From the NCBI GenBank assembly GCA_037042915.1, contig CM073193.1, positions 7,130,001 to 7,194,000 of the forward strand: DNA of 64,000 nucleotides. Reading direction: 5' to 3'. The notes beneath the pieces are model-generated. The model ran no database searches and was not told where the DNA came from. It saw nothing but the letters and a program-made list of their open reading frames with translations. This DNA is from Auricularia sp. M13. Lineage: Eukaryota > Basidiomycota > Agaricomycetes > Auriculariales > Auriculariaceae. Below, piece after piece: positions 1-64,000 of the stretch. Positions within the stretch are counted from its first letter, which is position 1. Each line of letters begins with the position of its first letter. The translations under genes and the position numbers were made by a program.

Positions 1-1600
1 TGCGTTTTAGATCGTAAGTCTTGGTCGCCCACAGCACGGACAAAGCTTTCAGCACAATGACATTGACGTTTCCCAATGAGAGCTCAGCGCAAGCTACCCA
101 GCTTTGTAAACGGAAAGTACAGTCGAACCTGTCTTAAACCATACCTCTTGGTTCCAGTCCGGGAGTATGGGTTATCATGGAGTATGGGATGCAGCAGAGG
201 CATCATTTGTTATGTCAGGCGGGCACTCGTCTCTGGAAGTAATGAGTTAGGGCAGTCTCAGCACACAATCGCACTGTCTGCCACCGAAACCATTTCCTGT
301 ACCCATTTCTGCGTGTTAAAAGACATTTTGAGATGTCAAGAATGGATTTCAGAGCATCAGACTGGTTCCGGAAGTATCCTTGGCCACCTAAAACCCATGA
401 TTCACATAGCAGAAAATGCTTCGGACACCATGGCCTATGGGATATCATGGACTTATGGGTTTTATAATGGAACCGAGGTGGTGGACAGAAAAATCTCATG
501 GGTTAGTAGCGAGTATGGGTTAGAACAGGTATGGGTTAGGACAGGTTCGACTGTATACGCTTGGTGATATTCGAATTCATCTGCTGCGACACCATCGGAT
601 GATTCTGACTGATGGTGCATACATACACAAGAGGAAGGCCGCTACCACAGCTAAGTAGACGAACGCCGCGCGTTATAAAGCCAGAATTGCTCCAGCTCGT
701 AGATATAATGGAAGAGATCACATCTACACACTAGTTCTGAAGGTACAGTACATGAACACATTATGTAGGTCTGCGGATGACAGCACATATTGAGAACATA
801 AGGATATGTAGGCGGCGCATTATATGGTTGGCAAGCAAGCCAATCACTTGCGCTCTTTCGCGAGTCCGTAGAAGGGATTCATGAGGCAGGAGGCTGCGGC
901 ACTGTTCACGACGCGCACCACGAAGTTCGCTTCGGCCCATCCTGGTATAAGGCTTCAGCGATATAGGTCCTGCTCCTGCGTGCGCACTGCGCTCCACCGA
1001 AAACGCTGCGTGCTTCCTTAAGTGACTCCATGGTCGTAAACTCGGCGCAGGCTTTCAAGAAGGCGGTCATGGAGCGTTCGGTAACAAGATTGAGACTGTA
1101 TGCCGGCCTGAAGCGTTGTTAGCACCAGTGCATGGATCAACAGACAAGATACGTACTTGAACAAAAGTGGAGATGGAATGTCGCGAATGTGGATGTGGAA
1201 ATTGCCTAGCTCACGGAGAACGCGTGTGAACTTGGAGATGCGATGTTTCCAAAGCTTCCAGTGGAGAAGCGTCTCGGGCCGCAGACGGCGCTGCGCAAGA
1301 GCCCTTGCACTGGCAGTGTCCCCGCGTTCCTTCCTGAGATGCTCGAAGCGCGCCTGCGCAGAGCATTCATCGGAATCCGTCTGCTCGATACGCCGCCACT
1401 TTTCCTTGCACTGTCGGATTTACTCCGTTACTAGGCATGTGTTCCGTTCCTGCTCTGTGCGCCGTATCAGCAACCCGAGATTGTTGACCAAAGAGCGCCG
1501 TTGGCGTTTATACGTCTGACGTTCTGCCTGACGCCGACGACGGGTTTTGGCGGTCTTGGGACATGGCGGTCTATTTGTGCAGTAGCTGCTCGTGACAACG
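1..1600. other. Gene-poor stretch, no convincing gene
   Basis: No open frame here shows a recognisable domain or a run of exons that can be spliced together. Between about 165 and 545 a short motif resembling ATGGGTTA or ATGGGATA recurs several times (for example near 165, 185, 435, 510 and 530), which looks like a decayed local repeat. The bases 1157-1520 have several overlapping frames of arginine-rich, low-information sequence. I see no promoter or RNA gene. Confidence 0.5.
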
Positions 1601-2330
1601 GACTGCATCGGCGAGCCAGCGGACAGGCTGCACACCTGAATGCGCGGGGCGAATGGAGTAGTCGTTGTGGATTGAACGCCGCGAGCAGTGGAAGTTCAGT
1701 TGCCTCCTGGGATGCGGCAGACCACAAGGCAGAACGCAAGGCGGGAGTTGCAGTGATACTTGCGGGTAGCGGTTCGCGATCTGTGAGGCTGCCGGATATC
1801 CGGTCGATGGAATATGGCAGACGAGGGTTCCACGAAGTTTGACATCTTCCCACGCATCGTGCTCCATGAAAAGCTGTTTTCTGGCAGGTGGTGAACAAAG
1901 GGCCATAGTGCAACCAATAGGATAAAGGCATACCCGTCGAGCAGGACAACCTGGGGCCAGCCAGTGTGGATACGCACACCAGCAGCGAGCGAAGACGGAA
2001 AATGGTAGACATCAGCGCCACGAAGCTTGAGGTCGGCAAAGTCATCATGCTGCATTAAGACTTCCTCTCTGAGCACATGTCAGTGGCGACGTTACCGTTT
2101 TGCGATATCGAATGCGTTACCCGTCGAGCAAGACAGCCTGAGGGCAGGGGTCGACGGCACACACATCCGCCGCGGACTGCGCTGGAGGGATCCGAGCGCG
2201 TGCCCAAATGTCGTGGCTGCTGGTGTCGTTTACAGGGCGAGGGTAATCCACTGTAGCATTGTCGGGGTTGTAGAAATGCTAAGTGGTGCCAGAGGAGAGT
2301 ATCAGCAATGTTTCAGACTGTCAGAGAGCA
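1600..2330 (-). pseudogene. Decayed gene with repeated similar exons
   Basis: Read on the minus strand, three short stretches resemble each other and each is followed by a plausible GT-AG intron. They are near 2165-2110 (ending in a motif AVLLDG), 2060-1935 (containing DDFADLKLRG, then VYHFPS, then WPQVVLLDG) and 1880-1750 (containing HDAWEDVKLRG, then CHIPS, then RYPQVSLQ). The shared pattern is an acidic start, then (D/V)LKLRG, then (V/C)xH(F/I)PS, then PQVxL. This looks like an exon that was duplicated and has drifted. I found no credible first or last exon and do not recognise the family, so a gene remnant is more likely than an active gene. Confidence 0.35.
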
Positions 2331-2693
2331 AGAAGACTCGGTGGCTTGCTGCAGGTTGCGCGCCGACTTTATGGAGACGCCCATCGAAGCGGTTCGGCCT
2401 TGTTCCTGCCCGATACAAATGCAGACGCTTCCCCTGTCGCCGTGCAATTTGGGCCCCTCGTCACCATGATCGGCTCAATAAGGTTGCACACAGCATACGT
2501 CTCTGAGGTTGATCAGCATACAAAGAGACATATTGCCGCGAAATTTTCCAGAACAGAAAGCCCAAACATTGTTCGACCATAAATTGCAGGTAATCTTTCA
2601 GCGAAGTGATCGTCTGTAAACGAAGACCGCAAAGTGAGCGCATTCTCAAGCGTTATATCATTAAAAAACGAAATATACAACATGTACCACGGG

Positions 2694-5079
2694 TTAAGGC
2701 AGTCCAATGCGGTCTACGCCCTGCTTCACGCGGCCGAGTAAGTTGCGAACGCCATCGCGGATGCCGTCCACTTGCACGCCGGATTGCGCGGCGTCGGGCG
2801 ACCGATACACACCGGTCCCCGCAACACCTCCAACGGTGACGTTGATACCGCCAAGCTGCACGCTCAGACCGGTAGCCGCACCGTTCGCATTCAGCTCACG
2901 CGGCGGCTGGTATACAGACGATGGGAATTGCGCAGCCGAGGTCTCCAGCATCTGCAGAAAGCTGGCTGAGTTGTGCACACATGTGCCGCCAAGGAGTAAG
3001 CGGGTGCCAAATGATGCAGAGCCCGGCGTGGCTCCTTCCTCGTTCAGCTGCGCGACTGTGCGTGCCTCCTCGTAGGTTGCGCCACCAATGATGAATATTA
3101 TAACGTCTTGAGGGCGTTGCAGCGGGCCGCCTACTGGTGTGGATGTACCGCTGGTCGACGCTGTCGGCGGTGCGTCTAGGAATGGATAGCTGGTATCTTT
3201 CAACCGCCCTTTCAGAAGATGCTCCAACGTTTGAGCCAAATGAGGCGCGTGTTGCGTGTAGACGTTTTCGACGCCCTTGAAAATGTCCAATGGCATCCTC
3301 GAGGATTTTAGAATCGCGCACCTTAAGGCCCTTCAATGCACTGCGCCCTTTCGCAAAGATGGTTTCATTGGAGAATAGGTCATCCTGACGCTGATCTGCA
3401 CCAGCAATGTTCAGTATGACATTGACGAGCTAGAAACGAGGATGATGAATAAATGCGCAGAAAGACCGGGCCAGGAGACATACCCTGGTCTTCTCCGCGG
3501 GAACTCCTTGCGCTGAGAGCGAGGCCAACAGCGCATTGATGTTTGCTGTCGAACGCTGGTAGCGCAAGGCATACAGCATCACGATGCGCAATTTGTAGGA
3601 CTGGCTGATGGCCGGGTCCGCGATTATGGCTTGGACATTCTTGTGAAGATGCATGTGGGCATTGAGTCAAATCAAATAGACAAAGACATACCTTCAGGTC
3701 CGACCCGATGCCTGTCGCAAGGCCCTGCTCAGTTTCTCCAACTTCAAGCAGCTTGTGTTTGGCGACTAATCGACTAAGTTCGCCGACCAGTGCAACGTGC
3801 TTGCTGACGTTACCGCCAAGTTTGCGGAACTCCGGGTATTCCTCAATGAATCGCTTCATGTCAGAAATGGAAGATAGAGAATTGCCGCTTGCGCTGGCTA
3901 CAGCTATCGACTGCGAACGCGACTGGTAACTTTCAACATATTGCTTGAGCGTTTGGCCGAGGTCTCCAAAAGTCGCGAGGCAGTTGGAGGCGAAGAACTG
4001 GTCGGTAGACGGTGTTAATGTTATTTCCTGGGAGCAGGTGAGTACCTTGTTCTATTGCACAACGTATGGCGCACGCGGAGCTCAGGCCGTATATCCGGGG
4101 CGTTCGACAAATCGACGCGGCCATTTTGTATACCGATGAGCTCGTGTACCATGGCTTGATAGGTCCATTGCGAAAGAAGTGGTGTTACAGGGTCGTTTCG
4201 TCGGTCAACGATGAGCAATAGAGGGGAGACCTGGCTCAGGCGGAAGTCGAATAGCGCGGTTTCGCTTTGTATTGTGTGCTAGGCATGGGATCAGAAACGG
4301 CAGCAGGAGCAGAGTTATCGCTCACGTTGACTTCAATGGCGAGCTTGCGTGCCATTGCACTCATACGCTCGTAACGAATGATGGGCTTCTTCTTCAGGCT
4401 CAACAGCACAGCCGAAATGCCCTGTACACTGCGCGCTAGAGCTTCGGGGTCCCACGTGTCGACGTTGGAGCCATATAGCGGATGGGCGGCGGTAGGCTGA
4501 TGGTTAAGCGAGAATAGCGACGGTAGCAATGGCGCGTAGTCTGCAAAGTATTCCTGCAAGATGTAAGTGGAGGCTTCGCGTATGAGCGTGATTTGAAAGT
4601 ACCTGGACTTCACGAACAACCTCGTACTCATCCACATCAGCCAAGCGCTCTATGGAGGCCTTGGAGAGAATATTTGAGAAATCTACGTGATAATATTAGT
4701 AAGACACGGGCTACGTCTGCGCTGGGCGAGGCGACTGACTGACAGAGATAGTACTCGCCGTACTTGGGCTCGCGCAGCTCGGCGGCCAACGCGTCCAAGC
4801 TCTCTTCAGAGGCCCGAAGGAAACAGACGCATTTCAAGTGCGCCATGCGGTCGCGCTTCGGGTTGTCTATGCGGTCTGTCAGGTAGACCTGGTGCGAGAG
4901 CAGGGTTGACTGTGTCGAGGCCAGCGACACGATCGGTGTCTGGGCTTGTCAATTACGACGCGATTCGGCGACTGTCCTGGCGCACGTACAGTGTGCGAGT
5001 CGAGCAACAGCACCTTCATTGCTGAAGGTACCGACACCAGCTTGGTTATGTAGGTCTCTACGGCCTTGACCACGTCCAT
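2694..5079 (-). CDS. VPS45: Vacuolar protein sorting protein VPS45 (Sec1/Munc18 family)
   Basis: This is an SM protein that binds a Tlg2/syntaxin-16-type SNARE and promotes vesicle fusion at the trans-Golgi and endosome. The start [15 protein letters not shown] is the conserved VPS45 N-terminus. The first intron (about 4989-4940) joins LLLDSHT to [10 protein letters not shown] without loss of frame. Diagnostic blocks follow in order: [101 protein letters not shown], and near the C-terminus [18 protein letters not shown] with [17 protein letters not shown]. The predicted product is about 600 residues, normal for the family. I noticed no frame break, so it is probably functional. Confidence 0.93.
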
Positions 5080-5375
5080 GGCGCGTAATGAAACAGGTAC
5101 AGGCTAACGCCGGCACAGTCTGCGAATCCCGTGCACCTTCACTTAAATGAAAATATCCTTGAAATGTCACAAACATGTTCTTCGATATTACCGTACTTTA
5201 CATCGTAGCGGTTACAGTCCGATCCCAGAAAGCTACAGCTCGATCTAAGAAAGCAAGATAGCGATGCAATACGATTCTACTCATTATTAGGAGGTGGATT
5301 ATCACCACTGCTAGCTGTTGACGGGGCTCTGTGAAAGCCATCAGATCTATACTCATCGATAGGAGAGATAAATGC

Positions 5376-6976
5376 CTACAAGAAGGTGCACCGGCCGACT
5401 AGCGCCTTCCCGCGCACGACGATTTTGACGGGGCGCGAGACATTTCCTTGGGGATCCACTGAACCTTTCACAGCACGCAGTCCGAGCGTGGTGCCAGCAA
5501 GAATCACGTCTTTCTGGTCTCCTGGACGGGCACTCTCCGAGTGATGCGTAGAAAAGGCCCATCGTTGAGGTTTATCGGCGAGCTCGCAATGCGAGCGATC
5601 ATACGGGTGGTGATGATGCAATAAGTACACTTCGTAGTCGAAGGAGAGGTAGGTCCCTTTGGCTTTATCCTGGAAGTGTATCGCATCGAGGACAATCTTT
5701 GAGACCCGGTTGGAGAATGCAGAAGGCAGCGTCGCAAAGTCAAAGGTCGAAGAAGTAGGGAATAGAGGCTGCAAGGAGGCGCTCAAAATCCGGAAGAATG
5801 ATTCAGTGACTGACGAGACGAGAGATTCGTCGTTCCGTCCAGGGTGACAGTCAAGATAGGTCATTGACCGCCAGCGCGCACTGCGGTCCTGAGGCTCTGC
5901 GATATATATTGTGAGTCGACATTGCTTGCAGCAAACGACGGCTACGAACCGCGCTTGCAAATGCACTGATAGAGTTGTTTAATGGTGTCGCTCTTGCTTT
6001 TCTCCAATCCTGGCGACCATGGCCGGAAGACCTCTAGATAGAGGAGGTTATGCAGAATGCACGAAATCATCCACGTGATCACGTCCTCGAGAGAGCCATT
6101 TTGGATACGCAGCACTCGTAGAACAGAGATGAATAGCTCATTGACAGCAGCATCGCTTGTTGCCTTGTTCACAGCGTCGTTGGTCAACTTGACTGCAAGG
6201 TCATCCTTTGAGAAAGCCTCTGAAATCAGGTAGGCGAGATCGTCAACAGCCTCGTTCGTGTCGTGAAACGCGACGATGAGCTCCTTCGCATCCGAGTCCT
6301 CCTTGGCTACGAAGGATCGCGACTCCTCCAAATCGCGCGTCACGACTACGAGCCGTCGTTCCGTTTCAGTGAGACGCGCCCGCATCTCGTTTTCGCGCGC
6401 GTCCGCTTCCTGGAGTAGTCTGCGGAGTTGAGTAATTTCTGTTTGCCTGGCGATAACATTCAATCTACTTAGAGCCTCTGCAGGTTCAGTACGCACGCAG
6501 TGTCCCGGCCGCTGAAAATATTTGGTATCCAAGAGGCTGGGTGGTAGCAATGTCACGAACAACGGAATGGGACGCGGCGCCACAGACTCACGTTGACGAG
6601 GGCCAGGCATTGGCGCACGATCGCGACTGCCGTAGTCTCCGTGGGCTCTGGGTGGGCGCGCTACCGCATCTTGTCGAGCGATTCTGTCGGTGTCTTCTCG
6701 TCCTGCTTGCGAATCCTTGCGTGACCGGTATCCCAGGACGTCGCGGTCGTGAGAATCGGCCATGTCACGGCCATCGCGAGGCTCTCTCGGGTCGCGAACC
6801 CCCGACATATGAGTGTCTTGCGCGTCCCGCAGTGCTGCATCCGGATGCACGCGTGTTCGAGAGCTGGAGTGGGCACGATCCATACGACCAGGCGCGTGAG
6901 GCAGCGATTTCTCACTTCGTGCTGCGTGGGAAGTATAAGCACGCGCCAAAAATGCAAAGGGCAAGTATTGCACCAT
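5376..6976 (-). CDS. Coiled-coil protein of unknown function, paralogue of the gene at 9.7-11.2 kb
   Basis: I do not recognise a named domain. The N-terminal third is low in complexity and rich in Arg, Asp and Ser (around 6900-6600). A short coiled coil follows (IARQTEITQLRRLLQEADAR). Next comes a conserved region beginning FVAKEDSDAKEL, then NEAVDDLAYLI, then VFRPWSPGLE, EPQDRSARWRSMTY and TYLSFDYEVYLL. The same landmarks in the same order occur in the gene at 9695-11225 (FVAKEDVDGQML, NEAVDDQTFLL, VFRPFIPGLD, TYISFDYRL), so the two are paralogues. The start is uncertain because the first open frame begins with TTG. I chose the next in-frame ATG, but an upstream exon is possible. Confidence 0.6.
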
Positions 6977-7201
6977 TTCTTGGAGCGGTACTCGGCCCCT
7001 CTGCGGTCGTGGTGACTGCGATGCCTTCAACTGCAATTCTTGTCAGTACGGAGAGGTACCAGCATTGATTGATAACAAACTAACTTTCACGCGTGATCAC
7101 GTCTCCCGACGATTCAGATACATCTGCTGGCACCGCCAACGGGGTAGAGTACGAAGTGGCTGACTCAACGGATATCTGACGCATCGCTGAATCCTGCCTG
7201 C

Positions 7202-7972
7202 TCATCGCGGCGTGGTCAAACTCGGCGCGGAAGGCCCCGAAGACCGCTCTGACAGAAGGGATTCAGTGGAACCGGCCACAGCAGTGGCACAGGCCATCCC
7301 ACTTCCGAAGGCGAAAGACATAGAAGATTGGGCTGAGATTAGTAACCTTCTCTCATTCATTGACACTGGCAATGATAAAGTATGGAAAGTAGCCACATCC
7401 ACGATTCCGAGGATCCCTGCCGTCATTACCTGGGCCAACTTCTGTTATCAAGCTGCAAAAGACTCAGACTTGGATAGTGACTATCGCTCCCAATGCATCG
7501 AATCTCGCACTCGTCACCGAGTCCCACCGTACGCAGGTTCAGGTTCCTGCCATCACCTCCATCTCCAGAAGATGCATTTTTGAGATGGCGCTGGAAAGAC
7601 ACGCAGATTGCAAGCTCGCCAAAACGGGACGAGTTCCACACTCGTGTGTTGTGCTCACCGTCCTATTGGAGGCCGTCTCCACCGCTCCACCGTGTCTGTG
7701 CCGTATGAGATTTTTTTGACAGCTGTTCCTTGAATGTCATGACGATGAGCCGCACCGGATTTCTGTGCTTCAGACCCTGGGATGTGCAAGGAGTGCACAA
7801 GATTCTCTTCGGGCATGTGCGGGAGATCGGAAGAACCCTTGGTTATGAACGAATCCGACGCGTTGCTACTGTCAGAAGCGTGTGCATGCAAGTGCCTGAC
7901 ATTGAAGAACCACCGCTTCCAATGCTTTGGGGTGCTCTGAGTCTCGCTAGTCGTTGGCGAGACCAGTGCCAT
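7202..7972 (-). CDS. Small hypothetical protein, three exons
   Basis: An ATG at 7972 opens a frame starting MALVSPTTSETQSTPKHWKR and running to about 7640. A GTGAGC donor and a TTTCCAG acceptor join it to an exon beginning RHLKNASSGDGGDG. A second intron (GTAATG to TTGCCAG) joins NRSWP to a last exon VNERRLLISAQSSM ending at 7202. Both joins keep the frame. The product is about 235 residues, rich in Ser and polar residues, with no recognised domain, signal peptide or strong membrane segment. It lies between the coiled-coil gene and the divergently transcribed CBM21 gene, about 200 bp from the latter start. It could instead be the 5' part of the coiled-coil gene. Confidence 0.4.
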
Positions 7973-8036
7973 AATCGGCCGCCACGCCGAGACTCGGTTT
8001 CGGTCAGCTGTCGGTCCTAGACTAAATCCGCGGCAT

Positions 8037-8048
8037 CTTATATAAGGG
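8037..8048 (+). promoter_or_regulatory. TATA-like box of the CBM21 gene
   Basis: The sequence TTATATAAGGGC lies about 130 bp upstream of the ATG at 8177 and is followed by a pyrimidine-rich tract (TTCTTCTACTCG), a common arrangement at fungal transcription starts. It is inferred from position and motif only. Confidence 0.4.
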
Positions 8049-8176
8049 CTTCTTCTACTCGTTCTACTACTACCCCAATACTTGATATCCTTTGAAACGA
8101 CCACAAGGCATGCGCAGTCGTCCCTGGCGATGAACGTGAGGCTGACGTACCCTCCAGACTTCTACGTATTCGAAAA

Positions 8177-9361
8177 ATGCCTTACATTCTGCCTCACGAA
8201 ATTCATCATGAGCATGCGGGCCATGCTCGCTCTGCTCAAGACTCCTCTCCATCGCCTACACCTCCTACGCCTCCTTCTACTGTACAGCAGCACGTGCCTT
8301 TCCCGTCCGTGCATCCAACTCAGCATGCGCACACCGACGACCGCCCTGCTGTGCCCGCCCACCGCGAATCGCGTTCATGCAGTCTCAGGTCTTCGATGAA
8401 GCCATCTGACGGGCAGAGTCGGCAGAGCTCGCCGCGCCGCGCGCAGTCAACACCGACGCCGCCGAAGCTTGTGCACTTCCCCAGCCAGGAGTGTGACCTC
8501 CAGTCTGTCCGAGTCTTCAAGCTCAAGGGCAAACCTGCTGCCATCTCCCGCCCAGAGGCTGAGGAGACCGAGACTGAGACGGAGGGCTACGACTCGTCCG
8601 GCTCCGTGTTCGCCCGACCAACCTTCGCCCGCGCGATCTCGGAAACCTACGCTGTGGACGCTGCGTCCTCTTCTCCCGTTCCTAAGCCCAACCCTGACGA
8701 GCACGCGCACGTGCACCTGGAGACTCTCCAACTGCCTCAGACGCGGCCACTTACTCTATGCGGCAGTGTTCTCGTCCGCAACGTCGCGTTCGCGAAGACT
8801 GTTGCCGCGCGTTTCTCGTTGGATGGCTGGGTGACGACCTCAGAGGTGAACGCGACCTACGTCATGTCGCTGTCCTCCATTCCTCCGCCTTTTCATTCTG
8901 CATACGGCGACGCTGACCCTTGGGACCGGTTTGTGTTCCATATCAACCTGACGGACAAACACCTCCGCGGTCGCACGCTCTCGCTTGCTATTCGCTATCA
9001 AGTCGAGGGTGCTGAATGGTGGGACAACAACGACGGCAGGGACTACTCGGTAGCATTTACGCCCGTCGAGTCGCCCACTGTCGATTCGCCACTCACGACG
9101 CACTGGCCAGGCGCAAAGGCCGTGGATCGCGTCCCGCGCACATCCTCTCCGCTCAGTTTCACCAACGACATCTCTTCCACGCCGCGCGCGGTACTCAACA
9201 AACAGCCGCCCGCAAATTCCTCGTTCCTGCTGGCCCCGCGCAGGTTCCACGCGCCCTGGTCCGGATGGGCGCAACGTACGATGGATGCGCCCCGCGCCAC
9301 TTCCCATACAGGGTCCTTCTTCGGGGGACCCTCCATGTCCAAAACGCTTTCGGTTATCTGA
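8177..9361 (+). CDS. Protein phosphatase 1 regulatory (glycogen-targeting) subunit with CBM21 domain
   Basis: This is an uninterrupted 394-residue frame. Residues 1-95 are disordered, rich in Pro, Ser and His. KLVHF at residues 97-101 fits the RVxF motif ([R/K]-x-V-x-F) by which such proteins dock on PP1. Residues about 183-293 form a CBM21 starch/glycogen-binding domain, with LCGSVLVRNVAFAKTVAARFSLDGW, then DRFVFHINL, then the hallmark WWDNNDGRDY. The family (yeast Gac1/Pig1, animal PPP1R3) brings PP1 to glycogen to activate glycogen synthase. The N-terminal RVxF and C-terminal CBM21 order is as usual. The short serine-rich tail after about residue 300 has no known role. The gene is intronless, unlike most of its neighbours. 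Confidence 0.88.
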   Translation: MPYILPHEIHHEHAGHARSAQDSSPSPTPPTPPSTVQQHVPFPSVHPTQHAHTDDRPAVPAHRESRSCSLRSSMKPSDGQSRQSSPRRAQSTPTPPKLVHFPSQECDLQSVRVFKLKGKPAAISRPEAEETETETEGYDSSGSVFARPTFARAISETYAVDAASSSPVPKPNPDEHAHVHLETLQLPQTRPLTLCGSVLVRNVAFAKTVAARFSLDGWVTTSEVNATYVMSLSSIPPPFHSAYGDADPWDRFVFHINLTDKHLRGRTLSLAIRYQVEGAEWWDNNDGRDYSVAFTPVESPTVDSPLTTHWPGAKAVDRVPRTSSPLSFTNDISSTPRAVLNKQPPANSSFLLAPRRFHAPWSGWAQRTMDAPRATSHTGSFFGGPSMSKTLSVI

Positions 9362-9694
9362 CACTCTTGCAAACTGCTGCCTGTACTGTATACTATTCAC
9401 GCTGGAAGGACCTCGTTGTAAAACTGAAAGATGTAGAGAAGTACCCATTTGTAGATGTTGCCAATTCAAGGCCTTGTGCGAACCGCGTCCGAGGAATGCC
9501 CTGAGCATCGTTGAGCACACATTGATGATTGGAGCCCGGTCCGAAGAGCGAAGCTAATGTTACGTTGCCATTCGAAGGCACCCCAAGGGCCTGAGAGATA
9601 ACATTGCTCCGTATGGACAGCTAGGACACAATTGACGGGCACGGGTGATATCTCCAAAACACAGCAATACAGAGAGCAGCACGAAATAGCGTCA

Positions 9695-11225
9695 TCAAGA
9701 ATGTGCCTGAGCCCAGCGACACGTTGCGGCGACAACGCCAGCCTTCTCCATCACGGTGAGCGCGCGCTCCGTGATGGGAGGATGGCCAACCTGCACCGTT
9801 TTGCTCGCAGACAGGCCAAAAGAAACCAAGGCAAGGCAGATTTTCCCCTCGACCGGGTGCTCCAGACGAGGCAGGGTATGCGGACAACGCTTCAGAAGTT
9901 CCACATATTTCGCCTGGCTTTCGAGTAGAAACGAGTTCGGGGCGGGTGCGATGAGGCGGTAGTCGAATGAGATGTATGTAGACATGAACAGGTCCTGCAG
10001 CTTCAGTGCATCCCGTACTGCCTTGCTCGTGGTGCCAGAAAACTCTGACCGAAGCATTGCAACAGCTGCGGCTTTGTCCGGGATAATGAGAGGTAGCGCA
10101 GACTCGAGCACGGAGTAAAATATGTCCACGGCGCGAACGATGAGCTCTTCGTCGTTTCTGCGAGGGCAGCATTGGGCGTATGTTATCGACCGCCACCGAG
10201 CGGCGCGATCTTGGGGTTCTGTTTACCTGAATTAGTAACGGGATCGTGTCTCTGTGCCTGTAGCTTACCATTTCGACATATGTCTGCGTAACATGCATGT
10301 AGCTCGGCGCTCCGTGCGGCGTCAAGTCCAGGGATAAATGGACGAAAGACAGTGCGCAGTAGAATCGTGTTGAAGACCGCAGGTAGCAAGAAAGACGAAA
10401 AGTCCAGGAGAGACATCTTTGAAATCAGAGAAGCGTAGACAAAATGTGACAACTCATGTCGGATGATTTCATGCGAATCGAGGAGAGCGCGTGCCAGAGT
10501 CAAGTCCACAGTTGCGTCGTCTGGTGGATCACCAACGTTGTCGAACAACAGAAACGTCTGATCGTCTACAGCCTCATTTAGATCCTTGAACAAGCGTTTG
10601 AGCATTTGGCCATCGACATCTTCTTTGGCCACGAAGGACCGGCTTGCGGCGAGGTCCTGGCTGACAACGGCAAGCCTTTGCTCGGTGGTGGCTAATTGCG
10701 TATTGGTTGCTTGAAGCTGTTTCCGCAGCTCCTCTATCAGGGTCTGCCTGGAACGTGTAAGAATCGCGTAACAGATAAAACGCGCGCGTACTGCGAGGCA
10801 ACGGTCCGTTGTAGTTTCATATTTTCCTCATGTAACAGCTCTATAACCTGGCTGTTCCCAACCGACTCGTCGTCCAAGCTCTCAACGTCTGAGGTCATGT
10901 GGATGTCGAAGCCAGAGTCCGTATCGTGCGGTTCATCGTGTAATTCGTCGCCCGCGGCCAACGCGTCGTCCGGGACGATTCCCTCAGGCAAATCCTGGTC
11001 CATACCATCGCCGCTGGGCGCAGGACTTGTCAATGCATCATGCGTGTCGTCGATGCTGATGGATGTCGGCGTCGTGGGCGCATGGTCGGTGCCATCAGTC
11101 GTGGTCAACGTTTTGGGTTGGGGAGCGTCCATCGGCTGCCGCCGCACTCCTGCCACCGCCGCGACAGACAAGGGCAACATCGGCCAAACCGTGACCGGGG
11201 ACTGCGAAAACGAAGGAAAGGACAT
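9695..11225 (-). CDS. Coiled-coil protein of unknown function, paralogue of the gene at 5.4-7.0 kb
   Basis: The first exon starts at an ATG at 11225 and is acidic and Thr/Ser/Asp-rich (for example DDTHDALTSPAPSGDGMD). It is followed by a coiled-coil segment (VIELLHEENMKLQRTV) that continues in the next exon as LIEELRKQLQATNTQLATTEQRL. The conserved block FVAKEDVDGQML, NEAVDDQTFLL, VFRPFIPGLD, then TYISFDYRL, aligns by eye with the gene at 5376-6976. The C-terminus ends at 9695. No known catalytic motif is visible. The two paralogues have the same orientation and flank the CBM21 gene, suggesting a local duplication later separated. A start at the in-frame ATG at 11132 (MDAPQPKTL) is equally possible. 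Confidence 0.65.
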
Positions 11226-12336
<1,111 letters not shown>

Positions 12337-15300
12337 ATGAGCACAGGCACAGAACTCATGACTAGCCGTCGGAAGCTCGTTACCTGTCGATGCCAGCACA
12401 CATGCGGCTCCTCTGGGCGACAGGTCACCCAGAATGTTGCCAAGTCCCATGCAGAAAAATCTTTGCGGCTCCAATCCCGCTCCAGGACGGTTCCTGACGC
12501 ACCACGGGCACCGTCTGCAACAGTCGTTGACCAGGCGAGCTCCAGCGGTATCTCAGTTACTCCTTCAGCTGCCATACCCGACTCCGTGCCTTACGGTGGT
12601 ACTGTCTCTGCCGAGTCTTCTTCGTCGCTGTCTGGCAACAGATTTCCCGTCGGCCCGACAACTCTCCCCGTTTCGCAGTTGCTCGACGGTGCCGAACTGC
12701 TCGCCGCTGCCTCAAGTACTGCAGGCGACGAGTTTCTACTGCTCTGCCAGTCCCCTTTGCGGACATCGGAGCTCTCTGCGCTCGTCGATGCGTTTGAGAC
12801 TACAAACGCAGCTGCGTCTGCGGCTGCAGTGCCTCTCACTCAGCGTGTTGCGGACACGCTCCCAAAGCCGTCAGATATTGAGCGCCGGATTACTCGGGCA
12901 TATCAACGTGCCCTGGACGACGCCACGCACCCGCTCGACGATGCGGCACAACTGGACGACCTCGCGGATGTAGACGGTGGCTACGAGGACAGCGTTGAGG
13001 ACGACACAGTATCTCTGCCCGATTCTGACACAGTCGCTGAGGACGTTGATGACCCTGACCCTTTTCACGACCCTGAATTCGATCCGTCCAATGGAGATTC
13101 CGATTTGTCTCATCTTGACCCCATTCTTGCGACAGTCTACGTCACCGTGAACTGGCTACATGAGCAGTGGCATCTTCCCCGGGCGCCGTGCCAGGTTCTG
13201 CTCCATGTATTCGGCCTGTTGTTCTACTTCCTTGGTTACCCGGATCTCAAGCGTAGGACGTTCGTCACGCTGAAATCGGTCCGCCGCGCGATTGGGACAG
13301 ACGTCAACATTCAATTGCTGCCTGTCTGTCCCAAGTGCCGCGAGGTCTTTCCGTCCGTCAATCCTCCCGACGTATGCCCTGCTTGTGATGAGCCACTATT
13401 TCGTACGACGACTAGGAACGGCAAACGGGTCGTCAGCGACGTTCCCGTCATCAAGTATCCTTACTGCCCCATCTCAGCGCAGCTCGCAACAATTCTCAGT
13501 CAGCCTGGCGTTGAGGCAACTTGCGATGCATGGAGGAAACGCTCGAGGGTTCCCGGCGAGTATCACGATGTGTTTGATGGTCAGGTGGTTCGCAACCTCA
13601 AGGCTCACGACGGTACACTGTTCTGGCGAAACGACTCAGGCTGTGAGAACGGCCCGGATGGCGAGCTTCGCCTTGGAGTCATGTGGGGATTAGACTGGTG
13701 CGCTCTTGGTCTGAGATTAGCTTTGTAGATTGGCTGACCACATCTACCGTACAGGTTCTCGCATATTGTCAGTAATACCGCACCCTCACACTCGCCGTGC
13801 CCGACATCATTTTCGATAGCTAATCTCTCTGAGGCGGAAAGGTACGTGTTTCGGCCATGTGGAGCATTGTCCGCTGTCTCACCATACCGCGTAGATTTCG
13901 CACAGCAAATCTCATCTGTACAAGCATTTTACCAGGGCCGAAGGAGCAGAGCGGCGATGAAGTTCAGCGTTTCATCCGTCCAATAGTTAGCAACCTGCTA
14001 CGACTCTGGAAGGATGGCATAATTGTTCATACGCCGTCCTGTCCGCAAGGTGCGCGCGCCATCCGTGTGGACGACGTCAACCTCTACTAAAACACGCCAG
14101 GCCGTCTTGTCCGCGTTATCTTGCTGGCTCTGGTCTGCGACAAACCGGCCGCGCACAAAGTTGCTGGCTTTGCGTCTCACCGCCACCGCTTCTTCTGCCA
14201 TTACTGTTGGTGCAAGAGCGATGAGATGGCGTCCGCTGATGCGTTCAAGCGTGATTGTACGCCTTGCTTTCTCAATTAATGTAATCCGTACTCATATAGT
14301 TCAGTTTCTCCTCCGCGTACAAACGAAGAACAGCGTGAACTTGGCGAGCGCTATAGACAGCTTCGGACGAAGGGAGAGCGCGACGCATTTGTCAAGGAAC
14401 ACGCTACCCGGTATTCCCAGCTGTCACGCCTCCCGTACTTTCGACCTGGTCAAGCAAGTTGTCATTGACCCGATGCACAATCTGGCTTTAGGTAGGCTTC
14501 TCTTGCCTGTTATTTCGCATATGCTTATGTGCGAAATCAGGGCTTGTTAAAACACAGTTTTATCATATTTGGGTGCAGAATGGTATCTTGACTGAGTCCA
14601 AACTGCACAAGCTGCACGAATTGATTTCGCTTGTGAGTAACCCTTCGCAAACTGCGGTCCACTTTTCTGATGACTGCACTTGACCAGTGCATCGTTCCTG
14701 ATTACTTGGGTCGTCTGCCGAAGGAGATCGGCGTTCCAGCTGGTGGCTCTCTCACCGCAGATCAATGGATCATTCTGGCAACCACCATGGGCCCCTTGAC
14801 TGTGTGTCTGAATTATGTCTGGGAACTGTTATACTTACTCGCTTCAGATCCCTCAGCTTTGGGACAGAAGTCTCGAGTCCGCTGAGCCGGGATTGGACCG
14901 CCGTGAAGCCGTGGCTCACTTCGAGCGGCAGAAACGCACTGCTGCAGAGGATCGGGCTCGCGAGAAGGAACTGGCAGCAGAGCAGCGGAGGCTCGCCAAA
15001 GCCTCCGCGCGCAGTGAGGTCGCTGATCGCGCAGAAGCTCAGGCCGGTAGTAGTACTGCGCCTGCAGATACGAATGCAACGGGCACCACTGCTGGCACAA
15101 AGCGAAAGCGCCCAGCACCTCAGCGTACACGACCAGTGCCAGAGATCCCATTTACTATGCATCCTGATGATCCTGCACATTTTCAGTTACTCTCGACGGC
15201 ACTACACATCCTTCTTCGCCACTCATTCACCGACGCCAAAATCGATGAAGCCGAGCAGCTTCTCCGTGATTATTGCGCAGAGATTATTCCAGTGAGTAGT

Positions 15301-16486
15301 TCCCTTTAATATTCCAAGTACTGGTCATGATATGAGCCAGCTCTATGGAACGGGAAGCATACGACCAAATCACCATTACGCGATACATGTCGCCGACTAT
15401 GCCCGTGCCTTCGGACCGCTCTGCGGCTTCTGGACATTTCTCTTCGAACGGCTCAACCGGGTGCTTAAGAGCTACAACACGAATAATCACGGGAACGGCG
15501 ATCTTGAAACCACCTTCTTTACTGAGTTCCTTCGAACGTGCAGCACTTCTCGTCTCGTGAGTCCGGCACAAGTTTGATACCGGTGAATCTGACCATACGA
15601 CAGGTTTACCAATTACTAAGGACTCCTGAGGGCTCAATTACCAACCTATCGCGCAGAGCAAATGTCCAAGGCTACTCACGAAGAGCGTGGAACACTCGCG
15701 GGACTTTCCCAGTTAGCCACTGATCTGGAGAATACCGGCATACGCGCACAAGGTCACGGTACGTTGGGCAATTCACCACACCTAGCCAAAATTATTTACA
15801 GGTGAATTAGACTGCGTGTTCCAGCTCAGTCGGGCTTACCAGAGACGCGATATGGGCAACATTCTCTACCAAGCTATCTTGTCAGAGCTACGCCGGACAC
15901 AGCCCCATTTACGACTCTATCATGCTCTCTTCAACGCTCCGACCGCGCGGTCTCAACCGCTTACCTCATCAGCCACTTTCTACGAGCATGTCACCGTCCG
16001 GGGGCGCAGGTATCACGCTTCAACATACCATGGAAACGTCAACAAGTCCCTCGTCTCCGCAATAGTTCCAGGGTTCAGCGGACTTTACACGCGAGTCGGC
16101 GAGATCATGGACATTGTTTCCTTTCAACAGGCAGGCACAGGCGACGTATTCTTATGGGCACACATGCGCTGGTTCACGCCGATTGCCATCGACAATATCC
16201 CGGACTCCTGGGGCACAACGTATGTGCCAAATCCGTCTACTATGTCTATTATTCATCGCTACATTGTGCGGCTGCATACAGATCCCACTTTGACCGGCGG
16301 CTCTGGAGGCGGGATGTTTATGACACCAGCATCGGTGCTCCAAGCCTGATAGATGTGATGTCTATTAGGAACCATGTTGCTCGTGTCCCCGTCGTGGTAG
16401 CTGGAACTGAAGCTTGGGCCACGATTGGATTGGATAAGGTACGCACAACACACTCTTTAATACCACTAGTACTACTACTTTACTGA
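12337..16486 (+). mobile_element. Tnp2-type (CACTA/CMC-like) DNA transposon with intron-rich transposase, frame-broken
   Basis: The long first exon (12337 to about 13698) carries a Cys-rich stretch (CPKCREVFP...CPAC) and then YPYCPISAQLATIL and DGELRLGVMWGLDW. In-frame introns at about 13699-13755, 13842-13891, 14050-14100 and 14254-14300 yield WFSHIV, LICTSILPGPKEQSGDEVQRF, LVCDKPAAHKVAGF and CHYCWCKSDEM. VIDPMHNLALG follows, then Y-rich blocks including LYGTGSIRPNHHYAIHVADY and a C-terminus with IRNHVARVPVVV. This is the agaricomycete Tnp2-like transposase layout. A T-run at 14439-14441 has one base too many, breaking LPYF from DLVKQVV. A further break is likely near 15605-15650 and another near 16349. 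It is therefore either a decaying copy or affected by assembly indels. I could not find the terminal repeats. Confidence 0.8.
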
Positions 16487-18909
16487 CCGCAAAACTTGCT
16501 AGGACACATAGGCGAGGTAGCAGTGTAGATCGAACGCGTGACCCTGGAGCACTGCTTGCCGAGGATCCTGCCCTCGATTCGACTGCGCTCGCCGGGCGGC
16601 GGCTAGACCTTGGCTTGGAAGTGAGCTGCAGGGTTAGACTGTTTGCGGTGTCCTCGTCCGTTGTCTCCATAAGCTGAAGAACCTCCCAGTCGTCCTCATG
16701 GAAGTCCGAGACTTTGAACTTGAATACGCTGCGGTCGAACCCCGCCACAGGTGGCCCTGAAATGAAGGTATCTGCATGGTCCTCCTCTTTCAGCCAGCCC
16801 TTGCTGATCAGATTGAAGGGCACAGGCGGTTTTGCACCCTTCGGCGGTCCTGGCACACGCGGCGACAGCATGCCATGTGGAGCGTGGAAGCGCTTGGTGA
16901 CAGGCGCGGCGCGTTTTCGCGGATGCAGTGTGTTGCGCTTGCCCTTCCTCTTCTTTCCGTTCCCAACGCCTTCGTCGTCTGCTTCCATTGGGTCGTCCTC
17001 GGGCTGATTCACACGCATCGCAGCCATGCGATAGTATATCGCAGTGCACTATGGCGCAGTCTATTTCAGCACAAGTGCTCTGTTTCGGGTGCAACATACC
17101 GTCTTGTTGCGATGCGCAGGCGGTACGCGCGCCCATGCGCCTTTGCCCGACTTGGTCGTCTGACGCGCTTGATCGATGTCACTGTTCCACACGTCGTTGT
17201 CGCTGCTGAAGAGGTCTGAACATAGGTCCGAGTCAACAAGGCCAATACTATTCTCGACGCCGTACAGCGCATCGAACTGTGGAGCGGCCTGGCGCAGGTG
17301 TGTCGCGGTCTTTGTGTCGTGGTCAGGCCTAAGTTTCAGCAGGATAGACACCAATGGACACACCATATGGCGCCGCGACCGATGTTTGTTTGCAGCCTTG
17401 CGTCCATCTCGTTTTTCCGCCGCTGCCTCGCTATTTTGGGCCACATACACGCCAGCCAAGTGTCGCCAGTAGCCCTTCGCAATCGACATCGCATACGCAG
17501 GCTTGAGTGACTCCGCAGGCACAAGAGAGGCCGCACCAATTTGCTGCACAACGTGTGTGAGTCGTCAGGCAACTCGTTTCGGCAAGCGCGCACCTGCTGC
17601 TGTTCCAGGGTCTTGCTAACAACCTCTTCCAGAAATTCGCGATTGATTTTTGCGGTAATCAAGACATCCCAGTTTGGATTCCACAGTCGAGCTTTACTTG
17701 CGGGATCTTGGCGGGGCGGAGCGTCGGGTTCGAGAGGACCAGGTAAGTCATCCTTCTCGCTTGCAACACCGAGCAGTTTCCGTGTCATCTGGTGGATTGC
17801 ATCCTGATACAGGTCAGTCGCATTGCCTCGAGGTTCTTGTTCTACTAACCTTGAGCTGTGTATGCTTCTGCGCGATATGCCGCGAGTCTTCCCGCCGGCC
17901 TGACGCATCCACCGCCACGAGCGCACTGAGCGCAGTCGCCAGCTCCGTGTTATGCTCTTCAAGATCCTCAATGTTGTCCTGGGCGGCCATTAGGTCTTCC
18001 TCGAGGTATTTCTGCCGGACAGTAACGTCGCTGAGTCTTTCGAGAACATCGTTGATTTTTGAGTATGCAGATGGGTCGGGCCGAGTCGGAAACACCAGAC
18101 TATCGTCCTCCTCCTCCGCTGGGAACTCCAAACGTGGCAAGCTCTCGCGCGCCTTGAGCTGCGCCTCACGGCACTGCTCCTCACGCCGCTTCCGCGCCTC
18201 TAGACGGGTTTGTTTGGCAGCAGCGGCCGCGGCCGCCCGAGCACCTTCTTTCTCTGCATCGGTCGTCTGCACCGGCGCCTGAATCTGCACACGGCTGCGC
18301 GCATCTGAGACTGTCTGCACAGGGGCATGGACCGGACGCCGGCAAGGTTGTGATGGGCGCAATCGGAGGAAAATGTGGTTGGCCAAAATGTGATGGTGTG
18401 CCGTGTGCTGCGCCTGCGTCTGAAGGCCACTGCTGCTGCTGGTACGTCCCTGGTGGCTGCCGTGGTGCATACATGTCGTGCTGATAACCTGCAGGCCCGT
18501 GTCCACCGGGCATTCCGCCTGGCACCGCCGCTTGTCCGGGCGACGTGAAGTTCGGTCCACCGCCAGTGGATGATGCACTTGGATGCGGCGCCGCACCATA
18601 AGACTGTCCATGGCCTGGTACGTAGCTCGGAGTAACTGTAGGATACCCATTTCCTGACTGGCCACCGTAGTTCTGCGTAGCAAAGGCTTCTGGCAACACA
18701 GAGGCTGTATGAGGTGGTCCGTACCCAGGGCCCTGGCCAGAGTGCGGATATATGTGGCCTGGCTGCTGCATTGACGGACCGTGGCTACCTGGGGGCGGTG
18801 CAGTCATATAGAATGAAGCTGCAGGTGCGTTATTTTGCCCAGGAGTGCCGTAGTGCCCGCCAGGCTGATGACCGTAGCCAGGCTGTGGGCCCGGATGCCC
18901 AGGCTGCAT
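16365..18909 (-). CDS. Gly/Pro-rich, coiled-coil hypothetical protein convergent with the transposase
   Basis: The start at 18909 opens a Gly/Pro/His/Gln-rich region of about 200 residues (MQPGHPGPQPGYGHQPGG). An Ala/Arg-rich charged helix (KEGARAAAAAAAKQTRLEAR) and a coiled coil (KYLEEDLMAAQDNIEDLEEHNTELATAL) follow. Later exons contain ARLWNPNWDVLITAKINREFLEEVV, then YAMSIAKGYWRHLAGVYVAQNS, then an acidic/basic C-terminal region (KKRKGKRNTLHPRKR; HEDDWEVLQLMETTDEDTAN). A frame change near 18332 (an extra base within CCGGTCC) must be assumed to link the first two parts. I recognise no named domain. The tail overlaps the transposase 3' end on the opposite strand, so it could be an accessory gene of the same element or simply a neighbour. 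Confidence 0.5.
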
Positions 18910-19399
18910 TGTCTAGCGCGTTGTCAAGCAATGGGCCGATTATCGGACGGGCTCAAGTGATTTTCTGCGAGTGCAAGGGCAAGAGCGCACCGGTTGCTAG
19001 CGCGTGGTCCATCAGTGGATCCACTAGTTCTACGATAATAGAGATGCTATTATTCAAACTGATCCCGGAAAGTAATCTTGAACTAAGCAAACCAAGAAAT
19101 GTTTGCAATGCAACACATGATGCGTAATGGATGATACGGAAGTGTGGAGATCGTGCCACGCGGTCGCATTCGATGTATCCAGACACGAATCTTGGAGCAA
19201 TCCACACATATCTTGAGGTAGATGCACCGCGTGTTTAGCTTCTATCAGGAGCATAATCCAAGATGGATCGCGACATGTACTGCGCAAGCTTGAGTGCGCA
19301 GACGGTTGAGAACAAGTAAGGAAATGGGTGCCTATCAGGCAGGTATCACGGTCAAAATCAACCTCACGTTCGGAGATTGACATCCTCTTGTTCGATTAT
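18910..19399. other. Intergenic, about 490 bp
   Basis: This lies between the start of the Gly/Pro-rich gene and the end of the old yellow enzyme gene. It contains no coding-like frame and no repeat that I can see. Confidence 0.5.
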
Positions 19400-20652
19400 C
19401 TAAACGGAGGAAATACGGAAGGAAACATTTTGCGGGTCCTGCAGTGATTAGCTTGCCAAACCCTCCGCCGTGCTGCCAGACCGCGACGACTCACATTCGC
19501 GAGGAAGTGCCGTGCAAATGCGATCCATATGTTTTCGCCGTTAGCGTCGGCGACCTTCGCGGCCTCCAGCGCTGTCTCCGGTGTGTATCCCCCGCAAGAA
19601 ATGAAAGGACGAGGGCTCCAGATCTTTCGGAGGAACTCGACGCTTTCTTCTGCTGGTTGATATTGGCCTTCGGGGGTACGCGCACCGCGTGCCTCTGTAA
19701 CGTGGATATACGCGAACTCTTGCCAGCGCGAGGCAATGGAGGATACGAGGTGGCTGAACTGCGGGATCGGATCCTTCATTCGCATGTGCTGGAAGGGGTC
19801 CCATGGGCTGAGGCGAATGGCCACGCGACTTTGGCCGATAGCTTCAACTAGTCGTTCGAGGACTTCAAGGGGAAACCGAGAGCGGTTCTCGATTGAGCCA
19901 CCATACTCGTCGGTGCGGTTATTGGTATTATCCTGGATGAACTGATCGACCAGATAACCTGGTTCTCATCAGCTTACTGTGGGTAACGGGGTACGATGCG
20001 AACTCCTCACCGTTGGCTCCGTGGACCTCGACGCCGTCAAATCCAGCACCATGTACCGCGAGCACCGCTGCCCTCGAAAACCACTGCACATAATCGGCTA
20101 TCTCTTCTCGGGCGAGAGGACGAGGTTGAACGTGTTTTTCATCCAGTGCAATGTTCCCACTGGAGACCACGCCGCTTGTGACACCGTCCCGCTTCAGAAT
20201 CTCCGAATTCGCGACGCGCCCTCCCGCCCAAAGCTGGAGAAAGATGTGGCTCTTATTTGCGTGGACTGCGTCTACGACCTATTGGCACGTATGAGTGCGT
20301 GCAGACCACCTCAGTTAATAGAAACAATGACCTCGCAACGCGGGAATAGGAAACGAGGGTCATTTTCGAAGGCAAGCGAACGCACCTTCTTCCACGCTGC
20401 CACTTGCTCAGGCTTCCACAGTCCGGGGACATTAGGGTAGCCTCCAGCTGCTGGGTCGATTACGCATCCCTCAGAGATAATGAGGGTACCGGGAACGCTC
20501 GAACGCTGGCGGTAGTATTCGACCATGAGATCCGTTGGTATGTAATCGTCTGTGTTTCGTAGGCGTGTCATGGGGGCCATCACCACTCGGTGCGCTGTGT
20601 CGACGCCACCGATATGCCCAGGCTTGAATAAAGCTTCAGATGATGTAGACAT
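19400..20652 (-). CDS. Old yellow enzyme, NADH:flavin oxidoreductase (FMN, TIM barrel)
   Basis: The N-terminus (LFKPGHIGGVDTAHRVVMAPMTRLRN, with IPTDLMVEYYRQRS and GTLIISEG) is the OYE FMN-binding region. Further exons give HIFLQLWAGGRVA, RPLAREEIADYVQWFSRAA, and, after an intron at about 20018-19966, HGANG joined to YLVDQFIQDNTNNRTDEYGGS. HGANGYLxDQF and RTDEYGGS are signature blocks of the family. The last domain has RLSPWDPF and FISCGGYTPETA. Such enzymes reduce enones, quinones and related electrophiles with NAD(P)H. A final intron with a CTAAT branch site would leave the C-terminus as ANDPQNVSFRISSV, roughly 20-25 residues shorter than usual, lacking the canonical PLNxYxRxTFY-like end. 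It is divergent from the dioxygenase. Confidence 0.88.
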
Positions 20653-21181
20653 GTTGTCCGAGATTGCTGGGTCGGGCAGCCCTTACTCTTTATACTCGCG
20701 TAAGCTGGTTTCAGCTGCTAGGATCTTCATGGCACGATAACTCGCGCCATTCGGCCTCTCAGCAAAGATTGACGCATCGGCGTCCAACGAAAGGCGCGCG
20801 CTCATTGTACTGCAAGAAGTCACGCAGGCATTTCCACATGAAACGTGTCCACATGTGCTCGCAGTCTCGCGATACAACCTCTCAGAGCCAACTTCAATTT
20901 TTTTCAGCTGAACCAAGCATCCCTTCGGCCCGAACGACCAGGTCCTCTCTTTAACTTGCGTACATGCTTATTCGAAGAAATTCTCGTCGTCGAAGGCCGC
21001 CGGCCACGCGATGCTTCCCAGCCAGGCCAGTGCTCGCGGGCGAACGGTTTTGGCGCAATGGATTGGTTGCCATTGGCTCGCCGGGCGCGGGAGGTCACCT
21101 GAACCGCAGCCCCTATAAACGGATGAGCCGGCGGCTGCATTTTCACCCCACACACCTCGAACCTGCTCGCACCCCAGCACC
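20653..21181. promoter_or_regulatory. Shared divergent promoter of the OYE and dioxygenase genes
   Basis: Only 529 bp separate the two start codons. On the plus strand CCCTATAAACGG at about 21110-21121 is a TATA-like box some 65 bp upstream of the dioxygenase ATG. A GC-rich block (20985-21060) is interrupted by AT-rich DNA. Divergent sharing suggests co-regulation, but I identify no specific operator. Confidence 0.5.
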
Positions 21182-22569
21182 ATGGCCAGCGTGTCGCAGA
21201 TGAAGGATCCGCTCCTTGTGGGCAAAGCCATTCGCGCCCAGCTCGAGCACGAGATCCCGAGGGTCCGTATACCTCCGTCGTTGCATGCGCATTGTGGCTG
21301 ACCGTGCACGCTCCGCAGGATCTGCCGCTGGAGAAGGACTTCGGCGAGCTCGAGGGCTATACGATCACCGACCAGTCCGTGTTATTACTTGGACAATCGT
21401 CCGGAATAGCTAACGAACAACCAGTGTACAAGAGCTGCATAACACGCTCAGCGTCAACCCCCGAACGACCTTCATCTTCAACAATCTCGTCAAGCATCTG
21501 CATGCCTTTGCACGCGAAACAATGCTCACGCACGAGGAGTGGTTGACCGCGATCAAGGCCCTCACTCGCGCCGGCAAGGAGAGCACAGAGCATGTCAACG
21601 AGTTCATTCTGCTCAGCGACTGCCTGGGCTTGAGCGTTCTCCTCGACGAGCTCAATCACCCCAAGCCCAAGGTGCGTGCATACATTCAAACATAACCATC
21701 TCCTGCACCAACTTGATGTCAGGGCTGCACCGCGGGATGTGAGGAAGGCCCTTTCCTCACACACGACGCGCCAGAGCTTCCCTCAGGCTCTACCATCTCG
21801 CACCCTGACACCACGGGTGAGAAGATGTTCTTCTCTGCGACGATCAAGAACACCAAGGGCGAGGGAATTCCTGGTGCCAAGGTCGAAGTGGTACGCAAGT
21901 GAGGAGCACAAGGCAATCTAAAGACTTATCTGTGACTCTTAGTGGCAAGCCAATGGCGAAGGCGTATACGATGTGCAGTACGATGTCAGAGAGTTCCCGG
22001 ATGACCGGGCACGCATCGTTGCGGAGCCCGACGGCTCATTCAATTACCGCGCAGTGCTGCCTACGGCATATCCTATCGTGCGCGACTCATCGTTGGTTCT
22101 ATGCATGCGCTAACATCGAATTGTAGCCCAACAGGGGTGTGACTGGAGATTTATTGTCTTCACTCGGTAGGGGATAGCGCATGGTAATGCCGCATAATTC
22201 TGACGAACTGCAGGTCGCCATGCTCATCGGGCATCGCACATCCACTTCCTTATCACTGCGCCTGGATATGATACGTAAGCTATAGGAAGCCTGCTTAGGT
22301 ATAATGCGCTGACGGACTGCAGCTTGACGAGCGCTCTTTACCCATCTCACTCGCCATTCCTGGGTACCGATCCCGTATTCGCGACCAAGAAGTCGCTTAT
22401 CTGCGAGCTCAAGCAAGATACTGACCCTAGCTCATGGAAAAAGCTGGGATTCAAGGAAGAGGAGGTCGTCAATGGTCGCGTCTGGCTGTGGCACTATGAC
22501 TTTGTTCTTCCCACGCTCGAAGAAGTCGCGAAGATTCGAGCTGGATTTGAACAGCGGAACAAGCAGTAG
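21182..22569 (+). CDS. Intradiol ring-cleavage dioxygenase (catechol / hydroxyquinol 1,2-dioxygenase type)
   Basis: This is a non-heme Fe(III) enzyme that opens catechol or 1,2,4-trihydroxybenzene rings between the two hydroxyls, producing cis,cis-muconate or maleylacetate. The N-terminal dimerisation domain is seen in TTFIFNNLVKHLHAFARETMLTHEEW. The catalytic domain includes EGPFLTHDAPELPSGSTIS, GAKVEVWQANGEGVYDVQY (first Tyr ligand), FNYRAVLPTAYPI (second Tyr) and SHIHFLITAPGYDTLTSALY (the two His ligands) after an intron that restores the frame. All four expected ligands are present. The end WLWHYDFVLPTLEEVAKI is normal. The length is about 330 residues over roughly seven exons. In white-rot fungi the usual substrate is hydroxyquinol from lignin-derived phenols; which substrate applies here cannot be read from sequence alone. 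Confidence 0.88.
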
Positions 22570-22876
22570 GTCTGATCGGACTCGATTTCGGTTGTCAATG
22601 CAATGTGTAGTTATACATGCACTACGGACGGGGGCCTGTGCAATTGAACACGGATGGATCCAGGGCAGGAGGATCGACATTGCTCTGAACAGTGGCTGTA
22701 CAGATGTCGGCAGGTTCGGCAAGGCATCCCGACAGCTCACTTTGCCTGTTGTGTCGTTCTTTGCAGCGCTCACAGAGCCCGGTACCTATCAGGCTGTCAA
22801 TGGGCGCTTGCAAGGGCGGGCTCACTTAAAGTCCGCGCTCGACCCTTCATCTCACGTTCATACGCCCGTTAGCAGC

Positions 22877-25348
22877 ATGGGCCTCGACAGCTACACCGGT
22901 GACGAGAAGATCGTCTTTGGCATCGACCTCGGTACCACACGTAGTGCTGGTGAGCTACTGGAACGCTACTAAGGTGCAGCGCGGTCTTATTGCATTATCC
23001 AGTGTCGTATGCACACCTGCAAGCGGGCTCGGTACCCAAAGTCCGTTCTGTGACTCGCTGGCCGGGGCAGGTCCGCTATACGCATGGAGCGCCTGGGCAC
23101 CGTGCTGATAAAATTGCAGGAGGACGTTGCGGGAGATAGCAAGTGCCATACATTGGTGCGATACAAGCACAAGTCGCCGGTTGCATTCGGCGCGGACGCC
23201 CTGGAATCCGTCGAGGATAACACACATCTCGCACGATGGTTCAAGTGAGCCCGCGAACCTCGCGCAATGAACAAATCAGACATTAATGACTTGCATGCGA
23301 AGACTGCACCTCCACCCGCAGTCCATGAGGACAAACAACAACCTAGAAGTGCCGCCGTTGCCACCTGGTGTCGCACTGAAGCAGGTATACTTGCATTATA
23401 CAATCAAGGTCGAGTCTCGCTGAACAACGTTGCTTGTGCAGATCTACTCTGACTTCATAAGATACATTTTCGAGCATGCCTGCGAGTTCTTCAAGACGAG
23501 TTCGCACGACGGCGAGAGCATCTTCAACCGTCTGAGCTCCAACTACATCATTGTCTGCGCGACGCCGAACGGATGGGATATTGTCCAGCAAGGCTTCTTG
23601 CGCGACGCTTTCGTCCTGGCGGGCGTCCTGCCGGAAGATCACGAGCGCGGTCGTCTGCAGTTCGTCAGCGAGGCGGAGGCGTCTGTCCATTTTGCGCTCG
23701 AACACTCGGAAGGGGACCGATGGTTGACGGTGGGCACAAATGCTGCTATTCTCGATGCCGGTGCGCACCGCCTGCTTCCAAGAACGAAATTGTGAATTGA
23801 CCACCATTACGCAGGAGGATCTACTGTCGACACCACCATGTACCGATGCACTGCTCTTGCGCCGAAGCTTAGGCTAGAGGAGGTTACCAGCAGCGAATGT
23901 GTGCAAGCAGGGAGGTCTGTCAAGGCTTCGCACTTGTATTCACACAAGTATCTGTACTGACCGCACTTCACAGTGTCTTCGTCGACCGAGATGCTGAACG
24001 CTTTCTGCGCATGAAACTGCAAGGGTCGAAGGCGAGTTTAAGTCTTGTGTAATGCGTGACCGTCGCTCAACTCTACACAGTTCAGCGGAGACGAATACAT
24101 CAACGAGATAATGGAGGTATTTGAAAAGAAGACGGTAAGAGCTCATTTTATTCTGCGTTTTACCTGACCCGTCTTGTAGAAACGGAAGTTCGATGGTGGT
24201 GCAGAACCATCTGTTATCTCATTCGGTCGTGCTCGTGACAATGACCCCGCGTACAACATCAGCAAGGGCCGCATCACGCTCACGAGGTCCGTCTTCCAGC
24301 AACGGCTGACGCAAGCTCGCTGACCCTGTCTTCAGCGACGAAGTGAAGGCGACGTTCCAGAACTCGATATTCGACATCGTAATGAGCTGCGAGAACCTAA
24401 TTGCTCGCTCGGAGAAGTTCTGCGATACGATCCTACTCGTGGGAGGGTATAGCGAGTCACCGTATTTGCGGGCCATGCTGCGCGAGAAACTTGGCAACCA
24501 TGGCATCCAGATTGTTTCCATCGACGACGGAACGTAGGTGTTATTATCCTGGGGTTCGTATATCTTGGTCACTCATTCTTTGTCCAGGAAGAAAGCTGCA
24601 GCGGAGGGCACCACGATTTGGTACATCAAGCAGCTCGTGCGGGCTCGTGCAGTGCGCTCCTCGTTTGGCACAAACGTCACCCGCATCTTCGACCCTACGT
24701 CGGCGCTGCACATGGAGCGTGCGCACGAGAAGTTTGTCGACATCGATGGATCGACGCGTGTCGGGCCTTTACTGTCCTTATGGGTGCAACGGCACGAGGT
24801 CATCCGCGCCGATAAAAGTAATGTCTTCAACTACCACCGCACGTTCAAGAAGTTCCCAAACAAGAGCGACCTTACGGGCTTCGAGATGCAGGTCTATGCA
24901 TGCGACGGGGATGAGAAGCCTACGTGGCTCTACAAGAAGTCGAACAGTCTGTTCATCCAACCTGCTGAGGTAGAGGGGATGCTGACGGTTTGTAACTGCA
25001 GGCACCCAGCTGATGCCTAATATACGCAAGGTTTGCCGTATCTCTGGCGACTTGAGTGGCCTGGCCGGGTCGTTGAAGGAATTAACTGGTCCGGACGGCT
25101 CGAAATACTGGCAGATCAACTACAATGTCGAGATCTCCTTCGGAACCACTGCGCTGTGCGCCGAGCTCCATTGGGAGGAGAATGTGAGTCATAGAACCCT
25201 TTATCGTTCTTGGGCAAAGACCTGGATTGATGTGTATGCTCGTCGCAGGGCGTTCGCAAGAAGGTATACAAGGATTGCGTTGCCGGTATTATCGAAGCTG
25301 ACTCTTGACCAGGGCAACCTAACCCTTATCCCGGACTCTGTCGTATAA
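22877..25348 (+). CDS. Hsp70-superfamily protein, HSPA12-like (copy A)
   Basis: This is an actin/Hsp70-fold ATPase. Phosphate-1 motif: VFGIDLGTTRSA, which splices (GTGAGC donor) to VSYAHLQAGSVPKVRSVTRWPGQ. Phosphate-2 motif: ILDAG joined to GSTVDTTMYRC. Adenosine motif: ILLVGGYSESPYLRAMLREKL. Other blocks are NGWDIVQQGFLRDAFVLAG, RLQFVSEAEASVHFALEHS, and a C-terminus KVCRISGDLSGL...YNVEISFGTTALCAELHW ending TLIPDSVV. There is no classical substrate-binding domain, as in HSPA12-like proteins expanded in basidiomycetes. The role is presumably stress-related, but no function is established from the sequence. A very similar gene lies at 32606-35156, about 7 kb downstream in the same orientation. 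Confidence 0.85.
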
Positions 25349-25635
25349 GAACGTGTTGTGAATATCTTGCTGTCGGTCTGCTCTGAGCTACCTGGTGCGT
25401 TTTGCGCTTTTCCGTGGTTACACTAATCTTACGGATTTACTTTTCAGTGTCGATACATGGATCTGGATATTGACTGCATGACATGTAAATGACGAAACAC
25501 TGTACACCTGTAATCTTGCAATGAAACGACTTTCTTGATGAATGGACAGTACTCTGGATGGGAGATGAGTCGGTAGACTAGAATGGCGTTCGGAAGCGGC
25601 CTTGCGCGCACAAACACACTCTCCGACTGACTGCC

Positions 25636-26278
25636 ATGAGCGTCTCCCGCGCAGAGTGAGTCAACGTCCAGCACGGCCCAAACGTCTGCAGTTGGACTGA
25701 ACGAAAACGCGTCTGGGCGTGCAGTGTAGAGATTGCGAATCGTGGCGCCGACCAGTTCCTGCGACTGTACTACAGCGCGTATGACAGCACGGCGCGAGCA
25801 GCAGACCTGCCCAAGATGTACCGTGCATCGTCCAAGGCGATGTGGAACGGGACCGCGCTCGAAGGCATCGACGCTATCAGGGATTTCGCGGTGAAGCTGC
25901 CCAGGACGAAGCACGAGGTGCAGAGCTACGATTGCCACCCGGTGCCAGGTGCGTAGGACTGAACGTGAGCCGGTGGTATATGACTAACCGTTAAACGCTG
26001 CCACGGCAGGCACGACGCCCCCTGGGTTGCTGATAACGGTCTCTGGCACCGTGCTGCATGGCCCGGCGGCGGTTGCAGCGGCCTCGGGCAAACTGCTCAC
26101 GGCGCCGAGGTACGGCGGCAAGGTCGACGAGCAGCCACGGATATTTTCGCAATCGTTTCTGCTGCTGCAGGACCCCGAGCCAGCGCCTGAGCCGAGCGCG
26201 ACGGCGGGTGGCGCGGCGGACAAAACGCAGGGTCCGCGGTACTACATCAAGACGGACAACATGCGCTTCGTCGGCTGA
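25636..26278 (+). CDS. NTF2-fold mRNA-export factor (Mtr2 / NXT-like)
   Basis: The short first exon MSVSRA is joined by an intron (GTGAGT to GTGCAG) to VEIANRGADQFLRLYYSAYD, followed by MYRASSKAMWNGTALEGIDA and LPRTKHEVQSYDCHPVP. A second intron leads to TPPGLLITVSGTVLHG, and the gene closes with IFSQSFLLLQ and YYIKTDNMRFVG. These are the cone-shaped NTF2-fold landmarks. The insertion before the fourth strand (AAVAAASGKLLTAPRYGG) and a Pro/Ala loop resemble Mtr2, the partner of the Mex67 mRNA-export receptor at the nuclear pore. About 170 residues. A generic NTF2-like protein is the alternative. Confidence 0.78.
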
Positions 26279-26477
26279 GAGTCAGCGCACGTCGCATTGT
26301 AACAGTCTCTTGTACACAGTCTCAGATCTCAACGTTTGATTTGTATCCATTTTGTTTTGCTTTAAATTCAATTTAATTCGAGGAAACTGTCGGGCGGATC
26401 GGAGAAGGAATTGCCGATCGCAACCCTCCGTCCTGCTCGCCTGCGCGCGCCGCCGCCCGACCGACGCGCCTGCAGCC

Positions 26478-27973
26478 ATGAACCGAAGAAATGACGGCTA
26501 CGACTTTACTCCCATCCTCACAAACTACCTTCTCCTGCTCACCACCATCCTTGCCGTCGTCCGTAGCCGTCTCCGGTCCTGTCGCCGTGTGCTCACTGCA
26601 GCTGCTCAGACGGGCTGGTTCATTGCCTTCATCGGTCAGGCCGTAGCCACAGCGCAGTGTATGCATCCTACCACCTCCGCATACTTGTGCGCTGACCGGC
26701 GCCCGCGCTGCAGTCGGCAACAACAACGTCGGCGTCGTCTGGTTTGCCATCTTGTGCGTCGTCTGCAGTCATAATGCATCGCTCAGAAACGCGTCGCTGA
26801 CCCGCCCTGCGCAGCGTCCAACTGGCTGTCATCCTCGGCGTGCTGCATACGCTGGCCACGGGCACCATCGCCATGCACCGTGTACAGGTCCGTTTCCCGC
26901 GCTGGACTCCCGACAAGCTCGCGCTCCTGACCCTGCCCCTCATCTGCCTAGATTTCCGTATTCGGCGCCATCTGCATCGTCTTCGCCGTCTTTGGCGTCA
27001 ACGAGGGCATCTTTCCCAAGGCCGGCGCGCTCAACGCGATGGGTGCTGGCTGGCTGATTCTTGCAATGGTCGACGTGCGTTCATCCCGTCGTGACCGCCT
27101 ATTTTCACAGCTCATCATTGGCACGTGCTCCCCCGGCAACGCCAAATCTTCCTGCTGCGCCCATGTCTCCGCGCCCTTCTCGCTGCAATCACGTTTCCCG
27201 CGTCCACGGAATAGATCATCTGGGTTCTGTACTTTACTGCCGAGGACGGCTCGCTAGTCCTGCACATTTTCGACTCGCTGGGCGGTGGCGTGCCCATGTC
27301 CCGCCGTGGCCCCCGTCGCCGTGCGCCAGCGGAGTCGGCGAGTACGGCGCCGGCACCTACGGCGACGTCGGTCCCGTCGGCGGCAGCTACCGCGGCGGCG
27401 GCATCTCCAACACAGATGTCGTGGGCGGCAACTTCGGGGGAACGTCGGCGGTCCTCTCGCCAGCCAGCACAGTCTTGGCAACGTACCCAAGTCGCCCGGC
27501 AGCATTGGTCCCGCCAGCGGCATGAACATTGGCATGTCCCAGGTCCAACAGAGTACGCCCTCCGTTGCCCCTCCGCCCGTGGCGCCCCTACAGCCACAAG
27601 ACACCGGCGCGTCGGCTCCTCTCGGCGGCGTCGGCAGCACGACGAATGTCGCTGATAGCGTCACGGGGGCAAGCGACCAGATGCCTGTGCGAGCCAAGGC
27701 GTTGTATGCCTGTGCGTCTTCGTCCGAAGTGTGCATCGCGCGCAATGGCTGATGCACTCAATCCCTTCAGACCAAGCATCTCCGGACGACCCCAACGAAA
27801 TCTCGTTCGCGAAAGGCGAAATTCTCGAAATCATCGACAAGCAAGGCAAATGGTGGCAGGCAAAGAAAGCCGATGGCTCCATGGGTATTGCTCCCTCCAG
27901 TGCGTCCTTCCTTCTCCTTCTCGAATATATGACTCACCGCGTCGCCCTCCCAGATTATCTCCAAATCGTATAA
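26478..27973 (+). CDS. SHO1: High-osmolarity sensor SHO1 (four membrane helices plus SH3)
   Basis: SHO1 sits in the plasma membrane and feeds the HOG MAP-kinase pathway. The N-terminus [21 protein letters not shown] starts transmembrane helix 1. Further helices are [46 protein letters not shown] and [24 protein letters not shown], followed by [10 protein letters not shown]. The C-terminal SH3 domain reads [31 protein letters not shown], and, after a final intron, IAPSNYLQIV. The linker needs two single-base corrections to stay open: a C missing near 27326 and a G missing in the run at 27436-27440. SHO1 is conserved, so assembly indels are likely. The small introns otherwise splice cleanly. 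Confidence 0.9.
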
Positions 27974-28851
27974 TGCTTGAGTCTGGGAAGCTATCTTCCG
28001 TCGCTCAGATTTTGACACGCCCCGCCCCGCGCCTCGCCCCACTGTGTGTGTGTTGTTCATTGCTGTCTGTCATTATACCTATCCCTCGCCCCGCCACGCC
28101 TGTCGATCTCTCTCTCCCTGCGCCTTTGCGCGCTCTGTCTTCCAAAGCCGACGACGAGCAGGTCCTTACCCCGTTCGCACTGTGATATATCTTTTCCGCA
28201 CATTTGCTCCTCCCTGCCTCTCTGACGAAAGTGTCTGTACCAACGTGCAAGCACGTTAAATGGACATCGCTTATTTACGACCATTCGTCTGGTGAAGCGT
28301 TCTTCCCGTTAGTGGCATCTGCGCGCTATGATAAATGAGACCTAAGTGTGCGACGCAAGGCTCGGTTTCTGTCGACGCGGCTGCTTGACAAACTCGGGGA
28401 TGAGTGCTGCACCGGCTACAAGCGCTTACGGCTTGCCTCCCAGCATTCCGTCTGTGCATCGGTCCGCAGAACGACGACGACAGACTGACAACCAGGGCAG
28501 ATATGTGGTCTCCGAGATTGGTTGCAGCATCGGCACAACTCTAAATATGCTATGGAGACGCACTGCGTCGAGGTACGAGCAGCAAGCGTCAACTGCCAAC
28601 TTCCGCGCTAGCCTCATTGCGCTGCCCATTCCTCGTTCCGGCACTTATCCAGGGCTTGTTCATTCACTTTCCGCGTTCTAGACACCCTGTCGACGCGTTT
28701 GGAGACAGCTGTTGAGCAATAGGATACCTGGGCCGATCTCGGTCAACTCGCTTGCGAGTCATGAAACATCACAGGCGACAAACCGTGTTCGCTTCGCGTT
28801 GCTTTATATCTGCTCATCCTGCATGCTTGTCTTTGCTGTAAAGTACTTATT
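27974..28851. other. Intergenic, about 880 bp
   Basis: This contains the likely 3' untranslated region of SHO1, rich in C/T tracts (28010-28150), then mixed sequence without a coding-like frame. No TATA box or RNA gene was recognised. Confidence 0.5.
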
Positions 28852-30128
28852 ATGGGCGACACCCTTCCACCAGGCTCGCCAGTGTCTCTCCCGACGTGCG
28901 TCCTGGCCTAGCATGCTCACGACGCGCCGACTGAGACGCGAATGCACGGTGCAGACTCCCCGTAGATCCCCGTACTGCTGCGAGCTTCATGCTAGCAAGC
29001 TTCGTCGTGCAGATATACGACTGGCGTGCGTGCACACCTGCGGACTGTGGGATTGGACTCATGAATACCAGTACTCACCTCCGCCGTCGAGGTTGATCGC
29101 ATATGGCTAATGGAATGGAACGCCTTCACTCTGCTCTGGTTTTTCGCCCGTTATGTTCCCATCGCTGGCCGTGTACTTGGCGTAATTGGTGTGCTGGCGC
29201 ATTCTTGTTTAAGACCTTGCGCCCCAAATGCTAACCTGCCGGAATGTAGGATCCTTCAAACTGTCGTGGAACCCTGAAGTGCGTGTTCGAGGCCTCCTGA
29301 GCTGTTTAGCGCACTTACATATTGTAGGCGTGCGCATTGCCTCGCGGAACGAACAAACGATACGACGGCTGATTTGGCGATTTGTAGGTGTGCGCGGTTT
29401 TCGAGAGCGCCGCCCATTTTCTTCGGCCTATCGCTGCTCCTCACGCACTTTGCGCTCCTCCTGCGCGTACATGCCCTCTGGGACAGACGCATAGCCGTCT
29501 CGGCCTTGCCATCTATGCTCTGGTTAGCTGAGGTCGGGATGAACCTGATACCCATCGTTCGACCATCCTCCATCGCAAAGCCCATCTCCGGTATCCCAGG
29601 CTGTGCCCTTTCCGTGGGACCCCACGAAGCGCGCCTATTGTCTATTACTATTGCGTTCGGCGTCGCGTTTGACGTGGCGACCTCCGTGCTGTTATTGCGC
29701 GGTGCATGTCGTACTGGCGCCACAGAGTTCGCGGTCCGCTGTTGTCGATGCTCCTGGTACATAGCGCAGGATACTTTATTCTCGTCCTCGTGCTCGGCGC
29801 AGTGAACCTCATCCTCGTCCTGGGTGCCGTCGACAACGTCACGATACAGATTTTCTGGCTCATGCTGGCTTCGACTATACCGAGCATTACCGTCAACCGC
29901 ATGCTGCTCAGTTTGCGCGCGTTCTCGCCGCCGACGATGTCAACGGTGTCTTCTAGGACGCTGCCGAGTGCCGAGCTGAGGAGCATCAAGCTGACGCGGG
30001 CGTTTGGACTAAATACGGTCATGAACTCGTTCAATGGGGTTCATGGTCAGCAACACGGAGTCGGCCCTTCAAGTTCATTACCAGCAAATGAGGAACAGAT
30101 AGAACTTCAAGGCGCCGCATCAAGTTGA
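28852..30128 (+). CDS. DUF6533-type multi-pass membrane protein (copy A), one frame break
   Basis: A start MGDTLPPGSPVSLP, an intron, then ASFVVQIYDW joined to LLTSAVEVDRIWLMEWNAFTLLWF gives the DUF6533-like module (an acidic VEVxRIW patch followed by a W-x(4-5)-hydrophobic helix). Further helices are RYVPIAGRVLGVIG, GLSLLLTHFALLLRVHALWDRR, MLWLAEVGMNLIPIV, ITIAFGVAFDVATSVLLL and MLLVHSAGYFILVLVLGAVNLIL. The tail is hydrophilic. About seven helices are likely. The frame must shift by one base near 29700 (CGCGG, one C short) to connect VLLLR with CMSYWRHRVRG. The downstream copy has the intact equivalent LRCLSYWRKNMRG. The family is basidiomycete-specific and its function is unknown. Confidence 0.75.
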
Positions 30129-30655
30129 ACAGACCGACTCGGAGGTCTGTCTCCCAATCGGCGACAGCAAACAACGCTTTTACGGAGGGTTGGATGCTAT
30201 ACTTGTATTCTCTGGTAACTATGATAAGGCACGGTAACTCCAAGTTTCTCAGGCAGTCCCCAGTGCCCAGTGCTCTGGTTATCATCATACCTGTGGGCCG
30301 CATGGGCGTCGCAGTGTCAATGTCAAACTGCCAAAGCCCCGTGATGCATTTACCGCGCGTGTACATAATGAATGACAACCAGCTCAAAGCGCGCTCTCGT
30401 CGTCCCAAAGCTCTTGTCACAGCCAGAATTCTCTTGTGAGTACGCTAGCAAAGCATGCGCCTTACACCCTACACACTGGCGCGACGAGCTCCGAGCTGTA
30501 AGAACGGCCGCGATTCTGATAGTAGTGATAATATCTGGCGCCTGGGAACCGGCGGTCACAAGTTACGAACTTTGCTCGCTTGTTTATCGACAAGCGGGGA
30601 GCCAACAACTTCATGCTTTCCTTAAGACTCATCGTTGACCCCTTGCCCTACTTAC

Positions 30656-32187
30656 ATGGACGGGGCTCTGGACAGCAACGCCACCCTCCCAGCGTGAGTT
30701 CTTTGGGCCTGCCAGCTTCCGCCCTCGATTGACACCCAGCATCTCGGCGCACAGACCTCCTATAGACCCTCGAGCTGTATCAACCCTCCTCCTAGTGAGC
30801 TTTGTTCTGCAACTTTACGATTGGTGTGCGTATAGGAGCATCCAAATACTTCACTGAGCACTGAGCACGCGTTCAAGCAGGTATTACAATAGATAAGGAG
30901 GTTGAGCGAATATGGCTACACAAGTGGTCACCCTTCACCATTTTCTGGGTGATGATTAGATATTTCCCGGTCCTTGGTCGTGTGTTTGCTGTCATAGGTG
31001 CCGTTACGCGCTCGTTATCGTTCAAATGTCGCTGACAGTGTTGTGCTAACCATATTAGGTGCTTTCAAGCTGTCATGGTCGAAGGTGCGGATTGACACCA
31101 CGTTCGCCATCTACTTCTCACGTTCACCAGGTGTGAGTATCGTATAGGCTGCAGCATACTCGTTTGAGTTATATCTGAGCCTCCGTCGCAGCTGCGAACG
31201 CTACGCATCCGTTGCGCCGATCGTGCTAGGTTTCTCCCTGTCGCTCGCACATCTAGTGCTCTTTTTGCGCATCTACGCCCTTTGGGAGAGAAGGATCCTC
31301 GTCTCGACGGTCCCAGCTGTGCTATGGCTTGCTGAACTGGGATTGAACTTCGTTCCAGTCGTCGACCAATCCCTCAATAAACCCATCCCTGGCAGCCCTG
31401 GTTGCGCGGCTGCCATCGGTCCACGACAGACAAGAGTTCTTACGGTCAACATCTCCGTTGGAGTGACCTTTGACATTGCTGTCACCGTACTACTTGTTCT
31501 ACGCTGCCTGTCGTACTGGCGGAAAAATATGAGAGGAGAGCTGCTTGTCTTGCTCCTCATTCAAGGTTCGTGGCTCATTTTCAGTCTAAATCTTTCTCAT
31601 GGCCTTCTTAGGCGTTGGGTACTTCTGGAACGTAGTATCCATGCCTTTGAATCAATTGCTGAGGCTCAATACAGCGTTGTACTCGGATTGCAAGTTGTCA
31701 ACCTGATCCTCCTCGTGGTGAGGCCATCTGCTCAGCCAGTACCTTCACTTTTCTAACTCTGTGCTTCGCAGCGGCATACAGATGTAAGGATGAAATCACT
31801 CTTCACACAGGTGCTGATTGGCAGCAGCTTCTCGTCAATCTTTGCCTCCTCATGTGCGCGATTTCGTTGTCAGAATACGCCATAACTCACGCCTCCCCAG
31901 GTTAGCCACCACGTATGTTACTCCCGACATCCTCAGCATGTCGACTGAGCTCTCGCAACAGCATCCCCAACATAATAGCCAACAGGCTCGTTCTCGACCT
32001 TCGAGCGTTCGATTCGTCGAGACATCCTACCAGTTCGACCCGTCTGACGGATGGGAACACCGGTACTTTCAAGCTCACTATGCCTTTCGGTATCGACACC
32101 ATCATGGAGGCGTTTGAGCCTCGTCGACCCACAGAGCCCGAGGAGACGGAGTTGCAAGACTTGTCCGTCCCTCGCCATCAACCCTGA
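30656..32187 (+). CDS. DUF6533-type multi-pass membrane protein (copy B)
   Basis: The first exon MDGALDSNATLP is short, as in copy A. A second exon gives LLVSFVLQLYDWC, and an intron leads to ITIDKEVERIWLHKWSPFTIFWVM, the DUF6533 signature. Helices follow: RYFPVLGRVFAVIG, VLGFSLSLAHLVLFLRIYALWERR, LWLAELGLNFVPVV, ISVGVTFDIAVTVLLVLRCLSYW and LLVLLLIQGSWLIFS. The C-terminus is hydrophilic and acidic (EPRRPTEPEETELQDL). The same gene order and intron positions as copy A point to a tandem duplication. There is no evidence of a signal peptide separate from the first helix. Function is unknown; some such proteins are speculated to be receptor-like, which the sequence does not prove. Confidence 0.8.
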
Positions 32188-32605
32188 CACCTATTCTGAT
32201 ACCGTGGACTTTGAGTCTGTGTCAAGCTCTCCAAAAGACCCGAGTAGCCTGAGCCGCGATGCCACATACTTGGAGAGCTATGTCTTGCGATAATAACGAC
32301 GTGGATCGAAGCGTCTGAATCTTGGCTGCTTTTACTTACTTTGTACCGGACAACATACAATGTATTACTTAGAAAATTTTTGGAACCCTCATCCACCGAG
32401 TCAATTAGTGTAAAGCTGGTTGTACTTAGTCTCTTAGTAGGCGGAGGTGGAATACAAAGTAAAAAGTAAAAAGAAGAGACGAGCATCTTGTCAACGACTA
32501 TGGGCGCTTACCTACCGCGGCACTGCTTGGCTCAGCGTTCTGCCAACGATCGGCAGCGCCCGCGGCTTGCCTTCCTGATTGTCCACTCAGTCTGACTTAG
32601 TACCC

Positions 32606-35156
32606 ATGTCCGCCGACGCGTACGCAGGCGATGAGAAGCTGGTCTTCGGCATCGACGTTGGCACCACCGATGAGCGCGGTAGCGTTCTGCCACCTACAGG
32701 TCGGCGCCCAGCCTGTGAGTGTGGCACGCAGTTCGGGAACTATGGGATTCACCTCGGGAACTGCAGCGCGTTCGTCTAGTGACAAAATGGCCCGGTGAGC
32801 CCGCTGGAAGATTGTCTGGTCCGTCAGCTGAGATAGGTGCTCTGAAGGTCAAGAGGATGCTGCGGGTGACTGCAAGCTGCCGACACTGGTGCGCTACAAC
32901 TCGAAGGGTGAACCTGTCTCCTACGGTGCCGACGCGCTTGAAAACGCGGCCGCAGTCGACGGTACACTTGCGCGATGGTTCAAGTAAAGTAGTCCCCTCT
33001 GTCCCAGCCACCTAGGTTACAAGCCTCTGATTTGCAGGCTACATCTTCATCCCAATTCCGTCAAGTCCGCCGGTGGTACCAATCTCGAAATACCTCCTCT
33101 CCCTGAGGGGGTTCCTCTGAAGCAGGCAAGTTCTGAATTGGGATGCAACATATATTGACATAGGCGAAGGTCTATGCCCATTTTCTGGCATATATCTACT
33201 CGCATTCAACGGCCTTCTTTCGCGAGAATTCGCATGATGGCGCTAGTATCTGGGAACGTATCCAGAACTCGACGGAATTGTTCTGGCCATTCCAAACGGA
33301 TGGGACGTCATCCAGCAGGGCTTCCTGCGCGATGCGATTGTGCTCGCCGGTATACTTCCCCAGCGACATGAGCCGCGTCGGTTGCAGTTTGTCAGTGAGG
33401 CCGAGGCTTCAGTCCATTTTGCTTTGCAGCACTCCGATGGCGCACGCTGGCTGAAGCCTGGCACGAACTTCATGGTCTTGGATGCAGGTAGTCAATGCAG
33501 ATGCTGCAAATTCTTGTGCTCACACACCTTAGGTGGCTCGACTGTTGATAGCACCTTGTATCGGTGTACGGCCGTCCGTCCGAAGATACAGCTTGAGGAG
33601 GTTACCGCTAGCGAATGTGTGCAGGCGGGAAGGTCATACGCTTTGAACCCTGGAGGAAATTCTTCGACTGACGCCCACCCTCGTAGTGTTTTTGTCGATC
33701 GCGATGCAGAGAAGATGCTACGCATGAAGCTCAAGGAGTCGAAGGTGTTTGCGATGTCATTTGGGATGTACTTAGTCTAACGACCCGCTTCAGTTCGGCG
33801 CGGACGAGTACATTCACGAGATGATGGAAGTGTTTGAGAAGAAGACGGTACGCGTTTGCAGACATCGTACTTAGAGCAGCGTTGACCCCAGAACAGAAAC
33901 GTAAATTCGACGGCTCTCCCGAGCACTATGTGATTGCATTTGGGCGAGCTCGCGATAACGACCCAGCTTTCAATATCAGCAAGGGACGCATCACATTGAC
34001 ATCGTTCGTCACCCTGCTACGCCGCGAACTTGTGCTTACTGCGTTATAATAGTGACGAAGTCGCGCTTGCTTTCCAAGGCGTTGTCTACGACATTCACCA
34101 GTCCTTCCAACGTGTTGTAGAACGTGTTGACACCTTCTGTGACGCGCTGCTCATGGTATGTTTGCTTTGCGACAGCATCCGCCAAGCTAAGCTATGGCAC
34201 AGGTCGGCGGTTTCTCCGAGTCTCCCTACCTGCGCAAGATGCTGCGCGAGAGACACGCACAGGGCGGCATGCATATAGTATCAATTGATGACGGTACCAA
34301 GAAGGCTGCCGCAGAAGGAGCCACGCTGTGGTACCTACGTCAGACAGTCGTCGCCAGGGCAGTCCGATGCTACTTTGGTACCAACATGACTACGTGCGTA
34401 CCGTAGTTCCAGGCTCCGGTTATTGGGCTCATCCCTTTTGGCAGACCGTTTATTTCGTATGACGTGAGGCATTCAGAGCGCGCCCACACGAAGTTCACGG
34501 TAGATACAGACTCTGCACCATACCTGATGATGTCTGATTTGCGTGCAGGACCCAGACGGCGTCGTACGCGTAGGTCCGCTGTTCTCCGTGTGGTGCTCGA
34601 AGGTGCGTCCTATTCTCTTGAGAGCTCCCCTTGTTCATATCTCGATGTAGAACGAAGTCGTCCGCGGCGATGAATCCCGCTCTTTTGAGTATTGTCGGAT
34701 GTACCCCAGTGACACATTCGACCCGACTCAACTTGCTGGCTTCGAGATGCAGATCTATGCCTCTGACGCCGATGTAAGCATTGGCAATTTTGCGCGAACG
34801 TTGGTGGGACTGAATTTCGATCGATTGCAGGAGCCGCCCTTCTGGCTGTACGACCAATCAAATATCAAGTCGCCTGAGCACATAAACCGCGGCATTCGGC
34901 CTGTGTGCAAGATTGTTGGCGACCTTTCTGGCCTACGAAGCAGTATGCGGCTTCTCACTGGCGCGACTGGCGAGAAATACTATAAGGTCGACTACTCCGT
35001 CGAGGTCTTCTTCGGTCAGACAGCGCTTTGTGCTGAACTGGTCTGGAAAGACAAGGTAAGCCCTTGCAGTCCGTTCTCCGAATCCCTGGTGACTGATCTA
35101 CGCAGGGCGTGACCAAGAAGGGCCCGCTAACCTTGATTCCCGACTCTGTGCTGTGA
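32606..35156 (+). CDS. Hsp70-superfamily protein, HSPA12-like (copy B), early frame break
   Basis: The start MSADAYAGDEKLVFGIDVGTT matches copy A (TGDEKIVFGIDLGTT). One extra G at about 32669 separates it from SAVAFCHLQVGAQP, which then splices (GTGAGT to CTGCAG) to RVRLVTKWPGEPAG. Downstream exons are intact: NGWDVIQQGFLRDAIVLAG, RLQFVSEAEASVHFALQHS, VLDAG joined to GSTVDSTLYRC (phosphate 2), QVGGFSESPYLRKMLRE (adenosine motif) and the C-terminus VCKIVGDLSGLRS...YSVEVFFGQTALCAELVW with TLIPDSVL. Apart from the single base, the exon-intron layout parallels copy A, so the two arose by duplication. Either the insertion is an assembly error or this copy is inactivated near its start. Confidence 0.82.
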
Positions 35157-36423
35157 TCAAAGCTTTGTTTTACTTGCTTTCCTGTTTGCATGGATGCGCG
35201 CTAAGCTATGTATCAAATCCTGTGCCCTGGTTGTAACGATAGACGACGAACGATGCTGATGATGTATGCTGAATCTACATATAGCCATTGACTTCTCGAG
35301 TGATTCTTTGGAAGCAAGCATCCATTTATAACTATCTTGAGCTACTATTCGGGTGAAGGGAATGCTGGCTGTGTAAGCGTTGCCCTGCGTATCGTCCCTG
35401 ACTGAGATTCTGCATTTGCTGAGGAATCTGGATGATACATCGCACCCAAATAGCACGGTAGCTGCCCCTAACATCTACTGAGTAACGACACCCTGACTAC
35501 GACCATTTACCTGTGCCATTGATATCCAGACCTGAGTAGCGACAGGGCGCAGGGGCCTACATTTGTCAACGTTCTTGCAGCTTGACATCGAACACAGCCA
35601 CCACGTGTCGATGGCGAGAATTCTAATCCGGGGCGCCGATCATTTGGCCATAGGATTTGCCTTTCTGCATGACATGTTTGAACGCTGCTTGGACGCATAA
35701 ATTAGCACAAGAACGCTGGAATGCGCGAGAAACCCTACAGGTCGCTCTTGCGCACACAGTCACAAGGACAATGCAGTTGCCTTGCGAATTACTACAGTTG
35801 TCAGCCCGTGGTTGGCTGGCAATCTTTGCGTGCAACATGGCACCCTCGATCTGTAATATCTCGCAGAGTGGGAGGACTAATCCAAATCCAGAGCCACGAG
35901 CTGGTCCACCCGCGGAGGGCCGAGACAGGGTAACTGATCATGGCGAGATGGGCCACGGCGCCCGTCTGGCCCGGTGTCGTTGCGACGCTCATTGAGTCCG
36001 GCATAGGGTTTCGGTTGTGACTAAGATTTCGTATCTGCCCCGGTTTGATACTGGCCCGCGGCGGGCTATTTCGATATTGCGAGGCGTGTATTATCTATGC
36101 GAACTCGAGAGGGGCGTGCCCCTGGCAAGTACTGTGCTCGGGCTGAGGTTGAGCCTTGAGGCGCAGAGCCCTGTCCATGCTGCAGGTGAGACGCGTCGGC
36201 TAGCGAGGGAGGTGGTACGATTGTTTCAGAGGGTTTGCAGCGAGGGTGGTCGGAGGAAAAGGGGATGGTTGGTTCCGGAATGGACAGATGGTCGGGCGGA
36301 AGCACAAGATCGTACGACTAGCATTGGTTAAAATGCAAGCGCGATGCGAGCTCAGCCACTCTCGTTGCCCTGCGCTCCCGCTGCCTGCTTGCCTGCCTCT
36401 GGATGGTCCCCGCCTGAGCTGCC
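35157..36423. other. Intergenic, about 1.27 kb
   Basis: No convincing exon was found on either strand. Frames around 35650-36000 are open but have neither domain nor splice structure. It likely includes the Hsp70 3' untranslated region and the promoter of the serine-rich gene. Confidence 0.5.
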
Positions 36424-37792
36424 ATGGACCCAGTCACTCTCACCGCAGCGTTCCTCGTCGCGCTCTTCTGGGCCCTGCTCGTGCGTCCCAACTGGGCCCG
36501 CGCCGCCCAGAGTCTAAACTGACACCACTTTGCACCCTCAGAGCATGTTCGCGCCGTTGCTCCCAAAGACATGGCATCGCCAGCCGCCCCAGTCGACATC
36601 CAGGCCGCGTCGCAAGCAGCGGTCGACATCGAGCCCAGAGGTTGTGGATGCCGCGGAACTGCCGCCAGCGCTTGGAGAGTCGTCCTCTGAGGCCTCCTCG
36701 CTATTCTCCACAGCGGCTGCGTCGTTCGATTCCGACTTCAACACGTCGGCTGAGCCCTTGACACCCGCACCCTCCGAGGAGCTGTCATCCGCACCGGCGT
36801 CTTCCAGCGGTCGTCCGTACCGCAAGTTCTCAGAGTTCAAGTCGACGTTCACCGCGCCCTTCGGCAAACGGCGTTCTGCAGCTGTGGACTCCGCCATTGC
36901 GGCGCCCGCAGGTAAATCGTCGAGGGAACGCTCGAGATCGTCCTCGCGCACACGCTCGTCGTTCAGCTCCATCTTCAGCCAGCGCCAGCGCACGGTCTCT
37001 GCCACCTCATCCCTCGAGCTTCCTCCTACGCCCGACTCTCTCGCCTCTTTGCCGCTTCCGATGGGCAAGCCCAAGCGTTCGTCGGAAGGCGATGTCCCCC
37101 GCCAACGCGCTTCCGCGAAGCCGCGAGGATCTCTCCAGCTGAACATGCCTCCCCTTGCCCTTACGCGTCTCCAGCAGCGCCGAGTGTCCGCGCCGGCTGC
37201 GGGTCCGAGCGCTGCTGCTGGATCTGCGACAACGACTACCATCATCACTGCAACGGCCAAGGTCGAGTGGGTGTTGCCTTTGGCCAAACCAACCGCTAGC
37301 CCGACAGAGTTCCCCGTGGCTGCCGATTTGCCGTTACTTCCTTCGACGCCGCCCTGCTCGCAGTTGTCTGAGGTCGGGGAGCAGCAAACAGAACGTGGAC
37401 GCAGCAAGCGCATGTCGTGGACGCGTCCCTTCAGCAAGCGGGCTTCAGATGCGGTCACATCCAAACCTGCTAAACCGTCGAAAGAACCTCGCTCAAGATC
37501 GACACATCCATCCTCGCCAACTTCGCCAACCCGGCGGCAGCGTCCTTCGACGGCCGAGACCGTTTCCCGCCCCAGTGTTGACTCGGATGCTATCATAGAC
37601 AAGCGCTATGATTCATCGAGCGAGACGCCAATACAAAAGATGACGCGCACACGAACGTGGTTCGAGCGCCGCGAGGAGCGAGCACGCCGAGCTCGCAGCG
37701 CAGACCGTACACGACCCGACCGACACGCCATCAGTGCGCAGATCGCCCAGCAGGCGTGGGGTCAGGCGCATGATGTGCTGTCCCCGTCGTAG
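36424..37792 (+). CDS. Ser/Pro/Arg-rich protein with N-terminal membrane anchor
   Basis: A short first exon (MDPVTLTAAFLVALFWALL) encodes a single hydrophobic helix. An intron of about 57 bp joins it to SMFAPLLPKTWHRQPPQS and a long exon ending at 37792. The remainder (about 430 residues) is disordered and rich in Ser, Pro, Ala and Arg, with basic Ser/Arg stretches (SSRERSRSSSRTRSSFSS; KPSKEPRSRSTHPSSPTSPT) that would suit phosphorylation. No folded domain is seen. The C-terminal end becomes Arg-rich (WFERREERARRARSADRTR). Topology suggests an ER or outer-membrane tail on the cytosolic side; this is inference. Unknown function. Confidence 0.6.
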
Positions 37793-38279
37793 CCTTTGCG
37801 CCCTTTCGTCTCCGGTCCTTGGTTGTCTTTTGCTTGGCTGCATCCATCATCTCGCATTTGCATCTCCCATCATCGACTCGCATATCCCGCACGCATATTA
37901 TTCACGTCTAAGACCCTATAACGATTTGCACGTTATGTTATGACGCTCCTAGCTTAGAGCCAGACGCCTGCGTCTGTCGGTTTAGTTTGCGAAGCGCTCG
38001 CATTGTCTCGATACCTACCACACAGTTGCGTCGCAATTAAAACACACATCTGCATCCAAGTTTACGTCGTTGCATCCAAGTCTCGAAGTGAACAAAAAGC
38101 GATAACATCTCCATAAATTATCAACCAATTCATCAAGTTTGAAGCACTCAGAATGCCGTCTCGCTAGTTATCTGGGAGATTTCTGATATTTATTGCCTAG
38201 GGCTACGAGCCGACTTGTATGCTACATGGCATTTCGCTCCGAGGCAATTTGCTGCACGAGAATTCAAGAGATGAAGCGC
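37793..38279. other. Intergenic between convergent genes
   Basis: This 487 bp is AT-richer than the rest of the region and probably holds the 3' ends of the serine-rich gene and of the thaumatin-like gene. No coding frame was seen. A repeated phrase, CATCCAAGT, occurs twice near 38050-38080. Confidence 0.5.
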
Positions 38280-39288
38280 TTAAGGGCAGAAGGTCAAAGT
38301 GTAGTCACTGTGGGCGCTGCAGAACTTCAGAGCGGCTGGACGAGCGGTTAGTCTTGTAATTGAAAATGATACAAATAACTTACTGGTATCGTCGTAGGCG
38401 TAGGCGTAAGCGTTGGGGCAAGCGCTATCTGCAGATATTGTTAGTTCCTCATGAAGTGGCTGCAAGTGGGAGGAGAGCTGCTTACGGAAGTAGTCGTAGT
38501 CCTGGACGCCCGAGCTCGGGCAGGTCTGCGGGGTGTTGTGGCTACCCGAGCAGCAGTTGGCCGAGTCGCCGGGGTTGCCGTCGAGGTTGGCGAAGCAGGC
38601 GCTCTTGCAGCCGACGATGGCTCCGGCAGCGTTCTTCGCCTGAAGCTCGGCAGGGCCTGTGGCAAAGTTCAGAATGGCAAATGGAAAGAGCAGCTCGAGA
38701 CGGACAGTTCGGGTTCAAGTCGACGGGGCACTCGCCCGTGGGGCAGTTGGCAGCCTCGACGCGGATGGGGAGGTTCGATCCGTCGACGAGCGAAACTGGT
38801 CGGCATGATCAGCACTCCTTCAGCACGATCCGAGGGACACATATGTGCTGACCATCGTACGAGTCCTGGTCGCCAAGCGTCCACTCCGCGAGCGACGCAG
38901 GCGGCACTCCGGTGCCCGTGGTCGGGTCGCAGAGCAAGCCGCCGTTGCAGCCGCCGGTCTCGCACTGAGTCGGTCCTGGAAGGCTGGTGCTGAAGTCGCA
39001 GCCGGTACGGACCCCAGATGCGGCCGCTAGTCCAGTTCTCTGGAACGGTAATGGTCTGGCTGCTGCCCGAGGCAGCCTCCCATCCGGTCGGGGCGTCTGG
39101 GATGGGGCCGCCGGGAGTGGTGAACAACGCCGGCCATATGGTGAACGGGCAGTTGTTCTTGCTGTTAAACGCATCAGATGGGCTTCAAGACAGCCAGAGC
39201 CTCGAAAGGCATACACGACGATGTTGCGGCCGTTGGCGAGCACGGCGAGAGCAACAACGGAAAGGCTGAGGGCGATCTGACGCGACAT
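38280..39288 (-). CDS. Thaumatin-like protein, secreted
   Basis: The first exon MSRQIALSLSVVALAVLANG is a signal peptide. An intron with donor GTATGC joins NIVV to KNNCPFTIWPALFTT, the typical mature start. Downstream blocks are TITVPENWTSGRIWG, RTGCDF, CETGGCNGGLLCD, PPASLAEWTLG, then DYDYF, CPNAYAYAYDD and the C-terminal TLTFCP. The REDDD-type acidic cleft and the many paired Cys are those of thaumatin-like proteins (about 250 residues). Fungal members bind or cut beta-1,3-glucan and act in wall remodelling, senescence or antagonism. Exons are separated by several short introns. A TATA box lies 80 bp upstream. Confidence 0.88.
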
Positions 39289-39368
39289 TGTGAAGCTGAG
39301 AACGAAGATACTTGACAAGAAGAAAGGTATTCTGGTGCAGTGAAGAAAGGTCGCAGCAACGAGCCTGC

Positions 39369-39376
39369 TTTTATAC
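39369..39376 (-). promoter_or_regulatory. TATA box of the thaumatin-like gene
   Basis: On the minus strand the sequence AAGTATAAAAGCAG lies about 80 bp upstream of the ATG at 39288, a textbook position for an inducible, highly expressed fungal gene. Confidence 0.6.
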
Positions 39377-39639
39377 TTGACCACGGCGACCCTTGTGCTG
39401 TGCTCAGGTTGGAGACAGTGCCGATGCTCCACACCCTCATCAGGCCGCGTGATGTTCGCGCCTGTTTAAGCACAAACTGTGACGCAGGAATGAATCATTG
39501 TGGATCTCCGGTTCAGGATGGAAGCGCGCCAGGCGCGTGCACGACGGAAATAAACGCGCAGTGCACTCCGAGCCGTTGCAACCTCGCCGTCACGTGCGTT
39601 GGAGGAAGTCCGCGCCAATGAAAACCACGTAGACAGCGT

Positions 39640-40330
39640 GGTATGCGAGTCATATAGCCAGGAGCCTGCGATACTCAGGAAACCCAGGAGACCCACGAAA
39701 ATGCTCACGCCGAGGAGTCCACGCCGACAGCCCCCGCTGCGCGGTTCACACAGGTCATGTTACAAAAGCGCTGAATATGTTGTACCGTGCGGGTCCGCTC
39801 GAATACAGAGCACCGCGTTGGACGCACGTTTCATAACAGGACGTGCCGATCCGAAGAACGAGATGCAATGCCACCTGACTCGGGCCCGACTCCTCGCAGA
39901 GCCGCCTTGCTGACCTTCAGATCTACGCCTCTCTCGCAGGTCGCTATCCAGCAGCATGAGGTAGTTGGTAGGCCACCAGCCAGATCTGCACGACAACGAC
40001 GACATCCGCTATTCCAGGATTGTGATTATATATCCTGTAGCACACGGAACAGATGACAGCGGCGAGACCATGAACGGGCATATGCCACCACGCATAATCT
40101 GACCATGGGCCCGCGGCAGAGCAACAATGACGCGCTGGACCGTCACGGCTGACGAGGCAGAGCTTGGATCGAGCGCCAACGCGAAACAAAGCACTGCGGA
40201 TTCGCTAGTATTCCAGTTTGAGAGTCGAAGAAGAGCTATTCGTGCGCTGAAATAGGCCAGTTGTATGCAGAGAAGCAGCCAGACCGCCCGTGAAGGTGTT
40301 GCACCGGATTTTTGCTGCAATGGCCAAGGG
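39640..40330 (-). CDS. Possible small multi-pass membrane protein, incomplete model
   Basis: On the minus strand, adjacent frames encode hydrophobic stretches that could be linked by introns. These are AVWLLLCIQLAYFSARIALL, SAVLCFALALD, VHGLAAVICSVCYRIYNHN, GIADVVVVVQIWLVAYQL and, near 39700, FVGLLGFLSIAGSWLYD. I could not find a single consistent set of splice sites or a confident start and stop. The 5' end abuts the repeat element beginning at 40311. It may be a gene disrupted by that insertion, or a fortuitous open region. Confidence 0.25.
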
Positions 40331-40834
40331 GCAGGCAAGGGAAAAATAGTGGACACGCACCGGAAAAAAAGTCATAAGCGGGTTGCCGAGCCCCCCCCCC
40401 TCCCCCCCTCGGAAGCAAATTTGAACCCGCGGATGCCGTATTTGGAACTGAAACTGGGTCAACTCCCGTTAAATGTTTAAATGTCGACTTTCAAAGCGTC
40501 CAGCAGCTCAATAGACGCAGCGCAAGCGTAGCCGCGCTCCTGGCGGAGGTAAATTCTGGAAAAGGAAACTGCTGACATAAGCCCTCGGAAATCGCCGCTC
40601 CCGGCGTGCTCCTGCTCCTCAGCTGGCCAAATTGCTTCATAGAGTCTTGCTAAAGCTCTTGGAGCAATTTAAAAAAGGGATATGCTGTGGGAGACACTGA
40701 CAATGTTCAAATGGGCCTCCCGGACCCCCGTCGGAAGCAAATAAAAAAAAGTTATAAGCGTTTGCCTGGACCCACCCCCCACCCGGTCCGTGTACCGGAG
40801 TTTGCCGATGCCTGCCCCTTGGCAATGGCGAAAA
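40311..40834. repeat. MITE-like non-coding element with imperfect terminal inverted repeats
   Basis: The left end (40311-40336, TTTGCTGCAATGGCCAAGGG followed by GCAGGCA) is matched by the reverse complement of the right end (40811-40834, CCTGCCCCTTGGCAATGGCG then AAAA), sharing GCCAAGGGGCAGGCA exactly. Inside, two related modules occur: A-run, then GT(C/T)ATAAGCG, then a C-rich tract, near 40363-40410 and 40741-40790. CGGAAGCAAAT is beside both (about 40410 and 40733). The C-tract at 40391-40409 is nearly pure pyrimidine. No coding capacity. I could not define a target-site duplication. About 520 bp overall. Confidence 0.5.
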
Positions 40835-41232
40835 GACGATCAGAGCATGCTTCATAACCGCGTGAGAGCATTTAGTCAGTATTAGAAAGCCGCGAGGTCT
40901 GCTGAAGAGTACAGTAGGCAGTTGTCAGGGCTCGCTGCCGAGTGAGGAGGTGGCAGCCGACTCGTCAAAGGTTGAGGTCATTGTCACGGTAATGGTTTGG
41001 CTCTCCGCTTATATGAGTTAGATCCCGAGCGGCCATTACATTTTCATTCTTGCGAGAATTATCATAGGACGAAGAAATAAGGGGAGCAATTACACATGCC
41101 ACATATCAGGAGAGTGGCGGAAGATCAACTATCCTTTCAGTGTTAGTAGTTGGTGCGCGATGTCTTGAGTTCTTCTCCGGTAACGTCGTTGTCATCTTCG
41201 CTGCCAGGTCCGGTGTCCTCGTGCTCGTCTTA

Positions 41233-42755
41233 CTACTCGTACTCGTCTTCGTCGTCATCCTCGTCCTCGTTTTCATAGTCGTCTTCGTCTTCGTAGTCGT
41301 CGTCGTAGAAGTTATCGTCGTCGTAAGAATAGTCATCTTCGTCCGACTCCGCGTCTCGTCGATTGCACAGCTCTTCTGGACGCTCGATGCACGGTGATGC
41401 GTAGAACTCGATCCCCGAAGAAGCACAGGCGTTGCGAAGCTCGCTAGCGTCAGCGTCGAGAGGCGCAGGTCGCACAGTCAGACGTCGGAGCCCGCGCCTG
41501 TGGCCACCCGCCAAATATGCGGCAAGGCAGGGTATATATTCGTGGAGCTGCGCGGCCGATTGAAACTTGACGTCGAGCGTTTCCAGGGTGGGCGGCACTA
41601 AGCGACCAAGATCGTCCTTGACGCTGTTGGACAGCGCTAGAATCGGTACTGCGAGATGCCTGAGGTTGTTTGCGTTGCGAACGGCGGTCGAAGGGGAGAA
41701 GTCCGGTTCGCGCGATTCAACATCCCACTCGCCATATTCTATCACGGACAGGCTACGCAACGACGGTGTCGTGACAAAGGCGTCCAGATATTCGTAGCTG
41801 AATTCCTCGAATTGTTCGTAGTAGATCGCCTCCGGAGCAGACATCATGGAGAGGATATCCGCGAGCAGCTCGTCGTGGATGGGACTGTCTACCAGATGAA
41901 GGTCGGTCACTGTGGAGCATGCTGAGAGCGCGGCCATGTCGAGGGGCTCGCCTTCGCCGTACTCCCCGTCATCCGTGTAATGCTCGAGCCACAACTCCTC
42001 ATCGCCTTCGTCCCGCTAAACAGCAGCCTACGAAGATTTGGCAAAAGCAGGGCGCAGATGATTTTGATGTGGCCGAATCCTTGACCTTCATTCATATGGC
42101 TCACGAACGAAGCCTCGTCGCTGATTGCGGCATATCGGACTTCAAGCGACTGGATGGATGCGAGGCCCTTTGGCAATCGCTTGGGCGTGTCGAGGTCGTA
42201 AGGGTTGGGCAATGAGGCCCAGAACCAGTAATCGATGCGGGACGGTCGCACAGTGAGCTCTTGTAAGTTGGGAAGCATGTCCAGCAGCAGAACAGCGAAG
42301 GCGCATGTGGTTCCCTCGCGTAGAGCATAGATGAAGCCAGGATACATGTCGCGCGCTTCCGCCGCCGAGATGGGGGATGTGTTCGGCGGCTCGCCGCTGT
42401 GCCAGAACGCGCCTTCCGCCTGCATTTCGCGCTCCAGCTCGGAGAAATGGAAGGGGCCGCGCTCATAAAACTCGTAGAAGGAAGCATCGCGCTCGAGTTC
42501 CTCGAACGTAGAAGACGTCCAGTCCACGTCGAGCGCGCGAACAATATCAGCGAGGCCAGGACGCGCCAGAAGGGTTTTGATGAAGCAAACAATTTTGCGT
42601 TTGCCGGTCAGCGCAACTGAACGACTGTATAGGATGGGCTCTGCTATGTCGCGAAACCGGCGAGAGGTGCGGCATAGAGAGGCTAATGCGGGCGCATCGA
42701 GATGGGCCTCGAATATGGCCAGCAATAATTCTGACGGTAGGGACTGTTCTGCCAT
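41233..42755 (-). CDS. F-box / leucine-rich-repeat protein with acidic tail
   Basis: The start MAEQSLPSELLLAIFEAHLD with ASLCRTSRRFRDIAEPILY is an F-box, which recruits targets to an SCF ubiquitin ligase through Skp1. LRR-like lines follow (LLDMLPNLQELTVRPSRID, GLASIQSLEVRYAAISDE, LLPNLRRLLFSG, TPSLRSLSVIEYGEWD, ANNLRHLAVPIL, PTLETLDVKFQ). The C-terminal 45 residues are almost wholly Asp, Glu and Tyr. The frame breaks at about 42012 in a run of three G on the coding strand; a fourth G would give LLFSGDEGDEELWLEHY and connect both halves. The target is unknown. F-box/LRR families are large and variable in agaricomycetes. Its start lies 74 bp from the next gene, which runs the other way. Confidence 0.75.
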
Positions 42756-42829
42756 TCGCAGAACCGGCAGCAGAAAAGGTCGAACGCGATTTCAACCTCC
42801 GCCGCATCTTTTTTCACAACCTTCCCGTC

Positions 42830-44503
42830 ATGGACCTCATGGAATATTTTCAGGTACGTCCATCTGTGCACGGGCTCTGGAATTGCGCCAACCTTCAGAA
42901 TTTCCTGACATGTTTCAGATGGTACATGAATGTTGCTAACGCCACAACGCCGGAAGTATTAACGCGACCTTGCAGTTGCCAGGCAAAGTCGCCGAAATGG
43001 AACAGACGATTGCAGCCCTACGCGCCGAGCTAGGCCAACGTACCGCCGAGTGTTCCGCCGAGCAGGCTGCTTCACAGACGTTGAAGACACAGTACGAGGA
43101 CCTCCATCGAGCATACCGACGCGATGTCGAAGCGCGCGATAATGCGCTTCGGGAGCTTGACGCACGCGACAACGCCCTTCGAGAACTGCAGGCATCGAAC
43201 GCGCTGGCCCTGAAGCAGCGGACGCTGCCAACAGCAGACGGGATGCGCTCGAGAAAGCTGTCGAGGCAAGCAGGCTCGAGCAGGAAGCCGACCGTATGGA
43301 ACTCGACCAGCTCAGGGCGAAGATCATCTCCCTCGAATCGCAGGAGAGGCCTAGAGGCGTTCAGAACGCAGTTCAGCAGCGGGAACAGCAGGTTGCTACC
43401 ATTAACCCAGCCATGCTCAAGCTCAAGCCGGACGCACAACTTGCTGTGAACCAGGTATGATTCAAGTGAAGATTTCTCATAGCATTGACGGATGCAGTAG
43501 GTTGATGTTTTGGATGCAGTGCCAGCGAAGTGGCGGGCGCAGTTGACAGGCCTTCCCACGGTAGAAGCGCCTGTCGAAGCAATGACAGCGCCGTTCTCAC
43601 GGAAGTTTATCTCGGCCCAGTTGGGAGGCGGAACGCAGGCGAGTGCTGAACTGACCTTCAATTCATTTGCTGATTTTATACAGGGTGTGGTTATGCGGTG
43701 AACATATCGGTTTGCTTTGCGTGGCGCTAGCTCTGACGGTCAGTAGGGTCGCAGCAAATAACACGGCCGTGCGATTGAAGGACTTCAACGTAACGCGTTA
43801 CTACTGTCCGAACGCCCAAGGGAACCCGTGGCTACCCAAGCAGCCGGGCATGCACGGCTTCATGTTCGTCGGAATGGGCGAACTCGACCGCACGGTCGGC
43901 GCGGACGAATGCTGCGAGATGTTTGTGGGGATGGGCTTAAACGACTGGCGCTACTTCGGCACTTATCGATGCACGAGGATGGAGGCTTTGACTGTGGAGG
44001 ACTACTTAAATCTGATACCAGCTGTACGTGCATTGCTCTCAGTGCGCGTGGACATGCTGTCTAACTGCATTCCTTTAGGATCAGACTAAATACTGCAAAT
44101 TTACAGTTGCAAAAAATCTTGCCAACAATGTCACTGAGGCACACTGCCTCTATCTATCTGGGACGCTCCGAGTGCCTTGCGTGCGGCTTGCGTGTCAGCA
44201 GTTCAACCAGTCTCTCTTCGACAGGCTTTGCGAGAATGCGAAAAGCGTCCAGGCTACCCCTCCGGCGAGCGCAAAGCGACAGCGACAGTCGCCACTGAAG
44301 ACGCCAGCTCTTACTGTCAATTCCGAAGCTCAGTCATCGCGGCGTGCTTCGGGCGGCTGCGAGAGAAACGATCGGTGGCTTATGCTGACGACAGTGATGA
44401 CGACCCTCTCCTCATGCTGGAGTTCGACTCATCCCCAGCTAAACGGCCCAGGCTGGACGACCGCTCAGGCTTGAACATCGAGGAACTATTTCCGAGCGTA
44501 TAG
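42830..44503 (+). CDS. Coiled-coil protein with C-terminal DUF6697-like domain, one frame break
   Basis: The middle encodes a long coiled coil (VAEMEQTIAALRAELGQRTA, then RRDVEARDNALRELDARDN), continuing in another frame as RRDALEKAVEASRLEQEADR and MELDQLRAKIISLESQE. A missing base near 43210 would join them. After an intron comes AVPAKWRAQLTGLP and PFSRKFISAQLGGGTQ. Further exons give FNVTRYYCPN, PGMHGFMFVGMGE, CCEMFVGMGLNDWRYFGTYR and GTLRVPCVRLACQQFNQSLF. This matches, from memory, the basidiomycete DUF6697 arrangement. The tail is basic and then acidic (DDSDDDPLLMLEFD). The N-terminus is unsure: MDLMEYFQ at 42830 does not splice cleanly onto the coil. Function unknown. Confidence 0.6.
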
Positions 44504-44637
44504 CTGAGATGTGGTCCGACCTTTGAAAAGCAGTATTCTAATAGAGCGTGTAGCACAGCGTAGGCGACGCAGCATAATAATATAGGCAGCGGTGAGCATC
44601 TAGATGCGTGTCTGGTTTCCCGCAGTGTCACAAAATG

Positions 44638-46129
44638 TCAATGGTCCCTCTGCACGACCCTTTCGGCCAGCACTTCCAAGGCGTCTCGGGCTTCACTCGG
44701 CGGCAAGTGCTGCAAGACGTCCCGCGCCTTGTCGGCGTGTTGCCGTGCGAGCTCGCGCGTTCTTTGCAAAGCGCGCGAATTGCGCACAAACTCGCGGGCC
44801 TGAAATGTATGAGACGAGGACACGCCGTGTGTACGCGCAAGTAGCGTACCAGTTCTACATCGCCGTCTCCGGAGAACTTGCGCTCTATTAACGAGCCCAT
44901 CGCATTATTTTCTTCCCAGGCGAACAGCGCGGGCGCGGTCGCAAGCCCAAGCTTGAGGTCCGCGCCTCCTGGCTTGCCCAACGTCTTTTCGCTCGCTTCG
45001 TAATCTAATACGTCGTCGACGAGCTGTTGACGGCGTTACACATGTCGAAGGCGATTTTGGGGACGTATCGTACCTGGAACGCTAACCCGATGTTGCGGCC
45101 ATAGGCATACGCAACCTCCTTCCAGAGCTCGCCCTCTTGTGCGCCTCCAAGCACCACTGCTGCACGAGCGCCTTTGGCCATAAGGCTCGCCGTCTTCAAG
45201 TACGTTTTGTGCATGTAGGTGTTCCAGGTGTCGCGAGTCACACTAGTGTCGCCTGGGGAAGACGAGAGCACGCTCCGCATTTGCAAGACCTCGCCCTCGA
45301 CGAGGTTGGTGATGACGGAGGCAATGAGCTCGACGACCTCTGTTTCTCCCAGCCGAGAGAGCGCTGCACTGGCACGACCGAGCAAAAAGTCGCCGGCGAG
45401 CACAGAAAGCTTGCTCCCGAAATGGGCCGGAGCACTGGGCGCGCCGCGTCGCAGCGGGGAGACGTCGATGACATCGTCGTGCAGCAGAGACGCAACGTGT
45501 ATCATCTCGACGATCTGCGCGAGGCGGGCCTGGGTGGGCAGGATCTGCTCTGGCTCGCAGAGGACGCCGTGGGGCAGCAGGGCGTGCAATGGAGGCACAG
45601 CAGGCGGCGGTGGGCGCGCCGGCGTGACGAGCGAGAAGGCCGTGTCGAACGACGCGGAATGGTCGGCCATGCTTGGGTTCCAGTCGGTCAGGACATCCGG
45701 TCGGGTGAGCGGGCGATCGAGCTCCTCGGTCCTGCCGCCTGCGCCCTCGCACGACGCCGCCCAGTGTTTTTCGGGCCACCGTGCGCCGAGGCCGTTCGTC
45801 GCACGCGAAAACAGCAGCACGAGCAGCGGCCTGATCTGCTTTGACGGATGCAGGAAGTAGTAATGGGCAATCTGCGTCAGCGACGGATGCGACGAGCCCA
45901 GCAGGTCCAGGAGCGTGTTTCGTAGCCGCTCGAGCTCGGGCGCAAGGAGCTTGAATGGGTCTGCCCGTGGTCTGGGCTGCGAGCTCGTGGACGGGGCGGG
46001 AGTGGGCGCGGGACGGGCTGGAGCGCGCTCGACAGACTGTGTAGCGGTCGCCGCGGAGGTCAGCGAGCGCGCGGCTGTTGGTATTCGACGCGTGAAACAG
46101 CGCGTGTTGAGCGCAAGTCGAGAGGACAT
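44638..46129 (-). CDS. COQ1: Mitochondrial polyprenyl diphosphate synthase (COQ1, ubiquinone side chain)
   Basis: This trans-prenyltransferase elongates farnesyl or geranylgeranyl diphosphate with isopentenyl units to make the ubiquinone tail. The start MSSRLALNTRCFTRRIPTAA is Arg/Ser/Ala-rich without acids, a mitochondrial presequence. KQIRPLLVLLFSRA is the substrate-binding KxxR region. The first Asp-rich motif is LLHDDVIDVSPLRRG and the second is LVDDVLDYEASEKTLGKPGG, reached by an intron ending AACAG. Between them are VLAGDFLLGRASAAL and YLKTASLMAKGARA. The C-terminus is helical, ending VVQRDH. Both DDxxD motifs are intact and all joins keep the frame. Upstream in-frame codons to 46441 are unlikely to be coding. 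Confidence 0.92.
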
Positions 46130-46533
46130 GACGCGTGCAGCGACTCCGATGCGCGACCACGAAGACTCGGAGTCCTCTTCTTTACACGACCCGCTTTCTC
46201 GGGTGCGGCAACAAACGTTTCCGGTAAGACGCCCGTGCTGCCCGACAACGTCGGCAATAATATCCTCGTATTTTAAGGTCCTCTCAGTTTCGAAGGGTTT
46301 CTCAAAGAAGAGACAAGTCAGTGTCATGATGAACACCAGCCATTCGCGCCAATTTTCGGCTGCATTCGTCAACAATTCGTGTATACATGAGATTTTTTTG
46401 TCTGCTTTTCCGAGAAGTTTTTTCGTCCATTGACAGTCCATCAGTCAAATGTAGTTCTCCACTTGTCCCAGTGCGAAAGTCACGGCCAGACCTTGAGGTG
46501 TTTGTCGACGAGCGCGGCGACGCAGGCGTTGCC

Positions 46534-48848
46534 TCAGTCGAGGTCATCGATCTGCAAGGTTTGTCAGCAGTCAGATCTCAGGAGGCGCAGATAGTAGCTA
46601 GCTCTCTTACCGAGCGAGGACCGCGACTGCCTCGGCCACGACTGCCTCCACGGCCACGGCTGCCTCCACGGTTCTGGCTGTCGCCGTGCTTCCTCTTGCT
46701 GTTGGGGGTGCGGCCGCGACCGCGACTACCTCCGCGGCCGTTGCTGTCGCCGTGGCGGCGAGCCTCGAGCTGCTGGATCGTGAGATTCCGAGTAGCCACG
46801 GCGGGGGAAAATGGAAAACGTACATCACGACGGCTGCCAGGAGTGCGTCCACGTCCGCGGCTGCCTCCGCGGCTACCGCTGTCGCCGTGGCGGCGGGCTT
46901 CAAGCTTTTGTATCGTGAGTTTCAGTTCTGCCAGCGTGGGAAATGCGCGAAGTGCCGACGTACATCGCGCCTGCTGCCGGGGGTGCGGCCGCGGCCGCGA
47001 CTGCCATTCGAATTGCCGTGGCGGCGAGCCTCGAGCTATGAGGATGATGAGACTGCATTGAGCAAAGCGGATAAAGAGACGCACATCACGCTTCGAACCC
47101 GGAGTGCGTCCACGACCGCGACTTCCGTTCGAGTTGCCGTGGCGGCGAGCCTCCAGGTCACGCTTGCTTCCAGGAGTGCGGCCACGTCCGCGGCTGCCGT
47201 TAGAATCTCCATGGCGGCGCGCCTCGAGATCGCGCTTGCTGCCTGGGGTGCGACCGCGACCGCGACTCCCGTTGGAGTTGCCGTGGCGGCGGGCCTCGAG
47301 GTCGCGCTTGCTTCCAGGAGTGCGGCCGCGACCGCGGCTGCCATTCGAATCTCCATGGCGCCGAGCCTCGAGATCGCGCTTGCTGCCTGGGGTGCGGCCG
47401 CGACCGCGGCTACTGTTGGAGTTGCCGTTGGCGGGTTGTCGCGCTTGTGGCGCGTCCGGGCCGTTAGAATCTCCGTGGCGGCGCGATGATATAAAAACTC
47501 AGCATGCACTCGACGGTGCGAGAGAGATGCTTACGTCGCGCTTGCTACCTGGGGTGCGGCCCCGACCGCGACTCCCGTTGGAGTTGCCGTGGCGGCGAGC
47601 CTCAAGGTCACGCTTGCTTCCAGGAGTGCGGCCGCGTCCGCGGCTGCCGTTCGAATCTCCATGGCGCCGAGCCTCGAGATCGCGCTTGCTACCTGGGGTG
47701 CGACCGCGACCGCGGCTGCCATTCGAATTTCCGTGGCGACGCGCCTCGAGCTAGCAAAATAGTCAGACATGCACTGCAGAACATGAAATCAATAGCTAAT
47801 TATTCACCTCGCGCTTGCTGCCTGGGGTGCGGCCGCGACCACGACTTCCGTTAGAATCGCCGTGGCGGCGGCCTCGAGATCACGCTTGCTTCCAGGAGTG
47901 CGGCCGCGACCGCGACTGCCGTTAGAATCTCCGTGGCGGCGCGCCTCAAGCTGATATAGAAAAACTCAGCATGCACTCGACGGTGCGAGAGAGATTCTTA
48001 CGTCGCGCTTGCTACCTGGGGTGCGGCCCCGACCGCGACTTCCGTTTGAGTCGCCGTGGCGGCGAGCTTCAAGGTCACGCTTGCTTCCAGGAGTGCGACC
48101 GCGTCCGCGACTGCCGTTAGAATCTCCGTGGCGGCGCGCTTCTAGGTCACGCTTGGATCCTGGGGTGCGACCGCGGCCGCGGCTGCCATTGCTATCCCCG
48201 TGCCGGCGAGCCTCAAGCTATCGGTCTTTCAACGTCATCCTCACTATTGACAGAGAACATTACTCACGTCCCGCTTAGAGCCAGGGGTGCGGCCACGCCC
48301 GCGACTGCCGTTGGAGTCACCGTGACGGCGTGCCTCAAGCTGGTCCATGATCAGCGCCTACATATCCCCATGGTCAATGTCACGGTTCCTCACCTCCCGC
48401 TTGCTTCCTGGAGTACGGCCACGGCTTCCACCGCGCCCCCTGCTGCCTCCACGGCCACGACTATCGCCGTGGCGGCGGGCCTCAATCTAAATGATGCAAA
48501 GTCCAAGTGCTTAGTTGAAGGCGAGCAACACTGGCAAAGAAGGAAACTCACAAGTTCCCTGGGCGTGGGGTTCCTGCCACGAGCCTGAGAGGGCGATTAA
48601 TCTGCGACTTTTGCGAAGCCGCAACTCTACGCACGACTGTCTCAACGACGTGCACCTGGATTGTATGAGAGAATGCAGACGTTGAAGCGCCAAACAAAAC
48701 ACTCACCTCGTTCACGCTGCGGCGTGCGTCGATCTAAGAAGCAAATGTCAGCAAGTCTTCGAGCTGCAAGAAGAATACATACAGCCAGCCCGTGGGTGCC
48801 AGCAACGAGGCCGATCAAGAGGATAGCGAAATTCTTGGAAAGCTGCAT
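46534..48848 (-). CDS. Secreted tandem-repeat protein with dibasic (KEX2-type) sites, candidate processed-peptide precursor
   Basis: Exon 1 encodes the signal peptide MQLSKNFAILLIGLVAGTHG followed by LA. A 49-bp intron joins it to IDARRSVNE, then short exons (ARGRNPTPREL). About 19 units of roughly 24 residues follow: LEARRHG(D/N)SNGSRGRG, then RTPGSKRD. Each unit is bounded by RR and KR, so kexin would free a 16-residue peptide from H to S and discard the spacer DLEA. The last exon ends RS-IDDLD. Every intron I could read is phase 0, which suits exon duplication. Two defects: the unit at 47870 lacks one base (GCCCGC reduced to GCCGC), and the splice acceptor at about 47477 is lost. I recognise no homologue by name; it belongs architecturally with kexin-processed repeat proteins. 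A nucleic-acid-binding RG-rich protein is excluded if the signal peptide is real. Confidence 0.75.
46620..48490 (-). repeat. Coding tandem repeat, 72-bp unit, about 19 copies interrupted by introns
   Basis: Contiguous perfect-length 72-bp units are seen at 47090-47376 (four), 47537-47752 (three), 47815-47950 (two) and 48016-48225 (three). Single or longer units sit near 46640-46720, 46725-46785, 46820-46900, 46960-47030, 47377-47477, 48270-48345 and 48395-48480. Units with HGNS and HGDS alternate in parts, together with alternating synonymous codons (CCAGGCAGC against CCTGGAAGC), implying a 144-bp higher-order unit. Outer copies are longer or more divergent (SRGRGGSRGRGG). Confidence 0.9.
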
Positions 48849-48920
48849 GACTGCTATTGACTGTGGAGTCCAAGTGCTGCGAAGGCGCTGTGGTGACTGA
48901 GATGTCCAGCTGCCTGCAGT

Positions 48921-48929
48921 CTTTTATAC
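48921..48929 (-). promoter_or_regulatory. TATA box of the secreted repeat-protein gene
   Basis: On the minus strand GGGGTATAAAAGACTGC lies about 75-80 bp upstream of the ATG at 48848. It is a strong consensus TATA box, as often found before strongly induced secreted-protein genes. Confidence 0.65.
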
Positions 48930-48934
48930 CCCTG

Positions 48935-49689
48935 GACAAGGCCTTTCGACCGCGGTCGAAATTACGGGAGCTCTCGTCGTGCTCTCTACCCGGGAGAGTG
49001 GATATCCATGCGACCGGGTACTCGATGAACGGTAACCAATGGTAGGTTCAATATAGCACTGCAGCGGGTAGGATGCTGTGGTATGGGCACCCGCAGCACC
49101 GGCTATCGAGTTCCCGTGTGAATATCCTGGACCCGAGGTGAAGGAGACTTTCAGTATGCGTAAACATCCAGTCCCGTGGTCGCGTGCAGATCAAACTGCT
49201 GCAAATGAACTGTGGCCGAAAGCTCGCAGAAATTGTCGGAACCCAACAGTAACTGGCGCCCAGCGCGCGAACAAATCTTGGGCATCACTTGCACACCCGA
49301 ATGCCTTGTCGGAATGGGGTGTTCCGCCTCATCGTATTGGCATCCGTGAAGAACATTCGAGCAACGGAGACTTTGATGCAGCCTGAATCAACCATACTGG
49401 ACCCAATGTTGATGCGATGGCGCAAAGACTCAGAGCCATGACAGCCAGAGTGACAAGTTCAACCAATGATCCACGTTGGTAGCAGTCGGTATGTCCATCC
49501 CGAAATACCGGGCTGGGCATGGCCCACAGAGCACGCTATTGGAGTGGCAGATGTATCTATCCCGCAGCAATGGAAACAATTGCGAAGATGCCTGCAGACC
49601 TGGACAGCAATGAAATTACCACGTTCGACAACATAGCCACAGTCCGGGGTCTGTCGCAGAATGGAGGAAGCATGTCATCTTTGCAGGGC
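48935..49689. other. Intergenic, about 750 bp
   Basis: This contains the upstream region of the repeat-protein gene and the 3' flank of the ABZ2-like gene. No coding-like frame or repeat was seen. Confidence 0.5.
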
Positions 49690-50536
49690 CTATTCCGCAG
49701 AAGACCCGCTGGGCCGTTCGACTCTGCCGAGTTGCACAATGTGCCACGAGTTCGTGAGCAAGACAAGTTCGCCATCGCGGATATCATCACGAAGGATCGT
49801 TCCTTCTACGATGCGCCCCTGCTCAAGCAGCCAACGACGGACCGTGCCAGGCAGTCCTCCAGAGGACAGGCTAGGTGTAACCCATCGCCCACCGCGCCAG
49901 AATGAAACGTTTGTAACGCTTCCTTCTGTGACCTCGCCGTTCTCGTTGAACAAGATGACCTCGCGCAGTTCACCGCGAGTTTTTATGCCGGCTCGCTCGC
50001 GCGCGGCATTGTAATGCACTCGACGCGTCGTTTTGTTTCGAGTAAAGGCGCTGGAGGGTGTAGGAACAGTGTCTACCATGACTCTATAGAGCGAGCCCGC
50101 GTTCGTTATAGGATCGGTAGAGGGATTGAAAGTCGACAAGGCTAGAAGATCATCATGCGGCCATTGGATAGGATCGAATGATTGAGCAGCAAGTTTCCCG
50201 TCCTTGCTGAGCGTAACACGAAGCTGTCGGTTGGTCAGTCGAGCGCGAGCACCATCAAGCGACAGGACATACCAGGACAGGGCCGTCGTGAGCGCCTCCA
50301 TTGTGCGTTTTCACTGCGCGCAGACACACATCCCGGAAGCGGTTTGCGCCTTCCGGACCAGAAATGGCCGTCAAGGCGTCCGGCCACGAGAAAGCAGCCG
50401 CTGCGTCGCGGAGGCGGTCTACATGGAAGCTTTCAAGGCTCCAAGCAGAGCCTGCTGTCCAGAACGCATCGGAAAGGGAAGGGTCGTATCGCAAGGAGGT
50501 AAAGAGGTCGTAGGAGCCGTTGCTCGTCGACGACAT
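49690..50536 (-). CDS. Aminotransferase class IV, 4-amino-4-deoxychorismate lyase-like (ABZ2)
   Basis: This PLP enzyme, if ABZ2, releases p-aminobenzoate for folate synthesis. Exon 1 gives MSSTSNGSYDLFTSLRYDP, then SLESFHVDRLRDAAAAFSWP. An intron (GTATGT to CGACAG) joins GPVL to LRVTLSKDGKLAAQSFDPIQW. The PLP-lysine region is TRNKTTRRVHYNAARERAG, and the phosphate/cofactor region is ILFNENGEVTEGSVTNVSFWRGGRW with the class IV Glu and Asn. The end TLLxN-like block is ELVLLTNSWHIVQLGRV. Length about 266 residues, two exons. A branched-chain or D-amino-acid transaminase is a weaker alternative, given the short fungal ABZ2-like form. Confidence 0.82.
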
Positions 50537-50651
50537 GGTGGTACGAGCACTTGCCGGGCATCATTGCGTGCGCTGACTAAGGGCTGAATCACGTCTCCAC
50601 ACTCCGCAGCTCCGACCGAACTCGCCAACACGACTCGGGCTGTGGTGTACG

Positions 50652-50813
50652 ATGAGCAACGACAACAACAGGTCCACATCTGCTCCTAACGATTCAAAGG
50701 ACCCAGTCGAGAAACGCGAGGTGCAAATCTCGGACGAAGGCAGTTCCAAAGAGTTAGCACCATGCGACCCGGACATCGAGCTCGACGCAGATGAATCACT
50801 GATGTGTGATTAA
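50652..50813 (+). CDS. Small acidic ORF, 53 residues
   Basis: An ATG at 50652 opens MSNDNNRSTSAPNDSKDPVE and closes at TAA 50811-50813 after DADESLMCD. It is rich in Asp, Ser and Glu, has no Cys pair or membrane helix, and its third codon positions are GC-biased as in neighbouring genes. It diverges from the ABZ2-like gene with 115 bp between starts. It may be a real small gene, a 5' exon of a longer one, or chance. Confidence 0.3.
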   Translation: MSNDNNRSTSAPNDSKDPVEKREVQISDEGSSKELAPCDPDIELDADESLMCD

Positions 50814-51335
50814 GGCGACGACGACGACTACAACATGGAGACGAGGTTCCTGGACATGGAGGAAACCGTACCGCTGTGCTGTGCACTACGCGATAGAAGA
50901 TATATGTGAGTGCAGTGTACGCGATAGAAGATATGTGAGTGCGTTTTGAGCGTTAGCATCCCTAGCCAGATACGAGAATATGACCTCCAGACGCCGTAGC
51001 ACAATCAATCGAGCACCCGAAAGCCAGACAACGAAGCACAGCCGCTAGATAACTAGGAAAGTGGAATGAAGGTCGTCGGACGCGATGATTGAAGCCGAGC
51101 AGGAAGGCTCGTCCGATGGAGAAGACGAGAACACGGGAAGAGCACAGTCTTGGAGCTTGAATGTTGACGGGAGGTTGGCGGGGGTTTGATACCAAGAGGG
51201 ACGAGGTCAAGTTGTCTTTGAAGTCCGACCCAACCAGCGCGTGCTCATTGCGTGATGATCGGGACAACCAGGTTAGCCAGTCAGTTTGTGTCAACCTCGC
51301 CCTATGCTGAGACCTATAGCTAAGATAGCTCTATA

Positions 51336-51504
51336 ATGGACGATACGGTATCCCACGCTCACAAACAAAAGCAGAGCAACAGTTTGACGGCCCTGCTAAC
51401 TCGGATGATTACTTGCAATGGGTTTGATCCCGGCAATCCACCGGCAACTTGTCACGCAGGAACTAAACATCGCCGTGTGCAGACAGGTCCAGCAGGCGCT
51501 GACC

Positions 51505-51538
<34 letters not shown>

Positions 51539-51767
51539 AGATGACGACTTTATCGCCGATAAGCCGGTAAAGAAATCCCAGTTGCCGCCGTCCAAGACTG
51601 CCGCTGCTGCTAAACGGACGCGGGAAGAGGACGACGGAGATGACGACTTTATCGCCGATAAACCGGTAAAGAAATCCCAGTTGCCGCCGTCCAAGACTGC
51701 CGCTGCTGCTAAACGGACGCGGGAAGAGGACGACCCAGAGCCGGCGCGGAAGAAAGTCAAGGAATAA
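51336..51767 (+). CDS. Short acidic/basic protein or gene fragment with internal duplication
   Basis: The useful part is an Asp run (about 51508-51540, GAC repeats) followed by GDDDFIADKPVKKSQLPPSK and TAAAAKRTREED, which occurs twice in tandem. It ends PEPARKKVKE. This resembles the acidic plus Lys-rich nuclear-localisation tail found at the C-terminus of large nuclear proteins, but the upstream frame is not protein-like, so it may be a duplicated tail without its body. An acceptor at about 51497 (CAGCAG) could attach it to an unseen exon. No named family. Confidence 0.4.
51531..51734 (+). repeat. 99-bp tandem duplication
   Basis: Two copies of 99 bp, 51531-51629 and 51630-51728, plus six more matching bases, appear to differ by a single third-position base (AAG versus AAA in the codon before CCG). 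The near-identity marks a recent duplication. It keeps the reading frame (33 codons). Confidence 0.9.
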
Positions 51768-51965
51768 TGACCTTACGAAGGTTAGCACACACCATACTTC
51801 AGTTGTGCAACGGATTGACATTACTTGGTAGTGGAGGTGTACATCATCCTGTATCTCGCTCTGTTCTGCTTTCTGTCGCTTTATTATTACCTGGCGCGCT
51901 CTGCGGCTTGCGCATCCGGCGCCGGTAAGAGCCGTCCAGGCGCCTCTCAGCGGGCCGTTGCCAAC

Positions 51966-53495
51966 ATGCTTGCTGTAGTCGGCACTGTTGTTCATACGCC
52001 TGCGCTCAAAGACATCGAAATCCTGCACGATCGTCTCATCTGCGTCGACGATGAAGGCTTCATAACTGCCATTCACCATCGCGATGACGCCGCCGCACAA
52101 TCCTATCTCGAAACCTGTCCTGGCTCTGTCACGACGTTACCTCCTGGCAGTTTCCTTATCCCGACGTTCGCAGACCTACATCTACACGCGCCGCAGTTTA
52201 TGTACCTGGGCACCGGTCTTCATCTACCTCTCATGCAATGGTTGGATGAATATGCTTATCGTGCCGAAGAAACGCTTGATTCGGATCCATCGCTGGCACG
52301 TTCGGTGTACTCCAGGCTGGCTGAAAGACTCGTCAGTCTTGGGACCGGTGTAGCGCTGCTATTCGGAACGATCAGACCAGAGACTAAGTGCGTCTGATGC
52401 GCCCTGTTCTACGACATTGGGGGTATTGAACTCGATACAAAGTCTCATCCTAGCGGAGGAATTCCAGGCGGCAGGCCTCAGAGCCGTGGTAGGCAAGCTC
52501 TCAATGGATATTTCCAGCCGGCCAACCTATGTCGAACCGTCCGCTCAGGAAGCGAGCGAGGCCGCCAGGTCTTTCATCATGGATTGCAAAGCTTTGGTGG
52601 CCCATCTTGCACCGCATGAGCGACTGGTAGCGCCTGCTATCACGCCTCGCTTTGTACCAACGTGCTCGGACGCCCTCTTGCAGCAACTCGGCTCTCTTGC
52701 GCGAGAGACAGGCGTCGTGGTACAAAGCCATCTCGCTGAGGCGCACGATCAAGTCAAATGGGTCCAAGCTACCCGAGGGAAAGACGACATGGATGTATTC
52801 GACGAGGTATGCTCTGGTAACACCGGCTACGTCAAATTTTTCCCAGCTGACATGAATGAGTGTAGCATAGACTGCTGACGGACCGTACGGTGCAGGCCCA
52901 CTGTACATTCCTCACGCCCGCCGAGTTGCAACGGTTCTCCGCAGCGGGTAGCAAGATCTCCCATTGCCCGCTGTCAAACGCATACTTCAGTGCAGAGCAG
53001 CTACCCCTTCGCGAAGCCCTGGACCTCAATATCGACGTCGGGCTCGGTAGCGACTGTGCTGGCGGTTACTCTCTTGACATCATGAACGCGATGCGCATGG
53101 CCGTCTCCACATCACGAATCCGCGAGGGAAAGCGCGTACTGATGTCCAGCAACGAGACCAACGGGCGTGGAGCCCCCGTCTCAATTGATTGGAAGGAGGC
53201 GCTCTATCTTGCGACCCGTGGCGGAGCGAAAGCCCTCGGTTTGTCGACCGGCAGCTTCACAGTCGGAGCACCTTTCGACGCGCAAGCCAGTGGGTGAGCT
53301 CCAGTGAATGCAATTGGTGTACTCATCCAAGCTCCAGTCCACGTACACGACGAGAACGGCCGCGGAGTGGGACCTTTAGACTTCTTTGTCCCCCCTCCCG
53401 AAAAAATGGAAGAAGAAACGGTGGAGAAGTGGTGGTGCTTGGGGAACGACCTCAATCGCATCGGGGTATGGGTACAAGGCAGGCGACTGCTTTGA
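51966..53495 (+). CDS. Guanine deaminase
   Basis: This zinc amidohydrolase converts guanine to xanthine. Start MLAVVGTVVHTPALKDIEIL. Metal motif: FLIPTFADLHLHAPQFMYLGTG (HxH). Then LPLMQWLDEYAYRAEETL, VVQSHLAEAHDQVKWV (His ligand), QAHCTFLTPAELQRF with SHCPLSNAYFS, and the Asp ligand in VDVGLGSDCAGGYSLDIMNAMR (written here with the preceding ID). C-terminus: EKWWCLGNDLNRIGVWVQGRRLL. The frame meets TGA at 53295, but a 48-bp GT-AG intron there joins FDAQA to IHVHDENGRGVG, so no stop is needed. In-frame codons upstream of 51966 look non-coding. It has at least four exons and an intact active site. Confidence 0.9.
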
Positions 53496-55856
53496 TGGGT
53501 GCTCGAGTCGCCACACGCATGATCATCGCGGCACACGGCGGAGGTGAAGAAGGGGTTCTCCGACCATCAAAACTCAGTTAATTAACCCTTGTTTTTGGCG
53601 ATGTGTTCCAGAGTTCGAGATCTCTGTCAGTGCGCTGGCGACCAAAGGCGGCAATGCTATACCTGTTATCGAGCGCTGAGCGCACGCGATCCGGAGTTGG
53701 CCTCTCCGGACAACATAGCTCAAGCAGTACAGTAATCAACATACAACGGCTCCGCGACGTACTGCGATGCTGTGGCCATCGCGACGCGCAGATTTTGCTG
53801 ACACTCGCGTTGGTGTTGTTTCCGCGCAAATTATTCCAGATATAGCACCTGGGGTGCGGACCTGAGTGAAATCTAGTGAGATATTTCATCTCATGAACCC
53901 ATTCTCCGCCGAGGACTATTGAACCCACGTCAAGGATTGCAGGATCAAACCATGTGCCTCGTCTGGAAAGCCCGAGCCGCTAATCTCCAGAGCTATGAAG
54001 GGCCTGAGATGCGGGCAGATGCCGAAATCGCGGCTCCACTGGCCTCCAGGATTTTCAGCACGTGTTGCTTTCTAATTTGCAGAGGCGGTACCTCTCCGAA
54101 TCCTGAAGTGCGCTTTGGGGACGCTGCCGATTCTGCCCTAGTATTATCCCTGACATGTACGCAGGACTAATGTCAACGCTGAGATCTGAGATACGGCAAC
54201 AACGCTCTCAGCAGTCTCCGTGCCTTCTTTAACGCCCGCCCGGGTGCCCGTGGCTTTGCGGACGGCCACACTGCCTTCTTCAGCTTCCCATCGATGCCTT
54301 CCCTCCTCTCCCATCTCCGCCGCCGCCGCCGCTGCCGAAAGCGATCCACGTCAGCTGGCCACCATTGTGTTTCTTCGAGCGCCCATTCTAGGGCCGGTTC
54401 AGTCACTCAATCGTCGACGACCTATGCAGCCACCACCGGGAGCATATCAGATAATCGACCCATCACGCTTCCGAACCACGATGCACTTGCAGCCGCCGGA
54501 GATTGCATGCACAGTGAGTGGTTCGATCACATCAGCTCGATCGGGCGCGGTCGTGTGGCGCGCTTCAATTGCCGGCTATTATCCCACGACTTTCCAGCAT
54601 TTCACTGGTATGTAAAATAGATCATGTATAGCGTCTGCGGCTAATGTACATTGCGGTTCAAATAAATGACTGAATGCCGAGCCGGGATCTTTTCAAAGGT
54701 GCGATCTCTTGTAGAATGAATTCAACAGTTGAAAAAGGGCAAGGGCTACTTGAAATATAGGACAGTGATAACGGCATTAGCTTTGAGATAGAAGACCTTT
54801 CATTAGAATCTCAGAGCCCCATTTCCAAGGACGGCACAGTGACAATGATCGTCACTACGAGTCCCGCAATTCCTCGCCCGGAAAATCCATAGACCGGCCT
54901 TCTCTCGAAGCTACGAAGGGTGGGTGGTGGCAAGAGTCATGTTGGATTATATAAGAAGAAGGAAAGACGGCATTCGCAGGCGCCAAACCGATGTGTACAA
55001 GATTCGCGAGCCGGACGTTGTCGCGAGGGGGTTTTGATACTCGAACGTGTGAAATGACAACACGTCGACGCCGACCCACCGCGGGACATCCTCAGATCTG
55101 TGTGGGCGTGATGCAGACCCTGCTGTGCGTGATGACGCCTCGTCAAGGCGTCACGAGTCCCCAAACTTTTAAAACCGTGTCGACGACCACGCACGCGAGA
55201 GAGAGACTTTCAGCGCTTTTCGTCGCTGTACAGACCCATCACCGCGCGTGAAGGCAAGGTAATAAGGGATAGGACTCATGGACGGAGCCTATGGCAGAGT
55301 TGATGTGCCGATATCGAATTTTTATACATGCCTTTTCGAACTCTAGCGAAGTTGGTATCGCACAGGTCTCAAGCACCCTCAGCACAAGCCGTCGCAGACT
55401 TGGAATTTGCGCTGGGGGTTGATGTATAGAGATAGCCACGTATGGCAACCAAAGGCGTACATGGCTCCGACCGCCACCGACAGCCGTGAACCCATTTCGA
55501 ACTGTCAGGGTTCAGCCACTTGCACGCAATGCCACTGAGACGCCGGATGACGGTGGCTCGATGTCAATGGGAGGCAGCAAATGGCTACACCTTGTACCAT
55601 AGACGTGGAAGATGTACGAAAACACCCAGCGTTTCCAATAATAGTGAGGTATCTGCGAGGGGATGAAGGTATCTGTACATATAGTAGGCTTGCACGGGAT
55701 GTGCTGAGCAAAGTATACTGATGACCGGTTGAAGTAATTGTGAGTGGGGAGAACAAGGAATAGGGTGCAGAGTATGATAGTGACGTAGAGGCTGAGAGTG
55801 CACGAAAGCAAATTAAGAGGGAGAGCGAATAGCAGGGGGTTATAGCAGTAAAGTCA
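53496..55856. other. Gene-poor stretch of 2.36 kb
   Basis: Overlapping frames at 54220-54620 are Arg/Ser/Ala-rich because of a CGC-repeat run (54305-54345) and show no domain. A TATA-like TTATATAAG at 54944-54952 is not followed by a believable gene. A tRNA-like phrase near 53930 does not fold into a cloverleaf by eye. I see nothing else to annotate. Confidence 0.5.
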
Positions 55857-57435
55857 TCAGCGCTTGCGGGCATAGACGCACTGCAAGCGCATGTAGCAGG
55901 GTATGCGGCAGTCCGTCAGTTCTTGCTTGGCGCGGACAATGAGACTGTCGACCTCCTCTTGCGGAACGCCGCTCTTCAGTAGCAACGGCCGGCCAGAGTC
56001 GATGAACGCCTGTCAGTTTCTAGTCAGCACGGCGTCACAGCGAGTGATTTGAAAGGGTGGCAGACCAGGACATCTTCCCGGGCATACAGGCCAATCTTGC
56101 GCTGCCGTCTCGCTTCCGCGGAGTCCCCTTTCATAAAGGGGCACAGGGGGAAGTATACGTCCCTATACACGATGTCTTTGAAGGCGCGATGCTGACCAAC
56201 CCAGTGATGCAATAGAGACGCAGCATCGACATGGCCGCCACGTCCTCTTATGGATTGGCGAAGGTGTCCTATAAAGCGCGCAACTGCTGGTATACAGGGC
56301 GAGCGTGCGGTGGAAGTTGTGGGGAGAGGGAATAGCTCCATTTTCTCGTCGTAGACACGGAAGTCGCACTCGCCAAGGATGACGAGCCCGTCGGGACGAA
56401 GGATGCGTGAGATCTGGTCGACGAGACCCGCGTAGTCCTTGATACCGGCACTGATGAGACGCGCATTGACGACGTTGAATTGACCTGAGGGAGGCGGTAC
56501 TGACGTTGAGCGTGGGAAACGCGAAGGAGATTCGGATAAATACATACCGTAGAAGTGTTCAAGCCCGAGGTTGATGTCGTCAACCTAACACGCCGGCAGT
56601 TAGAAACGCGGAGAGGAGACAGCGGCGACTCAACATACCTCTGTCCTGTGATAGTCATGAGTTACGAGTCCTTGGTCAGGTAACAACACGTGTGAGACTC
56701 ACCGAACATTATTTGGAGAATAGCTGCAGCGCGAAAAGTTGTGTCAGAGGAGGGAGCGAGGTGATGGACGATGTTTAGCTGCGCACGTTATCTGAGGTGG
56801 CACGAGGTCGACGCCGACAGCATCAACGTGGGGGAAGTCGGTAGCGATTTCCGCAAGCCTAGCGGGCATCAGCGTTGGATGACGCGCATGTCGCCGGGAC
56901 GCGGCGTATTACCAGGCTCCCGTCCCGCAACCGAGGTCCAGCACGGCCTTCTGCGGCCCCTGGGGATCGTCCTGCAACACGTCGATGAGGGGCGGAGGGT
57001 ATTTGCCGAGGACCGTAGTCAGCATCTTGTGCTGGTTGTCTGCGCGCGGCCATGAGCCCCCGACGCGACGGCCAACGCGTGCACGTGCTCACTGAGACGG
57101 TCGAACTCGGGCGAGTCCGCAGGAAAATGGTAGATTTCCGAGTGGTTCTGGACGTCGCGACCGAACTCCTTGCGGAACGAGGCGCGTATGAGAGACTCGG
57201 TGAGCGAATACACGGACGGCGCCGGCGACCCCATGCTCCCGTCGCTGCCGGGCACGCTCCCGCGGTCGTCGTGGGCGTCGGCGTCGTCGTCGGACTCGAA
57301 GTTGTGATCGGTGAACGCGCCGGAGCTGGTTGTGGCGCCGGCGCTGAAGAGCGGAGACGCCTGCTGGGCGTCGGAGTCGGACGAGTCGTGGGCTGCGGCG
57401 GCGGCGGCGTCTCTGAGGGCGACGGCCGCGACCAT
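55857..57435 (-). CDS. SAM-dependent methyltransferase
   Basis: The N-terminus is acidic and disordered (Ala/Ser/Asp-rich) to VYSLTESLIRASFRKEFGRD, then YHFPADSPEFDRLSEHVHAL. The SAM-binding core is AVLDLGCGTGAW (motif I), joined by an intron (GTAATA to CGCTAG) to LAEIATDFPHVDAVGVDLVPPQ (motif II acid loop). Next come FNVVNARLISAGIKDYAGLVDQI and RILRPDGLVILGE (motifs IV-V). The C-terminal half has KDIVYRDVYFPLCPF and ends with CYMRLQCVYARKR. The substrate is not predictable; it resembles the broad fungal UMTA/LaeA-like group. One join near 57050 (GHALAVASG to DNQHKMLTTV) may hide another single-base problem or a very short intron. Confidence 0.8.
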
Positions 57436-57942
57436 GGCGAGCGTGGTGGCAGCGGGAGGGCAAGAGACGGAGCGAAGCAGCCGGTGCCTGCGTTTTTTGA
57501 ATGATGCCTCGGGCGGCGGACATGCATCCTATCCCCGCCGCCGTCCGGTGCCCCAGGATTCCGGATCCGCGGATCTCCGCCAGCCAAACGGTCCCTGCAC
57601 CGATGCCATTTCCAATGGGCACTTTCCATGCTCCGCCGCCGCCACCGGAAACGCGTGCGCCCTATCGGAGACATCCGGCCTCTTCCGCCGGTTCCTGCGC
57701 TCTGTCGATCGCAAGCAATTGCGGGATTCGCGCCACATGACTCATCACAACCATGATAAACGGCAACGGACAGGATCTAAGCATTCAGCGAGCGTACTTC
57801 TAATACACCACACAGCGGACACTCGATTCAGCGACAGCGAAGATAGCAGCAGACCCGGGCTGAGGCAAGCAGGCATATTACGGCTTTACATAGCATACGT
57901 ATGGGTAAACGGCTAGATCAGAGAACCAGGGCCTGTTCATTG
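57436..57942. other. Intergenic, about 500 bp
   Basis: This is the upstream region of the methyltransferase gene and downstream region of the roadblock-like gene. Its frames are shadows of GC-rich sequence; nothing else was seen. Confidence 0.4.
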
Positions 57943-58625
57943 CTACTTTGCAGCAATCGGCGACGGCGCGTCGTCCCGGAGCAGGTCGTCGCCGTAGTTG
58001 GACAGCGGGCCAGCCAGCTCCTCGGCCGGGCCGTTTGCCTATAATTCATCAGCGACACGACCACAGACGCGCAGAACGAAAGGGCCCGCACCGAAGCGAG
58101 GAGATCGTCCCAGTCCGCGTCCATGCTGCCCTGGACGGCGAGCAGCATGACGGGCTCGAGCCCGCCGGGGCTGCCGTCGCGGGGCTCGGTCTCGGGCGTC
58201 ACGCCGCGCTCTGTCCGGGGGCTGTTGCTTGCGGTCGTCGCGGGCGGCAGCGCGTCGAGCTGGCGCGCCGAGTACACTGGCACAACGACGATTCTGCCCA
58301 GCTGGGGCGTCGAGGTCGACAGCGGCTCTTGCAGGGCAGCAGCGCGGCGCGCGCTCACCTCGCACTCGGCCATGCCAATCCCGCCCAGCGCGCTCGAGCC
58401 TGGTTGCGGCTGCGCGCGGGCCTCCGCCCAGACTTCGGTGGCAAGGCCGACCAACAGCCGCACGTCGTCCTTGCCGAATGGATGCTGCGGCCTGGCGGGC
58501 GACGTCGCCGCGTGCGTCGCATACGATATCAGGCCGCCCGGCGGCGTGAACAGCGCGGCCGTGTGCACGTTCGGCGGCGAGAGCGACTGCTTGAGGAGCT
58601 TGCGCAGAGAAGGCAGCACAATCAT
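57943..58625 (-). CDS. Roadblock/LC7-fold protein, LAMTOR2 (Ragulator)-like
   Basis: MIVLPSLRKLLKQSLSPPNV starts an alpha-beta fold with HTAALFTPPGGLISYATHAA, DDVRLLVGLATEVWAEA, then a strand GRIVVVPVY and, after a Pro/Thr-rich loop, EPVMLLAVQ and DADWDDLLAS. That order matches the roadblock fold and the LAMTOR2/p14 start (LLNxxGxLLAYSG...VTAAIASNIW). LAMTOR2 helps anchor Rag GTPases and TORC1 to lysosome/vacuole membranes. An intron near the end joins DDLLAS to ANGPAEELAGPLSNYGDDLL and a stop at 57943. Unspliced, the frame would run to 57918. The insert before the last strand is longer than usual. Confidence 0.5.
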
Positions 58626-59063
58626 CCCGCGATCTGGCCAAACGCGAGTCTGTGAGGCCTAGTCGACCCGCTACTTGCAGTGGGCGACGGCCACGATGCG
58701 TTCAAGCTAAGAGCTGCCCGAGGTAAAGGCGTTTGAGGTTACGACACGAAAAATCTTCCAAGCTCCGCCCGATGACCACACCGAAACAAGCCTCATCTCT
58801 CAGCCTGATATGAACCAACACCCTGACAGAAACGCCAACTTTCCAGACAGCCTTTTAAATTTTGTACTGATCGGTGTCTATCGCAATACGCTAGCCTCCA
58901 AACGGCTTATCCGCACATCAGCCTTCAATTTCTTGATTGCACATTCTGGTCAGTACAGGGTAAAGTCACATCACAATGCGCCGCGGCATATGCTCGCGCA
59001 AACGCAGAAAGTCTAAATGGGGACAGGGACGGGGCGCGCGTATTCGTCAGGACCGCACCGCGT
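58626..59063. other. Intergenic, about 440 bp
   Basis: This lies between the start of the roadblock-like gene and the end of the enolase gene. It is AT-richer, with no coding frame. Confidence 0.5.
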
Positions 59064-60769
<1,706 letters not shown>

Positions 60770-62127
60770 GATGGTTCGAGAGGAAAGGAGGCGGCAATTT
60801 CAGTTGGCGCGCGCGCCCCTTTGAATCGCTCGGTCCGATCCGATGAAGACCGATATCGGTTGGCCTCCACCGACTACACGCGCCCAAACGTCGCGCCATA
60901 CCGCGACTCATGCCACAACCCTTGTGCTATCATCCTCAGATCTCGGCAGATGGTGCGCTCGTCTGCGCTGAGCTCACGCTTTCCGTCTCTTGGCTCCTTG
61001 GGCTAGAATCGGCCTGCATAGGATTGGCTGGAGCTGTGGCGCACGGGACCTTTGGGAACGCCTGCCCCTGCACATGAATTGGACGGCGGAGCAGACGCTC
61101 TCCCATTCTCATGCGATCACGTGCAAGCCGTGTCGTGTGTTAATACGGTTATAGCACCTGGGCGAGGGTGCAACAAGCTCATATACTGTGACGCATCGGT
61201 ACATGCGATGAGGTGCCCTCTGAGGGAACGGTGCATGTGAAGTAGAGCGGCTTCGTCGTTTGAGGATGAGTGCATATCTCCCAGGCTCTATGACGAGGGT
61301 TTCTTTGGCGCCGCTCGTGAAGCCCGGACTAATATCTAATCACGATGAAAACTTTACTCTTTGTAACTCATCTGGGGCTACTTGGTACGCATGAAGCAAC
61401 TTCGCTGTCATACCGCCCAGTGGTTTGAGATTCACACAACTATGAATAGGCGAACGAGCATGACCTGTGACCTGCTGACTCTGGCGGCGTCGTGGATTCT
61501 CCGATCAGCTTGTAAGGTTCAATAGTATGGATAGTCTTTGGGCGTTGCTCAGCAGCTGAACTTTAGCGGGAACTGGGAATTCACAGCCGATCTTTGTTTT
61601 ATTTGGCCGCGTTTGCCATAGACAACACGAAGTTAAACAGCATCTCCGAGTCATGCCGAAGTCATCATGCGGCTTCGGGTTTTGTTGATAGCGACGTTCC
61701 TGTACCTCGAATGCTTGGTTGGCATTCAGAACGCAAGTTTTGTGCTCCGAGGAGCACTTCCGAATTGGTAGTACCGCTTACTATTTTTCTCAAGAGTCAC
61801 TGTGTGCAACGTCGTTGAAAAGTACGATTACTGTATTTACGACCATTTTTTGCAATGTCTGACACCTGACGGGCCGGTGAAGATCAGCTCCATGGCACGT
61901 GAAGATCCGAGGAAATCCGAGGAGGGTTTATAGGAGATGACATGTGCAAACCTGAACAAATCATGTGGTTACGGAAAAGCACACCAGAACCACCTCCGGC
62001 TGCGACTGACTGTTCTTCCTAAGATCCAGAGAAACATGTCCATGCAAAGTGACCTTTCGAGACAGGCGCAGCTACCCAGCCATGTATCGGTACATCTCCA
62101 TTTCCTACATACTGTATTACACGAGCC
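60770..62127. other. Intergenic, 1.36 kb, includes enolase promoter
   Basis: The first 200 bp (60770-60960) upstream of enolase are GC-rich and TATA-less. The rest is mixed and AT-rich towards 61800. I see no exon, RNA gene or repeat. Confidence 0.5.
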
Positions 62128-63266
62128 CTAGCGCAGCTTCTTGAGTGCCTCGAACCGTTTCGTGAGCTCTGCAAAGTCATCTTCCGGAGTGCGCTTCTTG
62201 GGAGCGGCGTCCTTCGGCGTCGCCTCGCCCTCGAGGGGCGGTAGGTCAGGCAGCTTGAGTCCCGGCGCGTCTCCTTTGATGTCGTTGGCGACCTTCTTTG
62301 ACGGAGGCTCGGAGAGCAAGGGCGATTCCAGCTTCGTCTCTGCTGTCTTCTTCTCCTGAGATGACGCATTCGGTGAGGGGGCCAGCGTGTAAGCATATTT
62401 CAGAAATGTACTCACTATCAGCCCACTCCCTCCTTCATCATCGCTGTCATCTTCGGCAACGAAGCCTGGCGGGGCCCAGTCGATGCCGTACGCCTTTGCG
62501 ATCTCGTGCAGGTATGCATCGACCAGCTCGGCAGGCGGCATGGCGATCGTCAGCTTGTTGGCGACCTGCAGCAGTAAGAACTTGAGTGCCCTGCGGGGCA
62601 GAGTGGTGGTGCATAGTTATGCGTACCCGCTCGCAGACGCAGTTATCGCGATTCTCCATGACAGCGATTGAGTATTCGCGCCCGAATTTATGCATGAGCA
62701 TCTCGCGTAGAACGTGCAGTTCTGTACCAACCGTCAGACCCACAAATTATTGGGAGGTAAAAATACAGACCTTTGAGTTCGGTTCGTGGTGCGGCGTGCA
62801 CGATCGCGTTAACGCCCTCGGCCACGGCAGGGTCGGGCTCGCGTTGGCTACATTCATCGTGAGACGCACAGCAGAGCGATAAGATATGGCGGCGCACCTC
62901 ATTTCTAACAGTCCAAAGCGGCTAATAAGCAGCTCGCAGTAGAGCTCGAGCAGTTCGAGCAGCTCGAGGTATATGTCCTCGCTGATGACGCCCTCGGTCT
63001 TGATGCGCGCCGTCTCGACCTTGCCGCGCTCGAGCAGCGTCGCAATCTCTCTTCTAGAGACCTTGGCGAGGGACGCCTTCTTGTCTTGCAGGATGCGCAG
63101 CCGCTGCACGGCCAGCCTGGGGGACCGGTCGGGCTATGTACGCCAATCTGCGCGGGGACGGGCGTACCGCAGCTGGACCTGGGCAGCATAAGTCGGAACG
63201 CAGCTTCAGGACAACGAATTTGTGAATTACCTTTGTCCGCGTCGCGTTCCAGGTCGCGGGTGGCAT
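62128..63266 (-). CDS. IST1: IST1, ESCRT-III-associated regulator of Vps4
   Basis: IST1 acts in multivesicular-body sorting and abscission. Start MPPATWNATRTK; two small introns give VQLR and then LAVQRLRILQDKKASLAKVSR with REIATLLERGKVETARIKTE. Next are IYLELLELLELYCELLISRF, EREPDPAVAEGVNAIVHAAP, ELHVLREMLMHKFGREYSIA and VMENRDNCVCERV, all conserved IST1 blocks. AELVDAYLHEIAKAYGIDW precedes a charged Pro-rich tail ending DDFAELTKRFEALKKLR, which likely carries the Vps4-binding MIM element. About seven exons, and no frame problem. Confidence 0.93.
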
Positions 63267-63333
63267 TGACGCTCAAGGGGAAAGCTGCTGTCGGAAATGT
63301 CCGGCAGGAGCCTGGCTCAGCACTGGCAGCTGC
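63267..63333. promoter_or_regulatory. Very short divergent promoter between IST1 and bL31m
   Basis: Only 67 bp separate the two ATG codons. It has no TATA box; the sequence AAGGGGAAAG lies in the middle. The transcription starts must be within or overlap this spacer or the opposite gene. Confidence 0.5.
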
Positions 63334-63846
63334 ATGTCGTCGACCCTCTCTTTGCCGCTGCGCGCGCGGACGCGAATACTGGCGCCGGCGCAGACGCGCT
63401 GCGTGTCGAGCTCGCCATACGGGCGTACGCACGTGTGGGCGACGCGCAAGCCCAAGATGGCGAACCCCGTCGTGCCCACATTCATCCAGCGCGTCACGCG
63501 CGCCGACGGGAGCACCTTCCTGCACAGAACGACCTCGCCGCGGCCCACCGTCCGCCTCACCCGCGACGTGACCAACAATCCGCTCTACAACAACGGCGTC
63601 TCCAAGGGCGGCCTCTTCGGCGTCGACCAGGACGTCTCCGCGGACGGCGCCGCCGTCGAGGACGAGACGAGCGGCATCACACGTTTCGCCAGGCGGTTCG
63701 AGGACCTCGGACGCGAGTCGCTCGGCTGGCTGGGAGAGCTGCACGAGGCCAATGCGCAGGCCAGCAACCAAATTTCGCGCGGCTCTGTCATGAGCGCGGG
63801 AGAGGCAGCAGGCAGCGCGGAGAAAAAGAAGAGAAAACGCAAGTAA
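63334..63846 (+). CDS. Mitochondrial ribosomal protein bL31m-like
   Basis: This is an uninterrupted 170-residue frame. The first 40 residues (MSSTLSLPLRARTRILAPAQ and on) are Arg/Ser-rich, as in mitochondrial presequences. The core FIQRVTRADGSTFLHRTTSP with VRLTRDVTNNPLYNN fits fungal mitochondrial L31 (MRPL36). The C-terminal part has FEDLGRESLGWLGELH and ends KKKRKRK. A gene of this kind diverging from IST1 is plausible, but the assignment rests on the core only. Confidence 0.65.
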   Translation: MSSTLSLPLRARTRILAPAQTRCVSSSPYGRTHVWATRKPKMANPVVPTFIQRVTRADGSTFLHRTTSPRPTVRLTRDVTNNPLYNNGVSKGGLFGVDQDVSADGAAVEDETSGITRFARRFEDLGRESLGWLGELHEANAQASNQISRGSVMSAGEAAGSAEKKKRKRK

Positions 63847-64000
63847 GGACCCGGGTCGCCCGCACTGCGCACTGGCCATTAGACTACGCCTGTCTTGCAC
63901 GCATTGTATATTTTATTCTACTATCGCGCAGTGAACAGCGTCCCCGTCAGCTTTCCGTTCTTTCCTCCCCGCTCCGCCCGGTTCCTCAATGAAGAGTATA
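63847..64000. other. 3' flank of bL31m gene
   Basis: Only the probable 3' untranslated region is visible. AT-rich ATTGTATATTTTATTC occurs at about 63901-63918. Confidence 0.4.

Follow-up and report, generated by a model that had tools for sequence, protein, structure and literature searches.

Closest described systems

KEX2-processed repeat proteins (KEPs; Umemura 2020; Le Marquer 2019; Vogt 2022) are common, with functions that are mostly unknown, and combine a signal-peptide-like start with many near-identical units flanked by KR or RR. They have been defined by a signal peptide and at least three tandem repeats, each of at least 8 and at most 100 residues, located between KR, KK, RK or RR, with the repeated motif making up at least 15% of the protein; membrane proteins as predicted by TMHMM are excluded, and the organism must have a kexin (PMC7329392, PMC6339444). 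According to PMC9769878, agaricomycete KEP peptides were detected by mass spectrometry as linear, minimally modified molecules, examples being SGVAADW, QYKAPSW and QIPAELPTKSINGNIEPY with their Trp, Tyr or other hydrophobic residues, and knockouts of six KEPs in C. cinerea led to no phenotype. Rep1 from Ustilago maydis is a basidiomycete secreted repeat precursor that is cut at kexin sites, and its peptides are 37 residues long and form amyloid-like fibrils (PMC6339444, PMC9769878). Hydrophobic, surface-active repeat peptides characterize repellents of the Rep1 type. From Ywp1 of Candida albicans, Kex2 releases a single N-glycosylated 11-kDa propeptide (PMC6258133).

UstA and the other dikaritin precursors are repeat precursors with kexin sites as well, and a UstYa/DUF3328 gene located nearby is one of the marks by which they are recognized. 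Another mark of the dikaritins and ustiloxins is an aromatic residue in the core, which is used for cyclisation. In ascomycete alpha-pheromone precursors and alpha-like basidiomycete KEPs, KR is followed by a short acidic spacer consisting of a run of XA/XP dipeptides; the spacer of the yeast alpha-pheromone precursor contains EA repeats.

The 64-kb window, i.e. the whole stretch of DNA analysed here, contains a candidate precursor gene of this general layout on the minus strand (48848-46534). A kexin-processed repeat precursor with about 19 units had been proposed at this place by the original prediction, and the array, its strand and its end coordinates proved right on re-checking, with 19 units being read exon by exon; the proposed nature of the precursor is supported by its layout, by the presence of candidate enzymes and by purifying selection on the unit. 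Three features go beyond that prediction, namely the sequon NGS, the way in which units are distributed over exons, and a break in the middle of the array. We consider it probable that the gene encodes a KEP yielding a linear, hydrophilic, cationic secreted peptide, which would act extracellularly as a signal or as a surface- or polyanion-binding ligand.

The literal spliced model of 514 aa holds 14 cores in frame, 13 of which are bounded by dibasics on both sides, and 14 cores of at least 16 residues account for about 44% of the protein or more; the organism also possesses kexin, as judged by domain match. In number, length and share of its repeats, and in the presence of a kexin in the organism, the predicted protein thus agrees with the KEP definition. 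Like the KEPs compared, it has no Pfam domain (Pfam scan of the literal model), no paralogue found and no UstYa match on its contig; the protein search of its own genome with the first 200 residues of the precursor returned nine matches at E up to 10, all of them within the precursor gene. Unlike these KEPs, it has an acidic spacer that is constant and a pair of dibasics in each unit, units grouped into exons in phase 0 (in the repeat frame), NGS in 14 of the 19 cores, and an RG-rich core instead of the hydrophobic residues mentioned above. The original prediction had named Rep1 and UstA as precedents, which is justified as far as the layout is concerned (the kexin sites here being predicted), whereas the core has neither Rep1-like hydrophobic residues nor UstA-like aromatic ones. 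Judging by composition only, the core is extremely hydrophilic and does not correspond to the hydrophobic, surface-active repeats of the Rep1 type.

Six peptide strings from the precursor were not found in 5.39 million open-licence papers, and among titles and the openings of abstracts nothing nearer than the KEP papers was found for RG-rich or glycosylated kexin-cut repeat peptides. The precursor may already be numbered in a published KEP list.

Exon model and repeat units

The model consists of 14 inferred exons separated by 13 inferred introns, all of which are GT-AG, twelve having a length of 49-65 nt and one of 122 nt; all the coordinates given below refer to the minus strand. A TATAAAA box (48922..48928), one of five on this strand of the window, is located 80 nt upstream of the ATG. 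Exon 1 (48783..48848) contains the start codon and the signal-peptide-like sequence MQLSKNFAILLIGLVAGTHGLA, recognized by a scan for hydropathy, charge and donor site. This ATG, identified by its values, was the sole one to pass the heuristic scan (nine residues with a hydropathy of at least 3.0, n-region charge and a nearby splice donor) among the 1144 ATGs, counted over the two strands, that open a frame of 22 further codons. Exon 2 (48707..48733) encodes IDARR/SVNE with the first dibasic after the putative signal peptide, and splice inference adds exon 3 (48635..48655, VHVVETV; GT-AG, phase 0) and exon 4 (48552..48584, ARGRNPTPREL). Taken together, exons 2-4 resemble a degenerate unit when compared by eye.

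In exons 5-13, read in the repeat frame, the introns coincide with the borders of units (KRD or KRE before LEARR). The exons therefore hold whole units, their numbers being 1, 1, 3, 2, 3, 4 (with a remnant in addition), 1, 1 and 2. Exon 5 (48394..48486) carries unit 1, a variant with a long RG core and no sequon, exon 6 (48268..48339) the intact unit 2, and exon 7 (48002..48217) the intact units 3-5. The intron at 47951..48001 (GTAAGA...CAG) leads to exon 8 with the intact unit 6 (47879..47950) and the frame-shifting unit 7 (47808..47878), followed by exon 9 (47535..47750) with units 8-10, which are intact in the repeat frame and read in a shifted frame in the literal DNA. Next come an intron with a lost acceptor (47413..47534, 122 nt in the literal model) and the fused, degenerate unit 11 (47373..47486), exonic in the literal model only at 47412-47373, the remainder of exon 10 (47085..47372) comprising the intact units 12-15. 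The array is completed by exon 11 (46964..47035; unit 16, intact and ending in RR, not KR), exon 12 (46824..46904; unit 17, a variant with an RR end) and exon 13 (46611..46769; units 18 and 19, both variants, the last without a closing dibasic), and exon 14 (46534..46551) adds IDDLD and the stop codon.

The usual unit reads LEARR/HG(D/N)SNGSRGRGRTPGSKR/D. Exon by exon and in the repeat frame, 13 of the 19 units are intact and 72 nt long, one has 71 nt, and five are variants (48486-48394, the fused 47486-47373, 46904-46824 and two in 46769-46611). The variants differ chiefly in the number of RG/RGGS steps and retain the site before HGDS, the fused unit also containing foreign residues. A basic site lies immediately before HG(D/N)S in all 19 units (RR in 18, KRK in the last). 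The sequon NGS is found in 14 of the 19 units and NSS in one, ten sequons being left in the literal spliced model.

The dibasics of the repeat-frame units occupy two fixed places only, with a mostly alternating 6/18 spacing. An enrichment of dibasics by number was considered and rejected, as the 29 observed in the literal model lie within the range of its shuffled composition (mean 25.7, maximum 38; 2000 shuffles). The weight is carried by the spacing together with codon-level conservation, not by the count.

Selection between units

The units of a single precursor serve as their own evolutionary test. Comparison of the 13 intact units, with the six non-intact ones left out, gave pS 0.590 and pN 0.035, i.e. 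a ratio of 0.059 (Nei-Gojobori, 78 pairs, which are not independent as the units share descent), with a bootstrap range over 24 codons of 0.006-0.130. The amino-acid sequence of the unit is under strong purifying selection in the repeat frame, and this between-unit evidence for the exact amino-acid sequence is what is new here. The varying columns number 27 of 72, 21 of them being third codon positions, and as many third-position columns were obtained in none of 20000 random draws; likewise, 41 of the minimum of 47 changes fall on third positions. The other two sense frames gave pN/pS values of 5.6 and 7.5.

Serine is encoded throughout at position 9 (TCN in 12 units, AGC in one) and at position 21 (AGC in ten, TCN in three), while position 8 is D in eight units and N in five; at position 22 (P2), K is found in 12 units and R in one, the lone K-to-R change keeping the site dibasic. 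Pairwise identity among the intact units ranges from 52 to 69 of 72, which points to a mixture of old and recent copies. Protein-level selection is the natural reading of these data, because homogenisation of the copies would flatten synonymous sites too. The fact that synonymous sites are heavily diverged and the peptide is not indicates that it is important for the fungus to have precisely this sequence, and the peptide, being kept almost unaltered by selection, is probably functional; the gene is probably a real and functional KEP with an unusual RG core.

The spacer and dibasic codons gave a ratio of 0.015 as compared to 0.079 for the core. Being at least as constrained as the core, they show that the whole unit matters and that the 16-mer is not singled out by this test; a conserved spacer would be just as compatible with a product of larger size (22-mer) or with a function of the uncut protein.

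The possibility that open frames crossing the array on the plus strand are rival genes was rejected, as antisense pN/pS values amount to 0.136, 3.9 and 16.7, the sense frame having 0.059; such frames are also disfavoured by the splice sites inferred on the minus strand, the strand to which splice inference was applied. Unit codons 13 and 17 (48339-46964), which specify two core Arg residues, are CGC in all 13 intact units, unlike most other codons of these units, which vary at the third position.

Damaged middle of the array

The unit at 47878-47808 lacks one nucleotide compared with the 72-nt units, and the intron starting at 47534 is nearly identical to the 48001-47951 intron except for the loss of the acceptor; the fused unit comes directly behind it. 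In the literal frame, the reading is shifted at the short unit, proceeds through exon 9 in an Ala-rich frame (about 93 residues) and is restored by the acceptor ending at 47413, the first of those tested to do so. Of 12 candidate acceptors tried for the 47534 intron, five keep the downstream repeat frame in the literal reading and seven do not. The approximately 19 units of the original prediction do not all share one frame in the literal DNA, since the short unit and the lost acceptor leave 14 of the 19 cores in frame. The same frame shift takes two introns of the literal model, at 47807 and at 47534, out of unit-border phase.

The three units of exon 9 are conserved in the repeat frame (pS 0.653, pN 0.013), which suggests that the shift is either very recent or an assembly error. 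In case the shortfall is an error, the 47534 intron would need another acceptor, for which the AG at 47380, the first that frame counts place in phase, is a candidate, or else exons would have to be skipped. The sequence was used as given, with the frame shift left unmended.

Predicted processing and product

The putative signal peptide would direct the precursor into the ER, and in the late Golgi kexin is expected, by analogy with the family, to cut after ...LEARR and ...GSKR, whereupon a KEX1-type carboxypeptidase would remove the basic ends. Each standard unit would then give the 16-mer HG(D/N)SNGSRGRGRTPGS and a small acidic spacer, DLEA, the tandem units yielding more peptide per transcript. 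Candidate genes for these steps are present in the genome (52.1 Mb, 14 contigs), which was read with profiles exon by exon, so the counts are lower bounds. Contig 4 has at least two kexin-type loci (S8 + P_proprotein, domain match only), one near 2.29 Mb and one near 2.33 Mb; S10 carboxypeptidases match at 52 places, fragments of single genes included; and three adjacent pieces matching DPPIV_N on contig 8 were counted as one DPP4/STE13-type gene. The two kexin-type loci are about 36 kb apart and may represent a local duplication.

At the predicted sites, P1′ after KR is Asp (Glu in two units), and yeast kexins prefer a P1′ with negative charge (PMC2515848). With the yeast matrix given in that paper, the Gly or acidic residue at P4 of four site types (GSKR, GSRR, EARR and DARR; NSKR of unit 18 lies outside the scored set) receives 0.05 of 1, so partial cleavage and a 22-mer product (DLEARR...PGS, 2337.14 Da) are possible. 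The predicted spacer shares with the alpha-type precursors its acidic character and its location after KR, while differing in being DLEA with a second dibasic before the core: DL-EA follows KR and HG follows RR, with no XA/XP directly after a kexin site as STE13-type trimming has it. The basidiomycete pheromone family PF08015 had no match in the genome, and equally none in 14 controls, so that this negative carries no weight.

The predicted 16-mer has a monoisotopic mass of about 1596.7 or 1595.8 Da when unmodified, a GRAVY of -1.9 and a charge of +1.9 or +2.9 at pH 7, i.e. it is weakly cationic. The short repeat is probably disordered. Peptides that are usually pursued are aromatic or cyclic, which this one is not, and the exact masses are given for its detection. 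Its hydrophilic standard core, as read from the sequence, has no aromatic, aliphatic or cysteine residues, which makes membrane lysis, an amyloid or repellent role and aromatic cyclisation unlikely. A better fit would be a peptide recognized by a receptor, or one that binds nucleic acids or the acidic polymers of the wall. The likeliest product is a linear hydrophilic 16-mer, possibly N-glycosylated, and most likely neither a cyclised toxin-type peptide nor a hydrophobic repellent.

That the released 16-mer is indeed a glycopeptide, its NGS being N-glycosylated in the ER before cutting, seems unlikely to us. If it were, one precursor would give rise to many cationic RG glycopeptides with a free N-terminal His-Gly-(Asp/Asn), which might serve as an extracellular hormone-like signal or a wall-polymer ligand. 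Term searches within PMC7329392, PMC6339444 and PMC9769878 gave no glycosylated KEP core. Ywp1 (PMC6258133) also has a short segment between two basic sites and provides a precedent for a glycosylated kexin product, not for a repeat peptide; repeats are absent from it, and conservation is poor in its short segment but strong in the DLEA of the present units.

Alternative interpretations

One alternative is a secreted Arg/Gly/Ser-rich wall or matrix protein, disordered and mostly uncut, in which the dibasics are incidental to the basic composition. The weak P4 residues, a number of dibasics in line with that of shuffled sequences and a spacer at least as conserved as the core are consistent with such a protein, but the restriction of dibasics to two fixed places in the repeat-frame units, the basic site preserved before every HG(D/N)S despite the varying core length, and a C-terminus (IDDLD, as read) without an anchor-like hydrophobic tail argue for cutting, and we regard the uncut protein as improbable. 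Even less can be said for an RNA-binding protein of the RGG type, located in the cytosol or the nucleus, whose signal peptide would be spurious: it would explain the RG-rich composition, yet it leaves aside the signal-peptide-like start and the TATA box upstream of it, the literal model has no Pfam domain, and RGG boxes are not known to include dibasic spacers or HG(D/N)S, so that this reading is very improbable. Still more remote is a RiPP precursor like those of ustiloxins and other dikaritins, in which oxidases of the UstYa type would carry out cyclisation. The layout is that of UstA and UstYa matches occur at no fewer than 16 places in the genome (12 on contig 8 and two each on contigs 2 and 4, as lower bounds), but none of the 16 is on the window's contig (exon-by-exon search, E up to 0.001), nor did Pfam find UstYa in any of 20 sequences scanned, comprising the literal precursor together with 19 open frames out of the 104 of at least 150 aa in the window, and the standard core offers no Tyr, Trp, Phe, Cys or aliphatic residue. 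The 12 places on contig 8 fall inside about 0.9 Mb (1.64-2.53 Mb), a grouping that possibly reflects modified-peptide clusters.

The most serious of the alternatives, which we nevertheless find rather less than likely, is that the gene is decaying, with the one-nucleotide shortfall and the lost acceptor both being real, so that the locus is either a pseudogene in the making or now encodes 14 peptides with an Ala-rich insert. Two lesions in the middle of the array are in agreement with this, as is a literal sequence which stays open over 514 aa only by way of a frame swap, but the low pN of the exon 9 units in the repeat frame means that any lesion must be recent, and the loss of one base in a GC-rich tandem repeat is a common assembly error. 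A functional KEP with linear, secreted RG-rich peptides is the reading that we prefer.

Genomic neighbourhood

The nearest identified neighbours, a polyprenyl synthetase (45008-46444) and a class IV aminotransferase (49693-50310), are both encoded on the minus strand and suggest no peptide-modifying cluster. Further along, a nearly perfect 99-bp tandem repeat (51531-51734; 2.1 copies, 99% match) is located beside a CGA run inside the minus-strand open frame 51399-52136, which has no Pfam match. On the other side, a TCGTCG-type low-complexity run (41218-41324) lies mostly within the minus-strand frame 41236-42015, also without a Pfam match, which is overlapped by an open frame with an F-box-like domain (41910-42791), and a thaumatin-family fragment is found on the minus strand at 38812-39465. 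In the genome as a whole, DUF6533 matches at 49 places, in agreement with the fungal group guessed in the original prediction, as this family is typical of Agaricomycetes.
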